Shown here one piece after another: positions 1-64,000 of a stretch of DNA of 64,000 nt. The notes under the pieces are model-generated. The model did no database searches. It had not been told where the DNA came from and was given only the letters and a program-made list of their open reading frames with translations. The stretch is taken from NCBI RefSeq assembly GCF_022662175.1, contig NZ_JAKMCR010000001.1, positions 1 to 64,000 on the forward strand, in the 5' to 3' direction. Each line of letters opens with the position of its first letter. Within the stretch, counting starts at the first letter, position 1. Source of the DNA: Aestuariivivens marinum. Its GTDB lineage: Bacteria > Bacteroidota > Bacteroidia > Flavobacteriales > Flavobacteriaceae. A program made the translations under genes and the position numbers.

Positions 1-117
1 TTTTTTGCCCCTAAGCAATCCCCGCAAAAAAAAACAGGACCGACTATACACTTGTCGCAACCAATAGGGGTAGACAAAAACATTGTAGAAAACCGTGAAG
101 GATCAGGAAAACTTTAA
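1..117 (+). CDS. C-terminal end of an unidentified protein (partial)
   Basis: Frame 1 is open from the first base to a TAA at 115-117, giving 38 codons; the other two forward frames close early. The peptide is polar, with Pro, Gln, Lys and Ser, and ends in GSGKL. It would be the tail of a plus-strand gene that begins left of the window and converges on the porin gene, whose stop lies 42 bases further on. The family cannot be recognised from this fragment, and a chance open frame is not excluded. Confidence 0.45.
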   Translation, partial: FFAPKQSPQKKTGPTIHLSQPIGVDKNIVENREGSGKL

Positions 118-158
118 ACCAACACCATTTAACCACAAAACAAAGTGTCACACTAACA

Positions 159-2129
159 CTACAAGAAAAAGTTCCAGACCAAGCCAAAGCGAACTACAAA
201 ATCTCGATAAGGATAATTTGGAGCCGAATAATAATTGTATCCTGTTATTGTCGGGTTAAAATGTTCAGCCTTTAAAAATATTCTGGTTTGGCGAATCTTA
301 GCATTTACAAAAAAGTCAAGCCTTGGAAACCCTCCATATTCTTTTTCATTCTGCACATAAAACTCAGCTAATAGGGGATTGTAGGCATCCATATAATATT
401 TGGTAAAATAATTTAAAGTGACACCTGCCTGTAAAAACATGGCCTTTTTGAATAAGTGGCTTGAAAAGTATAAGGTATTACGAGTTATAAGTTGAGGGAC
501 ATTATATATGTTATTATCATTTTGAACATTTTGATATAACACTGTATTGTTTAAAGCAAACTTACCGTACTTAAGTTCATTGACAAGTTTAATCCTCAAA
601 TACGAAATAGACTCTGAGGATTGAAAAGGCCTAACAAAACTGGTTTGTGTGTCTTCAGCAAAATACACATAATCGTTTACGGTTGAATAATCGACTGCAA
701 TATCTAAATAGTCTTTATATTTTATTTGAAATGCCAATTGCTGGGATTCTATATTATTAAAACCATTTTGCCAGTTGTAGTTAATATATTTACTTTGGTA
801 CAACAACATATTATAATTAGGTGCATGAGCATTATGGTTAATAGATGCTTTAGCAAAAACATCCTCTTTTAATTTAAACGTTGCATCAGCTCTTAAAAAA
901 TTACCTTCAAAATCACCCGAAACATTTAATCCCATTTCACCTTGCAATTCAAATTTCTTAAACTGTTTACGGTATTTTCCACCGGCACTTAAAATTTCTC
1001 CCTTTAACCTATTTATAATTGTTGTATTGTTTCCCTCGTCCCTAAATAGCGAATTATAGCCATAATTATAATTGTTATGGCTTACATTAAATTGCAAATC
1101 ACCAATAATATCATTACTATAATTAAGGCTTAGTTGATTGTAAAAGTTTTCTAGGGTCACTTTATCTTTTATTGCACTTGACGATGCAACTCCAAAAATA
1201 CTATTTGCGGCAGTTTGATTATATTCATAGAATTTATCTTTAAAGGACATAATGTGCCTTATACTGAGCTTGTTCTTAGAGAGTGAGTCTTTTTTTCTAA
1301 TAATGTTATATATATGGTCTATATGAAATCTTTTACCTTTTAAAATACTTTCAGCATTTTCAAAATTCACTTCCAAGAGCGATCGGTCTATAAATTCGGG
1401 CACACCGTTCTCAAAGTTATCAATCATATCACCTCTTAAACCACCATTTTCCTGATTAAGTAAATCCTGCATGACTATATGTCCTCGAAAATGGTAAAGC
1501 TTCTTTTTGGTTGAATAATTTGTAGTGAACCTAAAATTACCTGTACTGGTTAATTGATGCTGATAATTCCCTAGAGACCTTAATCCTTTATAGGCTATTG
1601 AAAAATTGAATTGAGGTGATGTGTTAACGGTAAAAAACGAATCGGCCAACTGTCCCTGTTCGAAAGCTGTTTTAAAAAACAACTCGGTTAATGGGGTTGG
1701 CACTCTATAATAATTAATGTCCTCTATTTCCATATAATTATAATGCCTGGCACGAGCACCAAACTTTGGAATTAAATCGGTACTTTGGAAATCTTGAGTA
1801 AGACGATTATAAGTTTGCCCTAAGTTTGCAAAAGGAATTAAACCAAAATTATCCTTTCTTAGGTAATTGAATTTATATTCCTTTTTAATGGTAAGTGTTG
1901 TGTCAACATGTACAGTGTCGTTTAAATGTGATATAATAAGATAGTCTTCAATTTTAGCATTGACATTTTTAATATTTTTAATACCAGTACTTTTTCTTTG
2001 GGCTCCGCTAAGTGTATCATGTCGCCTATCAAAACTATCGAATTCCTCTTCTGGTCTGAATCGTCTTTCCTGTGCTTCAATAACATTAAATAAACTTAAT
2101 AAAACGCCTATTAAAATTATTTTCCTCAT
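159..2129 (-). CDS. Putative outer-membrane beta-barrel porin (Porin_10-like)
   Basis: About 656 aa. I chose the ATG at 2129 over an upstream start at 2165 because it begins a clean Sec signal peptide (MRKIILIGVLLSLFNVIEA, then QERRF). The mature protein is rich in alternating aromatic and polar strands with many Asn, Tyr and Phe, and ends in an aromatic barrel-closing strand (FGLVWNFFL), as expected for a large Bacteroidota outer-membrane barrel. Length and character fit the 'putative porin' family seen in many flavobacteria. The substrate is unknown. It is transcribed away from rnhB with a long AT-rich gap between. Barrel assignment is firm by character; the family name is from memory. Confidence 0.75.
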   Translation of the reverse strand: MRKIILIGVLLSLFNVIEAQERRFRPEEEFDSFDRRHDTLSGAQRKSTGIKNIKNVNAKIEDYLIISHLNDTVHVDTTLTIKKEYKFNYLRKDNFGLIPFANLGQTYNRLTQDFQSTDLIPKFGARARHYNYMEIEDINYYRVPTPLTELFFKTAFEQGQLADSFFTVNTSPQFNFSIAYKGLRSLGNYQHQLTSTGNFRFTTNYSTKKKLYHFRGHIVMQDLLNQENGGLRGDMIDNFENGVPEFIDRSLLEVNFENAESILKGKRFHIDHIYNIIRKKDSLSKNKLSIRHIMSFKDKFYEYNQTAANSIFGVASSSAIKDKVTLENFYNQLSLNYSNDIIGDLQFNVSHNNYNYGYNSLFRDEGNNTTIINRLKGEILSAGGKYRKQFKKFELQGEMGLNVSGDFEGNFLRADATFKLKEDVFAKASINHNAHAPNYNMLLYQSKYINYNWQNGFNNIESQQLAFQIKYKDYLDIAVDYSTVNDYVYFAEDTQTSFVRPFQSSESISYLRIKLVNELKYGKFALNNTVLYQNVQNDNNIYNVPQLITRNTLYFSSHLFKKAMFLQAGVTLNYFTKYYMDAYNPLLAEFYVQNEKEYGGFPRLDFFVNAKIRQTRIFLKAEHFNPTITGYNYYSAPNYPYRDFVVRFGLVWNFFL

Positions 2130-2274
2130 TCTATAATTTATGTTACAATTGAGAATTAACACCAATATTCAACCAATTAACTTTTCTAAACATAGTATTA
2201 TTTTAAAGATAAATCCTTATTTATTCGCAACAAAAGTAATTATTTGAACGATAAATGAGATGAATTATTTAAAC

Positions 2275-2310
2275 AAAGAAAGCCGATAAAATTTTTATCG
2301 GCTTTCTTTT
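2275..2310. terminator. Bidirectional intrinsic terminator-like hairpin
   Basis: The arms AAAGAAAGCCGATAAAA and TTTTATCGGCTTTCTTT pair almost without a break and are flanked by A and T runs, so the structure could stop transcription on either strand. No gene in the present arrangement converges on it. Confidence 0.6.
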
Positions 2311-2582
2311 GTTTATCATCTTAAAAAGACAACAATTCGAATATTTAATTTGAGTTAGTCGATTACAAACATCGAAATATTATCTTAAATATCCAAAAAA
2401 AAAAGTTAAAAAAATATTAAAAATCAATCTTATTATTAAATAATTAACGATATAAATAACATTCTTTTACATATATTCAAAAAATATAGCACTTATGTTG
2501 AATTATTTTTAAAAATAATTGTAAAAAATTCATTATTTTATGCGTGCATAACAATCACAAATAAACATTAAAATAATTCGCT

Positions 2583-2642
2583 ATGACGAAAATATTTTCA
2601 ACAGCTTATAGATATTACTTTTTAGTTTTAGGGAGCAGCTAA
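2583..2642 (+). pseudogene. Possible remnant of an exported protein's N-terminus
   Basis: The 19-codon frame reads MTKIFSTAYRYYFLVLGSS and then stops. A basic start followed by a hydrophobic stretch looks like the first half of a signal peptide such as those on large secreted flavobacterial proteins, cut off before a cleavage site. No continuation is visible in other frames before rnhB. It could also be a chance frame; the call rests on its look and on the stranded terminator upstream. Confidence 0.25.
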
Positions 2643-2702
2643 TGCCTAAAATATTTTTTAAATTTATATTTAATCCCATAGATTTGACAATTAAAATTTT
2701 CA

Positions 2703-3302
2703 ATGCTTTTACCAAATTATTCAGGTTATGTTTTAGAGTGTGGCACCGATGAAGCTGGAAGGGGGTGTTTGGCTGGGCCTGTTACTGCAGCTGCCGTACT
2801 TTTACCTGAAAATTTTGAAAATGAACTTTTAAACGATTCAAAACAACTTTCTGAAACTAAACGCTTCTTACTAAAACCGGTTATTGAGCAACAGGCCTTA
2901 AGTTTTGGGGTAAGTCATATTTTTCAAGAAGAAATAGACTCTATTAATATTTTAAATGCTTCTATTCTAGGAATGCATAAGGCTATTTCAAAATTACAAC
3001 CGCCTCCAATGTTCATTATTGTTGATGGAAATAAGTTTAAACCTTACCCTAATATACAGCATAAAACCATAGTGAAAGGAGATTCTAAATTTTTAAGTAT
3101 TGCTGCCGCTTCGGTTTTAGCTAAAACTTACAGAGATCTATATATGGATACCATACATGAAGAGTACCCTATGTATAATTGGAAACAAAATAAAGGTTAT
3201 CCAACCAAGGAGCATCGTGAAGCTATAAAAAAATATGGTATAACAAAATACCACAGAAAATCGTTTAGATTACTTTCCGAACAATTAAAATTAGAATTTT
3301 AA
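2703..3302 (+). CDS. rnhB: Ribonuclease HII
   Basis: 199 aa, the usual length for the family. The enzyme cuts RNA in RNA-DNA hybrids and removes misincorporated ribonucleotides from DNA. The N-terminal signature DEAGRG sits at residues 16-21, giving the metal-binding D16 and E17; D108 (IIVDGNKF) and D127 (VKGDSKF) supply other active-site acids, followed by the conserved [13 protein letters not shown] segment. The start at 2703 places the signature at the normal distance from the N-terminus. A separate promoter region follows, so the lipoprotein gene downstream is probably not co-transcribed. Confidence 0.97.
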
Positions 3303-3367
3303 CCCATCAAAATAGATTCGTTTCTTCCTAAAAAACTATATTTTACATCTTAAAACTTCACAAAGTT

Positions 3368-3457
3368 CAGCTTCAGTTGAGTAACCACTTTGCTAGTCCA
3401 TATAATTTTTCATTTAGCCTTTATCAATTTTCAAATGAAAAAATTCATGTACTTTTG
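3368..3457 (+). repeat. Upstream element, copy A (hairpin plus -7 box)
   Basis: This stretch is about 80% identical to 50081-50168. It contains an inverted repeat (TTTTTCATTT with AAATGAAAAA, about 17 bases apart) and ends in TACTTTTG (3450-3457), which matches the Bacteroidota -7 consensus TAnnTTTG. It lies just before the lipoprotein start at 3475. Copy B stands before the DUF5522 gene. The shared stretch is non-coding, so a shared promoter or operator, or a duplicated fragment, is more likely than gene homology. Confidence 0.6.
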
Positions 3458-3474
3458 TATAAACCAATTTATTT

Positions 3475-5910
3475 ATGAGATTTTTTTGTTTTGCTCTTGC
3501 CACAACCCTTATTTTAAGCTGTTCCAATTCCAAAACAAATCGCTCAAACCCCATCCATTATCTGCCAGAACAAGCTACGGTAATTATAGGATTCAACTCT
3601 GTAGAAAGCTTAAAAAGTAGCATTAAAAACAACGATTTTTTAAATCATTTTTCAAACACAACATCCTATAGTGATCTTGCTTCTAAACTAAGGTTTTGTG
3701 AATTGTTAAACCCTAAAAGCAAACTCATTTTAGGAATAGGCAAAAACAAACAGGATAGCTTGTTTTTTTCATTGGTGACCAAGTATCATAAAGGTTTATT
3801 TGTTAGGGATTCTTTACAAAATTATATTGAGGAAACTTTAAAGTATAACAACAAAACCATTATTAAATCAACATTAAATAAAGAAATTATATATAGTACA
3901 TTTATTGATAGCATATTTATGGTTTCTTCTTCAGAATCAATTATTGAAGAAGCCCACAAACAGGTAATTATTGATGATATGTTGGAAAAAATTAATAGTA
4001 CTATGGGATCTGATAAAGCAGTATCTTGCATAATAAAACCTAACAACCCATTTTTTAAATCGTTATTTATTAACGATTCTTTGTCTTATAATAGATTTAC
4101 AAATTATACGGCATTGGAAGTAGACATAAATCAAAACAAAATAACCTTTAATGGTATTACCAAGGCCATAGATTCAACTATGAGCATAATTAATGTTTTT
4201 AAACATACCATCCCCCAGGAAAATCAAGTTCAGCTTATTGCGCCATCTAACAGTGATGGTTTTATGAGCTTTACATTTCATGATTTTAATACACTTAAAA
4301 ATAACCTTACACAATTCAACCAAAAAGATTCAATTATAGAACAATATAACAGTCTATTTGAAAACATTATTGAAGTTGGCGTTATTTATCAAGGTAAAAG
4401 TCAAGCCGTTGTATTGAATTCTATTGATGTTATAGCTACTACTGATGCCTTGTTGGCAGAACAAACCAAAGCAGATACTTATAGGCAAGTTGACATCTTT
4501 AATTTTAGCCAGTTCGATGTATTTTCCAAAACTTTTCAGCCTTTAATTACACACAGTAATTTTTATTTTTATTGTGTTTTAGATTCTTTTTTTGTGTTTG
4601 CTGATACCATGGACATGCTCCAAAACATTATTGCCAATTACCAAAACAAAACAACTCTAAGTGAGTTTACACCCTACAAAGATAACCAAGAGGGTTTAAG
4701 CAGTGCATCTTCCTTAATGTTTGTAGCTAATGGTGAAACCCTAAAAAATGTTGTTTCCAAAAACATTGAAGACAACTTAAGTTTTAACCTAAATAATTAT
4801 AAAACATCGGTGCTCCAGTTTGTTTATGATTCTAATTTTGCACATGTAAATGGCATTATAAGTAAAAACAAAGCTAGAGCCATTGAACAAGCTGTTACAG
4901 AAGAATTTAGTATAAAATTGGATAGCGATTTATTGAACAGTCCACAATTTGTAACCAATCACAGGACCCGAGAAAAGGAAATTGTAGTACAGGATATTAA
5001 AAACAACTTGTATTTAATTTCCAACCAAGGAAAAATTCTTTGGAAAAAACAATTACACGGCCCAGTTTTAGGTAATATTGAGCAAATTGATATTTACAAA
5101 AACGGAAGACTCCAATTAGCATTTACTACTCCCCACCGCCTTTATATCATTGATAGAAATGGCAAGGATGTAGCCCCATTCCCTGGTAAGTTTAATGATG
5201 AAATAACGCAACCGCTTTCGGTTTTTGATTATGACCGAAATAAAAATTACAGATTGTTGGTTACTCAAGGTAAAAACTTGTTAATGTATGATAAAAGAGC
5301 AAAACCAGTTTCTGGATTTATATTTAAAGGCACTAATGATGATGTAATTTACCAACCACAACATTTTAGGATTGGAAGTAAAGATTACCTAACCATTAAA
5401 ACTAAAAACAAGGTCCACATTTTGGATCGCACAGGTAGGAACAGAGTCACTCCAAAAACAAATAGTGACTATTCCAACGAAGCCATATATTTATATAAAG
5501 ATAAATTCACTACCACAAGCATTGACGGCAAACTAATAACCATAGATACCAAAGGCAATACAGCTTTCCAAGATTTAAATCTTTTAGCACAGCATCACAT
5601 CTATACCTCATCAAAAACCTTGGTAACCCAAAGTGATAACAAACTTTCCATTAAGAGTAAAACCAGAGAGTTAGATTATGGTAACTATTCGCCACCTAAA
5701 TTGTTTTACATAAATGATAAAATTTATGTTACCCTAACCGATTTACAAGCCCAAAAAATATACTTATTCGATAGTCAAAATGAAATGTTGCCCAACTTTC
5801 CAGTTTATGGTAATTCTTTAATAGACTTGGATAATATAGATAAGGACAGAAACCTTGAGTTTGTAACCAAAGGGGATAATAATACCATAATCCTATACCA
5901 AATAAATTAA
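3475..5910 (+). CDS. Large lipoprotein with C-terminal propeller-like repeats
   Basis: 811 aa. The N-terminus (MRFFCFALATTLILSC) is a lipoprotein signal with the acylated Cys in LILSC at about residue 16, so the protein should sit on a membrane outside the cytoplasm. The first 470 residues form an alpha/beta region with no family I can name; DUF3352-like proteins have a similar feel. From about residue 490 there are repeated blades of the type 'I..N..G...W...L.GPVLG' and 'I.DRNGKDVAPFPG', which suggest a beta-propeller. An earlier start at 3390 in another frame is not coding. It is followed by a terminator at 6044-6078. Function unknown. Confidence 0.8.
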   Translation: MRFFCFALATTLILSCSNSKTNRSNPIHYLPEQATVIIGFNSVESLKSSIKNNDFLNHFSNTTSYSDLASKLRFCELLNPKSKLILGIGKNKQDSLFFSLVTKYHKGLFVRDSLQNYIEETLKYNNKTIIKSTLNKEIIYSTFIDSIFMVSSSESIIEEAHKQVIIDDMLEKINSTMGSDKAVSCIIKPNNPFFKSLFINDSLSYNRFTNYTALEVDINQNKITFNGITKAIDSTMSIINVFKHTIPQENQVQLIAPSNSDGFMSFTFHDFNTLKNNLTQFNQKDSIIEQYNSLFENIIEVGVIYQGKSQAVVLNSIDVIATTDALLAEQTKADTYRQVDIFNFSQFDVFSKTFQPLITHSNFYFYCVLDSFFVFADTMDMLQNIIANYQNKTTLSEFTPYKDNQEGLSSASSLMFVANGETLKNVVSKNIEDNLSFNLNNYKTSVLQFVYDSNFAHVNGIISKNKARAIEQAVTEEFSIKLDSDLLNSPQFVTNHRTREKEIVVQDIKNNLYLISNQGKILWKKQLHGPVLGNIEQIDIYKNGRLQLAFTTPHRLYIIDRNGKDVAPFPGKFNDEITQPLSVFDYDRNKNYRLLVTQGKNLLMYDKRAKPVSGFIFKGTNDDVIYQPQHFRIGSKDYLTIKTKNKVHILDRTGRNRVTPKTNSDYSNEAIYLYKDKFTTTSIDGKLITIDTKGNTAFQDLNLLAQHHIYTSSKTLVTQSDNKLSIKSKTRELDYGNYSPPKLFYINDKIYVTLTDLQAQKIYLFDSQNEMLPNFPVYGNSLIDLDNIDKDRNLEFVTKGDNNTIILYQIN

Positions 5911-6043
5911 GTATTATAAAAAACCCAATACATCATTGTTACATATCCTTAAGTTATTCTTATATTTAAACCAGCTATTAATCAATCCGTTACAAAATAA
6001 ACCAAAACTTTTTCCAATTAAAAAACAAGTCCTCAAATCTAGG

Positions 6044-6078
6044 GCGTCAAAACACCTGTTTTGGCGCTCACTTTTTTT
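6044..6078 (+). terminator. Intrinsic terminator after the lipoprotein gene
   Basis: GCGTCAAAACA and TGTTTTGGCGC form a stem of about ten pairs with one G-T wobble and a tiny loop, followed shortly by a run of seven T. It lies 134 bases after the lipoprotein stop and before the next start. Confidence 0.6.
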
Positions 6079-6127
6079 GTATGCTTTACAATTATTTTAA
6101 TAGTATTGTATTCTTAAAATACAGACT

Positions 6128-7177
6128 ATGATTTCACGAAAAAACGCTACAATTTCAAAATTCATTATACATAAAGTTGGTAATAAATTTAACGACACTA
6201 AAAATGCCTTTTCGGAAAAGGCAATTGATTTCGACGAGGTAAGCCACGACCTTATGCTACCATTTTTACTTAGGCCATTTGGCAGTATTGTACAAAGTTA
6301 CCGGTTTAACCACCACGCCAATATTTCTCTTAATGAAATTAATATCTATGCGTCTCAAATTTTTGATAACGAAGATGCTTTTATAGACGTCTCTAAACAT
6401 ATCGTTACCCACCTTTACGAACAATCGACCTCAGCCCAAATAAAAACCGGGGATGTTTTGGTCGTGCTGTTCGAAGGTATACAATTTGATGAGATGACCA
6501 CCAATGCTTTGGGCATTTTTAAAATTGAAAATAAGGTTAACTTCTTCCAAACCTATCTGGAAAACAACAGTTATGATGTATTAGTACAAAAAGGCATAAG
6601 CTCAAAAAAAGTAGATAAAGGCTGCCTTATTTTTAACCAAAGTGATGTAGAAGGCAATATTGTATTAAGTGTAGATAATAATAATTATGATGCCCAATAC
6701 TGGATCAACCAGTTTTTGAACATTAAATTTGCCGATGATGCCAACAACCACACCCAACAATACCTAACATTGTGTAAGGACTTTTCTTCAGAAATCATTA
6801 AAACCAGCTACGGTGCTCAGGAACAAAATAGTTTTTTAGCAAAAACCATCGACTTTTTTAAGGAAAATGACGTGGTACATTTTGAACGGTTTAAGGAAGA
6901 ACTGTTTGAAGAGGACAAGCACAAAAAACAATTTGACGATTACAAAAAAGAGTTCGAGAACGAGCAGAATGTAGTGCTTAGAAATCAGTTTGATGTGGCC
7001 GAAGCCGTTTTAAATAAAGAAAAGAAAAAGATTAAAACAGACATTAAGCTAGATACCCACATACAAATTAAACTGGATATTGATGCTCCCGATGCCTCTA
7101 CCGAATATTTAGAACGCGGTTACGACAACGACAAAAAAATGCACTATTATAAAGTGTATTTTAATGCTGAAGCCTAG
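6128..7177 (+). CDS. Nucleoid-associated protein, NdpA/YejK (NA37) family
   Basis: 349 aa, matching the family's usual 330-350. Recognisable features are the N-terminal ISKFIIHKVGNK opening, the central block with GDVLVVLFEGIQFDE and NALGIFKIEN, and the NIVLSVD...YWINQFLNI segment. Members coat or bind DNA in the nucleoid, but their exact role is unclear. The C-terminal third is rich in Lys and Glu and probably helical. The gene stands alone between two terminator-bounded units. Assignment is from family resemblance only. Confidence 0.85.
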   Translation: MISRKNATISKFIIHKVGNKFNDTKNAFSEKAIDFDEVSHDLMLPFLLRPFGSIVQSYRFNHHANISLNEINIYASQIFDNEDAFIDVSKHIVTHLYEQSTSAQIKTGDVLVVLFEGIQFDEMTTNALGIFKIENKVNFFQTYLENNSYDVLVQKGISSKKVDKGCLIFNQSDVEGNIVLSVDNNNYDAQYWINQFLNIKFADDANNHTQQYLTLCKDFSSEIIKTSYGAQEQNSFLAKTIDFFKENDVVHFERFKEELFEEDKHKKQFDDYKKEFENEQNVVLRNQFDVAEAVLNKEKKKIKTDIKLDTHIQIKLDIDAPDASTEYLERGYDNDKKMHYYKVYFNAEA

Positions 7178-7296
7178 CCTAGTAAAAACACAGTGGTTTT
7201 TTACAGTCTTTGTTTTCTGTAAGTTTATTACCTATGTTTACAGTAATATATTAAAAATAAACGCACTAATGTTGTTCTCTTGATACTTGCAAGCAG

Positions 7297-8508
7297 ATGA
7301 AGAAACCACACATAACCATAATTCCTTTCTTATTGTTGTTTCAGACTATGTTTTCCCAAACGAAAGAAATAAAAGGAGACACCGTTTATTGGTACAAAAG
7401 AAATATTGAGTTTCAAAAAACTTTGGACTTAAAAGATTTTGAAAAGTCACAAGATGAATTCAATTTTAGATTTTGGAATCACGGACAAGTAATTGAAATT
7501 TCAAAAGATAGTTCTGAAATATCTGGCTCAATTGTCAATTATATTTATCACACTAAAAAACCTAACAAAAGTCAAAGAGAAACACTTACTAGTAAAACTC
7601 TACTGACATCACAACAATCAAAAAATATTTATGACATTGTAAAGAACTCTAAAATTTTAGAATTACCGTCAGATGAAAATATAGAGAAATGGAGCCAAGG
7701 AATGGACGGAATCACCTATATCATAGAGCATTCCGACAAAAAAAGTTACTGGTTAAAAACTTACTGGACACCGACTTCACAAGACACAATTCCAGAAGCA
7801 ATTATTGTGTTAGATTTAGTAAAAAAACTGTCGGACACATTAAACCTAAAAGATGTTTACAATTCATTTAAAAAATCATTACCAAAGAAGGGTTGTTATA
7901 ATTCTGGAGGAATGGTAAATATGTGTTATTTATCAAATTCTTTTGAGCTAGGATATAGCGGAGCTACGAAATTACCTTTAGGCTTCTTTTCATCCTATTC
8001 TGCTACATACATAGGTGAAACAAAAATAAACGGAAGCGCTTCATTACAGTATAATTTTGACAACAATGGATTTCATCATCTAAACCTTCAAATTGCCAAA
8101 TGGAATATTTTTTACAAAAACTCAAGTCTATCCGATTACATAGCATATAATTATCAGAATAGAATTCTTGATTTAAATGACATAAAAAATGAATTTGAAA
8201 ATCATCAATTGAAGTACGGCTTGAATCTAAAAAAGAACTTTAGTATAGGTGTTGGATTAGACTATTTAAGTAAGAATTATGATAAAATCGGAGGCCTTTT
8301 ACATGCTTCTAAATGGTTTTCTGAACCCAAAATAAGCACGACATTTTCAACATCAATATTCGACAGTCGAATTAATTACAAAGCTGAAATCTTTAAGGAT
8401 ATCAACTTTAACAATGCATTCCTTGTAAACAGAATTTCTTTAGGAGTAGCTTACGAGGATTTTATGGAATATAAAGATTTGTACTTTAGCTTTAGGGTAC
8501 TGATTTAA
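7297..8508 (+). CDS. Unknown secreted protein with beta-rich C-terminus
   Basis: 403 aa with a Sec signal peptide (MKKPHITIIPFLLLFQTMFS, then Q). Residues about 25-200 contain alternating strands and helices (for example LTSQQSKNIYDIVKNSKIL) resembling small periplasmic domains. From about residue 205 the sequence becomes repeated amphipathic strands (YNFDNNGFHHLNLQIAKWNI, LKYGLNLKKNFSIGVGLDYL) ending in an aromatic strand, so it may end as a small outer-membrane barrel. I do not recognise the family. The flanks and the odd 259-base tail downstream suggest an accessory insertion between otherwise core genes. Confidence 0.7.
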   Translation: MKKPHITIIPFLLLFQTMFSQTKEIKGDTVYWYKRNIEFQKTLDLKDFEKSQDEFNFRFWNHGQVIEISKDSSEISGSIVNYIYHTKKPNKSQRETLTSKTLLTSQQSKNIYDIVKNSKILELPSDENIEKWSQGMDGITYIIEHSDKKSYWLKTYWTPTSQDTIPEAIIVLDLVKKLSDTLNLKDVYNSFKKSLPKKGCYNSGGMVNMCYLSNSFELGYSGATKLPLGFFSSYSATYIGETKINGSASLQYNFDNNGFHHLNLQIAKWNIFYKNSSLSDYIAYNYQNRILDLNDIKNEFENHQLKYGLNLKKNFSIGVGLDYLSKNYDKIGGLLHASKWFSEPKISTTFSTSIFDSRINYKAEIFKDINFNNAFLVNRISLGVAYEDFMEYKDLYFSFRVLI

Positions 8509-8767
8509 GAAATACCAGAAGTCAACAATCGCTCCTATACTTAATACGAGTTGAAGTGCTAAACCAAAGTTTCAACTTTTTTAACCGCTCGCAGTTTAGA
8601 TTTTTATGAATAGAAAAACAACAAATATAAAAACGGCTCGCTACAGTTAGTGCAATATTGAAAACTACCGATTTCAATTCCTCAATACGCATATCTGAAC
8701 CGTAAGACAGACTAAAATTTCTATTTGCAAAAAAATTATACTGTTACCATTTTCTTTTTTTATTAAC
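8509..8767. other. Non-coding tail after the accessory gene
   Basis: No convincing gene. The stretch contains several short GC-richer words (CCGCTCGCAG, ACGGCTCGCTACAG, ACCGTAAGACAGAC) in an otherwise AT-rich background. Similar words follow variable accessory genes in some flavobacterial genomes as I remember them, which hints at a cassette-type insertion, but no target-site duplication or recombinase is visible. Confidence 0.35.
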
Positions 8768-9577
8768 TTGGTGGACATGAAACCATCAAACAACAACACC
8801 TCTAATAATACAACTTTCGATTACGATAAAGAACTGTCAAAATTACATGTAGAATTAGTACACCTACAAGAGTGGGTTAAGAACCAAGGGTTAAAAGTGG
8901 TTATTATTTTTGAAGGTAGGGATGCCTCCGGAAAAGGCGGTACTATAAAACGATTTACCGAACCATTAAATCCACGTGTGTGCAAAGTTGTTGCCCTTGG
9001 TGTACCCACAGAAAAAGAAAGGACCCAATGGTATTTTCAGCGCTATGTTGAACATTTGCCTCATGCTGGTCAAATTGTACTTTTCGATAGGAGTTGGTAC
9101 AATCGTGCCGGCGTTGAAAAAGTTATGGGCTTTTGTACCGATGAAGAATACAGGGAGTTTTTACGCTCTTGTCCCGAGTTTGAACGTATGCTAGTGCGTT
9201 CGGGAATCGTTCTTTTAAAATACTGGTTTTCGGTAAGTGACGAAGAACAGGAAAAACGTTTTAAAAACCGCATTAAAAGTCCTTTAAAACGTTGGAAATT
9301 TAGTCCTATGGATTTAGAATCGCGTTCCCGTTGGTTAGAATATTCGAAAGCCAAAGATACCATGTTTGCCCATACCGATACCAAACAAGTACCGTGGTAT
9401 GTGGTGAATTCAGACAATAAGAAAAAGGCACGACTTAATTGCATAAGTCATGTGCTAAGCAAAATACCTTATGAAAAAATGAATATTGAACCCATAGAAC
9501 TCCCCGATTTACCAGATTACCATGCTTATGTGCGCCCACCCATGGATTACCAAACGTTTATTCCTGAGAAGTATTAG
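8768..9577 (+). CDS. ppk2: Polyphosphate kinase 2
   Basis: 269 aa, single-domain class I PPK2 size. The enzyme transfers phosphate between polyphosphate and nucleoside diphosphates. The Walker A region is GRDASGKGG at residues 50-58, the Walker B aspartate is D107 in IVLFDRSWYNRAGVE, and the lid region with arginines (RIKSPLKRWKFSPMD) follows. Two ATGs are close together at the start (residues 1 and 4); either may be used. The stop codon overlaps the stop of the convergent gene. Substrate preference (GDP or ADP) cannot be read safely. Confidence 0.95.
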   Translation: MVDMKPSNNNTSNNTTFDYDKELSKLHVELVHLQEWVKNQGLKVVIIFEGRDASGKGGTIKRFTEPLNPRVCKVVALGVPTEKERTQWYFQRYVEHLPHAGQIVLFDRSWYNRAGVEKVMGFCTDEEYREFLRSCPEFERMLVRSGIVLLKYWFSVSDEEQEKRFKNRIKSPLKRWKFSPMDLESRSRWLEYSKAKDTMFAHTDTKQVPWYVVNSDNKKKARLNCISHVLSKIPYEKMNIEPIELPDLPDYHAYVRPPMDYQTFIPEKY

Positions 9578-10284
9578 AAAAACTCCCGATACTGCATCAC
9601 TCGAAAATCGAATGTATTGAATTTAGGGTTTTTGGTTTTAAGCTGTTTGTAAAGTGGGATGTTACCTATGGCCCTATTTGCACTTCCCGAAGCAGAGGTT
9701 AAGGATACGGTTTTGATGATTCTTTGCTTTTTTTGAACTGCATTTTGGGATTCATCGCCAGAACTCTCGGGATCTGAATAACAAGGTAATTCAAATTGAT
9801 GAATTCTAGGAATCCCACTTGAAACCAACTTCAACTTTATATTATGTTCCTTGATGTGTTTTCTAAAGAAATATTCAGGACCATTTTTACTATTACCTCC
9901 TGTAAACAAAATGGTGTGAATACTTGGGTACTGTTTTAAATAAGCTAACAGATTACGTAACTTAACCTGTTGCATACCTAAATCGGAAGCATCCATTTTT
10001 TCTCGCACACAGCTTTCAACAATATCGCAAACCCCAATTTTATGATCTACTAAAAATTGTTTTCGTTGATCTATTGCTTCTTGGGAATTATCATAATGCA
10101 GTTTCAACCTGTAAATAGCATCAGTATAGAGCCACAGTGAATTATAATAACTGCCATAACAAAAATTAACGTCCTTTTCTAAAAGCTCTCCTGTTGAAAA
10201 CCGTGGTGGTGGCAAGGTCCCCACAATAAGTTTTTGGGTATCATATTGAATAAATGGCGCGTATGGATGTTGGTGTTTGAACAA
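9574..10284 (-). CDS. Uracil-DNA glycosylase superfamily-like protein
   Basis: 236 aa. The opening LIVGTLPPPRF, followed by a YGSYYNSLW segment and a later TILFTGGNS strand, fits the uracil-DNA glycosylase fold family annotated in many flavobacteria, which would remove damaged bases from DNA. The usual UDG motif residues are not obvious, so activity is uncertain. The TAA stop (read 9576-9574) overlaps the TAG of ppk2, so the two genes converge with no gap. It is divergent from the bTHX gene, sharing a 56-base promoter gap. Confidence 0.65.
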   Translation of the reverse strand: MFKHQHPYAPFIQYDTQKLIVGTLPPPRFSTGELLEKDVNFCYGSYYNSLWLYTDAIYRLKLHYDNSQEAIDQRKQFLVDHKIGVCDIVESCVREKMDASDLGMQQVKLRNLLAYLKQYPSIHTILFTGGNSKNGPEYFFRKHIKEHNIKLKLVSSGIPRIHQFELPCYSDPESSGDESQNAVQKKQRIIKTVSLTSASGSANRAIGNIPLYKQLKTKNPKFNTFDFRVMQYREFF

Positions 10285-10340
10285 AGACTTGACTTTCTCG
10301 TAATTTTTATTATTTTATGAAAAACTAAAATATACTTTTT

Positions 10341-10475
10341 ATGGGAAAAGGCGATAAAAAAACAAAACGTGGTAAAATTAACCGAGGTACTTTTGGCGTA
10401 AGACGTCCGAGGATTAAGAAAAAACCATCCGTTGAGACTAAAATCAATGTAGGTAATAAAGCACAGGCTAAATAG
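10341..10475 (+). CDS. 30S ribosomal protein bTHX
   Basis: 44 aa, translated directly from the sequence: MGKGDKKTKRGKINRGTFGV, then RRPRIKKKPSVETKINVGNK and AQAK. The start GKGDKKTKRGKI..GT.G..RP and the very basic composition match the small THX protein that sits in the head of the 30S subunit in Thermus and Bacteroidota. It is too short for common ORF cut-offs. It is the only plus-strand gene between two minus-strand genes, and it ends two bases from the stop of the TPR gene that converges on it. Confidence 0.93.
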   Translation: MGKGDKKTKRGKINRGTFGVRRPRIKKKPSVETKINVGNKAQAK

Positions 10476-10476
10476 A

Positions 10477-11199
10477 TTACAGCTCCGATAATATTTTTTC
10501 AACTTCCATCATTGTTGATTTGTATTGACGCTTATTAAACTTTGTCATGTGTTGGGATTCTTTTTGAATCTCCTCCAATATTTCTTTAGCATCACTTACT
10601 TTGTTTCTGCTTATTAAAAATTTGGCTAAAACAAGTCGTTCTTCATAAAACGAGTATCTTATATCTATTTGTCTTAAATGGTTTTCTGCGGCGTCTAAAT
10701 CGTCTAACTTTTCTAGAGCTAGACCGTATATGAATTGGGTTCTTGATTTTTTAAATTCGGCTTGGTCTTTAATTCTTTCGCCATAATCCATGACCTTATC
10801 ATAAACCTCAGCCCAAAAATAGGTTTCAATTAATTTACTTACTACATAAAAGTCGTTTTGAGTACTATCCTCTAAAGCTTCAAGATAATGGGGAAGTGCA
10901 TTATTATAATCCTTTATTTCAAGATAAGCATCGGCCAAATTAACCCTGTTTTGATAGGATTCTGAAAATTGTAACCGTTTCTCTAGATCAACAATCTTTT
11001 TTGTTGGATTAATAATATGTGTTATTTCATTAGTAATTTTTTCTGCATCACTCCTATTATAAACTTTAAGAATGATATAAATTATACATCCTATTAGCGG
11101 AAAGAATAAGATTAGAAAAACCCAATAGTAATTGGATCTGTGCTTATAAAAATGATACAAACAAAAGGCTTGAAGCACAATGATTAAATACCAGTACAT
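10477..11199 (-). CDS. TPR-containing membrane protein
   Basis: 240 aa. Two hydrophobic segments at about residues 3-15 and 25-45 (YYWVFLILFFPLIGCIIYIIL) resemble the PLDc_N membrane hairpin of cardiolipin-synthase-type proteins. From about residue 75 come TPR-like repeats (RVNLADAYLEIKDYNNALPH and AENHLRQIDIRYS). A membrane-tethered, cytoplasmic protein-interaction platform is likely. Partner unknown. It converges on bTHX. Confidence 0.7.
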   Translation of the reverse strand: MYWYLIIVLQAFCLYHFYKHRSNYYWVFLILFFPLIGCIIYIILKVYNRSDAEKITNEITHIINPTKKIVDLEKRLQFSESYQNRVNLADAYLEIKDYNNALPHYLEALEDSTQNDFYVVSKLIETYFWAEVYDKVMDYGERIKDQAEFKKSRTQFIYGLALEKLDDLDAAENHLRQIDIRYSFYEERLVLAKFLISRNKVSDAKEILEEIQKESQHMTKFNKRQYKSTMMEVEKILSEL

Positions 11200-11388
11200 A
11201 AAAGTTTAGACTCTTTTAATTTCAAAAAATGTAAATCTAGAGAAAATTCTTAATGTATGGAACTTAATTTTTTTTGTCAAGATTTTAATAGAAGATTATT
11301 AGTTGTATATCTAAAGATAGTGTCTCCTATCTGCCTAGTTACAATTTCGCAAAGGCACCTTTAATTTTTTCTGAAGAACTATCTAAAC

Positions 11389-12147
11389 TCACCTAATAAA
11401 TACCAACTCATTTTCAGACGACATAGGCTCACTAAAATTATAACCTTCATAATTAAACCCCTTAATATCATCTAATGTGTTGGCGTTGGTATCCACAATA
11501 TAACGGGCCATAAAACCACGGGCGAGTTTGGCATAGGTCATAATCGTTTTGTACTCCCCGTTTTTAAAATCCTTAAAATTGGCAGTTACTACAGGCACCT
11601 TTAAAGCTTTAGCATCAATGGCCTTAAAATATTCATTACTAGCGAGGTTTAGGAACAATTCACCATCTTCCAGTTCTTCATTTAAAGCTTTTACAATATC
11701 CTTTTTCCAGAACTCATAAAGGTTTTTGTTTTTGCCAACGGGTAATTTGGTTCCCATTTCCAAACGGTAGGGTTGTATTAAATCGGTTGGCTTAAGCAAT
11801 CCATAAAGTCCGGACAATATGCGGACCTTCTCCTGCAATATGCCAACCTTATCTACAGGAATGGTATAGGCATCCAGTCCACGGTAAACATCACCACTAA
11901 AGGCATAAATAGCTGGTCTAGCATTTTCTGCAGTAAAAGGCAATCCCCATGATTGGTTACGCTCATAATTTAACTGTCCCAAAGCATCGGATATACTCAT
12001 TAGTTTCGAAAGGGTTTTAGCCGATTTTTTACGAAGCACTTTATTCAATCGTTCCGACTGAATTAAAAATTGAGGTTGCGTGTGGACATCTATGGGTAGC
12101 TGACTTTCAAAATCCAGTGACTTTGCTGGTGATAATACTAACTTCAT
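11389..12147 (-). CDS. yaaA: Peroxide stress protein YaaA
   Basis: 252 aa, the family's normal length (about 255). The N-terminal signature LVLSPAKSLDFE is diagnostic, and further conserved blocks (FSGDVYRGLDA, RILSGLYGLLKP, LNLASNEYFKA) are present in order. In E. coli the protein lowers free iron and limits oxidative damage to DNA and proteins during peroxide stress. The TAAATTTG on the minus strand at 12178-12171 could be its -7 box. It is followed by a gene-free stretch of 189 bases. Confidence 0.93.
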   Translation of the reverse strand: MKLVLSPAKSLDFESQLPIDVHTQPQFLIQSERLNKVLRKKSAKTLSKLMSISDALGQLNYERNQSWGLPFTAENARPAIYAFSGDVYRGLDAYTIPVDKVGILQEKVRILSGLYGLLKPTDLIQPYRLEMGTKLPVGKNKNLYEFWKKDIVKALNEELEDGELFLNLASNEYFKAIDAKALKVPVVTANFKDFKNGEYKTIMTYAKLARGFMARYIVDTNANTLDDIKGFNYEGYNFSEPMSSENELVFIR

Positions 12148-12218
12148 AATCTTAAAATAGGTTTATGACCCAAATTTACAATTCCTTGCTTATAATCGAA
12201 AAAAGGTATTATAAATTT

Positions 12219-12254
12219 TGCCAATTGGGGTATAAAGACAAAAAACAGTTGGCA
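12219..12254. repeat. Imperfect inverted repeat
   Basis: TGCCAATTG (12219-12227) and CAGTTGGCA (12246-12254) pair with one G-T wobble around an 18-base loop. The right arm runs on into GTTTGAGTCACTGTC. It resembles short REP-like palindromes with CAGTTGGCAGT cores that I recall from flavobacterial genomes; only one copy is seen here. Confidence 0.4.
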
Positions 12255-12321
12255 GTTTGAGTCACTGTCTCAATATTAAAAAAATAAAAGTTCTGAAATT
12301 TTTAATTTTGAACTTGAACCC

Positions 12322-13371
12322 TTAAGTCTCTTCTTCCAAATCCTGATGCTTGGCATAGCTGCGCCACTTTTCAATACACTGTTGCATATCGTCTGGTATT
12401 GGAGTATCGAACTGCATGAATATGCCTGTTTTTGGATGTTTAAACCCTAAAGTTTTAGCATGGAGTGCTTGTCTTGGTAATACTTTAAAACAATTTTCCA
12501 CAAACTGTTTATATTTGGTAAAAGTTGTTCCTTTTAAGATTTTTTCACCACCATAACGTTCGTCATTAAACAAGGTATGCCCTATGTGTTTCATATGTAC
12601 CCGTATTTGGTGTGTGCGCCCTGTTTCTAATTTACAGGACAACAAGGTTACATAACCCAAACGCTCCAAAACTTTAAAATGCGTAATTGCTGGTTTTCCT
12701 TTTTCAGCTTCATCACCAAGAAAAACAGTATTTTGCAACCGGTTTTTTGGATGCCTACCTATATTACCCTCCACAGTACCTTCATTGGCTTCAACATTCC
12801 CCCAAACCAAAGCAACATACTCACGCTCACTGGTCTTCTCTGCAAATTGAAGGGAAAGGTCATTCATGGCCTTTTCGGTTTTGGCAATCACTAGTAAACC
12901 ACTAGTATCTTTATCTATTCGGTGTACCAATCCTGGACGTTCACTGGAATTGTTGGGCAGATTGTCAAAACGATAAATCAAGGCATTAATCAGAGTACCC
13001 GAATAATTGCCATGACCTGGATGCACAACCATTCCTGAAGGTTTATTCACTACCAAAAGCTGATCATCTTCATAAACCACATCAATAGGAATATTTTCTC
13101 CCACCAATAAGTTTTCGTGTGGTGGATGGGTAAACAAGACCCGTATATGATCATTGGGTTTTACCTTGTAATTCGATTTTACCGGAGTGCCGTTAACAAC
13201 AATACTCCCGTTTTTAGCAGCTGCCTGAATTTTATTTCGGGTGGCATTTTCTACAAAATTCATCAAATATTTATCGATACGTAAAGGCGACTGGCCTTTA
13301 TCTACAGTAAAGGCATAATGCTCATAAAGATTATCATCGTCGTCTGGAAGCTGTGGAGTGTAATCGTCCAT
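12322..13371 (-). CDS. RluA/RluD-family 23S rRNA pseudouridine synthase
   Basis: About 349 aa. The enzyme converts specific uridines of large-subunit rRNA to pseudouridine. An S4 RNA-binding domain lies near residues 25-90, and the catalytic block HRIDKDTSGLLVIAK carries the essential Asp. I prefer the ATG at 13371, which follows the PASTA stop by one base (TGATATG), over the earlier ATG at 13389 or TTG at 13395, which would overlap the upstream gene. The acidic N-terminal tail (PDDDDN) is normal for flavobacterial members. It is translationally coupled to the PASTA gene. Confidence 0.9.
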   Translation of the reverse strand: MDDYTPQLPDDDDNLYEHYAFTVDKGQSPLRIDKYLMNFVENATRNKIQAAAKNGSIVVNGTPVKSNYKVKPNDHIRVLFTHPPHENLLVGENIPIDVVYEDDQLLVVNKPSGMVVHPGHGNYSGTLINALIYRFDNLPNNSSERPGLVHRIDKDTSGLLVIAKTEKAMNDLSLQFAEKTSEREYVALVWGNVEANEGTVEGNIGRHPKNRLQNTVFLGDEAEKGKPAITHFKVLERLGYVTLLSCKLETGRTHQIRVHMKHIGHTLFNDERYGGEKILKGTTFTKYKQFVENCFKVLPRQALHAKTLGFKHPKTGIFMQFDTPIPDDMQQCIEKWRSYAKHQDLEEET

Positions 13372-13372
13372 A

Positions 13373-13927
13373 TCAAGGTCTGTTACCATTACCAAGTACC
13401 AAATCGATTACTGAAGTTTTTGGTAGTTTATCCCCTGATTTTATAGGATGACCTTTATGTGATAAACCTAAAACAATATCCTTTCCAATATTGTCCTTAT
13501 AAGTTAATTTACCAATCTTAAACTCTAATGCTTCTAAAGTACTTTTTGCCAACCTAAATGTTTTGTCTTCTAAATTAGGCACTAAAATCTTACGATACCC
13601 AGAAGGATTAAGTGTTAAATAAATCTTTCTATTTTCCTTTACCTTGGTTCCAGATTTAGGATCTTGGTCGATGACCGAAAACTTGGGGTAATCAGGATTG
13701 AAATTAGCTGAATCCTGAATTTGCATAACTAAATTATTGTCTTTTAGTTCCAATTCTGCCACGCTAATAGACTTTCCCGTTAGGTCCGGAACCGTTTCAA
13801 ATTCGCCATGGTTGGTTGACGACTTAAGCCATCGGAGCATAATAAAGCTTATTACCACAACCGCAATAACGGCCAAAATTATTTGTTTAAGAAAGTCTTT
13901 ACTAGTAAGGAATTTTACAAGGCTCAT
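13373..13927 (-). CDS. Membrane-anchored PASTA-domain protein
   Basis: 184 aa. One transmembrane helix lies at about residues 14-31 (IILAVIAVVVISFIMLRWL), followed by two PASTA repeats (VPDLTGKSISVAELELKDNN and VPNLEDKTFRLAKSTLEAL). PASTA domains bind cell-wall fragments in kinases and penicillin-binding proteins; here there is no kinase, so the protein is a stand-alone periplasmic PASTA module. Placement beside an rRNA modifier and D-Ala-D-Ala ligase is typical of this lineage and supports a wall link, but its exact job is unknown. Confidence 0.88.
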   Translation of the reverse strand: MSLVKFLTSKDFLKQIILAVIAVVVISFIMLRWLKSSTNHGEFETVPDLTGKSISVAELELKDNNLVMQIQDSANFNPDYPKFSVIDQDPKSGTKVKENRKIYLTLNPSGYRKILVPNLEDKTFRLAKSTLEALEFKIGKLTYKDNIGKDIVLGLSHKGHPIKSGDKLPKTSVIDLVLGNGNRP

Positions 13928-14118
13928 TTAATGGATTTACTTTGTAGCAAATATATAAAAACAGTTGTGTTTTTTCTTTTGCAATTTATATGATATTTTA
14001 GCTTAACTTACAATAGATACGTTTTATTGTGGTTTTTAGATGGTATTTAATTAAATTATATGAAATGAACATAAACAAATTAAAATTTTTGCTTTACTAC
14101 CGAAACAATTAATTTTTT

Positions 14119-14196
14119 ATGCGAAAGCACAACGGCTCATTTGAGCAGATTTTTTTTGTTCGTTTTATTTTCAATGAAATAAAAATTTTAAAATAG
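14119..14196 (+). other. Possible leader reading frame with attenuator-like hairpin before ddl
   Basis: A 25-codon frame starts at ATG 14119 and ends in a TAG directly touching the ddl ATG (TAGATG). Inside it, GCTCATTTGAGC forms a small stem followed by eight T (about 14135-14158), and a second perfect inverted repeat TTTTATTT/AAATAAAA lies at 14163-14184. The layout could allow transcriptional or translational control of ddl, but an AT-rich chance frame is just as possible. Confidence 0.25.
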
Positions 14197-15171
14197 ATGA
14201 ATAAAAACATCGCCATAATTATGGGCGGATATTCGAGTGAACATCAAATTTCCCTAAAAAGCGGCAATGTCGTTTTTGAAACCCTAGACTCTAGTAAGTA
14301 TACGGCTTATCGCATTCACATCTTTAAAGACAAATGGGTTTATGTTGATGAAAATAATGCCGAATTCCCTATTGACAAAAATGATTTTTCTGTCACTATT
14401 AACCACAATAAAATTACTTTCGATTGTGTATTTAATGCCATTCATGGAACACCTGGTGAAGATGGGTATATGCAGTCCTATTTTCATTTATTAAACATTC
14501 CGCAAACCAGTTGTAATATGTATCAAGCCAGCTTAACCTTTAACAAACGGGATTGTTTAAGTGTTTTAAAACCTTATGGTATTAAAACAGCAGAATCATT
14601 TTACCTGAATTTAGGTGATGCTGTTAATGAAAATGACATTATCAATAAAGTAGGACTCCCTTGCTTTGTAAAAGCCAATAAGGCTGGAAGTAGTTTTGGA
14701 GTCACCAAAGTGCACCATCAATCAGAATTACAAAATGCCATTGAGGTAGCCTTTAGGGAAGATAATGAAATTATTATCGAATCGTTTTTAGATGGCACCG
14801 AAGTTTCGGTTGGTGTTATAAAGTACAAAGGCAAGACCAAAGTTTTACCCATTACCGAAATTGTTTCCGAAAATGATTTTTTTGATTACGAAGCCAAATA
14901 TTTAGGAAAATCTCAAGAAATAACCCCTGCACGTTTAACAAAAGAACAAGAGGATAAAGTAAATACTGTTGCCAAAAAAGTTTACGATATTTTAAAACTT
15001 AAAGGATTTAGTCGTAGTGAATACATTTTTAAAGATGGTGAACCCCATTTACTTGAGGTAAATACGGTACCTGGATTAACTAAGGAAAGTATCTTACCGC
15101 AACAGGCCGCTGCAGCCGGGATAAGCCTTCCTGAACTTTTTGATAATGCCATTGTAGAAGCTTTAAAATAA
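14197..15171 (+). CDS. ddl: D-alanine--D-alanine ligase
   Basis: 324 aa, ATP-grasp ligase of normal length. It joins two D-Ala to make the dipeptide end of peptidoglycan precursors, in the cytoplasm. The N-terminal MGGYSSEHQISLKSG, the ATP-binding GLPCFVKANKAGSSFGV, the FLDGTEVSVGVI block and the C-terminal metal site (LLEVNTVPGLTKESILPQQ) are all present. It starts directly after a possible leader frame and is followed 19 bases later by coaD, so the two are probably co-transcribed, opposite to the PASTA/RluA pair. Confidence 0.97.
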   Translation: MNKNIAIIMGGYSSEHQISLKSGNVVFETLDSSKYTAYRIHIFKDKWVYVDENNAEFPIDKNDFSVTINHNKITFDCVFNAIHGTPGEDGYMQSYFHLLNIPQTSCNMYQASLTFNKRDCLSVLKPYGIKTAESFYLNLGDAVNENDIINKVGLPCFVKANKAGSSFGVTKVHHQSELQNAIEVAFREDNEIIIESFLDGTEVSVGVIKYKGKTKVLPITEIVSENDFFDYEAKYLGKSQEITPARLTKEQEDKVNTVAKKVYDILKLKGFSRSEYIFKDGEPHLLEVNTVPGLTKESILPQQAAAAGISLPELFDNAIVEALK

Positions 15172-15190
15172 AAGTTGTAATTTTAAATTC

Positions 15191-15646
15191 ATGAAACGCG
15201 CATTATTTCCAGGATCTTTTGATCCCTTAACATTGGGGCACTACGATATTATAAAACGTGGCGTGACGCTTTTTGATGAAATTATTGTGGCTATTGGTGT
15301 CAATTCTGACAAAAAATATATGTTCACCCTTGGTGAACGCAAGCGGTTTATTGAAGAAGCTTTTGCCGATGAACCCAAAATAAAAGTGGTTACATATAAA
15401 GGGCTAACGGTTGATTTTTGTAAAGAAATAGGCGTTGATTTTATTTTACGAGGATTGCGAAATCCTGCAGATTTTGAATTTGAAAAAGCTATTGCACATA
15501 CCAACCGCGACCTTGCTCCTATTGAAACTGTTTTTCTGTTAACCTCTGCCCAAACCTCTTACATAGCCTCTTCTATTGTTCGGGATGTGATTAGGAATGG
15601 TGGAGATTATACAAAATTAGTGCCCAGTAGTGTTAAAGTAAACTAA
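15191..15646 (+). CDS. coaD: Pantetheine-phosphate adenylyltransferase
   Basis: 151 aa, standard length. It makes dephospho-CoA from ATP and 4'-phosphopantetheine, the fourth step of CoA synthesis. The nucleotidyltransferase motif TLGH lies at residues 14-17 within FPGSFDPLTLGH, and the C-terminal AQTSYIASSIVRDVIRNGG replaces the usual ISSS with IASS, a small deviation common in the lineage. Second gene of the ddl-coaD pair. Confidence 0.97.
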   Translation: MKRALFPGSFDPLTLGHYDIIKRGVTLFDEIIVAIGVNSDKKYMFTLGERKRFIEEAFADEPKIKVVTYKGLTVDFCKEIGVDFILRGLRNPADFEFEKAIAHTNRDLAPIETVFLLTSAQTSYIASSIVRDVIRNGGDYTKLVPSSVKVN

Positions 15647-15752
15647 CCCTTTCACATTATTATTGTAGACTAATTTTTAAATCAATATTTATTAGTATAA
15701 GGCTGTCAATATAAACCCAAAAGAAAAACCAAAGCTATAGTATAAAATTTTT

Positions 15753-17504
15753 CTATTCAAATTTATTATTCAACTCTTCAGAGAGTTTGTACATTCCACT
15801 ACTTGGCGAATAATAATTATTTTGAACACTACCAGAAAAGTACAATTGATTATCAAAAGAATAATATTCAAAATCACTGTCGTTTAGAATGCTGTTTAAA
15901 GTGAAATCAAATACTGGGGTTTCTATATCCTGCAACTTATATACAGTTTTTGTTCTTGTAACCGAATTAACAATAATGACATAGCAAGAATCATTTACAA
16001 AAACATAATTAGGACTTTCTGAGTTGAAATGTTTTACCAATTCAAAATTTGAATTAGTGGGGTTAAACCTATATAAACTATAATAAACAAAAGAACCTAT
16101 AGTATAAGTGGCAATATAAGTATCTCCTTTGTAATCAAAAGGCTGCTCTCCATAAAACACCTTATCATCAGACTCTACTTCTTCCCAAACTGGATCTACT
16201 GAGTATAGACTTAACTTATATAAATCTTGATGATTGAAATTCGTTGATGCATCTACACCTTTTCCAACGTATAAAAATCCGTTATTAATAAAAAGAACTG
16301 GGGAAACCCTAACTGTATCGCTTGGAATACTTGCAATTTCTCCAATTGAAAAGTCATTTAGATCGATTTTAAAAATCCTATTATTACCATAGCTTTCAAA
16401 GGCATAAAATACCCCATTAACTATTTGGGAAAAATTAAAACCATAAGCTTTAACTTTAATTCTTTCATCTTTAACCCATAACCTCTTAGCCATATCAAAT
16501 CGCCATATATAGTAAAAAGGGGGAGTGTCTTGACTATCTGTTTCTGGCGACATTAGATACATTTCGCCATTAAAAACTAAATGCCTAGATACTGGTGAAA
16601 CTGTATGGTTTCTAGAAAAAAGAATATGATTAGACACTATTTTTGTATCAAGCAATTGACGTACTTTCATCCCAGCCGTTTCGTAAGAAACACTATTAAT
16701 TTTAAAATTACTATAAGGTCCAAAAGGAATGAACAAATCTAAATTACCACTTTTATCATTATGATAGACTTTAGTATTTAAGGTATCGTTTATTAAAATT
16801 TCTGAATATTCTGAATCGGGGTTGAAATTAACCCCCTTTAGGATATTTCCTGTAGTACCTATTAATACTTCAGAGGGGAAACTAATTATTTCGGGAGATT
16901 TTAATTTTAAACCGCTATAAACGACCTCCTGTAATTGGGCTCCAATTTTAATTAAAACATTTTTTTGATCAATGTCATTAGGAACAATAATCTCTAAAGA
17001 GTCTAACGAAACAAATGAAGGGATAACACTTTGTTGATTTAAATAAGCTTTAACAAAGTTATAATCATTATCAAAATTATTGCCGTAAACCCACACTGTT
17101 TCACTAAACGTAACTTGTTGTGTACTCAAGCCATTTATTACCGGTTTTTTTAATTTGAAATTTGAAGAATATATTAACGAATCTTTGGATCTTGTATAAA
17201 TAGTAAATATAGATTCTATCTTATCTAAAGTTCTTGGAACATTTACCAAAAGCGTGTCATCGTTTTTTAAACTTCCATACGTTTCTTTATCATTAAAATA
17301 AAACACTAGTGAATCTAAAAAAAAACCTTCTCCTTTCACGTAAATATCTTCACCAAGAAGTCCTTCTTTATCAGAATTTAAATTTACAGGAATATATATC
17401 TTAGGAGGTAATTCTTCTTTACTATTAGTTTCTTCAATCACTTCAACTCTAACACATGACCATAAAGCCAGTAAAACTAAAACAGTAAGATTTTGCTTTA
17501 TCAT
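15753..17504 (-). CDS. Lipoprotein with IPT/TIG domains and kelch-like C-terminus
   Basis: 583 aa from the ATG at 17504, chosen because it opens a lipoprotein signal (MIKQNLTVLVLLALWSC); the longer frame from 17540 adds an unlikely extension. The first 240 mature residues hold two or three IPT/TIG-like beta-sandwich modules (LGEDIYVKGEGF, TVWVYGNNF, GTTGNILKGVNF). The second half has repeated 'FNGEMYLM', 'NGFLYVGKG' and 'DNQLYFSGS' blades of a kelch-like propeller. Similar proteins act at the cell surface in polymer binding, but there is no SusC/SusD pair beside it. Role unknown. Confidence 0.78.
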   Translation of the reverse strand: MIKQNLTVLVLLALWSCVRVEVIEETNSKEELPPKIYIPVNLNSDKEGLLGEDIYVKGEGFFLDSLVFYFNDKETYGSLKNDDTLLVNVPRTLDKIESIFTIYTRSKDSLIYSSNFKLKKPVINGLSTQQVTFSETVWVYGNNFDNDYNFVKAYLNQQSVIPSFVSLDSLEIIVPNDIDQKNVLIKIGAQLQEVVYSGLKLKSPEIISFPSEVLIGTTGNILKGVNFNPDSEYSEILINDTLNTKVYHNDKSGNLDLFIPFGPYSNFKINSVSYETAGMKVRQLLDTKIVSNHILFSRNHTVSPVSRHLVFNGEMYLMSPETDSQDTPPFYYIWRFDMAKRLWVKDERIKVKAYGFNFSQIVNGVFYAFESYGNNRIFKIDLNDFSIGEIASIPSDTVRVSPVLFINNGFLYVGKGVDASTNFNHQDLYKLSLYSVDPVWEEVESDDKVFYGEQPFDYKGDTYIATYTIGSFVYYSLYRFNPTNSNFELVKHFNSESPNYVFVNDSCYVIIVNSVTRTKTVYKLQDIETPVFDFTLNSILNDSDFEYYSFDNQLYFSGSVQNNYYSPSSGMYKLSEELNNKFE

Positions 17505-17541
17505 TGAGATGTGTTTTTTACCACATAACAAATCTAACAAA

Positions 17542-19200
17542 TTAAAGCTTATACTCTCTCAGTCCTTTAGTGAACGCTTCAGGGTTTTCGGCCAAGTAAT
17601 AACGTGGATCATCAATAGCTTCAACAATAACTTCTCTAAACTTAGGGCTTGATTTGTAAAGCAATACTTTACAGTCTTCGCTTAAATGGGTGAGTTTAAT
17701 CTGCTTTCCAGCAGCTTCATATTTATTTACCAAATTGAATATTGCCTCGATGGCCGAATGGTCACTTACACGAGATTCAATAAAATCGACTTCAACCTTA
17801 TCTGGATCGTTATTTACATCAAACTTTTCGTTAAAAGCAATTATGGATCCAAAAAATAACGGCCCCCAAATCTCATATACTTTGGTGCCATCATCCTTCA
17901 TACGTTTACGGGCACGTATACGCTTGGCATTTTCCCAAGAGAAAACCAAAGCACTTATAATCACCCCAGAGATTACCGCAATGGCTAAATCGAAAATTAC
18001 TGTTAATGATGAAACTGCTACCAAAACAATAACATCACTTACAGGAATTTTGTTCAATATCCTAAAGCTACTCCAAGCAAAGGTACCTATAACCACCATA
18101 AACATAACCCCTACCAAAGCAGCAATAGGAATTTGTTCAATATAGGCTGATGCAAATAGAATAAACATGAGCAAAAGTACAGCAGCAACAATTCCAGACA
18201 ACCGAGTTCGCCCACCCGATTTTATATTGATTAATGACTGACCAATCATGGCACAGCCACCCATACCTCCAAAAAGACCAGTAATAATATTGGCACCACC
18301 TTGTGCCATACATTCCTTGTTGGCATTACCCCTGGTTTCGGTGAGTTCGTCAACCAAGTTAAGGGTCATTAGCGACTCAATTAAACCAATAGCCGCCAAA
18401 ATGATGGCATAAGGCCCAATAAAGGCTAAAGTCTGCATATTAAAAGGCACCTTACCAAAAATATCCCATTGAAATTGGGGTAAGCCCCCTTTTAAGCCTT
18501 CACCACCACCATCTCTAATAAAACTCCCAACGGTAGCGACATCCAACTTTCCAAAAATTACAACCGCTGAAATAACAAGAATCCCTATTAAAGCCTCAGG
18601 TAACTTTGCTGTTGCCTTCATTTTTGGTAATACCCACATAATTAACATGGTTAAACCCACCAAACTTAACATCAACCAAAATTCACCGTTTGAAAATAAT
18701 GCTGAAAACCAAGTACTCGGATTTACCCAAAATGAAATTTCATTAGTTATTTGTGGAAACATTTTTAATTGGGCCAAAAATATCACAATGGCCAATCCGT
18801 TAACAAAACCCATCATTACAGGATGCGGAATAAGTCTAACAAACTTACCGAGCTTAAATACACCCGCCAACATTTGTATAATTCCCATTAAAATAACTGT
18901 AGCAAACAAATAATACAAACCAAGATTTTCACCATCTGCTCCCATAGCATTACTTTCGGCCACAAGGCTTACCATAACCACAGCTAAAGCACCCGTAGCG
19001 CCACTAATCATGCCCGGTCGGCCCCCAAAAACTGACGTTACCAAACCAATCATGAATGCAGCATAAAGCCCCACCAAAGGATCTACCCCTGCAACAAAAG
19101 CGAAAGCTACAGCTTCAGGCACTAAGGCCAAGGCCACTGTAATCCCGCTTAAAATATCATCTTTGGCATTAGCTGCACGCTTTCTAATAAACTCAGTCAT
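17542..19200 (-). CDS. SulP-family anion transporter with STAS domain
   Basis: 552 aa from the ATG at 19200 (MTEFIRKRAANAKDD); the frame upstream to 19251 is not needed. Members move sulfate, bicarbonate or related anions, often with Na+ or H+. The signature start GITVALALVPEAVAFAFVAG and the long hydrophobic body of about 10-14 helices are clear, and a C-terminal STAS domain covers about residues 440-540. Substrate cannot be told from sequence; in marine bacteria bicarbonate uptake is one option. It is close to the minus-strand lipoprotein (37 bases) but probably unrelated. Confidence 0.93.
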   Translation of the reverse strand: MTEFIRKRAANAKDDILSGITVALALVPEAVAFAFVAGVDPLVGLYAAFMIGLVTSVFGGRPGMISGATGALAVVMVSLVAESNAMGADGENLGLYYLFATVILMGIIQMLAGVFKLGKFVRLIPHPVMMGFVNGLAIVIFLAQLKMFPQITNEISFWVNPSTWFSALFSNGEFWLMLSLVGLTMLIMWVLPKMKATAKLPEALIGILVISAVVIFGKLDVATVGSFIRDGGGEGLKGGLPQFQWDIFGKVPFNMQTLAFIGPYAIILAAIGLIESLMTLNLVDELTETRGNANKECMAQGGANIITGLFGGMGGCAMIGQSLINIKSGGRTRLSGIVAAVLLLMFILFASAYIEQIPIAALVGVMFMVVIGTFAWSSFRILNKIPVSDVIVLVAVSSLTVIFDLAIAVISGVIISALVFSWENAKRIRARKRMKDDGTKVYEIWGPLFFGSIIAFNEKFDVNNDPDKVEVDFIESRVSDHSAIEAIFNLVNKYEAAGKQIKLTHLSEDCKVLLYKSSPKFREVIVEAIDDPRYYLAENPEAFTKGLREYKL

Positions 19201-19282
19201 AATGGTTTGCTTAAAAAGCGGCAAATTTAAGGTTAATAAATAGAAGCACAAACCTTGTAAAGGTAATTTACTGGAAAGTTAA

Positions 19283-19666
19283 CTAAAACGTTTGAAAATG
19301 GTATTGCTCCTGTAACCATTGTAAGGCTTCTGTCCTATTTTGAAATAATTCAATATTCCATTTATAATTACCATTTACATTAATTAATGTACGGGTGGAC
19401 ATTTCTCCTCCATATGTAGACAGCAATACCGCCATGGCCTTTATTTCCTTTAAATTAGCAATTATTTTTTGGGCATTGAACGTATAGGTGTATGAATACT
19501 TTTTATTAATTAATAACAAAAAAGGAGGGGTTAAGGAATTGAGTAGGAAATCATGGTATTCATCAACCATAATTTCATCAAAAATTATACCTTCATCTAC
19601 AATAACCTCTGCAAGATTTTTATTTAAAATTTTAATTTCACCAAAGGACAATTTATAACGCTCCAT
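19283..19666 (-). CDS. Small conserved protein, possibly STAS/SpoIIAA-like
   Basis: 127 aa, no signal peptide or membrane helix. The strand-helix pattern (LAEVIVDEGIIFDE, FLLLINKKYSYTY, IKAMAVLLSTYGG, ALQWLQEQYH) is like flavobacterial STAS/SEC14-type proteins that sit in the cytoplasm. I cannot assign a function. It lies 82 bases upstream of the SulP gene on the same strand and could be co-transcribed with it. Confidence 0.6.
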   Translation of the reverse strand: MERYKLSFGEIKILNKNLAEVIVDEGIIFDEIMVDEYHDFLLNSLTPPFLLLINKKYSYTYTFNAQKIIANLKEIKAMAVLLSTYGGEMSTRTLINVNGNYKWNIELFQNRTEALQWLQEQYHFQTF

Positions 19667-19921
19667 TAAAAACGATGTTATCGAGAGACTTACATATTAA
19701 TAAACAGCAAGTTAATGCCGTATACTTATAGCAAATTACAATAACATAAAGTTAAAACATTTTTTATAAATTTCTTTTGTGTAAAAAACTAATTTTTCTG
19801 GTTTTTTTGTTAAATATAGCCAGTGGGATTAATTAGATAAATGATAAGTTACCCTATTGGACACAAAATTAAAATATTTATAAATAGTTCGTTACAGTTC
19901 TCTGTATGGAGCAGCAAGTCA

Positions 19922-20503
19922 CTAAACCAATAATTTAATATTAGCATAAGAGTTTTCTAGTGCTTTATTGATTTGCCCGTTGTTCAACCATTCTACTTTA
20001 GTTATACCCTCATTTTCTTGAGCTACCAAATCGCCAGCGAAACTGGTCTTCATTTGAAACCAATGAGTAACTTTAATTTTATGCCTACCATTTCTTTTAA
20101 AAATATGGTAAGTCGTATCTAACGGCTTAACAATCTTAAGACCAGCTACACCTGTTTCTTCAGCAACTTCTCTTAATGCAGTTCTTTCAATGGATTCACT
20201 TCCCTCAATTTTACCTTTAGGCAAATCCCATTTGTCGTTTCGGTAAATGAATAAAATTTCGTCATTATCATTATAGACCTTACCTCCCCCAGCAATTACA
20301 TTAGGTAATTTTTTCAAAAACTTTTTAAGTAGTTTTTCCTTGTTATTATGGATTAGACGAACTTCCTTTAAATCGGTTTTATTAAGCTCTTTTATTACTT
20401 TACCTATGTTTACCGTGTTTAACAAATAGTTTCTAAATCCGTTTTCCAATTCAACTTTATCTGTTAAAACAATGGGTTTATCTCCAACAAAAACTTGATA
20501 CAT
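19922..20503 (-). CDS. Nudix hydrolase
   Basis: 193 aa. The Nudix box runs from GKIEGSESIERTALREVAEE to TGV at about residues 96-118 and fits GX5EX7REUXEEXGU. Members hydrolyse nucleoside diphosphates linked to another group. The N-terminal 75 residues are an extra small domain that many flavobacterial homologues also carry. It is transcribed away from pyrE; the pairing is common in the family and may reflect nucleotide housekeeping, but no substrate can be named. Confidence 0.9.
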   Translation of the reverse strand: MYQVFVGDKPIVLTDKVELENGFRNYLLNTVNIGKVIKELNKTDLKEVRLIHNNKEKLLKKFLKKLPNVIAGGGKVYNDNDEILFIYRNDKWDLPKGKIEGSESIERTALREVAEETGVAGLKIVKPLDTTYHIFKRNGRHKIKVTHWFQMKTSFAGDLVAQENEGITKVEWLNNGQINKALENSYANIKLLV

Positions 20504-20619
20504 TATAAATGTCTTCGGTTAGGTTTTGGTAAAAATATCATTTTTAAGCACAATTTTTAAATTGTTAAAAAAATATTTTAAATCGAATGGCCATAACAGC
20601 ATTAAATTAAATTTATGTT

Positions 20620-20627
20620 TAATTTTG
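20620..20627 (+). promoter_or_regulatory. -7 box of pyrE promoter
   Basis: TAATTTTG matches TAnnTTTG exactly. It lies five bases before the ATG at 20633 and after another ATG at 20615, so transcripts from here would begin at or next to the second ATG. This decides the pyrE start and suggests a very short or absent leader. Confidence 0.5.
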
Positions 20628-20632
20628 CGACT

Positions 20633-21277
20633 ATGATTTTTAATAAACATACCGCCAGAAAAACTGCTGAAGTTTTATTGCAGGTAAATGCTATAAAACT
20701 AAGCCCAAAAGTCCCTTTTACTTGGGCTTCAGGATGGAAATCTCCAATTTATTGTGACAACCGCATTATTTTATCGTTTCCTCCTATAAGAAACTATATA
20801 AGGGAAGCTATGGGAAAACAAATTGAAAAGCAATATGGCAAACCCGACGCTATTGCTGGTGTAGCCACAGGCGCCATTGGCATTGGCATGTTGGTAGCAG
20901 AGTACCTAGGGCTTCCATTTATATATGTTAGACCCGATGCTAAGGGTCATGGACGTAAAAACCAAATAGAAGGATTTATAGAAAAAGGGCAAAATGTAGT
21001 AGTGGTTGAAGATTTAATAAGTACCGGAAAAAGCAGTTTAAATGCGGTAAATGCATTAAGGGATGCTGGTATAAACGTAAAAGGTATGATTGCCATTTTC
21101 ACTTATGGTTTTGATGTCGCTACCAAAAATTTTGAAAAAGCCAACGTGAAACTCCAAACTTTGGGTAATTATGAAAGTTTGCTGGAACAAGCTGTTTATA
21201 CCAATTATATTTCTGAAAAAGAACTCAAAACCTTATCGGATTGGAATTCAAATCCTAGTGCATGGCACCCAAATTAA
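20633..21277 (+). CDS. pyrE: Orotate phosphoribosyltransferase
   Basis: 214 aa from the ATG at 20633. It makes orotidine monophosphate from orotate and PRPP in pyrimidine synthesis. The PRPP-binding loop (VVVVEDLISTGKSSLNAV) and the FTWASGWKSPIYCDNR segment are characteristic. The earlier ATG at 20615 is upstream of the -7 box, so it is unlikely to be used. A 69-base gap separates it from the next gene. Confidence 0.96.
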   Translation: MIFNKHTARKTAEVLLQVNAIKLSPKVPFTWASGWKSPIYCDNRIILSFPPIRNYIREAMGKQIEKQYGKPDAIAGVATGAIGIGMLVAEYLGLPFIYVRPDAKGHGRKNQIEGFIEKGQNVVVVEDLISTGKSSLNAVNALRDAGINVKGMIAIFTYGFDVATKNFEKANVKLQTLGNYESLLEQAVYTNYISEKELKTLSDWNSNPSAWHPN

Positions 21278-21346
21278 ATTAAAGTTTTAGTTAAGAGTTA
21301 TCCAACTCCTATAACTTAACAGCAAAAACCTATAATAAAATACATT

Positions 21347-21742
21347 ATGAATTTAGAATCCCCAAATATAAACGTTGGCAAATCGGCTGAAGACGTCTAT
21401 AACTTTTTATCTGATGTAAAAAACTTCGAAGCTTTAATGCCTGAAAACATTAGTAAATTTGAGATTCTTGAACACGATAAGTTTGTGTTTGCATTAAAGG
21501 GCATGCCAGAAATTGTCTTAAAAAAGAAAGAGACAATCCCTCCAAATAAAATTGTTTTAGGTGCTGCTGGAGGGAAAATAGACTTTTCTTTAGTAGGTGA
21601 AATAAAAGCAATAGATGAATCGAACAGTGAAGTTCAATTAAAGTTTAGCGGTGATTTTAACCCTATGATGGCCATGATGATTAAAGGCCCTATTACCAAA
21701 TTTATTGAAACATTGGCAACCAATATTCCCAATGCAATTTAA
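21347..21742 (+). CDS. SRPBCC (START-like) family protein
   Basis: 131 aa, no signal. The opening ESPNINVGKSAEDVYNFLSD and the alternating beta strands with a long C-terminal helix (MMIKGPITKFIETLATNIP) fit the hydrophobic-cavity SRPBCC fold. These proteins bind lipids or other hydrophobic ligands; ligand unknown. Its position after pyrE is conserved in flavobacteria from memory and probably means co-transcription. Confidence 0.8.
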   Translation: MNLESPNINVGKSAEDVYNFLSDVKNFEALMPENISKFEILEHDKFVFALKGMPEIVLKKKETIPPNKIVLGAAGGKIDFSLVGEIKAIDESNSEVQLKFSGDFNPMMAMMIKGPITKFIETLATNIPNAI

Positions 21743-21796
21743 TTTTGGTGTTTTCAAAGAACACTTCACTAAACTTAATTTAACTTTTCATCCAGC

Positions 21797-22525
21797 CTAA
21801 TGCATCAAGGTAATTTCTTTTAGGTCATATTTTTTAACAACCTGGTCTTCCTGGGTCACCATAAGCTTTCCATATTTGGTAACCCCTTTTATGAACCCGG
21901 AGAACAATTTGCCATTAGCATCTTTAAATGTTGAAGGCTTATCCTTTCTAAATAAATATGCTTCATATTCATTTTTAACAGTATTGTATTCACCATCTTG
22001 TAAAAGTTGGGAATAGTATTTGGTCTGTTTCATTATGTAATGCAGAACTTCATCCAAATCATAATGTACTCCTGTTATACTTTTTAAAGAAGATGCCTGT
22101 GGTAAGTTCTCAAATTCTGTTTGGTTTACGTTTACCCCTATCCCAATAATGGTAGAATTCAACCTATCTTTTATGACATTTTCTATTAATATGCCGCATA
22201 TCTTCTTGTTTGCTGACAAAATGTCGTTTGGCCATTTGATGCGTAAATCTGGAATATTGAATTGCTGTAACGCTTTCAAAATAGCCAAGGAAACTGCCAT
22301 GCTTATGTAAAAAGGAAACTCAACCACATGCACACTCAAGTCCTTAAACAAGCTAAACATAAGGTTTTTACCAGTTTCTGATTCCCATGTCGTACCCATT
22401 TGTCCACGACCTCTTGTTTGGTGTTGTGCAATAACAACTGTATAATCTTCTACTACTTCATTATAGATCATTTCCTTTAAAAATGAATTTGTGGAGTCGA
22501 TGGCATTAAGTTTGATTATACGCAT
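21797..22525 (-). CDS. birA: Biotin--[acetyl-CoA-carboxylase] ligase (no DNA-binding domain)
   Basis: 242 aa. It attaches biotin to the carrier protein of acetyl-CoA carboxylase. The biotinyl-AMP loop is QHQTRGRGQMGTTWES, followed by LRIKWPNDILSANKKICGIL and GIGVNVNQ. It lacks the N-terminal helix-turn-helix of E. coli BirA, so it should be an enzyme without repressor function. Divergent from rsfS over a 94-base gap. Confidence 0.95.
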   Translation of the reverse strand: MRIIKLNAIDSTNSFLKEMIYNEVVEDYTVVIAQHQTRGRGQMGTTWESETGKNLMFSLFKDLSVHVVEFPFYISMAVSLAILKALQQFNIPDLRIKWPNDILSANKKICGILIENVIKDRLNSTIIGIGVNVNQTEFENLPQASSLKSITGVHYDLDEVLHYIMKQTKYYSQLLQDGEYNTVKNEYEAYLFRKDKPSTFKDANGKLFSGFIKGVTKYGKLMVTQEDQVVKKYDLKEITLMH

Positions 22526-22582
22526 TAATAGAGTTGTATTTTGACTTTAAAATCTTATGATTATTTTAAAGTATAAAGAACT

Positions 22583-22590
22583 AAAAAAAT
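22583..22590 (+). promoter_or_regulatory. -7 box of rsfS-ftsH promoter
   Basis: TAACTTTG matches TAnnTTTG and lies 30 bases before the rsfS start. A good -33 TTG at the right distance is not obvious. Confidence 0.45.
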
Positions 22591-22619
22591 AATAACTTTG
22601 CACAAAGTAAATAAAATTA

Positions 22620-22991
22620 ATGGCGAAAGAAAAAATAAGTACAGACCAGTTAATATCGGTTATAATTAGTGGGATTGAAGATGTTAAGGGTAAAGAAATA
22701 AGTATTTTAGATTTAAGGGATATTGAAAACACGGTTTGTGATTATTTTATAATTTGTGAAGGAACTTCAAACACGCAGGTTACCGCTATTGTAAATTCAA
22801 TACAAAAAAAGGTTAGTAAAGAACTAAAGGATAATCCTTGGCATACAGAAGGTTTAGACAATGCCGAATGGGTGCTCATAGATTATGTTAATGTTGTTGT
22901 ACATGTTTTCCAAAAGCATATTAGGGAATATTACGATATAGAAAGCCTTTGGGGAGATGCAAAAACAACAGTTATAGAAACGAGTTACTAA
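22620..22991 (+). CDS. rsfS: Ribosomal silencing factor RsfS
   Basis: 123 aa. It binds uL14 and blocks joining of the ribosomal subunits when nutrients are short. Typical segments are ISILDLRDIENTVCDYFIIC, the EGTSNTQVTAI helix, and WVLIDYVNVVVHVF near the end. The gene is first in a run with ftsH, which starts four bases after its stop. Confidence 0.95.
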   Translation: MAKEKISTDQLISVIISGIEDVKGKEISILDLRDIENTVCDYFIICEGTSNTQVTAIVNSIQKKVSKELKDNPWHTEGLDNAEWVLIDYVNVVVHVFQKHIREYYDIESLWGDAKTTVIETSY

Positions 22992-22994
22992 AAC

Positions 22995-24944
22995 ATGGCA
23001 AACGACAAAAAAAACATAAAAGAAAAAAAACCAAAATTCAGTCCATATTGGATTTATGGTGTTATTATAGTGGTTTTCTTAGGATTTCAACTATTGGGAG
23101 GAAACAGTTTTGAAAGTTCAAAAAACATAACAACTTCTGAATTTTTTAAATATGCAAAAGATAATGACGTTGAAAGAGTTGTTGTAATAAACAGGCGTAT
23201 TGCCAATGTCTATCTTACTGATGAAGCACAGGATAAAGAAATTCACAAAAGATCAAAGCCACAAACCTTTATTCCTTCAACCACTAAGTTACCAAACTAT
23301 AAATTTGAAATTGGAGATTTACAAAACTTTGAAAACGATTTAAAGGCAATAGGGAAATACGATATCTATTCCCTAGAAACAGACGAAAATCATTTGGGTG
23401 ACTTTTTAATTAGCTTACTTCCATTCATATTGTTAATAGGCGTATGGATATTCATTATGCGCCGCATGTCTGGTGGTGCTGGTGGTGGTGGTGGCGGACA
23501 GATTTTCAATATAGGGAAATCTAAAGCTAAACTATTCGACCAAAATACCGATGTAAAAACTACCTTTAAGGATGTTGCTGGATTAGAGGGTGCAAAGGAA
23601 GAAGTACAAGAGATAGTGGATTTCCTCAAATATCCTGAAAAATATACCACTTTGGGTGGAAAAATCCCAAAAGGCGCTTTATTAGTTGGCCCTCCAGGAA
23701 CAGGAAAGACCCTATTGGCTAGAGCTGTTGCCGGAGAAGCTAAAGTACCTTTCTTTTCACTTTCGGGATCTGATTTTGTAGAAATGTTTGTTGGTGTTGG
23801 CGCATCACGGGTTCGTGACCTATTCAAGCAGGCCAAAGAAAAATCGCCTTCTATAATTTTTATAGATGAAATTGATGCCATTGGTCGGGCAAGAGGGAAA
23901 AATGCTATGTCTGGAAGCAACGATGAACGTGAAAACACATTAAACCAGTTACTTACAGAAATGGATGGCTTTGGTACCAATGCCAATGTTATCGTATTAG
24001 CAGCTACTAACAGGGCTGATATTTTAGACAAGGCCTTAATGCGTGCCGGACGTTTTGACCGACAAATTTTTGTAGATCTTCCCGATTTGCGTGAACGTAA
24101 AGAAATTTTTGAAGTGCATCTTAGACCACTAAAAAAATCCAAGGATTTAGATACCGATTTTTTGGCTAAACAAACTCCAGGATTCTCAGGTGCCGATATA
24201 GCCAACGTATGCAATGAAGCTGCTTTGATTGCTGCTAGAAATGGCAAAAAAATGGTAGACAAACAAGACTTTTTAGATGCGGTAGACCGAATAATAGGTG
24301 GTCTTGAAAAGAAAAATAAAATTATTACTCCTAGCGAGAAAAAAGCTGTTGCCTACCATGAAGCAGGTCACGCTACCGTGAGTTGGATGTTGGAACATGC
24401 CGCACCATTGGTTAAAGTAACAATTGTTCCAAGAGGGCGTTCATTAGGCGCAGCATGGTATTTACCAGAGGAGCGCTTAATTGTTAGACCAGAGCAAATG
24501 CTGGATGAAATGTGTGCTGCATTGGGTGGACGTGCTGCAGAAAAGGTTATTTTTGATAAAATCTCTACAGGCGCATTAAGCGATTTGGAAAAAGTAACCA
24601 AACAAGCAAGAGCCATGGTTACCATTTATGGGCTAAGCGATAAGATTGGTAATTTAACTTATTACGATTCTTCAGGACAGAGCGAATATGGATTTACCAA
24701 ACCTTATAGTGAAGAAACAGCCGAACTCATAGATAAAGAAATTTCCAGCATTATTGAAGAACAGTACCAACGTGCCATCAAAATCTTGGAGGAAAACAAA
24801 GACAAACTTACCGAATTGGCTGAAGTACTTTTAGAAAAAGAAGTAATATTTAAAGACAATTTGGAAAAAATATTTGGCAAACGTACTTTTGAAAAAGAAG
24901 AAGAACAAATAACAAAAGAAGAACAAGAAACAACAGAAAAATAG
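22995..24944 (+). CDS. ftsH: ATP-dependent zinc metalloprotease FtsH
   Basis: 649 aa, full length. It unfolds and degrades membrane and cytosolic proteins. Two transmembrane helices flank a short periplasmic domain (about residues 15-32 and 135-153), followed by a Gly-rich linker. Walker A GPPGTGKT is at 232-239, the DEAD-like Walker [12 protein letters not shown] follows, and the second region of homology ends in [14 protein letters not shown]. The zinc site HEAGH is at 455-459. The C-terminal tail is Glu and Lys rich. It follows rsfS tightly and ends at a terminator (24976-25015). Confidence 0.98.
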
Positions 24945-24975
24945 ATTATTTCTATTATTTTGTTAAGTAAATAGT

Positions 24976-25015
24976 AAAAATCTTAAATTACCCTCATGGT
25001 TAGTTTAAGATTTTT
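24976..25015 (+). terminator. Intrinsic terminator after ftsH
   Basis: AAAAATCTTAAA pairs with TTTAAGATTTTT over a 15-base loop and is followed by a T run. It should separate rsfS-ftsH from the lipid genes downstream. Confidence 0.65.
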
Positions 25016-25023
25016 TATATTTG
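25016..25023 (+). promoter_or_regulatory. -7 box for the LUD-cdsA-psd operon
   Basis: TATATTTG matches TAnnTTTG and follows directly on the ftsH terminator, 38 bases before the LUD gene start. A -33 element is not clear. Confidence 0.4.
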
Positions 25024-25061
25024 ATAAACCCAGATGTAATTGAGTTAATAGCACAATCTTA

Positions 25062-25673
25062 ATGAGTCTTTTTAGAAAAATTTTTGGTTTTAAATCTGAA
25101 AATAAGGATGAAGAACTAATAAAATCAAACGAAAGAGGCAAGTACATGCCTGAAATCAAACTGCCGATAGACGAAAGGTTTACCATAAACTTTAAAGCTA
25201 ATGGCGGTAAATTCCTTTACTGTGAAAACTTAGATGAAATTTTTCAAAACTTACAAAACATATTAGTTGAAAATCAATGGGAAAATAAAAATGTGTTAGT
25301 TTTAGATGACCAACTTGAAAGTAAGTTTAAAAACTCCTGCTTACAATCTACCCGAAAAATAAGTGATGCTACATTTTTCTTAACGACATGTGAAAACCTC
25401 ATTGCCAATGACGGTTCTTTGCTTATTTCTTCCAAACAGATTTTTGAAAAAAAATTACGTGAGTTACCTTTTAATTTCATTGTCTTTGCTACAACCAGTC
25501 AAATTGTTGAAAGCATAGGAGAAGGACTTCGAGTTATAAAATCGAAAAGCAGACAAAAAATACCCACCAATATTACAACCATTAAACATTTTAAATCTGC
25601 CGATGAAAAAGATTTCCTAAGTTATGGCAGTAGTGCCAAAAATTTATACTTATTACTTCTAGAAGACCTGTAG
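25062..25673 (+). CDS. LUD-domain protein (LutC/YkgG-like)
   Basis: 203 aa, no signal. The domain is of the type found in lactate-utilisation subunit LutC, with the strand pattern ATFFLTTCENLIANDGSLLI and a late PTNITTIKHF. It has no iron-sulfur cysteine cluster of LutB. In flavobacteria a LUD gene sits between ftsH and cdsA rather than with lutAB, so its role may not be lactate oxidation. It is one base upstream of cdsA, and the two are surely co-transcribed. Confidence 0.8.
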   Translation: MSLFRKIFGFKSENKDEELIKSNERGKYMPEIKLPIDERFTINFKANGGKFLYCENLDEIFQNLQNILVENQWENKNVLVLDDQLESKFKNSCLQSTRKISDATFFLTTCENLIANDGSLLISSKQIFEKKLRELPFNFIVFATTSQIVESIGEGLRVIKSKSRQKIPTNITTIKHFKSADEKDFLSYGSSAKNLYLLLLEDL

Positions 25674-25674
25674 G

Positions 25675-26496
25675 ATGAAGGAATTTTTTATTCGAGGCTT
25701 ATCTGGCTTACTCTATGCGACTCTACTTATATTATGTTTATATTCTGAACATGCACTTCTTATTCTCTTTTTTGTTTTTGGTGTGATTTGTCTTATGGAA
25801 TTTAAAAAGCTTATTCAACTTAAAAGCAACATTCCATTTATCATTTTTATTATACTCTATGGTATTTTTGGTTATTGGCAAGAGGTCCTACAATCTAATG
25901 GCGGACTCGACGAAGCTACCCAAATTTTAATGGTTATAACCATTTTTGTGCAGTTGTTTTTAATTAAGGATTTGTTTTCAGAAAAGGTCATCCCCTTGTT
26001 TCATTCCAAACGTTTTATTTTAACAACCTTTTATCTCTCTAGCGGATTTGTTTTTTTGGTTTTAATTACCAATTATTACACTACATATAACCCAAACATT
26101 TTATTAGGAGCTTTTATATTGGTTTGGGTAAACGACTCGTTTGCTTATTTAGTTGGTAAAAACTTTGGAAGGCAAAAACTTTTTGAAAAAATATCGCCCA
26201 AAAAAACTGTAGAAGGGTTTTTAGGGGGGTTATTTTTTTCATGTATAGCAAGCTATTTTATCGCTACCTTTACCGAAACTTTAAATTTCACTAACTGGCT
26301 CATAATGGCTATTATTATTAGTGTATTTGGAACGCTAGGGGATTTAATAGAATCTAAATTTAAAAGGCAAGCCCAAGTTAAGGATAGCGGTGTAATTATG
26401 CCGGGGCATGGTGGATTGTTAGATCGATTGGATAGCATTATTTTTGCTGCTCCAATTATATATTTATTCTTAAGAATGCTTAAATATGTTTCATAA
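25675..26496 (+). CDS. cdsA: Phosphatidate cytidylyltransferase
   Basis: 273 aa, integral membrane with about eight helices. It makes CDP-diacylglycerol, the precursor of all phospholipids. The C-terminal signature with SKFKRQAQVKDSGVIMPGHG and LLDRLDSI is present, as are the WVNDSFAYLVGKNFGRQ and SPKKTVEGFLGG blocks. It overlaps psd by 11 bases, which points to translational coupling. Confidence 0.96.
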   Translation: MKEFFIRGLSGLLYATLLILCLYSEHALLILFFVFGVICLMEFKKLIQLKSNIPFIIFIILYGIFGYWQEVLQSNGGLDEATQILMVITIFVQLFLIKDLFSEKVIPLFHSKRFILTTFYLSSGFVFLVLITNYYTTYNPNILLGAFILVWVNDSFAYLVGKNFGRQKLFEKISPKKTVEGFLGGLFFSCIASYFIATFTETLNFTNWLIMAIIISVFGTLGDLIESKFKRQAQVKDSGVIMPGHGGLLDRLDSIIFAAPIIYLFLRMLKYVS

Positions 26497-27142
26497 AGAA
26501 GGTCATAAAATTATAACGGTAACGTTTATTCTAGTTTTAGCACTGTTCTTGCTAACCGATTTTTTCATAGGCATAGCTTGGTTGCGAACAAGTATCATGC
26601 TTCTATTGATTGTGTTTTTAATTATTATCCTTCAGTTTTTTAGAAACCCCAAACGCAATACTTTAATTAACAACAATACTGTAGTATCACCTGTCGATGG
26701 AAAGGTAGTGGTTATTGAAGAGGTTTACGAGAAAGAATATTTTAAGGATAAACGCCTACAAGTAAGCGTATTTATGTCTCCTATCAACGTCCATGTGACT
26801 CGTTACCCTATAAGCGGTAACGTTATTTTTAGCAAGTATCATCCAGGAAAATACTTAGTAGCATGGCACCCTAAAGCAAGTGAGGAAAATGAACGCACAA
26901 CCGTTGTTGTTGAAAACGAAAATTATGGCAAGGTACTGTATCGTCAAATTGCAGGGGCACTAGCCAAACGTATTGTTAATTATGCCAAACAAAACGATAA
27001 AGTGGTTCAAGGGGAAGATTCTGGATTTATAAAATTTGGTTCAAGGGTAGATGTTTTTTTACCTTTAGATGCAAAAATCAAGGTTCAACTCAACCAAAAA
27101 GTAAAAGGTGGCGAAAGCATTATTGCAGAAACCAATGGGTAA
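26486..27142 (+). CDS. psd: Phosphatidylserine decarboxylase (short, archaeal-type)
   Basis: 218 aa, the short form. It makes phosphatidylethanolamine. Two hydrophobic segments are at residues 9-50, followed by the SPVDGKVVVIEE and SVFMSPINVHVTRYP blocks. The self-cleavage site is FGS with S186 as the future pyruvoyl residue. It is encoded between overlapping neighbours (cdsA before and the acyl-CoA-binding protein after). A phosphatidylserine synthase gene is not in the window. Confidence 0.94.
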   Translation: MFHKEGHKIITVTFILVLALFLLTDFFIGIAWLRTSIMLLLIVFLIIILQFFRNPKRNTLINNNTVVSPVDGKVVVIEEVYEKEYFKDKRLQVSVFMSPINVHVTRYPISGNVIFSKYHPGKYLVAWHPKASEENERTTVVVENENYGKVLYRQIAGALAKRIVNYAKQNDKVVQGEDSGFIKFGSRVDVFLPLDAKIKVQLNQKVKGGESIIAETNG

Positions 27143-27401
27143 AATTGATTTAGACACAGCCTTCCAAGAAGCCGTTAACCGGGTTAACAATCATACCGAT
27201 CCGTTTCCTGCTGATACGCTACTAAAACTCTATGCCTATTACAAAAGAGCCACAAACGATTATGGCAAACCCAGTAGCAAAAAACCTATTATCAATGCCT
27301 TTAAGACCAACGCCTTGTTTCAGGTTCAAAATGTAAGTCCTAAGGCCGCCAAAGAGAAGTATATAGAATTGGTTAATAATTACTTTTTATACAGGGAATA
27401 A
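27135..27401 (+). CDS. Acyl-CoA-binding protein (ACBP)
   Basis: 88 aa, start ATG at 27135 overlapping the end of psd by eight bases; the frame reaches back to 27108 but that would add residues without need. It has the four-helix ACBP layout (LDTAFQEAVNRV, LLKLYAYYKRATNDYGKP, KAAKEKYIELV). These small cytosolic proteins hold long-chain acyl-CoA. They are typical of eukaryotes but occur in some bacteria, especially Bacteroidota. Here the place in a phospholipid operon fits acyl supply to membrane synthesis. Confidence 0.85.
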   Translation: MGKIDLDTAFQEAVNRVNNHTDPFPADTLLKLYAYYKRATNDYGKPSSKKPIINAFKTNALFQVQNVSPKAAKEKYIELVNNYFLYRE

Positions 27402-27408
27402 CATCCGT

Positions 27409-28125
27409 TTATACGTTTTCTGCAAATTCAGCCTGAAAAAGCATAGCGAAATGTTTTAACATTTTTTTCTTAACCTCATCCATGGCAACTTCTTTGACCC
27501 CTAGCTCAACATTCAATGACGTCACTGCCTTACCTCTAATTCCACAAGGAATAATATTATCGAAATACCCTAAATCGGCATTGACATTAAACGCAAAGCC
27601 ATGCATGGTTACCCACCTACTGGCACGCACACCCATAGCGCAAATTTTTCGGGCAAAAGGCGTTCCTACCTCTAACCAAACCCCCGTTTCACCTTTACTT
27701 CGTGTGGCTTCAATACCATATTCTGCTAGGGTTAGAATAACCATTTCTTCCAAAAAGCGAAGATACTTATGAATATCGGTAAAGAAATTTTCAAGATCTA
27801 AAATAGGATAACCAACAATTTGTCCAGGACCATGATAAGTAATATCCCCACCACGGTTAATTTTATAAAATGTAGCACCTTTATCGGTAATTTGCTTTTC
27901 GTTTAAAAGCAAGTTAGACAAATCACCACTTTTCCCCAATGTATACACGTGTGGGTGCTCTACAAACAAGAAATAATTATTGGTTTGTAAGTGTGTTTCC
28001 TCCCTCCTGTTTTTAGCCTTAATGTCTACAATACCCTTAAACAATAGCTCTTGGTAATCCCAAGTTTCCTTGTAGTCCCTAAGTCCTAAATCCTGCAGTT
28101 CTATTCGCTTGTTCATAGGCTGCAA
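27409..28125 (-). CDS. lipB: Octanoyltransferase (lipoyl-ACP transferase)
   Basis: 238 aa. It moves octanoyl from acyl carrier protein to lipoate-dependent enzymes. The core motifs RGGDITYHGPGQIVGYPI, the conserved Lys in ARKICAMGVRASRWVTMHG, and FDNIIPCGIRGKAVTSL are all present. Either M1 or M4 could start it. It is on the opposite strand to ACBP, with only seven bases between stops. Confidence 0.97.
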   Translation of the reverse strand: MQPMNKRIELQDLGLRDYKETWDYQELLFKGIVDIKAKNRREETHLQTNNYFLFVEHPHVYTLGKSGDLSNLLLNEKQITDKGATFYKINRGGDITYHGPGQIVGYPILDLENFFTDIHKYLRFLEEMVILTLAEYGIEATRSKGETGVWLEVGTPFARKICAMGVRASRWVTMHGFAFNVNADLGYFDNIIPCGIRGKAVTSLNVELGVKEVAMDEVKKKMLKHFAMLFQAEFAENV

Positions 28126-28209
28126 AAGTACGGGAATTTTTCATTTTAAAATTCATATAAGACAAACGAAAAATATTGCTTTACAAATGGCTACTGGCTA
28201 AACCATACT

Positions 28210-28368
28210 TTAACGGTTAGGGTTATTAAGAATAACCAGTGCCGCTATTACCCCAGGAACCCATCCGCATAACCATAACAAGAACACTATAAAAATAGAA
28301 CCACAGCCCTTATCTAAAACAGCTAAAGGTGGACAAATTATAGACAATAAAACTCTCCAAAAACTCAT
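28210..28368 (-). CDS. Pmp3/YqaE-family membrane peptide
   Basis: 52 aa, read from the reverse strand: opens MSFWRVLLSIICPPLAVLDK and ends LNNPNR. It has two hydrophobic helices and the conserved ICPPLAV and PGVIAALVI segments of the Pmp3/YqaE/UPF0057 family, which affects membrane potential and salt or cold tolerance in yeast and plants. Role in bacteria is unclear. Too short for usual ORF cut-offs. It lies between lipB and a plus-strand regulator. Confidence 0.9.
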   Translation of the reverse strand: MSFWRVLLSIICPPLAVLDKGCGSIFIVFLLWLCGWVPGVIAALVILNNPNR

Positions 28369-28500
28369 GTATTCCGATTTTTAATTGATGACACCTATTG
28401 GACGTAATAGTTTAAGGTTTGTTACACTCAATCATTACACTAGGTCGTTAAATTTTTAGTCATTGGTGTTTCATTCAAAGAAAATAGGTAGTTTCGTAAT

Positions 28501-29559
28501 ATGAACATACGCTACTGTTTTATTTTACTATTCCTAATATCGGTTTTTGCTCAAGCACAATATAAATTTTCGGGTGAAATAGATAAAACGAAGTGGCACG
28601 ACAATGTGTACCTCTCCATCATAGATGATTATAGGCACTTGTCTGGTATTTATGAAGAGCAGATTATTGACATGGTGAAGGCAGACTCTACCGGTCATTT
28701 CGAGTTTACCGGAAGTGTGTTAGAGGATGATTATAGGATTTATAGAATACACGTTGACAATTGTGAAAAGGATAATCTAGAACTGCCACATTTTAATGGC
28801 CATTGCGACGAAAGTAACGAAATACTATTTATAGCAAAAAACACAGACACCTTACAGTTCCCTTTTTCTTTTGACTATCAAATGTTTTGCGATGTGAAAT
28901 CAAAAAATGATAAGGCCCTGTCACTCATTAAAATAGACTCCCTTAAAGATGAAATGAAATATGCTTACAGCACATTTAGAAGTGAAGCCAACAGAGCATT
29001 GAACAACAAAAAATGGTTTAAAAAATTACAGGATTTTGGCCAAAGCTTAAACGAACCCTTGGCGGAGCTATACATTTACACCTATTTATCAGACAGAAGA
29101 AATAGTATGCACCAATATTATTTGGAAGATTTAAAGACCAATCCCTATTACGAAGATTTGCTTAAAAGATTAACGGTTGCCTATCCTGATGCAACTTATA
29201 CCCAACAATACAGAAACGAACTTAATTCTGATGAATTTATACTTAACAGAGAGTCTGAAAATAATGCTGTTAATTGGACCTATATTTTATTCTTTTTGTT
29301 CATTGCATCTATATCGGTTAACATTATATTATTCCTGTCCTTCAAAAAATTCAAGAAACGGATGTCTTCCAATGGTAAAGAACAATTAACGCGGCAAGAA
29401 CAGAATATTCTCAATTTATTACTTGAAGATAAATCCAATAAAGAAATAGCCGACATCCTTTTTGTTAGCCTTAGCACCGTAAAAACCCATATAAACAACA
29501 TTTACAGGAAGTTAAATATTCAAAATAGAAATGAAGCTAAGTCATTGTTTAATAACTAG
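28501..29559 (+). CDS. Membrane-bound LuxR-type regulator with periplasmic N-terminus
   Basis: 352 aa. A signal peptide (MNIRYCFILLFLISVFAQAQ) leads into about 230 residues of periplasmic domain, which opens like DUF4369 (YKFSGEIDKTKWHDNVYLSI). A transmembrane helix at about 262-283 precedes a C-terminal helix-turn-helix of the LuxR/GerE class (LTRQEQNILNLLLEDKSNKE and SLSTVKTHINNIYRKL). This is a one-component design: sensing outside, DNA binding inside, no phosphorelay. Neighbours give no clear target, though DUF1573 follows 111 bases downstream. Confidence 0.82.
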   Translation: MNIRYCFILLFLISVFAQAQYKFSGEIDKTKWHDNVYLSIIDDYRHLSGIYEEQIIDMVKADSTGHFEFTGSVLEDDYRIYRIHVDNCEKDNLELPHFNGHCDESNEILFIAKNTDTLQFPFSFDYQMFCDVKSKNDKALSLIKIDSLKDEMKYAYSTFRSEANRALNNKKWFKKLQDFGQSLNEPLAELYIYTYLSDRRNSMHQYYLEDLKTNPYYEDLLKRLTVAYPDATYTQQYRNELNSDEFILNRESENNAVNWTYILFFLFIASISVNIILFLSFKKFKKRMSSNGKEQLTRQEQNILNLLLEDKSNKEIADILFVSLSTVKTHINNIYRKLNIQNRNEAKSLFNN

Positions 29560-29670
29560 TTAATAAGTATATAATTAGGTACTAGTACCTTTTTCAATCC
29601 TGCTTTTTTAGTTTTTAATAAAAGATATGTGCAAGTTTGTTACATCAAGAATTTTAAAATTTAAATAATC

Positions 29671-30108
29671 ATGGCTTACTCATTAAATCAAAAATCAACA
29701 AATCTATTACTTGTTTTATTCTTATTGGTTTCAGCATTTAGCTTTGCCCAAGAAGGAAGCAAATCTGAAAAAGTTGGCGTTTTCACTTTTGAAAACGAAG
29801 AAATAGACTATGGCACCATTGCCTATAATTCTGATGGCTTGCGTGTATTTAAATTTACCAATACAGGAGACGCGCCAATAGTAATCTCTAAAGCAAAAGG
29901 ATCATGTGGTTGTACCGTACCTACCTATAGCAAAAATGTCATTCTACCAGGTGAAAAAGGTGAAATTCAGGTAAAATATGCTACAAATAGAATTGGTAAA
30001 TTCACTAAAACGGTAATGTTAACCACAAATGCTTCCCAGCCTAACAAAGTATTAAGGATTAAGGGAGAAGTACTGAAACCTGAAACAAAAGAAGCTCCCA
30101 AAAGCTAA
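29671..30108 (+). CDS. DUF1573 secreted protein
   Basis: 145 aa with an N-terminal signal ending AFSFAQ. It has the DUF1573 core: DYGTIAYNSDGLRVFKFTNT, the GSCGCTVPTYSK cysteine pair, and GEIQVKYATNRIGKF. The fold is an Ig-like (ASPM-SPD2-Hydin) beta-sandwich, usually of the periplasm or surface. Function unknown. It is abundant in Bacteroidota. Confidence 0.88.
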   Translation: MAYSLNQKSTNLLLVLFLLVSAFSFAQEGSKSEKVGVFTFENEEIDYGTIAYNSDGLRVFKFTNTGDAPIVISKAKGSCGCTVPTYSKNVILPGEKGEIQVKYATNRIGKFTKTVMLTTNASQPNKVLRIKGEVLKPETKEAPKS

Positions 30109-30165
30109 TTGTTAACTAGCATAGCTTGTATATAAGTTTTTTTATGTACAAGCTTATTAAAAATG

Positions 30166-30199
30166 TTGTGTGCTATTGTGTGTAAAAAATGTAATTTTG
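30166..30199 (+). promoter_or_regulatory. Promoter of lysS
   Basis: TTG at 30166-30168 and TAATTTTG at 30192-30199 with a 23-base spacer match the Bacteroidota TTG/TAnnTTTG promoter. Transcription would begin near 30204. Confidence 0.5.
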
Positions 30200-30201
30200 C
30201 A

Positions 30202-30225
30202 CCTGGCCATAAAGGGCCGGTTTTT
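30202..30225 (+). promoter_or_regulatory. Hairpin with T tract at the 5' end of the lysS leader
   Basis: CCTGGCC and GGGCCGG pair around ATAAA with one mismatch, followed by TTTTT. It lies right after the -7 box, so it would form the first bases of the transcript. It looks like a small terminator or a 5'-stabilising hairpin. Confidence 0.4.
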
Positions 30226-30239
30226 AAAATCACAATAGC

Positions 30240-31931
30240 ATGCAATTATCAGAGCAAGAACTTGTAAGACGAGAGAAATTAGCAAAATTACGCGAATTGG
30301 GCATTAACCCTTATCCCGCCAATTTATATCCAGTTAAGAATACTTCAAAATCGATAAAAACCAATTTTAAACAGGGTGACCAAGTAGTTATCGCTGGTCG
30401 CTTAATGTCTAGGCGCATACAGGGCAATGCTAGTTTTGCAGAGTTACAAGATGCCGAAGGCCGTATCCAACTGTATTTTAACAGGGACGAAATATGTTCT
30501 GGTGACGATAAGACAAAATACAATACTGTTTATAAAAAATTACTGGACATAGGTGATTTTATTGGTATTGAAGGCGAACTATTCACTACTAAAGTTGGTG
30601 AAAAAACGGTTATGGTAAAAAACTTTACCTTGTTAAGTAAGGCCTTAAAGCCATTACCTTTACCCAAACTGGATGCCGAAGGTAATATTCACGATAAATT
30701 TGACGATCCCGAGTTACGTTACCGTCAGCGTTATGCCGATTTGGTAGTTAACCCACATGTTAAGGATGTTTTCGTAAAACGTACCAAATTGTTCAATGCC
30801 ATGCGTCAGTTTTTTAATGATGCTGGTTATTTTGAAGTAGAAACCCCGGTATTACAGCCCATTGCCGGTGGCGCTGCGGCGCGTCCGTTTGTAACCCACC
30901 ATAATGCTTTAGATGTGCCACTTTATATGCGAATTGCAAACGAGCTATACTTAAAGCGCTTAATCGTTGGTGGTTTTGATGGTGTTTACGAATTCTCTAA
31001 AAACTTCCGTAACGAGGGTATGGACCGCACCCACAATCCAGAGTTTACAGCTATGGAAATTTACGTGGCCTACAAGGATTATAATTGGATGATGGATTTC
31101 TGTGAACGCTTGCTGGAACATTGTGCCAAAGCGGTTAACGGTACCACCAAAGCGACGTTTGGTAAGCATGATATCGATTTTAAAGCCCCTTATGCCAGGG
31201 TAACCATGGCCGACTCGATTAAAGAATTTACTGGGTTCGATATTATCGGTAAAAGTGAATCCGAAATACGGGAAGCTGCAAAAGCTATGGGTGTTGAAGT
31301 AGATGAAACTATGGGTAAGGGGAAGCTGATAGACGAAATTTTTGGTGAAAAATGTGAGGGTAACTACATTCAGCCCACCTTTATTACCGACTACCCGAAA
31401 GAAATGAGCCCATTGTGTAAGGAGCACCGAGACAATCCTGAACTGACCGAGCGTTTTGAGCTCATGGTATGTGGTAAGGAAATAGCCAATGCTTACTCTG
31501 AGCTTAACGACCCTATAGACCAACGTGAACGCTTCGAGCACCAATTGGAATTGGCCAAAAAAGGCGATGAGGAAGCTACAGCGACTATCGATTACGATTT
31601 TTTACGTGCCCTCGAATACGGTATGCCCCCTACTTCGGGGATGGGTATTGGTATGGACCGATTGATTATGTTCTTGACCAACAACCAATCCATACAGGAG
31701 GTGCTGTTCTTTCCGCAAATGCGGCCAGAAAAGAAAGCTGTGGCTTTAAGTGATGATGCCAAAACCATTTTTGAAACCTTGAGAAAAACTGAAAGATTAC
31801 CTCTGTCAGATTTAAAACTACAATCGGGCTTATCAAATAAAAAATGGGATAAATGTATTAAAGAACTTACTAAAAATAGTCTTGTCAAAGTTGAAAAAAC
31901 TGATGAAGGCTTGTTTGTTGAAGTTGTTTAA
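30240..31931 (+). CDS. lysS: Lysine--tRNA ligase, class II
   Basis: 563 aa; about 60 residues longer than E. coli LysS because of a C-terminal winged-helix-like extension that other Bacteroidota have. It charges tRNA-Lys. The N-terminal OB-fold anticodon domain (QVVIAGRLMSRR), class II motif 2 (FRNEGMDRTHNPEFTAMEIY) and motif 3 (GMGIGMDRLIMFLTN) are all present. The last 60 residues (LPLSDLKLQSGLSNKKWDKC) form the extension. A terminator follows at 31953-31985. Confidence 0.97.
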   Translation: MQLSEQELVRREKLAKLRELGINPYPANLYPVKNTSKSIKTNFKQGDQVVIAGRLMSRRIQGNASFAELQDAEGRIQLYFNRDEICSGDDKTKYNTVYKKLLDIGDFIGIEGELFTTKVGEKTVMVKNFTLLSKALKPLPLPKLDAEGNIHDKFDDPELRYRQRYADLVVNPHVKDVFVKRTKLFNAMRQFFNDAGYFEVETPVLQPIAGGAAARPFVTHHNALDVPLYMRIANELYLKRLIVGGFDGVYEFSKNFRNEGMDRTHNPEFTAMEIYVAYKDYNWMMDFCERLLEHCAKAVNGTTKATFGKHDIDFKAPYARVTMADSIKEFTGFDIIGKSESEIREAAKAMGVEVDETMGKGKLIDEIFGEKCEGNYIQPTFITDYPKEMSPLCKEHRDNPELTERFELMVCGKEIANAYSELNDPIDQRERFEHQLELAKKGDEEATATIDYDFLRALEYGMPPTSGMGIGMDRLIMFLTNNQSIQEVLFFPQMRPEKKAVALSDDAKTIFETLRKTERLPLSDLKLQSGLSNKKWDKCIKELTKNSLVKVEKTDEGLFVEVV

Positions 31932-31952
31932 AAGCTCCTTTATAGAAATCTT

Positions 31953-31985
31953 AAAAAGGGAATCAAATGAGATTCCCTTTTTTTA
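31953..31985 (+). terminator. Intrinsic terminator of lysS
   Basis: AAAAAGGGAATC and GATTCCCTTTTT form a 12-pair stem with a six-base loop and a T run. Confidence 0.8.
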
Positions 31986-32181
31986 TTATCATTTATTCTA
32001 TTAAAAATATTAGACGATATAGTTTTCCTTTAACTATGATATAAACTAAAGCTTTTTAAGAAACAGTTAATCATCAATATATCAAGTTGTATCGAATAGT
32101 ATTGGAATTCTTCTCTTAATCTCTTAATTTTAAGACAGTTTACCTTATTTCAATTATTAGGCTTAATACCGTTGACAAAGA

Positions 32182-34047
32182 ATGATTCAGGATGATAAAT
32201 TAATATCCAAACTAAAATCGATCGTTCTAGATAATCTTCAAAATGAACAATTTGGCGTTGAAGATTTATCAAAATCAGCAGGTCTAAGTCGGTCGCATCT
32301 ACACCGAAAATTAAAGACACTAAAATCACAATCCATAAGTCAATATATTAGAGAGATTAGGCTTAATGAGGCTCATAAACTGCTCCAAGAGGAATCTTTT
32401 ACCATCTCTGAGGTTGCCTACAAAGTTGGTTTTGGAAGCCCCTCCTATTTTCATAAATGTTTTCACGAGCATTATGGGTATCCTGCAAGTGAAACTAAAA
32501 AACATAAAAACGAGGAAGCCTTTAAACAAGAAATAAAGAAGAAAAACCGTTTTAGTTATAAAAGTGAAAGCAGGAGGGTTTTTAAAACTTTTGGTTTATT
32601 ATTTGTTCTAATTTTTGTAGGCTATATATTGTTTAACTACTATTCCAGTACTGAAGTTTTAGCTTCAACTGAAAAATCTATTGCGGTCTTACCTTTCAAG
32701 AATATTAGTGGTGATGAGGACAATCAATTTTTTGCTGATGGACTGGTAGAAGGTCTTTTAAACAGGTTAGCTACCTTAGAAGAATTAAAAGTTATTTCTC
32801 GTACATCATCCGAGATTTATAAACACAACACAACAAAAACAATTCCCAAAATTGCCTCAGAATTAGGTGTTTCCTATATTCTGGAAGGCAGTATCCAAAA
32901 GCATGAGAATAAAGCCAGAATTACAGTTCAGCTTATTGATGCCACTAGTGATGACCATGTCTGGATTAAAAGTTTTGACAGAGAATTATCTGATATTTTT
33001 AAAATTCAAAGTGAAATTGCCCTACAAATAGCTTCAGACCTTAATACAACTCTTTCAGAACAACAAACTTTAAAGATTAAAAGAAATCTAACTGAAAACA
33101 TTGAAGCCTATAAATTATACCAACTGGGTAGATTTTATTGGGGAAAACGATTGGGCAAAGACTATTTAACAGCCATTGATTATTTTAATAAAGCCGTAAA
33201 AGAAGACCCTAATTATGCGCTTGCTTATGCTGGCTTAGGCGACACCTATTTCCTAAAAATATGGAAATCATCAAGTCGTGAAGAGATTAAAGAAAATAGA
33301 GAAAAAGCCGAATATTTTGCACTAAAAGCCTTGGAAATAGACCCCAATTTAGTAGAGGCCCATACAGTACTAGCTACACTATACTTTTATATTGATTGGA
33401 ATTATGAAAAAGCAAATATAGCATTTAAAAAGGCTTTTGACATTGGAACAAAATATTCTACACTACACCATCGCTTCTCTGAATATCTTAGTTATTTAGG
33501 GAAACATGAAGAAGCAAGATCCCACATAAACAAAGCTATTGAGCTTGACCCTTTGTCATTCATAGTTAGAGAAGTAAGCGCAAAGCTTTATTTAAATAAT
33601 GGAAGTTTTCATAAGGCTATAGCTGAGTCAAAAATTGCAGAAGATTTAAATAAGGAAAGTATAAGACCTTCACTATATCAGTTTTGGTCACATTATATGC
33701 TCAAAAATGATTCATTAGCTATAGAAAATATAAAGAAGTTGAGAACAATTATAAAAAGTGATATAACAAATCAAGCTTTAGACAGCATATATGAAGTATC
33801 TGGCACAGATGGTTTAATGAGATGGTGTATCTCCAAGATTTCAGAACCTAATTTTAAAGCTAAAAGCTTATTTCTTTTAGGAGACATTAATGAAGGCATA
33901 AATATACTGGAGGATGCTTTCAACAAAGGAAGACCCCTTGGAGATATTCCCTATATGTACCCCTCTCATATTTTACATTCCAATCAACGGTTTATGGCAT
34001 TAATGAAAAAAATGAACTTACCTTACAGCACTGTTTCTAACAAATAA
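32182..34047 (+). CDS. Membrane-spanning AraC-type regulator with TolB-like and TPR domains
   Basis: 621 aa in three parts. Residues 1-110 are an AraC DNA-binding domain (FGVEDLSKSAGLSRSHLHRK, and FTISEVAYKVGFGSPSYFHK). A transmembrane helix at about 135-155 follows. Residues about 170-300 resemble the TolB/FlgO-like N-terminal fold (SIAVLPFKNISGDEDNQFFA and DGLVEGLLNRL), and from about 310 there are TPR repeats (YKLYQLGRFYWGKR, and NPNYALAYAGLGDTYF-like blocks). It looks like a one-component system with the sensing part outside the membrane. A secreted-protein gene lies 181 bases downstream on the same strand and is a candidate target. Confidence 0.9.
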   Translation: MIQDDKLISKLKSIVLDNLQNEQFGVEDLSKSAGLSRSHLHRKLKTLKSQSISQYIREIRLNEAHKLLQEESFTISEVAYKVGFGSPSYFHKCFHEHYGYPASETKKHKNEEAFKQEIKKKNRFSYKSESRRVFKTFGLLFVLIFVGYILFNYYSSTEVLASTEKSIAVLPFKNISGDEDNQFFADGLVEGLLNRLATLEELKVISRTSSEIYKHNTTKTIPKIASELGVSYILEGSIQKHENKARITVQLIDATSDDHVWIKSFDRELSDIFKIQSEIALQIASDLNTTLSEQQTLKIKRNLTENIEAYKLYQLGRFYWGKRLGKDYLTAIDYFNKAVKEDPNYALAYAGLGDTYFLKIWKSSSREEIKENREKAEYFALKALEIDPNLVEAHTVLATLYFYIDWNYEKANIAFKKAFDIGTKYSTLHHRFSEYLSYLGKHEEARSHINKAIELDPLSFIVREVSAKLYLNNGSFHKAIAESKIAEDLNKESIRPSLYQFWSHYMLKNDSLAIENIKKLRTIIKSDITNQALDSIYEVSGTDGLMRWCISKISEPNFKAKSLFLLGDINEGINILEDAFNKGRPLGDIPYMYPSHILHSNQRFMALMKKMNLPYSTVSNK

Positions 34048-34228
34048 TCCTCAATTGAAACTGCCCTAACCCTAAACAACCTTCCTATTAACAACATGGC
34101 TTAACAAAACAACATAATTTTGAAAAAAAATTAATGTTTTTGCAACATAGTTACTTAATGTCATGTACATTATTTAACCATCTTTATAGGTATAAAGTGT
34201 ATTGTATAACAAGTAAAACTATGTAATT

Positions 34229-34855
34229 ATGAAAACTATAAAACTATTTTGTTTAACTCTATTAAGTTTTTTTCTTTTCACAGCCTGTAACATTGAAGAT
34301 TTCCATTCAGAACAAAACTCACTTGAAAAAGACAACCTAACCTCAAAATCCAGCATTCAAAAAAGTTTACCTTTTAAAGCTACCTTCACCGTGTGGCGTG
34401 CAGAGGCTCCAGGTTCCCAAGCATGTGACCCTGGTTCTTCTAGTGAAACCATGATAATGAAGGGAAATGGAGAAGCGACACATCTTGGCCAGTTACAGGA
34501 AATCTTTATGAGATTTTGTTCTGCTCCTACTCCAGAAGTTATTTTTCCAGTGAACTATTGGTTTATAGAAACGGGTAAATTTGTAGCAGCTAACGGAGAC
34601 GAATTACATTGTATAATTGAGTCAGGCCAGATATGGCTATATACAGGAGATAACCCTGATTATCAAGTACATTTTAATGACGAAATAACATTTATTGGAG
34701 GTACCGGTCGTTTTAAAGGCGCATCCGGATGGGCTAAAACCAATGCCTATGTTCATTCAGGAACTACAGGTAATGAAGGGGAAGATCCATTTTATACTGA
34801 TTTCTTTATAGAGGAAGGAGAATTAATTATTGTACCTGGTAGCGCATCGGAATAG
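34229..34855 (+). CDS. Lipoprotein next to the AraC/TPR regulator
   Basis: 208 aa. The lipoprotein signal ends FFLFTAC. After a Ser/Lys linker the domain has repeated strands with GGTGRFKGASGWAKTNAYV, a phrase typical of small secreted beta-barrel proteins in the allene-oxide-cyclase-barrel-like group. A paired Cys (SQACDP and RFCSAP) could make a disulfide. Substrate unknown. The regulator just upstream may control it; a strong terminator follows. Confidence 0.72.
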   Translation: MKTIKLFCLTLLSFFLFTACNIEDFHSEQNSLEKDNLTSKSSIQKSLPFKATFTVWRAEAPGSQACDPGSSSETMIMKGNGEATHLGQLQEIFMRFCSAPTPEVIFPVNYWFIETGKFVAANGDELHCIIESGQIWLYTGDNPDYQVHFNDEITFIGGTGRFKGASGWAKTNAYVHSGTTGNEGEDPFYTDFFIEEGELIIVPGSASE

Positions 34856-34881
34856 TAATTTAAGAAAGAAAAATCCAATTC

Positions 34882-34922
34882 AAAAAAAAGGAAGGAATCT
34901 TAAGATTCCTTCCTTTTTTTTT
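34882..34922. terminator. Bidirectional terminator
   Basis: AAAGGAAGGAATCTT pairs fully with AAGATTCCTTCCTTT, flanked by A and T runs. It separates the plus-strand lipoprotein and the minus-strand SnoaL-like gene, which end towards each other. Confidence 0.85.
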
Positions 34923-34931
34923 ATTCATTAT

Positions 34932-35483
34932 TTATTCTTCCTGAGAAGTTATTTTATATCCTGTTTGTAAAAATATTTCCAAAGCATTCCAGGAAGAATC
35001 ATCTTTAACAACTTTACCATCTTCAATCGTGAGCACTGTAATACCCGATATAGCTTTAAATGGTTTTTCGTTTCCTTTCACACCAATTAATTCACCTGAA
35101 AATGTTCCATCAGCAGACCAATTTACAACAACTATATTGCCGCTTATATAATAATCATCCAAATTTAATATCATATTTGGATAAGCTCCATTTATAGCAT
35201 TGAATTCACTAACAAGCTCAGCTCCACTCGTACTTTTGCCTCCTGGACTTATTCTAGTAAAATTATCGGCATAAACATTATTTATGAGCTCTGGCGCTCT
35301 TTTTTCCCACATAAGATCAATCTTCTCCCATAGAGCCTTAAAATCGGTGTCGGAAATTTCATTTACAACTTCAACAGTTTTAACTTGTTCTATTTCTTCT
35401 TTAGGCGTTTCCTTACAAGCACTATTTATAAAAACTAAACCTGTTAGCAATAACATTATATTAAAATTAAATAGAGTTTTCAT
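34932..35483 (-). CDS. SnoaL/DUF4440-like lipoprotein
   Basis: 183 aa. Lipoprotein signal ending VFINSAC. The mature domain resembles the NTF2-like SnoaL/DUF4440 fold, with LWEKIDLMWEKRAPELINNV and VVVNWSADGTFSGELIGV, and GITVLTIEDGKVVKDDSSW near the end. Such proteins bind or isomerise small molecules; catalytic residues cannot be judged. It stands alone between two plus-strand units. Confidence 0.78.
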   Translation of the reverse strand: MKTLFNFNIMLLLTGLVFINSACKETPKEEIEQVKTVEVVNEISDTDFKALWEKIDLMWEKRAPELINNVYADNFTRISPGGKSTSGAELVSEFNAINGAYPNMILNLDDYYISGNIVVVNWSADGTFSGELIGVKGNEKPFKAISGITVLTIEDGKVVKDDSSWNALEIFLQTGYKITSQEE

Positions 35484-35550
35484 TTAAAATTGGTTTTTGG
35501 TTAATATTTCATCAAGATAAGAAAATTCAATTTAAAAAACTTACTATCAA

Positions 35551-35661
35551 TTATTTAAATGTTTTCCTATACTTTAAAATAGCTTCAGCAAATAAAAGTG
35601 GTACTGCCCAAAAAACCCAACTTAACAAGCCTAATCTATCCAATTCTCCAAGAATATTGTA
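35551..35661 (-). pseudogene. Possible remnant of a small membrane protein
   Basis: On the minus strand, 36 codons read YNILGELDRLGLLSWVFW and then AVPLLFAEAILKYRKTFK before a stop. The sequence is coherent, with a hydrophobic helix and a basic end, but there is no in-frame start; a nearby ATG at 35683 is in a different frame. It may be a small gene broken by a frameshift. A chance frame is also possible. Confidence 0.3.
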
Positions 35662-35762
35662 CTACTTTTAAATTTCATAGATTCTAAAGTATTTGCCATG
35701 AAGTTTTTTGGTTTTAACCTTTAGCTTGATAATAAAATCCTATTTTTATAGAAACTAAACTC

Positions 35763-37202
35763 ATGAACAGACGAAAATTTTTAATACAAAACAGTATTGC
35801 GGTTGGAGGCTTAACTGTATTACCTGCTTCCTTAGCGGCAAAGACACTAATAGATCAAAAAACATACACATCGAATAGGCCAAATCCAAACCAACGCACC
35901 TTTACAAGTCGGGCCGTTGAAGATTTAATCGCTGAAGTAAAAGCCAGTATAAAAGATGAGGAACTGGCTTGGCTATTCGAAAACTGTTATCCCAATACAC
36001 TGGACACTACAGTTGATTATGAAATTATAAATGGTAAGCCAGACACTTTTATCATCACAGGTGATATTGATGCCATGTGGTTAAGGGATTCTACCGCCCA
36101 AGTGTGGCCCTACATGCCTTTGATCAAAAAGGATGATAAATTAAAAAACCTTATTAAAGGGTTGGTTAACCGACAAACCAAATGCATTCTTAAGGATCCT
36201 TATGCTAATGCCTTTTATAAGGACTTAAGTAAAAAATCGGAATGGGAAAGTGACAAACCAACACCCATACCTGGAGTACACGAAAGAAAATGGGAAATAG
36301 ATTCCCTTTGTTATACCATTAGGTTAGCCAATGAGTATTACCAACGTACCCAAGACCCCTCAATTTTTGATGAAGATTGGAATCAAGCCATGCAACTTGT
36401 TGTAAAAACATTACGTACAGAACAAAGAAAACATGGTGAATCGCCATATACCTTTATTAGGCAAACGACGTCCATGATTGATGCCCCAACATTTGCAGGT
36501 ACAGGAAGACCTTTAAAACCCGTGGAGCTAATAGCTTCTATGTTCCGGCCTTCGGATGATGCTACCTTGTTTCCGTTTTTAATCCCTTCCAATATATTTG
36601 CTGTTATTTCATTAAAGCAATTGGCTGCTATTAATAAAAACGTCTTGAACAATTCTGCTTTTGCTGATGAATGTTCACGTTTTGCCAATGAAGTAGACGA
36701 AGCCATTAAGCAATATGCCATTTCCAATCATTTGGATTTTGGTAACATTTACGCTTATGAAGTGGATGGCTTTGGCAACAAAGTTTTTATGGACGATGCC
36801 AACGTACCCTCGTTAATGTCATTAGCCTATTTGGGAGCTCATAAGACTACAGATTCCATATACCAAAACACCAGACGCTTTCTGCTAAGCGACCACAACC
36901 CCTATTATTTAAAGGGTAAAGCTGCCGAAGGCCAAGCGAGTCCGCATACCGGGAAAAACAAAATATGGCCCATGGGTATTATTTTAAGGGCCATGACCAG
37001 CGACAATGATCAAGAAATCATCAAGTGTTTAACAATGCTTAAAAACACCCATGCTGGTACTGGATTTATGCACGAAGCCTTTAATAAGGACAACCCCGAA
37101 GATTTTAACAGGTCTTGGTTTGCCTGGGCCAACACACTGTTTGGGGAATTGATCATTAAAATTTACAGGGAGCGTAAATCTATACTATCCCATAGTTTTT
37201 AA
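35763..37202 (+). CDS. Glycoside hydrolase family 125 (exo-alpha-1,6-mannosidase)
   Basis: 479 aa. The start has a twin-arginine-like signal (MNRRKFLIQNSIAVGG, then hydrophobic, then SLAAK). The body matches GH125 (DUF1237): GDIDAMWLRDSTAQVWPYMP near residue 100 and the C-terminal GTGFMHEAFNKDNPEDFNRS block followed by WFAWANTLFGELI, which includes an acid residue of the active site. GH125 enzymes remove alpha-1,6-mannose in metal-independent fashion. No SusC/SusD or other glycoside hydrolase gene is beside it. A terminator follows. Confidence 0.92.
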   Translation: MNRRKFLIQNSIAVGGLTVLPASLAAKTLIDQKTYTSNRPNPNQRTFTSRAVEDLIAEVKASIKDEELAWLFENCYPNTLDTTVDYEIINGKPDTFIITGDIDAMWLRDSTAQVWPYMPLIKKDDKLKNLIKGLVNRQTKCILKDPYANAFYKDLSKKSEWESDKPTPIPGVHERKWEIDSLCYTIRLANEYYQRTQDPSIFDEDWNQAMQLVVKTLRTEQRKHGESPYTFIRQTTSMIDAPTFAGTGRPLKPVELIASMFRPSDDATLFPFLIPSNIFAVISLKQLAAINKNVLNNSAFADECSRFANEVDEAIKQYAISNHLDFGNIYAYEVDGFGNKVFMDDANVPSLMSLAYLGAHKTTDSIYQNTRRFLLSDHNPYYLKGKAAEGQASPHTGKNKIWPMGIILRAMTSDNDQEIIKCLTMLKNTHAGTGFMHEAFNKDNPEDFNRSWFAWANTLFGELIIKIYRERKSILSHSF

Positions 37203-37222
37203 GATATTTTCTTATAAAATAC

Positions 37223-37253
37223 AAAAGCCCAGTAATAAAATTACTGGGCTTTT
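37223..37253 (+). terminator. Intrinsic terminator after GH125
   Basis: AAAAGCCCAGTAA and TTACTGGGCTTTT pair perfectly over 13 bases with a five-base loop. Confidence 0.85.
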
Positions 37254-37459
37254 AAACTAACTAACCAACTAAACTAAATTTATTCACTAATAACTAATCT
37301 TATGAAAAGAAATTATGTGCTATATGATTTATAAATCTAACTACGGTACAAAGAGACGCAATTTTTTTAATATGTAAAACTAATTTAGAAATGTTTAACA
37401 GCTTACTTTCTAATTTTATAATTTCTTTAAGAATTAAAGGTCTTGTAAAAAGAAATTGA

Positions 37460-38284
37460 TTAAGGAAATAGGTTATCTATCTCTGATTGGTAAGCCCTAT
37501 ATTCCATTAGATTATTATGATTTCCTTCCTCTATCACAATAAAAGTTGTTTGCAGTTTTGGGCTAATCGTAACTAATTTTTTTGCAGAGGAAAACGGAAC
37601 AACCTCATCTTGAGTGCCGTGAAAAATAGTTATTGGACAATTCACATTTGGAATAAACTCAAAGCTTGGAAATTTATAGTTTAATAGCTGCTTTACTGGA
37701 AAAATAGGAAATTTGAGTTGCGCAACATCTGTCATACTATAATAAGGTGTTTCTAAAATAAGTTGTTTCGGTTTGTTTTTTGAAGCTAAATATGTTGCCA
37801 TTGCTGTCCCTAAGGAGCGTCCATAAAGTGTAATAACTTGTTCATTATAACCTTGTTTTAGGTAATTATAAAATAATTTGGCATCATTGTAAAAAGATGC
37901 TTCACTTAGTTTTCCGATACTTTTACCATAAGCTCTGTAATCCATAATTAGCACATCATACCTCCTTTCAACAAAAGGCTCTACAATGGCGCCCCATCTG
38001 GACAGATTATCAGCATTTCCATGAAAATACAGGATAACGCCCTTTGGGTTTTCAACTTTAAAATGAATAGCATTTAGTATAGCTCCATCATTAGTCTTTA
38101 AAAATAATTCTTCGAAATTATATGTGAATTGGTACTCAAAGTCCTGTTCTAGTGCTGTAGGCAGAAACAATAGCCTTTCTTGGAAAACGTATAGTAATGT
38201 TAAAATCATAACATAAAGACTTATAAAAATAAAAAATATCTTCTTAAGCTTATGTTTTATTAGGTTTGGAGCTGTGTTTAACAT
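37460..38284 (-). CDS. Membrane-anchored alpha/beta hydrolase (second of a tandem pair)
   Basis: 274 aa from the ATG at 38284; the start at 38308 is possible. An N-terminal hydrophobic segment anchors the protein, and it then reads as BAAT/DUF1749-like: ANLSR... VILYFHGNADNLSRWG, the nucleophile elbow LYGRSLGTAMATYLA with Ser, Asp in FHGTQDEVVPF and His in EEGNHNNLM. It overlaps the paralogue upstream by 35 bases. Substrate unknown; lipase-like or acyl-esterase activity is plausible. Part of the minus-strand block 37.4-39.1 kb. Confidence 0.85.
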   Translation of the reverse strand: MLNTAPNLIKHKLKKIFFIFISLYVMILTLLYVFQERLLFLPTALEQDFEYQFTYNFEELFLKTNDGAILNAIHFKVENPKGVILYFHGNADNLSRWGAIVEPFVERRYDVLIMDYRAYGKSIGKLSEASFYNDAKLFYNYLKQGYNEQVITLYGRSLGTAMATYLASKNKPKQLILETPYYSMTDVAQLKFPIFPVKQLLNYKFPSFEFIPNVNCPITIFHGTQDEVVPFSSAKKLVTISPKLQTTFIVIEEGNHNNLMEYRAYQSEIDNLFP

Positions 38285-39122
38285 GAATACTAGTTGTTGA
38301 TAAATCAATATTTTGAGGCTTTGAATTTAAGATATCATGAATCATTTTATGATAAGATTCAAAATTATTTAAATTTTTATGTCCACCCCCTATTATAGTG
38401 TGAAGTTTTGTTCGTTTTGGGTTTACCTTAGATAGTTTTATACTGGTTTTATACGGAATAAGTTTATCGTTTGTTCCATGTATTATGTGAATTGGACATC
38501 TTACATATTTTAACCATTTATATGTTGGTAATGGATATTTAAGTAATACCGATAAGGGCATAAATGGGGCGTATCGAGCAGTAACTTTGGTCAAGCTATA
38601 ATAGGGAGCATCCAAAATAAGCATTTTAGGATTGTTCAACGAGGCCAATTTTGCAGCAAATCCAGACCCTAAAGACCTGCCGTAAAGGATAATCCTGTCT
38701 TCTGAGATTCGTTCCTTAATTTTATTATACACTTCCTGTAAATCCCTTTTAATAGCTTTTTGCGAACGCTTTCCGGTACTCTTACCAAAACCCCGATAAT
38801 CTACCATTAAAACATTATAATTATGTCTGGTAAAATCTACAGCAAACTTCCCCCAGCCCTTTATACTTTTTGAGTTCCCTTTAAGATATAAAACCACTCC
38901 TCTAGAATCTCCTTTGGGCATAAACAGAAGACCATTGATAACTGCACCATCCCTGGTTTCAAGGTTATATTCTTTAGTGTTCTGATTATCATAATAAAAC
39001 TCAAAATCTTTGGATAGCTTTTCAGGTTTAAACAGCATATAATCCTGCAAATAATACAATGCTACACTAACAGTTATATAAATAGATATAATTAGTAATA
39101 TGGTTGAAACCCAGTACGCCAT
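38250..39122 (-). CDS. Membrane-anchored alpha/beta hydrolase (first of a tandem pair)
   Basis: 290 aa. One N-terminal transmembrane helix (ILLIISIYITVSVALYYL), then the same layout as its neighbour: GVVLYLKGNSKSIKGWG, LYGRSLGSGFAAKLASLN with the nucleophile Ser, Asp in HGTNDKLIPY and His in GGGHKNL. The oxyanion sequence LKGN differs from the HGN of its partner. The two proteins are roughly one-third identical by eye, so this is a tandem duplication of some age. Confidence 0.85.
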   Translation of the reverse strand: MAYWVSTILLIISIYITVSVALYYLQDYMLFKPEKLSKDFEFYYDNQNTKEYNLETRDGAVINGLLFMPKGDSRGVVLYLKGNSKSIKGWGKFAVDFTRHNYNVLMVDYRGFGKSTGKRSQKAIKRDLQEVYNKIKERISEDRIILYGRSLGSGFAAKLASLNNPKMLILDAPYYSLTKVTARYAPFMPLSVLLKYPLPTYKWLKYVRCPIHIIHGTNDKLIPYKTSIKLSKVNPKRTKLHTIIGGGHKNLNNFESYHKMIHDILNSKPQNIDLSTTSIHVKHSSKPNKT

Positions 39123-39372
39123 TGGCAGATTATAATCATACTAATATACAAATTACTACTCATAACATTTTTAAAAACATTTCTACAAATGGATCCCTAT
39201 AGGCTAGAGCATAATAAATACTCCATGAAATAATCCCATCGCTTTAATATTCTTAACTCTAAAACACATTATTGTATTAAATATTGCTAGAACAAAATTC
39301 CCAATGTTAACCTCCCACACAGAAACCACACCATATAGTTTTATAATTTCTTTAAGAAAATAGTTTTTCACC

Positions 39373-39942
39373 TCACTTAACACCTATCTTTTTTACATAA
39401 TCTTTAATAGAAATATTATTAACAATAACATCATCCAAAACCGCCTCACCTGCTTTTACATAAACTAATGCATGGGTATCAATTAAGGAATCCTGATGAG
39501 CATTTCTTACCGCTACCTCAGCATCATAAGCTTTGGTTTCCTCAATATAATATCTATTAAACGGATATTGAATATTTAATTCCTTACTTTGTTTATTGTA
39601 CCATCTTGCCTTAGCATTCACAAAATTCTTCTTTTCATTTGGTAATAGTACTCGACTAATCTTTGACACTTTAGCATATCCTAAACTGTCTGTTTCAAGG
39701 TAAATGTAAAGATCCTCACCTCTCTGCCAGGTTGAATCTTTAGTTTCATACAACCCAACTTCAAAATCTAAGGCAATATATCTACCTCTAAATGGGTCTG
39801 CTGGATCAATAGGCCTTGTTTTAAACTTATATAATTGACCCTTAGCAAGAATATCTTCTTTACCAAGAATCATATTAATAGGTACAAAAATTTGTGCTAT
39901 GGCAACAACTATAAACAGTATAAAAATATGTATTGTTCTCAT
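39373..39942 (-). CDS. GDYXXLXY-motif protein
   Basis: 189 aa. An N-terminal transmembrane helix (IHIFILFIVVAIAQIFVPI) and the motif FRGRYIALDFEVG near residue 50, which is the GDYXXLXY family's signature region with R in place of D. The family is almost always encoded next to a DUF2157 membrane protein, as here (4-base gap). The pair is thought to form a membrane unit of unknown role. Confidence 0.88.
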   Translation of the reverse strand: MRTIHIFILFIVVAIAQIFVPINMILGKEDILAKGQLYKFKTRPIDPADPFRGRYIALDFEVGLYETKDSTWQRGEDLYIYLETDSLGYAKVSKISRVLLPNEKKNFVNAKARWYNKQSKELNIQYPFNRYYIEETKAYDAEVAVRNAHQDSLIDTHALVYVKAGEAVLDDVIVNNISIKDYVKKIGVK

Positions 39943-39946
39943 CTTT

Positions 39947-41242
39947 CTATTTTTTTAAATTCATTTTTCCTTCCTTTTGTCTTTTAAGCATAAAATAGTT
40001 GGTTAAAAAGAAGCCCAGACCAAATCCTAAAAACAATACTCCGCGAATTACAAAGGACATCTCTGTATCAAAAAACCTGCAAACTATTAAAACAGCTATG
40101 ATCAATAAACCATAGTTTGATATCCCAAAATGAAATGTGTCTGCTCCTTTTTTTATAGTCAAAATACCAATGGCCAAAATCAACAGGTTTATTATTATTA
40201 ATGGAATATATTTGTTATTAAAACCAGCAAAAAATACGATAGTAAATATTAGAAAAGTGTAATGGGTCAAATCAATTTTAGAAATCCATTGTTTAGCTAT
40301 GCCATATATCAATATCCCTATGGCAATTAGCAATAAAAATAGTGTGATATAAAATTCCTGTGAAGAATAAACTAATTCTGTTTTTTTTATTGCTTCCCAC
40401 ATCAAGTCAAAACTGGTTAACAAAAGCATATAAATGGTTCCCAATGAGCCTAAAACCAAATAGGCATTACCTCTTAATTTTAAATTACTAAATAATGGCA
40501 TTTTTCCAATGCTATAAAAAATGCCATATAGCACCACATACATTAACACACCTAATTCACTTGTCTTATGTACAAAGGTTCCTAGAACTATATTAAGACT
40601 TAAAGGAAATAACCAATTAAAAATAGAAGTAATGTTTGCAGCCGATTTATATTTTAAAAGTTGCCAATAATGAGGGAACACCAAACCCAAAAGCAATAAA
40701 TAATACCATGGAGTCTTTCCGTTGCTTAGATAAGAATATCCAAAATCTGCCGCATAAAATGTCATAAAAATGATGTGTAATATTGCTAAACTATGTGACC
40801 TTAAAAAATAAATTAATGGAAAACACAGTAATATCCATGTCAAAATGAAATCGCTAAAGTTTCCCGGTATATTATAAATTTGACTTATAAGAGATATACA
40901 TGAGCCGACCACAAAAAACAAAAGCGTACCGGTAGACTCTTTCCAAACATTGTTTTTATTCTTAAAAATTGAAATACCAACAAATACCTGTCCTAATACT
41001 AAGGGCAAAAAAGCCAAAGAGGTTTTGATTGATTTTGAAAAATCATCCCAATTATGTGCTAAAATCAATATAATTCCCAATCCTATTAGTAAACCACCTA
41101 GAACTCCAAAAACGGTAAACATCCTATTGGGGACATCTACTTTTTTGGATTGATAATAAGCTTCCATTTTTGAAGCACTTTCTTTTGATATGACCTGTTG
41201 TTCAACAAGTTCCTTAATATCATTTTGAATTTTTGAATTCAT
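39947..41242 (-). CDS. DUF2157 multi-pass membrane protein
   Basis: 431 aa. The cytoplasmic N-terminus (KIQNDIKELVEQQVISKESA) and first helix region VFGVLGGLLIGLGIILILAH match DUF2157, followed by about ten more transmembrane helices. Function unknown. Coupled to the GDYXXLXY gene. Confidence 0.9.
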   Translation of the reverse strand: MNSKIQNDIKELVEQQVISKESASKMEAYYQSKKVDVPNRMFTVFGVLGGLLIGLGIILILAHNWDDFSKSIKTSLAFLPLVLGQVFVGISIFKNKNNVWKESTGTLLFFVVGSCISLISQIYNIPGNFSDFILTWILLCFPLIYFLRSHSLAILHIIFMTFYAADFGYSYLSNGKTPWYYLLLLGLVFPHYWQLLKYKSAANITSIFNWLFPLSLNIVLGTFVHKTSELGVLMYVVLYGIFYSIGKMPLFSNLKLRGNAYLVLGSLGTIYMLLLTSFDLMWEAIKKTELVYSSQEFYITLFLLLIAIGILIYGIAKQWISKIDLTHYTFLIFTIVFFAGFNNKYIPLIIINLLILAIGILTIKKGADTFHFGISNYGLLIIAVLIVCRFFDTEMSFVIRGVLFLGFGLGFFLTNYFMLKRQKEGKMNLKK

Positions 41243-41368
41243 TTATAATACTGTTTTAATTCTATTACTTAACTTTCACCCTTTAATTATCTGTTTTGGA
41301 TTCCATGTAAAATGCCAATAATACTATTACTAGAAAAAGGGTAACTCCTTCATCATTGCCTCTTAAGA

Positions 41369-42115
41369 TTAAACGGTGTTTAAAATTATTTCACGACGCT
41401 CTATATAGGTAAAAACCAATACTGCCAAACCAATTGCAGATATAATGTGCTTAATGGAATGCCCACTTATGAAAGATAATGTGCCAAAAATTTCTTCATC
41501 ATAATTCTCACTTAGTTTAGCAATTATATATGCCACTATTAGCGTCCAATAGCCATAGTTCATAGTAAAACTAGATTTAAAACTTAACAGAATAATAGGC
41601 AATGCAAACATTGGATAAAACTGCACTAAAACATACGGTCTTAAATCATTAAAAACCACCCAATAAACAACAGATAGCATTCCAACAAAAACTAAAGGCA
41701 TTAAAAGCCTATTACCGAGTTTAGGGTTAATGAATTCACTCAAGATAATAGATACCAACGACATGAAAACTATTGTCATAGGTAATCTATCCCATACCAA
41801 AGATGAATTAGTTGGGCTTAAATGGTAATAACCCGAACCAATTGAAACAAGAATAATTCCAATGAAAAGAAAACAATATTGGATTTTGTATCCCAAAATT
41901 TTATTAACATTAATTAGACCCCAAATACCAACTATAGCAAATGGAATATTTGAAACAACATTCCAAAAATTAGCAACATTAAACCTTTCAACAGCATCAC
42001 TAAAGTTATGATATAATGGGTCTTGCGCTATTGGATCAATTAAAAAAACACCTATAGCCGAAAAAACAGCCAGGACAATTAATAAGCCCACTCCTATTTT
42101 TTCTTGTGTTCTCAT
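41369..42115 (-). CDS. Alkaline-ceramidase-like membrane amidase (CREST family)
   Basis: 248 aa, about seven transmembrane helices. Alkaline ceramidases keep a zinc site of three His plus Asp and Ser with the spacing S-x3-H, D eleven residues after that H, and a distant H-x3-H. This protein has S94 and H98 (GSGYYH), D109 (WDRLP, eleven after H98), and H219/H223 (HSIKH). All five are present, so it should be an active zinc amidase. In eukaryotes the substrate is ceramide; flavobacteria do not normally make ceramide but many make sulfonolipids, so N-acyl capnine or another N-acyl lipid is a possible substrate (inference). It is followed on the strand by DUF2157/GDYXXLXY after 126 bases. Confidence 0.88.
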   Translation of the reverse strand: MRTQEKIGVGLLIVLAVFSAIGVFLIDPIAQDPLYHNFSDAVERFNVANFWNVVSNIPFAIVGIWGLINVNKILGYKIQYCFLFIGIILVSIGSGYYHLSPTNSSLVWDRLPMTIVFMSLVSIILSEFINPKLGNRLLMPLVFVGMLSVVYWVVFNDLRPYVLVQFYPMFALPIILLSFKSSFTMNYGYWTLIVAYIIAKLSENYDEEIFGTLSFISGHSIKHIISAIGLAVLVFTYIERREIILNTV

Positions 42116-42152
42116 ATTTATAGCTTACAGATTTGAGTGAGTCATTGGTACT

Positions 42153-42632
42153 TTAAAACAAAAAAATCATATAAATAATAATGCCTTCAGCAATACCAGT
42201 AATTATACTCATACCCAGAATATCCTTAACCTTACTTCTTAAAAAGAATACGGTACTTAAAATAGCCATTATGGCTGCAAGCAAAATTTCCAATGCTCCT
42301 ATTTTGGACATTAGATAGGTTATGCCAGTAAATCCTACGGTAACTGCTAAGGCAATGATACAGAATCTTACTATCTCATTTTTGCTATAATTACCTTCGG
42401 TAAATCCTTTCTGTAAATCTCTCAAAATAGAAAGAATAAACAATAATGGCACTACAGACAGAAATGGGGCAAATACCACCTTAATGCCTTTAATAATGGA
42501 GAGATCATTGTAAAAAAAGAAAGCAATTGTTGTAAACAATAGTAGGCCTGTTACAATAATGGCTTGAAAGGTAAACAACAGTTCCCGTTTTGAAGCGTTG
42601 TTTTTTTCTGTGTTTTGAAGTACTTGTTGCAT
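42153..42632 (-). CDS. Small four-helix membrane protein (A)
   Basis: 159 aa, a polar start then four hydrophobic helices. It looks like a distant relative of the next gene: a central IKGIKVVFAPFLSVVPLLFI segment against VIKIIASIVFPIPMLFFV, and a C-terminal helix with a short Lys/Asn turn before it. No known family recognised. Encoded between the CREST amidase (37 bases) and protein B (31 bases) on the same strand, so one operon. Confidence 0.7.
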   Translation of the reverse strand: MQQVLQNTEKNNASKRELLFTFQAIIVTGLLLFTTIAFFFYNDLSIIKGIKVVFAPFLSVVPLLFILSILRDLQKGFTEGNYSKNEIVRFCIIALAVTVGFTGITYLMSKIGALEILLAAIMAILSTVFFLRSKVKDILGMSIITGIAEGIIIYMIFLF

Positions 42633-42663
42633 AATTTAAAATTTTGATAATTCCGCTTTTCTA

Positions 42664-43131
42664 TTATGAAGACAAAAAGAATACATGAATCGCAAGTGAT
42701 AATAGCACGCCGCTCAATATACCATTGGCCTTCAAATTATTATATAAGATAAAATTTAACACATAAGTGCTCACAGCAGTAGAGTTGATGAGATGTGCAA
42801 AAATCAAATTGTTTTCAAGGTTTTGATGTGTTAAAAACTCTATTAGTTGCATTATTCCTATTCCAGTTATTATAGTTAATAGCAATAATATGGTAGCAGG
42901 TTTTTGGTTTTTAAGTTTATAATCATCTGTATTTTGAGGCAAAAAGTGTTGAATTAAGATAAACCTAACAAAAAACAACATGGGTATTGGGAATACAATA
43001 GATGCAATGATTTTAATGACATCCTTGAGTGTCTTTATTTCATCATAGCCCAAAAATACCAGGTACACAAACACCACAACTGAAACACCTGTAGTTACCA
43101 AAAAAGCTATATTTAATTTTCTTAGTATCAT
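42664..43131 (-). CDS. Small four-helix membrane protein (B)
   Basis: 155 aa, four transmembrane helices, MILRKLNIAFLVTTGVSVVV start. Resembles protein A in size, helix spacing and several segments. No known family. It is the first gene of the run that continues into protein A and the CREST amidase. A partner or regulator of the amidase is possible, but nothing in the sequence proves it. Confidence 0.68.
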   Translation of the reverse strand: MILRKLNIAFLVTTGVSVVVFVYLVFLGYDEIKTLKDVIKIIASIVFPIPMLFFVRFILIQHFLPQNTDDYKLKNQKPATILLLLTIITGIGIMQLIEFLTHQNLENNLIFAHLINSTAVSTYVLNFILYNNLKANGILSGVLLSLAIHVFFLSS

Positions 43132-43582
43132 TACGGCTATTCTATGTTAGGAACATTTAAAAGCATTTTATCATATTGTTTAGTAACCTATTATTATAGG
43201 TTTCATGGTTTTAAGAAGTTCTATTTAAATAGAATCAGGTTTAGCTTTATAAATCCCTTGTATTATCATAATAAGTATTAAAACTCTTAAAGGACACTAT
43301 TTTTTTATTATTTAATGATTTTTTATAATACCTATTGATTAATACATAGTAAATGTATTTATCCAAAACTACCTGAGTGAAAGTAGAAATGTTTGTTGCT
43401 CTAAAATCCATGATATAATTGTTTAAGTTCTTCTCTTTTACTTATTAACTTTAATACAAATTTGTTAAGTATTCTAAAGTTTTTAAATACAGATTTTAAA
43501 AAAAACTGACGACTTAATTTACAATATTATAACTATTCTTAATATATTTATTATATTATTACTGCAATAACTGACGATTAAA
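43132..43582. other. Divergent intergenic region
   Basis: 451 bases between the start of membrane protein B (minus) and the solenoid protein (plus). It is very AT-rich. The word AACTGACGA occurs twice in direct orientation (43504-43512 and 43569-43577), 65 bases apart, the second ending five bases before the ATG at 43583. That could be an operator, but two short copies may be chance. No small gene with clear support is seen. Confidence 0.5.
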
Positions 43583-45091
43583 ATGTATGATTTAAAAACT
43601 ATAATTTCCACTTTTTCTAAAGATGACGCACAACGTTTTACATCATACTTAGAAAAAAAGAACAAACGACGGGATGCCAAAAACATACAATTATTCAAAC
43701 TGCTAAATGAAAACAGTTTGAACTCAGAAGAAATTTGTTTAAAGCTATATGGCGATCAAAAAAAAGACGCTTACCACGCCCTTAGAAAGCGCTTGTTCCA
43801 GTCTATTATTAACTTTTCAGCCAATTCAAGTTTAGAGGATGAAAACTCCATACAAATGGAGGTCATAAAATACATTTTGGCCTCACGAAACTACTTGCAA
43901 CAAAAGCAATATAAAGTCGCATTTAAAATTTTGCATAAGGCAGAAACCATTTCAAAAGAACATCATTTGTACCCTCTCCTTAACGAAATTTACCATACCC
44001 AAATCCAATACGCTTATGCATTTCCAAAGATTAAATTTGATGAAGTCATCAAAAAATTTAATTCAAATAGGGAAAACCATTTACTAGAAGACCAATTGAA
44101 TATCGTTTATTCAAAAATAAAGCTAAAGTTAGCACAGGAAGACACTAGTGATTTACAAACCATCTTAGATAATACTTTGAGCGAGTACAATATTGACATT
44201 ATTAGTCATCTATCATTTAAGACTTTATTTCAATTGATCAGCATTGTGTCTGTTTCTGCATTTGCCACCAATGATTATTTAAAAATAGAATCTTTTTTAA
44301 TTGAAACTTACAACAAAATATTATCCTATAAAGATAAAGAAAAGCAACCTTATTACCACATTCAAATAGTATATCATATTGCCAATACTTTATTCAGAAA
44401 TAAAAAATTTATTGATTCAGAAGCTTATTTGTATCAAATGCATGAACTTATGCTTCAGTATAGAAGTAAATATTATAATACCTTTAAGCTAAAATATAAT
44501 TTATTATTAAGCTTAAACTACAACTTTACCAATCGTCAAAATAAAGCCATTACAATCTTAGAGTCTTTTATTAATCAAAAATTTCAAGACACAGAATCTG
44601 TCTTGGACATCTATTTAAGTCTTGTAATGTATTATTTCCAAAAAGGAGAACTTAAAAAAGCACATTATCTATTTTTAAAGTTCTATCATTCTGATGCTTG
44701 GTATTCTGAAAAAGCTGGCAAGGAATGGGTTATAAAGAAAAGTTTGATTGACATTTTATTACATATAGAATTAAACCATATAGACTTGGTAGAATCCAGA
44801 CTGTTGAGTTTTAAGAGAAGTCATTTTAAATACCTTAGGAGTATTAAGCAAGAGCGTGCCATAACCTATGTAAAATTGGTGGAGTATTATTATAAACATC
44901 CAGAGCTTATAACCACAGAAACGTTTAAGGATAAGGTAGAATCTTCATTCGAATGGATTAGCTCACAAAAAGAAGATATTTTTGTAATGAGTTTTTATGC
45001 CTGGTTAAAAAGCAAAATGGAAAAACAGAACTTGTACAAGGTTACTCTTAAACTTTTTAATAATACCGAAACCATTCCATCAAAACTTTAA
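43583..45091 (+). CDS. Alpha-solenoid (TPR-like) protein of unknown function
   Basis: 502 aa, no signal or membrane helix. Almost wholly helical; the first 70 residues (TSYLEKKNKRRDAKNIQLFK and KKDAYHALRKRLFQSII) look like a small helical head, and the rest looks like TPR-like pairs. I recall this as a conserved flavobacterial hypothetical. It is followed 11 bases later by the outer-membrane-like gene and is likely co-transcribed. Confidence 0.75.
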   Translation: MYDLKTIISTFSKDDAQRFTSYLEKKNKRRDAKNIQLFKLLNENSLNSEEICLKLYGDQKKDAYHALRKRLFQSIINFSANSSLEDENSIQMEVIKYILASRNYLQQKQYKVAFKILHKAETISKEHHLYPLLNEIYHTQIQYAYAFPKIKFDEVIKKFNSNRENHLLEDQLNIVYSKIKLKLAQEDTSDLQTILDNTLSEYNIDIISHLSFKTLFQLISIVSVSAFATNDYLKIESFLIETYNKILSYKDKEKQPYYHIQIVYHIANTLFRNKKFIDSEAYLYQMHELMLQYRSKYYNTFKLKYNLLLSLNYNFTNRQNKAITILESFINQKFQDTESVLDIYLSLVMYYFQKGELKKAHYLFLKFYHSDAWYSEKAGKEWVIKKSLIDILLHIELNHIDLVESRLLSFKRSHFKYLRSIKQERAITYVKLVEYYYKHPELITTETFKDKVESSFEWISSQKEDIFVMSFYAWLKSKMEKQNLYKVTLKLFNNTETIPSKL

Positions 45092-45102
45092 GTGTTTTAC
45101 GT

Positions 45103-46320
45103 ATGTTAAAAAATTTAATTTGGTTTCTTTTTTGTTGTTGCCATACCGTATTACTGGCACAAAAAACCGATAGCCTATCCTTAAAGAATGGTATTATAAA
45201 GTCTAATATTTTGGCGACACACCATTTTGGCATTTTTAGCTCTAGAATTGAACAAAATTTTAAAATCGCTTCACCACAAAAGTTTATACTTTCCTTTAAT
45301 TATACAAGTGGCAACACCTTCCATCCTTATGTTGAAGCCTATTTCCCTAAAGACCTAGAAATTAGAAAACAATTGAGCCAAGTGACTTGGTATAATCGAA
45401 ATTTTAATTTTATAGATCAAGAAACCACCCCAGCCGATTACATGAATATTGTTATTGATGCCGTGATTAAAGAGTTTAGGGCCAACCTTAACATTCCTAT
45501 TTCAGAGCATCACGAATTTGGTATTTCATTACGCTCCTACCTTATTACAAAAGGCAAGTATCCATTTTCATTTTTCACAAGTGATGAAAGCATAGAATGG
45601 TTTCATAGCCGCCTTTGGGGAGGCGAAGACCCCTATGGCAGGCGGTATTACGGTTTAAACCAAGTGAATTTTGAGTACGCCGACAGAAAAGGGAACACCC
45701 TTAAACTTGGCAATAACGATTTTTTTATTGGCGGTGTCGAACTCAGCCATTACTACTATCCCTCATTCCTTAAAACCCCATCAAAACAATTGTACTTCAA
45801 TATTGGCAATCATCTAGGCATCAATACCTCGAAGTTTAATCCGTCGATAGATTACGGACTTTCCTTAGGTGGTGTTAAACGCTTTTTACTTAAAAACAAA
45901 AACGAATTCAATGTCGGGCTAGGTTCCAATGTGTTATATAAAAATGTTATTGATTTTGGCGAAGTTGTCGATTTAGGAAACAATAGATTCTTAGCAGCTA
46001 TTGAAGCAAATATAGAATTCACAAAATACACCCAAAAACATAATTTTCATGCTTTTAGTGTGAACTATCACATTCAATCAAGATATAACAAACTAAAGGA
46101 GGCCGATTATTACAAATTACTTGGCCAATGGAAAGAGATAAACGGTGGCTGGCAACATGGTGTAGAAACACTTTACAAGGCTTTATCCAATTGGACCTTT
46201 ATTTATACTTATGGTAGGCCAAAGTTAAAACTGTCCTTATTCTTTAAGGAGGACTTTCTAGTTAACAACGCTCCTGATTTTCAAACTGGTGTTGGTTTGC
46301 AAATACCATTTTACAAATAG
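45103..46320 (+). CDS. Outer-membrane barrel-like protein
   Basis: 405 aa. Signal peptide MLKNLIWFLFCCCHTVLLAQ. The rest has many amphipathic strands (KFILSFNYTSGNTFHPYVEA, and LYFNIGNHLGINTSKFNPSI) and ends in an aromatic strand (GLQIPFYK), suggesting a 10-16-strand barrel. Family unknown. Pairing with the cytoplasmic solenoid protein is notable because the two should sit in different compartments. Confidence 0.72.
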   Translation: MLKNLIWFLFCCCHTVLLAQKTDSLSLKNGIIKSNILATHHFGIFSSRIEQNFKIASPQKFILSFNYTSGNTFHPYVEAYFPKDLEIRKQLSQVTWYNRNFNFIDQETTPADYMNIVIDAVIKEFRANLNIPISEHHEFGISLRSYLITKGKYPFSFFTSDESIEWFHSRLWGGEDPYGRRYYGLNQVNFEYADRKGNTLKLGNNDFFIGGVELSHYYYPSFLKTPSKQLYFNIGNHLGINTSKFNPSIDYGLSLGGVKRFLLKNKNEFNVGLGSNVLYKNVIDFGEVVDLGNNRFLAAIEANIEFTKYTQKHNFHAFSVNYHIQSRYNKLKEADYYKLLGQWKEINGGWQHGVETLYKALSNWTFIYTYGRPKLKLSLFFKEDFLVNNAPDFQTGVGLQIPFYK

Positions 46321-46433
46321 TTATTTCAGCAATTCAACTTCAAACGATCGTTAAAAAAGCGTTAAAAATCAGATTGCTTTAAACTATTTCACCTTTTAAA
46401 TGTCATACACATAAACAACTTAAAATTTAAAAG

Positions 46434-46898
46434 ATGAAAAAGTTTTTATTAATCGCCTTAGCAATAGCTTCACTTCAGGTTGTAGCTCAAGAGCAAAAAA
46501 AGGAAGGGCCAAAGTATCAAGATAAAATGATGAAACTATCGGCAGAAGAGATGGCAACCTTGCAGACCAAAAAAATGACCTTGCATTTAGATTTAAATGA
46601 CAAACAACAAAAAGAAATCTACGTCATAAACTTAGAGAACGCAAAACTTAGAAAAACACATATGGAAGCCCGGAAAGCCAAGCGGCAAGCTGGGGAAAAA
46701 CCATCTCAGGAAGAGCGAGTTTCCATGATGAATGCACAACTTGATCGTAAAATTGAGATAAAGAAAAAAATGAAAACCATTTTAAGCGAAGACCAATTTA
46801 CCAAATGGGAAGAAGCTCAAGCTAAAATGGCACACAAAAGAAAATCTGGCATGAAAAGCAAAGGTGATAGAAGAGGAAAAAAAATGCAAAAACAATAA
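46434..46898 (+). CDS. Small basic Spy/CpxP-like secreted protein
   Basis: 154 aa. Signal peptide MKKFLLIALAIASLQVVAQ. The mature region is a long, highly charged helix pair (LSAEEMATLQTKKMTLHLDL, and VSMMNAQLDRKIEIKKKMKT) with the LTxxQ-like phrase LSEDQFTKWEEAQAK, as in Spy-type periplasmic chaperones. The last 20 residues are Lys/Arg rich. It ends at a convergent terminator with hemL. Confidence 0.78.
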   Translation: MKKFLLIALAIASLQVVAQEQKKEGPKYQDKMMKLSAEEMATLQTKKMTLHLDLNDKQQKEIYVINLENAKLRKTHMEARKAKRQAGEKPSQEERVSMMNAQLDRKIEIKKKMKTILSEDQFTKWEEAQAKMAHKRKSGMKSKGDRRGKKMQKQ

Positions 46899-46931
46899 TA
46901 TTTTAGTTTAGTTGATTATAGTTTGTTGATG

Positions 46932-46966
46932 AAAAGCGCATTTCTATATAATTGAAATGCGCTTTT
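46932..46966. terminator. Bidirectional terminator
   Basis: AAAAGCGCATTTC pairs with GAAATGCGCTTTT over a nine-base loop. It separates the Spy-like gene and hemL, which converge. Confidence 0.85.
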
Positions 46967-46971
46967 ACTTT

Positions 46972-48258
46972 TTATATGGCCTTAGACACTTTATCAACTG
47001 CATTAATGGTAAAATCTAAATCTTCATAGGTTAAAGCATCACTAATAAACCAAGTTTCAAAGGCACTTGGAGCGATATACACACCTTCGTTTAGCATCCC
47101 ATGAAAGAATGTTTTAAAGGTATCATTATTTCCCTTAGCCGCAGAACTAAAATCAATAACTTGGGCAGCATCAAAATGTACGGATATCATAGACCCAACT
47201 CTATTTATGGTATGCGTAACCTTATTTGCCTTCAAAACGTTTGCAATGCCTTTATGTAAATAGGCTGTTTTATCTTCCAAACGGTCAAACATATTGGTGT
47301 CGTTATTTATTTCACTAAGCATGGCTAAACCAGCCGCCATAGCTAATGGATTTCCACTTAAAGTCCCTGCCTGATACACAGGGCCAACTGGCGCTAGATA
47401 ATTCATAATTTCGTTTCTGGCAGCAAATGCACCAACCGGCAAACCACCACCAATTACTTTTCCAAAACAAGCAATATCTGCCTTAATACCAAATCGCTCT
47501 TGAGCACCTCCTTTAGCCAATCGAAATCCTGTCATGACCTCATCAAAAATTAAAAGAATACCATTAGTATCACACAAATCTCTCAACGCTTGCAAAAAAC
47601 CTTCTTTAGGAGGCACACAGCCCATATTTCCTGCAACGGGTTCGATAATGATACAGGCTATTTCACTTTTATTGTTTTCAATTAATTCGGCTACATGGTC
47701 TATATCATTATACCTAGCCAAAAGTGTGTCCTTTGCTGTACCTTGTGTTACTCCAGGACTATTTGGAACTCCAAAAGTACTTGCACCGCTACCCGCCTGA
47801 ATCAAAAACGAATCGCTATGTCCATGATAACAACCCGCAAACTTTATAATTTTTTCCTTTCCCGTAAAACCTCTAGCCAGCCTAACAGCACTCATGCAAG
47901 CCTCGGTGCCAGAATTCACAAATCGAATCTTATCAATATTAGGAACCATTGAAACAGCCAACTCGGCTATTTGTGTTTCTATCTCGGTTGGAGTGCCAAA
48001 CGATGTTCCTTTTTTTGCCTTTGCAACAACCGCATCTACCACAGGTTTGTATGCATGCCCCAAAATCATGGGTCCCCAAGAATTGATATAATCTATTAAA
48101 CGGTTTCCATCTTCATCATAAAGATAAGCCCCTTTGGCTTCTTTGATATAAATTGGAGTTCCCCCAACCCCTTTAAATGCCCTAACTGGTGAATTCACCC
48201 CGCCAGGAATTACTTTTTCAGCTTGAGCAAACAATGCGCTACTTCGTTTATAAATCAT
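46972..48258 (-). CDS. hemL: Glutamate-1-semialdehyde 2,1-aminomutase
   Basis: 428 aa. It makes 5-aminolevulinate from glutamate-1-semialdehyde for heme. The PLP Lys is K267 in [15 protein letters not shown]. The N-terminal [20 protein letters not shown] and the CYHGHSDSF motif are characteristic. Last in a three-gene minus-strand unit with four bases to the glucosaminidase. Confidence 0.97.
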
Positions 48259-48262
48259 AATA

Positions 48263-49069
48263 TTATTGTACTACTAAGGTTTGACCAATACTAATGATAT
48301 TATCTTCCAAACCATTCATTTGTTGAATAGCCTCTACCGTAGTATTGTATTTTTTTGAAATAGAATATAAGGTATCTCCCTTAACAACAATATGCTTAAT
48401 TTTGGCTGTTGTATCCGCTAACAAATAATCCTCTACAACACTACTTTTATTAAGCACTTCTTTATCATATTCATGGAGATTATAACGTTCAATCAAACTA
48501 ATGAGCTTTTGCGGATACTTTCTATCGGTTGCATATCCTGCGGCCTTTAGTCCTTTTGCCCAACCTTTATAATCGTTTGTTTTTAACTGAAATAAGTTAG
48601 CGTAACGCTTGCGCTGGGTCAAGAAAAGTGAATGGTCTCTAAAGGAATACTTGGCATCGTTATACTTTCTGAAACATTCTTGCAATCTATCATCATCGTG
48701 ATATATTTTTTTACCCGTCCAATCATGACATTTAATTCCAAAATGGTTATTAGCTTCTACTGAAAGCCGTCCTCTACCCGAACCTGATTCCAAAATACCC
48801 TGAGCCAAAGTTATACTTGCAGGTATACCATAGAGCTCCATTTCTGTTTTAGCTACATCCTTATAAATATCGATATACTCTTCTGTAGTACTGGCATAAG
48901 TTTTAGAAACCTTCGGCGTTTCAACTACTTCTTTAACTCCACTAGACTCAGGTTTAGGGGATATTCTTGTTTTTCGTTCTATTGTGGGCTTTTTAGCTAC
49001 GACTCTTTTTTTAGAGCCACAACTAAACATAAAAATACTTATTAAAAATAGGGCTAAAATACGCTGCAT
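48263..49069 (-). CDS. Glucosaminidase-LysM lipoprotein
   Basis: 268 aa. Lipoprotein signal [20 protein letters not shown]73-type N-acetylglucosaminidase domain ([20 protein letters not shown], then [11 protein letters not shown]) occupies about residues 65-205, with the catalytic Glu in LESG. A C-terminal LysM repeat binds peptidoglycan ([20 protein letters not shown]). A cell-wall remodelling enzyme held at a membrane. One base separates it from the upstream gene. Confidence 0.93.
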
Positions 49070-49981
49070 TTAAATTTCGATTTGTGGTAAATTCTTTTTC
49101 TTTAAATAGTCATTCATTCCTTTAACTCCTTGCAATCCTCCAGTATGGATAGCTAAAATTTTTGAACCCTCAGGAAAAAATCCTTTACTAATTAAATCCA
49201 TAACGCCAAAAAGCATCTTTCCTGTATAAATGGGATCTAAAGTGATTCCATAATCCTTTTTGAAACCATTGATAAATTCCACCAAGTCCAAATTTATTTT
49301 GGCATATCCTCCAAAGTGGAAATCTGTGATTAGGCCCCAATTCGATTGCGTTACAAATTTACAAATATCTTTATGTAAAAAAGAACCTTTTAACGCTGGA
49401 AAACCCAAAACTTTTTGACTAGGTTTTGAACAATTGATTATCCCTGATATTGTTCCCCCAGTACCTACGGCACAACAAATGTAATCAAAATCAAAATCTG
49501 TCTCTCTCAAAATTTCCTCACACCCCTTAACCGCTAGAGCATTAGTCCCTCCCTCTGGAATAAAATAGAATGTCCCAAATTCCTCCTTTAATTCCTTCAA
49601 AAAAGTTTCGGCTGTTTTAAGTCTGTAAGTTTGTCGAGACACAAACTTAAATTTCATCCCACATTCCTTGGCAAACATCAAGGTTGGGTTACGTTCTATT
49701 TTATCATACAATTCTTCCCCTCTAATAACCCCTATAGTCTTAAAACTCATTAACTTTCCTGCTGAAGCAACTGCAGCAATATGGTTTGAATAAGCCCCTC
49801 CAAAGGTTAACAAGGTCTGAAACCCTTTCTTACGGGCTTCTTTTAGGTTATATTTAAGTTTCCGAAATTTATTACCAGAGACAAACTCATGTAATAAATC
49901 CTCCCTCTTGATATACAATCGAACATCATTATTGTAAATATTGACAAATTGATTGACACTATCTTTTACCTTAAATATCAT
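49070..49981 (-). CDS. 1-aminocyclopropane-1-carboxylate deaminase/D-cysteine desulfhydrase family
   Basis: 303 aa. PLP-dependent fold type II enzyme: the PLP Lys is K38 in GNKFRKLKYN, with YSNHIAAVASAG next, the PLP-phosphate loop CCAVGTGGTISGI, and HTGGLQGV near the end. Specificity (ACC, D-cysteine or another amino acid) cannot be decided from sequence by eye. First gene of the minus-strand unit with glucosaminidase and hemL. Confidence 0.9.
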   Translation of the reverse strand: MIFKVKDSVNQFVNIYNNDVRLYIKREDLLHEFVSGNKFRKLKYNLKEARKKGFQTLLTFGGAYSNHIAAVASAGKLMSFKTIGVIRGEELYDKIERNPTLMFAKECGMKFKFVSRQTYRLKTAETFLKELKEEFGTFYFIPEGGTNALAVKGCEEILRETDFDFDYICCAVGTGGTISGIINCSKPSQKVLGFPALKGSFLHKDICKFVTQSNWGLITDFHFGGYAKINLDLVEFINGFKKDYGITLDPIYTGKMLFGVMDLISKGFFPEGSKILAIHTGGLQGVKGMNDYLKKKNLPQIEI

Positions 49982-50080
49982 ATTTGCGAAGATACTTTAA
50001 AAACCTCTAAACATAACTCCTGGTAATAGGCAGGTTTTAAGTTACTAATATTGAAATTATATATCTTCTTATGTAAAAAA

Positions 50081-50168
50081 CAGCTTAAATTCAGTAATCA
50101 CTTCGTTAGCCAATGTATTTTTTCATTTGTCCTTATGAATTTTCAATTGAAAAAATCACGTACTTTTG
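50081..50168 (+). repeat. Upstream element, copy B (hairpin plus -7 box)
   Basis: About 80% identical to 3368-3457. Here too TTTTTCATTT is matched by an inverted AATTGAAAAA arm (one mismatch), and TACTTTTG stands at 50161-50168. The DUF5522 gene starts 23 bases downstream. Confidence 0.6.
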
Positions 50169-50190
50169 TTATAGATGAATTTAGACTCTC

Positions 50191-50367
50191 ATGAAGAAGA
50201 TAATCCCCATTGAAGCAGGTGATTTTTACTGGACACCTGAAGGCTATAGATGTTTTACTGAACAATACCACCTAAAGAGAGGCTATTGCTGTGAAAGTGG
50301 TTGCAGGCATTGCCCCTATGAATTCAATGCTAAGGCAACCTTAAAAAATAGCAATAACAAAACCTAA
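50191..50367 (+). CDS. DUF5522 small Cys-rich protein
   Basis: 58 aa, read directly: MKKIIPIEAGDFYWTPEGYR, CFTEQYHLKRGYCCESGCRH, CPYEFNAKA. The four Cys in CC-x3-C-x2-C, with nearby Tyr and His, define DUF5522 and could bind metal or iron-sulfur. Function unknown. Missed by ORF cut-offs because it is short. It follows copy B of the upstream element. Confidence 0.85.
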   Translation: MKKIIPIEAGDFYWTPEGYRCFTEQYHLKRGYCCESGCRHCPYEFNAKATLKNSNNKT

Positions 50368-50465
50368 AACACAAGCACTTAGCACGATTCAACCATAAAC
50401 TCTTGGTACGATTATTGATGTTATTTTATTAAAAAGTTGCTATAAAAATATTTTTTTGATAGTTA

Positions 50466-50493
50466 TTGGACAGCGTTCTAATCACTAATTTTA
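50466..50493 (+). promoter_or_regulatory. Putative promoter of the DUF4136 gene
   Basis: TTG at 50466-50468, 17-base spacer, then TAATTTTA at 50486-50493, which differs from TAnnTTTG only at the last base. Confidence 0.4.
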
Positions 50494-50524
50494 TACAACC
50501 ATAAATAACCGTAAAAATTGTATT

Positions 50525-51091
50525 ATGAATAGACTATTAAAAACATTACCGCTTTTAGCATTTTTAGTAATGCTATCTTCTTGTAGCTCTGTACGCGTTG
50601 CGGCAGATTATGACAAAGGAGCAAATTTTAACGAATACAAGACCTTTGCATTCTTTAAAACTGGCATTGACAAGGCAGAAATTAGTGATTTGGACAAACG
50701 TAGAATTTTAAGAGCCATTGAATCTGAGCTCATGGCAAAGGGCTTCACGAAGTCTGAAAATCCAGATCTTTTAATTAGTTTGTTTACAAAATCCCAACAA
50801 CGAGTAGACGTCTATAACAATACCTGGGGCTATGGTTCCTGGGGTTGGGGCGGATGGGGTCCATGGGGTGGTTTTGGCCCTGGTTGGGGCTGGGGTTGGA
50901 ACCAACCTTCTGTTTCAACAAGTACCCAAGGCACTTTATACATAGACCTTATTGATGCCAATAAAAAAGAATTGGTTTGGCAAGGAATGGGTACTGGATA
51001 TTTAAGTAGAAATGTTGATAAAAAAGAAGAACGCATTAAAGAATTCGTTGCTGAAATTATGTCTAAATATCCACCTGGATCACAACAATAA
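50525..51091 (+). CDS. DUF4136 lipoprotein with Gly/Trp-rich loop
   Basis: 188 aa. Lipoprotein signal ending MLSSC. DUF4136 core from AADYDKGANFNEYKTFAFFK to RILRAIESELMAKGF and a closing VDKKEERIKEFVAEIMSKYP. At about residues 100-125 there is a run of W, G and P (GSWGWGGWGPWGGFGPGWGW). Location is probably the outer membrane; role unknown. A terminator follows. Confidence 0.88.
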   Translation: MNRLLKTLPLLAFLVMLSSCSSVRVAADYDKGANFNEYKTFAFFKTGIDKAEISDLDKRRILRAIESELMAKGFTKSENPDLLISLFTKSQQRVDVYNNTWGYGSWGWGGWGPWGGFGPGWGWGWNQPSVSTSTQGTLYIDLIDANKKELVWQGMGTGYLSRNVDKKEERIKEFVAEIMSKYPPGSQQ

Positions 51092-51096
51092 TATAT

Positions 51097-51141
51097 AAAA
51101 AGCGACTGGTCACTGAGGCTCTCGAAGTGCAGTCGCTTTTT
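51097..51141 (+). terminator. Intrinsic terminator after DUF4136
   Basis: AAAAAGCGACTG and CAGTCGCTTTTT pair over 12 bases around a 21-base loop, in which CACT and AGTG could form a small inner stem. Confidence 0.8.
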
Positions 51142-51297
51142 TATTGTTTAATTTTTTTACCAAACATAAATTTTAATAAAATTTAAATACCCTCCCTAAA
51201 ACCAATCGATTTTTGAATAATATTTAAAATATTCTGTTTTTAATAGATTATTCGTATTTTTAGTATCCGTCATCACTATCAAAATTTAAGAAAGTTT

Positions 51298-53058
51298 ATG
51301 CCCGACACTTTTGAATCGAATGCTATTCTTAATAGGCTTCCCAAGCATTTAAAACAATTTATTAAGCCTCAAAATTACGCCAACTATTCTGCGATAGACC
51401 AAGCCGTATGGCGTTACGTCATGCGTAAAAATGTGGACTTTTTAACCACAGTTGCGCATAAATCTTATTTAGAAGGTTTAAGACAAACTGGAATTTCCAT
51501 AGACCACATTCCCAATATGTATGGTATGAATCGCATCTTAAAAGAAATTGGTTGGGCTGCTGTTGCCGTTGATGGATTTATACCTCCCAATGCCTTTATG
51601 GAATTCCAAGCCTATAACGTATTGGTGATAGCCAGTGATATTAGGCAATTGGAACATATTGAGTATACACCTGCTCCCGACATTATCCATGAAGGTGCGG
51701 GACATGCTCCCATAATTGCCAATCCTGAATATGCCGAGTATTTAAGACGTTTTGGTGAAATTGGCTGTAAGGCGATCTCTTCGGCTAAGGATTATGAATT
51801 GTATGAAGCCGTTAGGCATTTGTCCATCATCAAAGAAGCACCAAACACACCAGAAGCAGACATCACTTCTGCAGAAAAAACAGTAGAGGAACTTCAGCAA
51901 AATATGGGCGAACCCAGCGAAATGGCCCTTATACGAAATTTACACTGGTGGACCGTTGAATATGGGTTAATAGGTACCATTGAAAATCCTAAAATCTACG
52001 GTGCTGGATTGTTATCGTCTATTGGTGAAAACGCTTGGTGCATGACTGATGCTGTAAAAAAATTGCCTTACACCATCGAGGCTACCTATAAGGATTTTGA
52101 CATCACTAAACCACAACCACAACTTTATGTAACTCCAGATTTTGCCCATTTAAGTTTGGTTTTAGAGGAATACGCCAACACCATGGCCTTGCGATGTGGT
52201 GGACTTTCAGGAATTAGAAAACTCATTAGCTCGAAAGCATTAGGCTCTATAGAATTAAGTACAGGGCTTCAAATTTCAAGTGTATTCACAGATGTAATTG
52301 AACACAACGGTAAACCTATTTATATTCAAACCAGTAGTGAAACGGCTTTGGCCTACAGGGAAAAGGAATTGGTAGGTCATGGTACAAAAACCCATAAAAC
52401 TGGTTTTGGTTCACCTATCGGAAAACTGAAAGGTATTAATTTGGCCATCGAGGATATGAGTCCACGTGATTTAGCCGCCTATCATATTTATGAAGAACGC
52501 ACTGTTACTTTGGAATTTGAAGGTGGCATTAAAGTATCGGGAGAAATTATTACTGGCAAAAGAAACTTACAAGGCAAAATCATTCTGGTGAGTTTTAAAA
52601 ATTGTACCGTAACCCATGGCGATACTATTTTATTTAAACCCGAATGGGGAATTTACGACATGGCTATTGGTAAGGAGGTGGTTTCGGCATTTGCCGGACC
52701 GGCCGATTTAAATAGTTTCGATTTAATAACCCATGTGCCTTCTACACAGACCATACATGTAAAAAAATCGGCTAAACAATTGGAGCTTGAACGTCTTTAC
52801 CAACAGGTAAGGGACTATAGAGAGGGTCAAAACAGAACAATTTCCAGAACCAAGGTTTTGGAACAACTCATTGAAAAACACCCCAACGATTGGTTATTGC
52901 CCCTAGAACTCTATGAATTGGCCACCAAGGGCAATGAAAAAACCTTGTCTAGTAGTATTTTAAGCCATTTGGAAACCATAAAACAAAATAGACCCGAGGT
53001 TGGTAAACTGATTGATGATGGATTGGTCATTGTTGAAAAAAACACCGTTATACGTTAG
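51298..53058 (+). CDS. Aromatic amino acid hydroxylase (phenylalanine 4-monooxygenase type)
   Basis: 586 aa, twice the size of the small bacterial enzymes. It hydroxylates phenylalanine to tyrosine using tetrahydrobiopterin and iron. The iron site is H131 and H136 (HEGAGHAP) and E221 (WWTVEYGL). The catalytic domain is about residues 20-330; the last 250 residues (SGEIITGKRNLQGKIILVSF onward) form an extra C-terminal region typical of Bacteroidota homologues, without clear function. The usual pterin recycling gene (phhB) is not beside it. Confidence 0.93.
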   Translation: MPDTFESNAILNRLPKHLKQFIKPQNYANYSAIDQAVWRYVMRKNVDFLTTVAHKSYLEGLRQTGISIDHIPNMYGMNRILKEIGWAAVAVDGFIPPNAFMEFQAYNVLVIASDIRQLEHIEYTPAPDIIHEGAGHAPIIANPEYAEYLRRFGEIGCKAISSAKDYELYEAVRHLSIIKEAPNTPEADITSAEKTVEELQQNMGEPSEMALIRNLHWWTVEYGLIGTIENPKIYGAGLLSSIGENAWCMTDAVKKLPYTIEATYKDFDITKPQPQLYVTPDFAHLSLVLEEYANTMALRCGGLSGIRKLISSKALGSIELSTGLQISSVFTDVIEHNGKPIYIQTSSETALAYREKELVGHGTKTHKTGFGSPIGKLKGINLAIEDMSPRDLAAYHIYEERTVTLEFEGGIKVSGEIITGKRNLQGKIILVSFKNCTVTHGDTILFKPEWGIYDMAIGKEVVSAFAGPADLNSFDLITHVPSTQTIHVKKSAKQLELERLYQQVRDYREGQNRTISRTKVLEQLIEKHPNDWLLPLELYELATKGNEKTLSSSILSHLETIKQNRPEVGKLIDDGLVIVEKNTVIR

Positions 53059-53077
53059 TTATTTATCATTGAGGAAA

Positions 53078-53770
53078 ATGAATAAAATAAAATCAATAAT
53101 AGCTTTATCCATTATCGTCTTCATTCCATTTGGATTGATGTTATGGATTAGAAATCATCAATCAACAGGTTTTGCAAGTATTGAGCTTATTACATATCCT
53201 TTACTATTTGGAGGATTGAGTATTGTAATATTAATGTTAATTAAAAAGTTTTTTCTAAAGGAAAAGCTATCCGATTTTAATTCAGGAAATGGAAGATGGA
53301 CTACTGATATTGGTTGGGGTTTCATTCTGACCATTATCTATTTTTTCCTATTTTACCTAGGACGACTGACACTGTCTAGTATATTACAATTTAATCCCAA
53401 TATGGAATTATTAGGGTTAATGCTTGATATGAGGGAAAGCCCTCTCCTTCTGTTTATTTGGTTTGGACCTGTTCTTTGTATTGGAATTGCTTTGTACGAA
53501 GAACTTATTAGGGTATTTATCTTAACCAGCTTATGGAAATGGTCTGAAAGGTTTATCTGGACAATAGCAGTAATTTTTATTTCTTCAATTATTATAGGTT
53601 TAGCTCATTGGAGCCAAGGTTCATACGGAATGGTAACCATTGGAATTAAAAGTCTGGTAAGTGGCTATTTCTTTTTAAAAAAGAAACGACTAATGCCTCT
53701 TGTTTATGCTCACGTTCTTTATGACGGAATTCAAGTTGCAATGTTGTTACTCACTTATCCCGACCAATAA
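53078..53770 (+). CDS. CPBP-family intramembrane glutamic protease
   Basis: 230 aa from ATG 53078, which has a GAGG upstream; the longer frame from 53012 would overlap the hydroxylase. Several transmembrane helices. CPBP motifs: YEELIRVFIL (paired Glu and an Arg), GLAHWSQG (first His) and HVLYDGIQ (second His). Members cleave within membranes or act in bacteriocin immunity. It lies on its own between two housekeeping genes, followed by an unusual tail, and may be an accessory insert. Confidence 0.85.
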   Translation: MNKIKSIIALSIIVFIPFGLMLWIRNHQSTGFASIELITYPLLFGGLSIVILMLIKKFFLKEKLSDFNSGNGRWTTDIGWGFILTIIYFFLFYLGRLTLSSILQFNPNMELLGLMLDMRESPLLLFIWFGPVLCIGIALYEELIRVFILTSLWKWSERFIWTIAVIFISSIIIGLAHWSQGSYGMVTIGIKSLVSGYFFLKKKRLMPLVYAHVLYDGIQVAMLLLTYPDQ

Positions 53771-53954
53771 AAGAGTTAAACAATAAAAAAATGGCATACA
53801 ACACCGGTAACCGTTGCGAAAGTCCTTGATTTTAAATAAAAAAACTCATTTTAAGAACGTTTTGTGTTTTTGTACGTTATCTTAAAAATGGACAAAGGCC
53901 AATAAAACAGAATTTATAACGTGACTAGTCCTAAAATAAAGAGCAACAATCAAA
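53771..53954. other. Tail of the CPBP gene with cassette-like word
   Basis: Contains TGGCATACAACACCGGTAAC with CGTTGCG next, a phrase similar to words that I recall recurring downstream of accessory genes in Bacteroidota. It resembles a recombination or repeat element, but only one copy is seen here. No gene. Confidence 0.35.
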
Positions 53955-54704
53955 TCATTTAAACCGCTTCAACCTTTCCTTTGTAAATTTACTGAGTACC
54001 AATTTCCCACTTATTTTAGCACGTTCCAAAAGCAACGTATCCCAATGCGATGTACCTTCCCAAAATACCTGTTTTATTTGTTGTAAAGCTTTGGGGTTGT
54101 ATGTACTTAACTTTGTAGCCAAAGTTTTAACGGTTTCATCTAAGGCTTCAATAGAGTCATAAACCCCGGCATATAATCCTTTTTCTTTTGCCCATTGTGC
54201 ACCATAAAAAGTTTCAGCATTAATAGTCATTTGCGACATGGCTGCCTTTCCTATCTTTCTGGAAACTGCAGGCTCTATTACAAAAGGTCCTATACCTATG
54301 CTTAGTTCACTTAGCTTAATAGAGGCGAATTGGGTCGCTAAGCAATAATCTGTTGCGGCCACCAAACCAACACCTCCACCTACAACTTTACCCTGAACTC
54401 TACCTATGATGAGTTTTGGACAGAGACGTATGGCATTTATAACATTAGCAAAACCCGAAAAAAATTGGGTTCCTGATTCCATATTTTCAATCTCCACCAA
54501 CTCCTTAAAGCTAGCTCCCGCACAAAAGGTACGGTCACCTCCACTTTGTAAAACAATAACTTTTATGACCTCATTAGCGCCAGCTTCAACAATGGTTTTT
54601 TCCAGTTTCTTAAGATTTTCAGTGGGCATGGCATTTTGCTCGGGGTGAAAAAACTCAATATAACCTACTTCATCTTTTATATTTAGCGTTACGTAAGGCT
54701 GCAT
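53955..54704 (-). CDS. Enoyl-CoA hydratase/isomerase family protein
   Basis: 249 aa, crotonase fold. The oxyanion-hole segments DRTFCAGASFKELVEIE and GKVVGGGVGLVAATDYCLAT are present; a Glu of the active-site pair falls in LSELSIGIGPF. It could work in fatty-acid or aromatic degradation (PaaG-like). Substrate not determined. Stands alone, minus strand. Confidence 0.88.
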   Translation of the reverse strand: MQPYVTLNIKDEVGYIEFFHPEQNAMPTENLKKLEKTIVEAGANEVIKVIVLQSGGDRTFCAGASFKELVEIENMESGTQFFSGFANVINAIRLCPKLIIGRVQGKVVGGGVGLVAATDYCLATQFASIKLSELSIGIGPFVIEPAVSRKIGKAAMSQMTINAETFYGAQWAKEKGLYAGVYDSIEALDETVKTLATKLSTYNPKALQQIKQVFWEGTSHWDTLLLERAKISGKLVLSKFTKERLKRFK

Positions 54705-54808
54705 GTTGAAATCGATTCTTTGGGTTGAATATACATAAAAATATCAGTAACTCTTGTTACACACCATTAATAAAATTAAAATGAACTTTGCCTAAACAAA
54801 ATAAAACT

Positions 54809-55114
54809 ATGGGTTTACTAAATTTATTATTTGGCAATAAAGAGAATAACATAAAAGATTTTAAAGCCAGAGGCGCAATCATTATCGATGTCCGTACACC
54901 TTCAGAATATAAGCAAGGTGCTATAAAAGGCTCAAGAAATATCCCCTTACAGGTCATTGAATCTAAAATAGAGGAAATAAAAAAACTCAATAAACCCGTT
55001 ATTACATGCTGTGCTTCCGGCATGAGATCGGCCAGTGCAGCTTCAGTATTAAAAAAATACAGTATTGAGTCTATAAATGGTGGTGGTTGGATTGCCTTGA
55101 AAACTAAGCTGTAA
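54809..55114 (+). CDS. Rhodanese-domain protein
   Basis: 101 aa from ATG 54809; the TTG 21 bases upstream is unlikely. A single rhodanese domain with C68 in the loop CASGMR and the IDVRTPSEYKQGAIKGSRNI lead-in. It can accept sulfur or act as a small sulfurtransferase. No neighbouring sulfur genes. Confidence 0.9.
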   Translation: MGLLNLLFGNKENNIKDFKARGAIIIDVRTPSEYKQGAIKGSRNIPLQVIESKIEEIKKLNKPVITCCASGMRSASAASVLKKYSIESINGGGWIALKTKL

Positions 55115-55261
55115 TTTAGTAAAGGACGCCTTATTAAACTAGAAAACATTAGTTTCCTTCGACATAAGAAGTCTAACTAATGTATTTTCTTTGATTAATA
55201 GCATTACAAATATATGTACTATTTAGACATATTGAATCAATAGTATGTTAACTTATTGTCA

Positions 55262-55912
55262 TTATATCAGTTTATTTCGAATGGCTTTTTGAACAGCCTC
55301 TAATTTATTGTGCACTTGTAATTTACTGTAAATATTTTCAATGTGCTTTCTAACAGTACCTACTGATAAAATAAGGTTGTCTGCAATTGAACTATAGCTT
55401 AACCCTTTACTTAATTGCTCTAAAACATCAATTTCCCTAGCGGTTAGCTTTACGGTTTCCAGCTCTTGTTTATTACTTAAATCTAATGGATTCCGCAATA
55501 GCTTCAACGTTTTCATAGCTATTGAAGGCGTCATAGCTGCCCCGCCCTTAATTGTTTCCATTATACCTTTATACAAATCCTGTGCATTGATTTCTTTCAA
55601 CAAATAACCATCGGCTCCAGCCTGTATGGCCTTAAAAATATTTTCATCATCATCAAAAACCGTAAGCATTATTATTTTTACATGAGGATATTTTTCCTTT
55701 ACTTTTCTGGTTGTTTCAATACCATTCAACTCTGGCATTTCTATATCCATTAAAATTATATCAATAAGGTGATCATTGTTGAGTTTTTTTAGCAATTCAG
55801 ATCCATTTAGGGCAGTATACTTTAGGTTTAAATTGTTAAAAAAAGAAAGCTTTTCAGCCACCACATTTATTAAGAACGAATTATCATCTACTATGGCAAT
55901 TCTAACATCCAT
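55262..55912 (-). CDS. NarL/FixJ-type response regulator
   Basis: 216 aa. Receiver domain with D56 (IILMDIEMPELNG), D9/D10 acidic pocket and K105-like Lys in GYLLKEINA; then a LuxR/GerE helix-turn-helix (LTAREIDVLEQLSKGLSYSS, and SVGTVRKHIENIYSKL). It is two bases from the kinase gene on the same strand, so the two form a two-component system. Confidence 0.95.
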   Translation of the reverse strand: MDVRIAIVDDNSFLINVVAEKLSFFNNLNLKYTALNGSELLKKLNNDHLIDIILMDIEMPELNGIETTRKVKEKYPHVKIIMLTVFDDDENIFKAIQAGADGYLLKEINAQDLYKGIMETIKGGAAMTPSIAMKTLKLLRNPLDLSNKQELETVKLTAREIDVLEQLSKGLSYSSIADNLILSVGTVRKHIENIYSKLQVHNKLEAVQKAIRNKLI

Positions 55913-55914
55913 AA

Positions 55915-58002
55915 TTATACAGTAAATAGTATTGAGGTTCCCTTACCCAATTCACTACTAACAATTAGTTTTGAATTTATCTCATTGGCACGTTTCTTCA
56001 TGTTATTTAAACCATTACCTTGTTTGACTTCACTTAAATCGAATCCTTTGCCATCATCTAAAATCTCTATTCTTAAACGGCTACCTTCTTTACCAATCGA
56101 CACTAAAACTGTTTTGGCTTTAGCATGTTTAATGGCATTATTTACTGCTTCCTGTATGATTCGGTAAATATTCATCCCTTTTACAGATATAAACTGTATA
56201 TCGTTTAGCAAATTGTCATCTATATTAAATTCAAAATGTACACTTGAAGATGCACTTGCTTTTTCAACAAAATTCGAAATACGGATCTGCAAATCCTCTA
56301 AAGTAATCTCACTTTTATTCATGGCCCAAATGGTATCCCGCAACTCGTAAATGGTTTCTTTTGTAAATCCGCTGATATTTTCCAGCTTGTTTGTAAGCTT
56401 TTCATTAGTAATCTTAAAACCGTATTGTAAATTTTCTATGGAGGAAATAATAAAGGTAAGTTGTGCCCCAATATTATCGTGTAAATCTCTTGAAATTCTT
56501 AAACGCTGTTCTTGTAATTTGTTTTGGGTTTCAATCTTGATTAAGGCTTCTTTTAATTCGCTTTCTTTGACCAATTGCTGATTTTTAAGTTTTTGTTGTT
56601 TATAGAGCAAAAAGCCCAAAACTGTAATTAATAAAGCCAATAGTATCAATCCTGTTAATTGGGTGTTTTTTTTATTAAGGTTTAATTCTTTTTCAGCTAA
56701 AATAGCGCGTTGTTCTAAAATCTCTTTTTCTTTTTTTTCCGTTTGATATTGTGTTTCTAGTTCATTGACTTTATTTTTAACATCTGAAGACGAAATAGAA
56801 TCGGTTAAAGCATAATATTGTTTATGGTACTCCAGAGCTTTTTTAAAATTGTTTTGTTCACTATGCAACAAACTTAAAATAAGTAATGTTTCTTTCTGCA
56901 CATAACTGTTTTCACTATTCTTGGCCATTTCATACCCTTTTAATAAATGCTGCTCTGCCAAATCAAATTGTTTATTATAGCGGTAAGAATCTCCAAGATT
57001 AATCCTTGCTGTCATTTCTTTATTGGTATCATGACTTTTTATACTCGCCTGTAAAGCACGCTTCCCAAATTCTATTGCCTTTCCATAATTCCTTAAAGAA
57101 TTTTCCACTAGAGCCAAATTTATATAAGCATTGTTCCTTCCATTAATATACCCTCCTTTTTCACTTAATGATAATGCGTTTTCAAAGTAATGCTTGGCTT
57201 CTTTTAATTTAAAAGAATCTTTATTCTCTACCCCCAAATTCCTCTGGCTAACCCCTAGATTTAAATAGGCTCCAACAATATCTACTATATTTCCAATTCT
57301 TTTTTTGATTTCCAGTGATTTTAAAAAGTATCCTTCTGCCTTTTTATAATCTTTTAAATCAATGTAAACCAACCCAATATTATTATAAGACTTAGCTAAA
57401 CTTAATTCATCGCTTGTTGCTTGGGCAATTTTTGCAGACTCAATATGCATTTGTAAGGCGCCTTCAAAATCCCCTAAATACGCTTTACAAATGGCTATAT
57501 TGTTATAACATCGCGACTGGGTATCGACATCTTTGTCTTCAATTGAAATGGTCAATGCTTTTTTAAATTCCACCGATGCACCATTATAGTTAGATTTATA
57601 GAAAAATAGTATGCCACGGTTAATATAAAGTGATTTTTTGAACTCTTTATTATTAATACTAGGTATTAATTTTTCAGCTTCATTAAAATAATATTGTGCC
57701 GAATCAAGCTTGGACTTATCGGTAAATGCTTTTCCCATCCCCAATAACCCCTTTATTTTTAAAGTATCGTTTTTTAAAAATTCAGCACAAACTTTAAGCT
57801 TTGTAAAAGCCGAAACCGATGAATCTATATTGACTGTTAAATATGCAGCTCCAATGTCATACAGTAAATTACATTTAACAACTTTATTGGATTCCGACTG
57901 GTATTGACGATTAAGACTGTCCAACTCTTTAGATTTGTCTTGAGCCGACAAATGCAGAATGCTAAAAATAATTAAACACTTAAAAACAATTAACCTCAAC
58001 AT
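55915..58002 (-). CDS. TPR-containing sensor histidine kinase (HisKA_3 type)
   Basis: 695 aa. Signal peptide, then TPR-like repeats over about 30-400, a coiled-coil, a transmembrane helix near 449-467 (LTGLILLALLITVLGFLLY), the HisKA_3 dimerisation box with H508 in RDLHDNIGAQLTF, and an HATPase domain with N-box (IIQEAVNNAIKHA) and G-box (LDDGKGFDL). The sensing region outside the membrane is made of TPRs. The partner regulator follows directly. Confidence 0.93.
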   Translation of the reverse strand: MLRLIVFKCLIIFSILHLSAQDKSKELDSLNRQYQSESNKVVKCNLLYDIGAAYLTVNIDSSVSAFTKLKVCAEFLKNDTLKIKGLLGMGKAFTDKSKLDSAQYYFNEAEKLIPSINNKEFKKSLYINRGILFFYKSNYNGASVEFKKALTISIEDKDVDTQSRCYNNIAICKAYLGDFEGALQMHIESAKIAQATSDELSLAKSYNNIGLVYIDLKDYKKAEGYFLKSLEIKKRIGNIVDIVGAYLNLGVSQRNLGVENKDSFKLKEAKHYFENALSLSEKGGYINGRNNAYINLALVENSLRNYGKAIEFGKRALQASIKSHDTNKEMTARINLGDSYRYNKQFDLAEQHLLKGYEMAKNSENSYVQKETLLILSLLHSEQNNFKKALEYHKQYYALTDSISSSDVKNKVNELETQYQTEKKEKEILEQRAILAEKELNLNKKNTQLTGLILLALLITVLGFLLYKQQKLKNQQLVKESELKEALIKIETQNKLQEQRLRISRDLHDNIGAQLTFIISSIENLQYGFKITNEKLTNKLENISGFTKETIYELRDTIWAMNKSEITLEDLQIRISNFVEKASASSSVHFEFNIDDNLLNDIQFISVKGMNIYRIIQEAVNNAIKHAKAKTVLVSIGKEGSRLRIEILDDGKGFDLSEVKQGNGLNNMKKRANEINSKLIVSSELGKGTSILFTV

Positions 58003-58104
58003 AAACAGATGTTAACAACTCCCCCTCAAGATAATAAAATTGTGGGACAATTTTTCTATTATTGTTCACCCGTTATTTTTAACTACATAATAAGGTTACT
58101 TTTA

Positions 58105-58407
58105 TTATCCCTTTCTTTCATTTTTAGAATATGTATCTGCAATTATAGTTTCACAAAGCGAAAGCAATACTTTAGTTATTTTGAAAAATCTAATTGATAC
58201 CGTTTTTGAAGTGGTGCTACACAATTTATTTCGATCTTCATATAAAAGACCTTTATGTAACTCTTGAAAATACAAATGTTGTAAATGGAGATAATTCCTC
58301 TTAGATTGGGTCATATATTTTTTGGTTTGGAACAAAACCAAAATCGTCATAACCAAAAGAATTATTAATAGTAAAAATAAAATCAAACTAAAATCCATAC
58401 TCTCCAT
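58105..58407 (-). CDS. Possible small membrane protein
   Basis: 100 aa with one N-terminal hydrophobic helix (LILFLLLIILLVMTILVLF) and a basic helical rest. It lies between the kinase start and the terminator at 58442-58481, so it would be an independent unit or the first gene of the kinase operon. The rest of 58003-58624 holds nothing else convincing. Coding status is uncertain; the frame may be spurious. Confidence 0.35.
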   Translation of the reverse strand: MESMDFSLILFLLLIILLVMTILVLFQTKKYMTQSKRNYLHLQHLYFQELHKGLLYEDRNKLCSTTSKTVSIRFFKITKVLLSLCETIIADTYSKNERKG

Positions 58408-58441
58408 TTTAGTTTGAAATAGACCTTAATGATGACAAAAA

Positions 58442-58481
58442 AAAACACCAACCACTAAAAACATTTAGTAATCGGTGTTTT
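58442..58481 (-). terminator. Intrinsic terminator after the PQQ-like gene
   Basis: AAAACACC and GGTGTTTT form the outer stem, with inner ACTAAA/TTTAGT pairs and a short mismatch. It is 144 bases past the stop of the minus-strand propeller gene. Confidence 0.65.
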
Positions 58482-58624
58482 CTATATGAACTGATTAATA
58501 GCATTTTAAATGTACAATTTAAAGTTCACGATTTAACTTTTTTTCGATAAAATGACACTTATAAAAGATTAAGCGCAACAATAAAAAGATGTTACGCCCA
58601 ATCCTAAAAATCCCAACAACGAGA

Positions 58625-60478
58625 TTATTTGTTTAAATTATAAGCACTTATGTTGTTCCCTTTATCCTTGAAGTACAAAAAGCCTTCAATATCATCAACT
58701 TCATACATTGGGTCTTTATCCTGAATCACAATCTCATTAAGGGATAGCCCAGAATTTTTGTCCACTTTTACCAATGCTACACCATCATCAACTTTAGTTA
58801 AAATAAAAGCTGAGTTTGCTGTGGCCTTGGTGGCTTTGAAACGTTTTGCCATTTCCTGAAAACCAGCATCAGTCACTTGTGCCCAACTTTCAGCCTGTTG
58901 TTCATGGTACTGTACAGTACTATTATATGAAGGCACTCCAGCCCCTTTCATATAGCCTGCTGTTGCAGAATGTGATATGGCAGCTGAAGCCGATGCCAAT
59001 GTTAAGGCTCCTACAATGGCAAGTCCAAAAGCACTTTTTCCCGGTGGTCGATGATAAACTTCCCAAATTGGTTCACCCTGAAAATCTATCATTTCCAAAT
59101 TTTGATCAGCTGTTAATAATATCCCATTATTTCTAACTTCAATACCCGTTGGATCTTCCTTGCCTTCAAATTTAATATCGCCTGTTAAAAGATTATATTC
59201 ACCATTATTACCATCAACTTCATAAACTCCATCCTTACAAGAAATTAAAAACCTATCCCTAGTTTTATCATAAGTCGATGCTACTGCTGCCGAACGCTTA
59301 TATTTAATAGCCTTTCCAAATACAGACTCTCCGGTTGCCATATCTATAATATCGGCATCTGTTTCAGAAATATATAATAGTCCTGTGGGAACCGTTGCCA
59401 TAATTTGAATACCTGGTCCTGTTTTAAGCGGCTTTTTCCAACGTGGCGTACCATCAAAAGCTATTTTGTTGATGCCCCCATCTGATACTCCAAAAATAAT
59501 ACCATCATCTTCTATATAAAAGTGATCGATTATGCCTTTGGTTTTAGGAGATTTATCCCATAAATCAGTACCACTATTGTGGTCTAACAAATAGACCTTA
59601 GATGTTCCAGAGCCTTTAAGCTTACTTGCCAGTTTACTTCCACCACCTAAAATATTTGTAACTATTGCCAATCCCTGGTCGGCAAACTCAATGGTGGATA
59701 TTACACCTTTAATCTTGTTACCTTCAGGCCATAATGAAGCACCACTATCTGAATTGATTTTGTAAACTACGGTATTATCACCTTTGGTCCTAAATGCATA
59801 TATTTCCTTGGTGTCTTCATTTGCAATAATATTTGTAGCGTTCTTAATATCGGCGGACCATTTTTCGGCACCAGAGCTAATGGAATAACAGGTGACATCT
59901 TTTAACCCGGGTATAATAATATTGTCTCCCATAATATCGGGCTCGCCAACCATGGGATTTGAAGCTTTACGTTCAAAAATCTTGACGAGCTTCCCCGTTT
60001 TTAAATCGTATAACCCTACGCCACCAGTATATTGCCCCATACCTTCCTCTTTATGCATGCCATTAACGACAAACATCATTTCTGGGCTTATAAAGTGCCG
60101 ACTGCTAACCCCATTTTGCCAATCTTCGGCTTTAGAGTCAAAAACTATAGCTCCTTTTACAACATCAACCACGACAGTATGCATAAAAATTCCACGTGGT
60201 TTTACAATAAGATAGGGTGTATTAGGTACAAATTCAAGGTGTTCCTCCTTAACACGCTTAAGGCGATCTATTTTAAAGGACACCTCACTACTATTGGGCC
60301 GTATGCCCGCCAAAGCCTCTCCTGTTGAAGCCAATAAGGTACCTGACTCGTGAAGCAGTAACCATTTTACCTGTCCGTCAAAAGCATATTGATAATCTGG
60401 CGTTGTCTTTTGTGACCATCCCGCATGTGCCAATAGCATAACGGCTATCAACAACACAGTGTTCTTAAATGTTCTCAT
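58625..60478 (-). CDS. Secreted PQQ-like beta-propeller protein
   Basis: 617 aa. Signal peptide MRTFKNTVLLIAVMLLAHAG, then WSQ. Repeated blades such as CYSISSGAEKWSADIKNA, VYKINSDSGASLWPEG, VYLLDHNSGTDLWDK and FDGTPRWKKPL define a WD/PQQ-like propeller. A short Ala/Ser segment near 490-510 could be a hydrophobic insert. No cofactor evidence. Function unknown. Transcribed on the minus strand and bounded by a terminator downstream. Confidence 0.82.
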   Translation of the reverse strand: MRTFKNTVLLIAVMLLAHAGWSQKTTPDYQYAFDGQVKWLLLHESGTLLASTGEALAGIRPNSSEVSFKIDRLKRVKEEHLEFVPNTPYLIVKPRGIFMHTVVVDVVKGAIVFDSKAEDWQNGVSSRHFISPEMMFVVNGMHKEEGMGQYTGGVGLYDLKTGKLVKIFERKASNPMVGEPDIMGDNIIIPGLKDVTCYSISSGAEKWSADIKNATNIIANEDTKEIYAFRTKGDNTVVYKINSDSGASLWPEGNKIKGVISTIEFADQGLAIVTNILGGGSKLASKLKGSGTSKVYLLDHNSGTDLWDKSPKTKGIIDHFYIEDDGIIFGVSDGGINKIAFDGTPRWKKPLKTGPGIQIMATVPTGLLYISETDADIIDMATGESVFGKAIKYKRSAAVASTYDKTRDRFLISCKDGVYEVDGNNGEYNLLTGDIKFEGKEDPTGIEVRNNGILLTADQNLEMIDFQGEPIWEVYHRPPGKSAFGLAIVGALTLASASAAISHSATAGYMKGAGVPSYNSTVQYHEQQAESWAQVTDAGFQEMAKRFKATKATANSAFILTKVDDGVALVKVDKNSGLSLNEIVIQDKDPMYEVDDIEGFLYFKDKGNNISAYNLNK

Positions 60479-60608
60479 TGTTGGTTTTGTTTAAAATTAA
60501 TAGCTAACCAAAATTGCAACTTTAAAACACTGGAATCAATACGATAAATTACGTATATTTTTAATTGATCAAGCCATTTTACTAATAAACCAAACAATAG
60601 AGACTTAT

Positions 60609-61574
60609 CTAAAAAGAAATATGTGGAAATTGCTCTTGTAGACTTTCCATTCGCTTCTCAATATTTTTCAAAAATTGTAGGTGCGCTTCTGAATTTGGGC
60701 TGAATGGTTTATGATGCAATCCTTTTTGAACAGCATCAACTTGCTCCATGGTTTTTGAAGTTTCTGAAGCTAACCAAACGCTTTGAAATTTTTCCCAGAT
60801 ATAGTTTACTGCTATTGTGTTGGGATGAATCATATCCTCGGCATAAAAACGATAATCACGAAGTTCGTCCATCATGATTTCATAGGAAGGAAAATAATGC
60901 AGATTAGAATTAACAGTTTTTGACTGTTGATTTAATAATTGATGGATTGCAGCTATTAAATGGGCCTTGCCTTGAGTGTTTTCAATAAAACCATCTTTAA
61001 TGTGCCTTACCGGTGAAACAGTAAAAATGAACACCACATTTGGATTAATCGCCTTTATTAAATCGGTTAGATAATGCAATGAACTTGTTATGGTTTCTAT
61101 AGACAACAATTCCTTTTTGAATTGTTTTTGAGGTATTTTATGGCAATTGGCTACTATGGCGCTGGTTTCCAAAAAACGATACACCCATGCTGTGCCTAAA
61201 GTAAGAATAATGTGTGAAGTACTTCTAAGTTGTTTGGTAGTTACACTTATGTTATTGTTCAAATCCCGCAACAACACGTCTTTTGAAGTATGGCTTAATC
61301 TGGAATGCGCATCAAAACAATGCCACCGTTCATTGTGATAAAATATATCCTTTTCTGTGTATTGACTTTTAGCTACTGCTTTAGCCACCAACGTTTCAAT
61401 GGCCTTGGAGTGAAATAATATCCCAAACGGATTTTGAAGGGTTTTAAACTTAAAATACGACAGTTTCTCCCCAATATGCTCCACAAAGCAAGATCCCAAC
61501 AACAGCAGATTAGAATTGTAGTCTATTAAATTATTAGGTTGCTTTCTTAATATTATGTTGGTTTGAAGATTCAT
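60609..61574 (-). CDS. GSCFA-domain protein
   Basis: 321 aa. The GSCFA motif is LLLGSCFVEHIGEKLSYFKF at residues about 24-43, and the block FTVSPVRHIKDG matches the domain. The fold is GDSL/SGNH-esterase-like. Substrate unknown; found in many Bacteroidota as a single gene. 125 bases upstream of its start is the alaS stop on the same strand. Confidence 0.88.
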   Translation of the reverse strand: MNLQTNIILRKQPNNLIDYNSNLLLLGSCFVEHIGEKLSYFKFKTLQNPFGILFHSKAIETLVAKAVAKSQYTEKDIFYHNERWHCFDAHSRLSHTSKDVLLRDLNNNISVTTKQLRSTSHIILTLGTAWVYRFLETSAIVANCHKIPQKQFKKELLSIETITSSLHYLTDLIKAINPNVVFIFTVSPVRHIKDGFIENTQGKAHLIAAIHQLLNQQSKTVNSNLHYFPSYEIMMDELRDYRFYAEDMIHPNTIAVNYIWEKFQSVWLASETSKTMEQVDAVQKGLHHKPFSPNSEAHLQFLKNIEKRMESLQEQFPHISF

Positions 61575-61699
61575 TTAAAATTCAACTCTAAAATTAAAGA
61601 ATGAATGAATTGTTACTAATTTCTACATGAAAAATTATTTCAACCAAAATCACTCGGGAAAGAAATCACATAATTGAATAGTTAAATCAACTTGATAAT

Positions 61700-64000
61700 T
61701 TATTCAATGTAGTTCTTTGCTGCATCTAAAGCCACTTCAATTCCTTGAGGGTTTTTACCTCCTGCTGTAGCAAAAAATGGTTGACCACCGCCGCCACCTT
61801 GGATATGTTTCCCCAATTCACGAACTACTTGACCCGCATTTAGCCCTTTACTTGCAACCAGTTCTTTAGATATATAACAAGCTAACAAGGCTTTTCCTTC
61901 CTTTTCAGTGGCCAATAACAAAAACAAATTATCAATTTGGCTACCCAAATCGAAAGCAATATCTTTTAGTCCAGCAGCATCCATATCCAACTGCTTAGCC
62001 AAAAACTTAACACCATTAATTTGAGACACTTCCCCTTTTAATTCGTTCTTTATGTTTTTGGCTTTATCCTTTAACAAAGCTTCAATCTGTTTTTTTAAAT
62101 TAGCATTTTCCTCCTGCAAATTTTGTAATGCTCTTACCGGTTCTTTGGCATTGTTAAGCAAATCCTTCATTTCAAAATAAGCACGATTATTCTCATAGAA
62201 AAATTCCTTAACGGCATCATTAGTTATAGCTTCAATACGACGTATACCTGCTGCTACGGCACCTTCTGAAACAATTTTAAAATGCCAGATATCTGCCGTA
62301 TTTTTCACGTGGGTACCACCACATAATTCAATAGATTTTCCAAAACGAATGGTGCGAACAGTATCTCCATACTTTTCACCAAACAAACTCATGGCTCCTT
62401 CAGCAAAAGCTTCTTCTTTTGGTATATTACGCTGCTCTTCCAAGGGTAATTTACCATCTATGCGTCGATTTACAAAATCTTCTACCTCACGTAATTCTTC
62501 AACGGTCAATTTTGAAAAATGGGAAAAGTCAAAACGTAAGTATTTGGAATGCACTGCACTACCTTTTTGCTCCACATGTGTTCCCAAAACCTCCCGAAGG
62601 GCTTGATGTAATAAATGGGTTGCAGTATGGTTACATTCTGTTCTATAGCGTTGTTTGGCATCCACTACCGCCTTAAAGGTTTCGTTGATATGTTTCGGTA
62701 AGTTTTTAGCAAAGTGAATAATAACATTATTTTCCTTCTTTGTGTCTAAAATATAGACCACATCTCCATGAACATCTTCCAAATAACCCTTATCACCTAC
62801 TTGCCCCCCACCTTCAGCATAAAAAGGTGTTAGATTGAATACCAATTGATACATATCCCCATCCTTTTTGGAAGTCACCTTACGGTATCTTGTAATCTTA
62901 ACATTTGCCTTTAGAGCATCATAGCCTACAAACTCTTCTTCAGCATCGTCCACTAAAATGGTCCAATCGTCTGTAGACATTTCACTAGCGGCCCTTGAGC
63001 GATCTTTTTGTTTTTGTAGTTCTACTTTAAACCCCTCTTCATCCAAAGTCAAGCCTTTTTCTGAAAGGATCAAAGCCGTTAAATCCACAGGAAACCCATA
63101 GGTATCGTACAATTCAAATACTTTCTCTCCCGAAACCGTATCTCCCTTTTCCTCTTCAACAATTCGGTTTAGCAATATTAAACCTTGATCCAGAGTCCTT
63201 AAAAACGATTGTTCTTCTTCTTTAATGACATTTTCAATGAGTTGTTTTTGAGATTTTAGTTCTGGAAAAGCCACTCCCATAGTTCTACTTAACACCTCAA
63301 CCAACCTAAAAATAAAGGGGTCCTTTTGGTTTAAAAACGTAAATCCATAACGTACAGCGCGTCTCAAAATTCGCCTAATCACATACCCGGCTCCAGTATT
63401 GCTAGGCAGTTGTCCATCAGCAATTGAAAAAGCCACTGCCCTAACATGATCGGCAATTACCCGAACCGCTACATCTACTTTTCCGTCTTTACCATAATCT
63501 TTATGCGAAATGGTTTCAATCTCTTTAATAAGCGGCGTAAACACATCGGTATCGTAATTACTTTGTACACCTTGTAAAACCATACACAAGCGCTCAAAGC
63601 CCATACCCGTATCGATATGCTTTGCCGGCAAACTTTCAAGGCTACCGTTTGCCTTTCTATTGTATTGCATAAACACCAAGTTCCAGATCTCTACAACCTG
63701 AGGATGGTCTTTATTCACTAATTCCTTACCTGGTATCTTGGCTTTATCTTCTGCAGAACGAATGTCGACATGAATCTCGCTACAAGGTCCACATGGTCCT
63801 TGATCACCCATTTCCCAAAAATTGTCCTTTTTGTTACCTTTTAAAATGCGGTCTTCAGGAATATGTTGCTTCCAAAAGTTGTAAGCTTCCATATCCATAG
63901 GGATATTATCCATTCCATCACCTTCAAAAACGGTTACATACAAAATATTCTTATCTATACCGTAAACTTCAGTCAATAGCTCCCAGGCCCACGCAATGGC
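61700..64000 (-). CDS. alaS: Alanine--tRNA ligase (partial, start beyond window)
   Basis: About 766 residues are visible in frame to base 64000; the reading frame continues past the edge with [14 protein letters not shown], so the ATG lies outside (an internal TTG at 63976 is not the start). It charges tRNA-Ala. The aminoacylation core ends in this window, the editing domain has [11 protein letters not shown] and the CGGTHVKN site, and the C-Ala region ends with [17 protein letters not shown]. Nothing looks broken. Confidence 0.97.

Follow-up and report, generated by a model that had tools for sequence, protein, structure and literature searches.

Human alkaline ceramidases cut fatty acids off ceramides. 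They have hundreds of relatives in bacteria, mainly in two phyla, and bacterial CREST groups were already flagged by Pei et al. in 2011 (PMC3146951), so the family was known beforehand; our literature search returned no measured activity for any bacterial PF05875 protein. One such protein is encoded in the window, i.e., the whole stretch of 64,000 nucleotides of Aestuariivivens marinum analysed here, next to two genes for small membrane proteins. What does this enzyme act on, and do its neighbours take part? Knowing the substrate would tell whether bacteria remodel amide-linked lipids by the chemistry of the human ceramidases.

The gene (41369..42115, minus strand) encodes an integral membrane protein of 248 amino acids and is single-copy, a second PF05875 match being absent from the genome. 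A preliminary description, made from the sequence alone, had placed the protein in the CREST family, and both profile searches and structural comparisons agree with this. It passes the curated cut-off of PF05875 (Ceramidase; 49.9 bits for a cut-off of 32.5), with a match that covers only positions 20-150 of the 259 of the profile, and NCBIfam provided no name for it. A profile made of five homologues had one significant sequence match in the PDB, human ACER3 (6g7o, E 1.8e-5); the match to SIDT2 was weaker (E 0.01). Alignment of the enzyme profile with ACER3 using hhalign gave an E of 9e-7. The AlphaFold (AF2) model built from a 67-sequence alignment (pLDDT 96.2, pTM 0.91) shows the seven-helix CREST core plus one extra N-terminal helix. 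Once the solved structures with the highest Foldseek ranks were re-aligned, ACER3 was the top fold match (Z 16.5, rmsd 4.0 Å, 214 residues), followed by SIDT1, SID1, Myomaker, and AdipoR1, all of which have CREST folds (Z 12-14). GPCRs were also among the matches, below ACER3, which reflects a generic seven-helix likeness. Thus, the protein belongs to the ceramidase branch of the CREST enzymes.

The preliminary description had also singled out S94, H98, D109, H219, and H223 as an intact catalytic site with the spacing of human alkaline ceramidase. These residues are where it had put them, and all five are in register with the ACER3 site in the profile alignment, for which the ACER3 sequence was verified with that of 6g7o. 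S94 (codon 41834..41836; all codons are on the minus strand) is equivalent to S77 of ACER3, D109 (41789..41791) to D92, and the predicted zinc ligands H98 (41822..41824), H219 (41459..41461), and H223 (41447..41449) to H81, H217, and H221. The C-terminal HxxxH falls outside the local profile match and was aligned reliably using the motif and a global alignment. In ACER3, the five equivalent positions bind zinc or activate water, and mutating them leaves little or no activity (PMC9436119; PMC6303388). S94, H98, H219, and H223 are present in all 67 aligned homologues, which come from two main phyla, and D109 in 66 of them, as expected under catalytic constraint. A chance motif was ruled out because the pattern S-x3-H-x10-D...H-x3-H was found in 81 ceramidase-like ORFs and in none of the 645 other ORFs from the same loci with 150 residues or more. 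Since the five residues match those of ACER3 and are kept so systematically, there is a strong case for an intact CREST hydrolase with a putative zinc site. In one gammaproteobacterial homologue (L067, 6001-6771), the catalytic aspartate is replaced by asparagine (D109N); this protein may be inactive, or the change may be a sequencing error.

Other polar residues are invariant in the bacterial family, including D157, Y161, Q165, K200, and D206. Two more, also found in 67/67 sequences, occupy positions where ACER3 has different residues: R110 (41786..41788) takes the place of E93, and K222 (41450..41452) that of W220, the residue in contact with the carbonyl of ceramide in the docked complex of ACER3 (PMC6303388). 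The distribution of charges in the loops provides a clue on the orientation of the protein. Among the 67 homologues, the loops on the side of the termini have on average around 10 Lys/Arg and 2.5 Asp/Glu, whereas those on the side of the active site have 2.7 and 7.6, respectively, and the net charge is higher on the terminal side in every one of them (67/67). Given the positive-inside rule, this bias predicts that both termini are cytoplasmic and that the active site faces the periplasm.

The best explanation of these data, to which we give a probability of roughly 0.6, is that the protein is an intramembrane zinc hydrolase of the ceramidase branch of CREST that removes the N-linked acyl chain of an inner-membrane lipid located in the outer (periplasmic) leaflet. 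By analogy with ACER3, we infer an amidase reaction with a zinc ion held by three histidines (H98, H219, and H223), a zinc-bound water activated by D109, and an oxyanion stabilised by S94. The replacement of W220 and E93 by K222 and R110 may shift the preference from plain ceramide towards head groups that are anionic or polar. The candidate substrates are a sulfonolipid, N-acyl amino-acid lipids, N-acylated phospholipids, and exogenous ceramides. Several points count against this explanation: the C-terminal HxxxH is not covered by the local profile match, the calcium site of ACERs, needed for the activity of ACER3, is absent, and CREST also includes esterases and phospholipases (Per1/PGAP3), so that amide specificity does not follow from membership in the family.

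The last point leads to the most serious alternative, in which the enzyme is not an amidase but a CREST ester hydrolase or phospholipase, akin to Per1/PGAP3, or a transacylase. The H3SD zinc site also serves the members of CREST that cleave esters (PMC3146951), W220, the docking residue for the ceramide carbonyl in ACER3, is not conserved, and the gammaproteobacterial hosts need not make N-acyl sphingoid lipids. Yet the ceramidase branch is the nearest one by both sequence and fold, which leaves ester cleavage as a doubtful reading, if one to be taken seriously.

The mention of gammaproteobacterial hosts raises the matter of the distribution of the enzyme. A scan of species genomes revealed at least 539 relatives, the best 80 of which are mainly from Bacteroidota and Gammaproteobacteria. 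Sequences from Bacteroidota and Pseudomonadota are mostly apart in the phylogeny; the best tree requires five changes of label, and its deep support is weak. In the family of the window's host, the Flavobacteriaceae, the ceramidase-like gene is present in 10 out of 397 genomes. This patchy distribution, the mixture of Bacteroidota and Gammaproteobacteria among the hosts (of which many have marine names), and the predicted periplasmic active site would all fit an enzyme acting on ceramides or other N-acyl lipids that come from algae, prey, or detritus. We nevertheless regard an exogenous substrate as unlikely: no uptake or catabolic genes were recognised beside the enzyme in the neighbourhoods checked, and the recurrent neighbours tested in Gammaproteobacteria are mostly housekeeping genes; the neighbours tested there include carbamoyltransferase, RuvX, AlgH, FolD, and RecR. 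In three proteobacterial loci (L053, at 4880-6001, L063, and L083), the gene immediately before the ceramidase-like one encodes a class I/II aminotransferase; its NCBIfam matches are all below the cut-off, and no equivalog was assigned.

The preliminary description had favoured a narrower target, the N-acyl bond of sulfonolipids, and in this case the enzyme would be a sulfonolipid amidase (capnine N-deacylase) turning over the sulfonolipids of its own host. The genome of the window encodes an orthologue of SulA/CFAT, the cysteate acyltransferase (G000:C7:197523-198779, locus L094). Its PDB matches to 28eh, 'Cysteate-C-fatty acyltransferase' (E 3e-216), and to 7u7h (E 1e-171) are far stronger than that to the serine palmitoyltransferase 3a2b (E 3e-70), and it has the K281-equivalent lysine, which is diagnostic of SulA (PMC9304779), in the SulA-defining context SQMFAKSL. 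Hence, the host can probably make sulfonolipids. SulA/CFAT is also encoded by all 10 carriers of the enzyme gene in the family and by 11 of the 12 Bacteroidota genomes in a second set of 35 carriers, and K222 and R110 would suit a sulfonate. However, SulA/CFAT is present in 375 of the 397 Flavobacteriaceae genomes, and the complete overlap with the 10 carriers is therefore what chance predicts. None of the 22 proteobacterial carriers checked has SulA/CFAT (best E 8e-59, in the range of other oxoamine synthases), and K222 and R110 are equally invariant there. In these genomes, a serine palmitoyltransferase of the Sphingomonas type was not distinguishable from the other oxoamine synthases, so these hosts may still make sphingolipids. 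Finally, no genes for the biosynthesis of sulfonolipids or other lipids were found beside the enzyme gene in the neighbourhoods checked. At the level of genomes, the presence of the gene is thus largely unlinked to sulfonolipid capacity, and we rejected the linkage by co-occurrence. The sulfonolipid hypothesis gains no specific support from these surveys and seems quite unlikely, with the lipid staying as one of the possible substrates. Independently of the enzyme, the near-universal presence of SulA/CFAT suggests that sulfonolipid capacity is very widespread in Flavobacteriaceae.

The two genes upstream of the enzyme gene are on the same strand and encode small membrane proteins of 159 (42153..42632) and 155 amino acids (42664..43131). 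The gaps are of 37 bp between the enzyme gene and the 159-residue gene and of 31 bp between the latter and the 155-residue gene, and the three genes probably form one transcription unit. Downstream of the enzyme, also on the minus strand, lie genes for a DUF2157 membrane protein (39947..41242; PF09925, 110 bits) and a GDYXXLXY-domain protein (39373..39942; PF14345, 82.8 bits), both syntenic in relatives; the former is separated from the enzyme gene by 126 bp and may or may not be co-transcribed with it. A TPR-like protein of 502 residues, with TPR matches below the cut-off, is encoded divergently from the small-protein pair (43583..45091, plus strand). The preliminary description had called the two small proteins four-helical and had not recognised them. 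Four helices fit the 155-residue protein, whereas about five are predicted for the 159-residue one. Neither passed any family cut-off in Pfam or NCBIfam, and hhalign detected no similarity between them. The model of the 159-residue protein, from four sequences, has a pLDDT of 49 and is too poor for a structure search. Roles in anti-phage defence or a phage origin were discarded, there being no match in PADLOC and a single weak one in PHROG (for the 155-residue protein, E 0.0016, to a profile of 40 positions). In summary, both small proteins are genuine and conserved, and no known relative of either turned up in the libraries searched.

Their association with the enzyme is looser than the window suggests. 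The two genes occur together in 21 of the 397 genomes (ignoring two further weak matches to the profile of the 159-residue protein), and the TPR-like gene is divergent from the pair in every pair-bearing genome examined. The enzyme gene accompanies the pair in only 5 of these 21 genomes; in the other 16, the two small genes are directly adjacent to each other, divergent from the TPR-like gene. Conversely, 5 of the 10 genomes with the enzyme lack the pair. This is still an enrichment (5/10 vs 21/397, hypergeometric P 5e-5, uncorrected for kinship). A frequent order in Flavobacteriaceae is the divergent TPR-like gene, small membrane genes, the ceramidase-like gene, DUF2157, GDYXXLXY, and two alpha/beta hydrolases, with variations in the place of the enzyme gene: it is between the two small-protein genes in genome G388, between them together with a lipoprotein gene in G008, and downstream of the GDYXXLXY gene in G062. 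A YiaAB protein (PF05360) stands beside the enzyme instead of the pair in Algibacter and Aquimarina. Since the pair is mostly found without the enzyme and is replaced by YiaAB elsewhere, it forms a conserved unit of its own, which the enzyme joins as an accessory passenger rather than as a fixed partner, at a locus with many small membrane proteins. The operon of the preliminary description therefore holds in the genome of the window and is not a fixed association elsewhere. By the same counts, an obligate three-part membrane complex of the enzyme with the two small proteins is very improbable, despite the tight gene spacing in the window, the enrichment, and the enzyme gene being directly after or between the pair genes in several genomes.

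Two other genes were observed around these loci. In Aestuariivivens insulae and in G008, the ceramidase-like gene is followed by that of a predicted lipoprotein of about 152 residues that belongs to no Pfam family (L007, 6758-7216; L004, 2262-2726); it is missing from the window, where DUF2157 follows the enzyme gene. A lipoprotein-like peptidase candidate of about 550 residues, with the motif HEVAHGLG, is often encoded downstream of the pair in relatives (L154, L161, and L162) and is not at that place in the window.

Putting the favoured amidase reading together with the gene neighbourhood, one can tentatively propose that a bacteria-specific branch of CREST, with an active site on the periplasmic side, no calcium switch, and a cationic substrate site made up of K222 and R110, deacylates anionic N-acyl lipids of the membrane and cooperates with a new two-protein partner in some flavobacteria. 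This is a speculative generalisation, to be taken as such.

How does the enzyme compare with known systems? It adds a member to the known bacterial ceramidase branch of CREST and is not a new system. The nearest bacterial proteins to the alkaline ceramidases in the work of Pei et al. were the CREST 'hypothetical groups 1 and 2', which these authors proposed for tests of ceramidase activity (PMC3146951); as described, they are mainly proteobacterial, whereas the window protein is flavobacterial. Adiponectin receptors, SIDT1/2, and Myomaker share the CREST fold, albeit with lower Z scores and weaker sequence matches, and have additional domains or different functions. The YiaA/YiaB family, which replaces the small-protein pair beside the enzyme in Algibacter and Aquimarina, has no similarity to the 155- and 159-residue proteins that hhalign could detect. 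The closest relative of known structure, ACER3, has the seven-helix core and the S-x3-H, D, H-x3-H set in common with the enzyme, at an identity of about 17%. Still, the enzyme is not simply an ACER. Its extra N-terminal helix, found in 59 of the 67 homologues, is absent from ACER3. Its predicted orientation is the opposite one: a cytoplasmic N-terminus and a luminal C-terminus have been demonstrated for ACER3, relative to which the core of the enzyme would be inverted, in a way that resembles the proposal of Pei et al. for ACER2 and Per1 (PMC3146951). The calcium site of ACERs (D19-W-C-E-x-N24, E33, and the C21-C196 disulfide) is strictly conserved among them and important for activity (PMC6303388). 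The enzyme lacks the DWCE-N motif and C21, has no cysteine in that loop, and has N49 in the place of E33 (an asparagine in 64 of the 67 homologues); the equivalent loop has another set of invariant residues, Q31, H36, and D40. Together with the invariant lysine at the position of the ceramide-contacting tryptophan, the absence of this site is a concrete and testable difference from the human enzyme.
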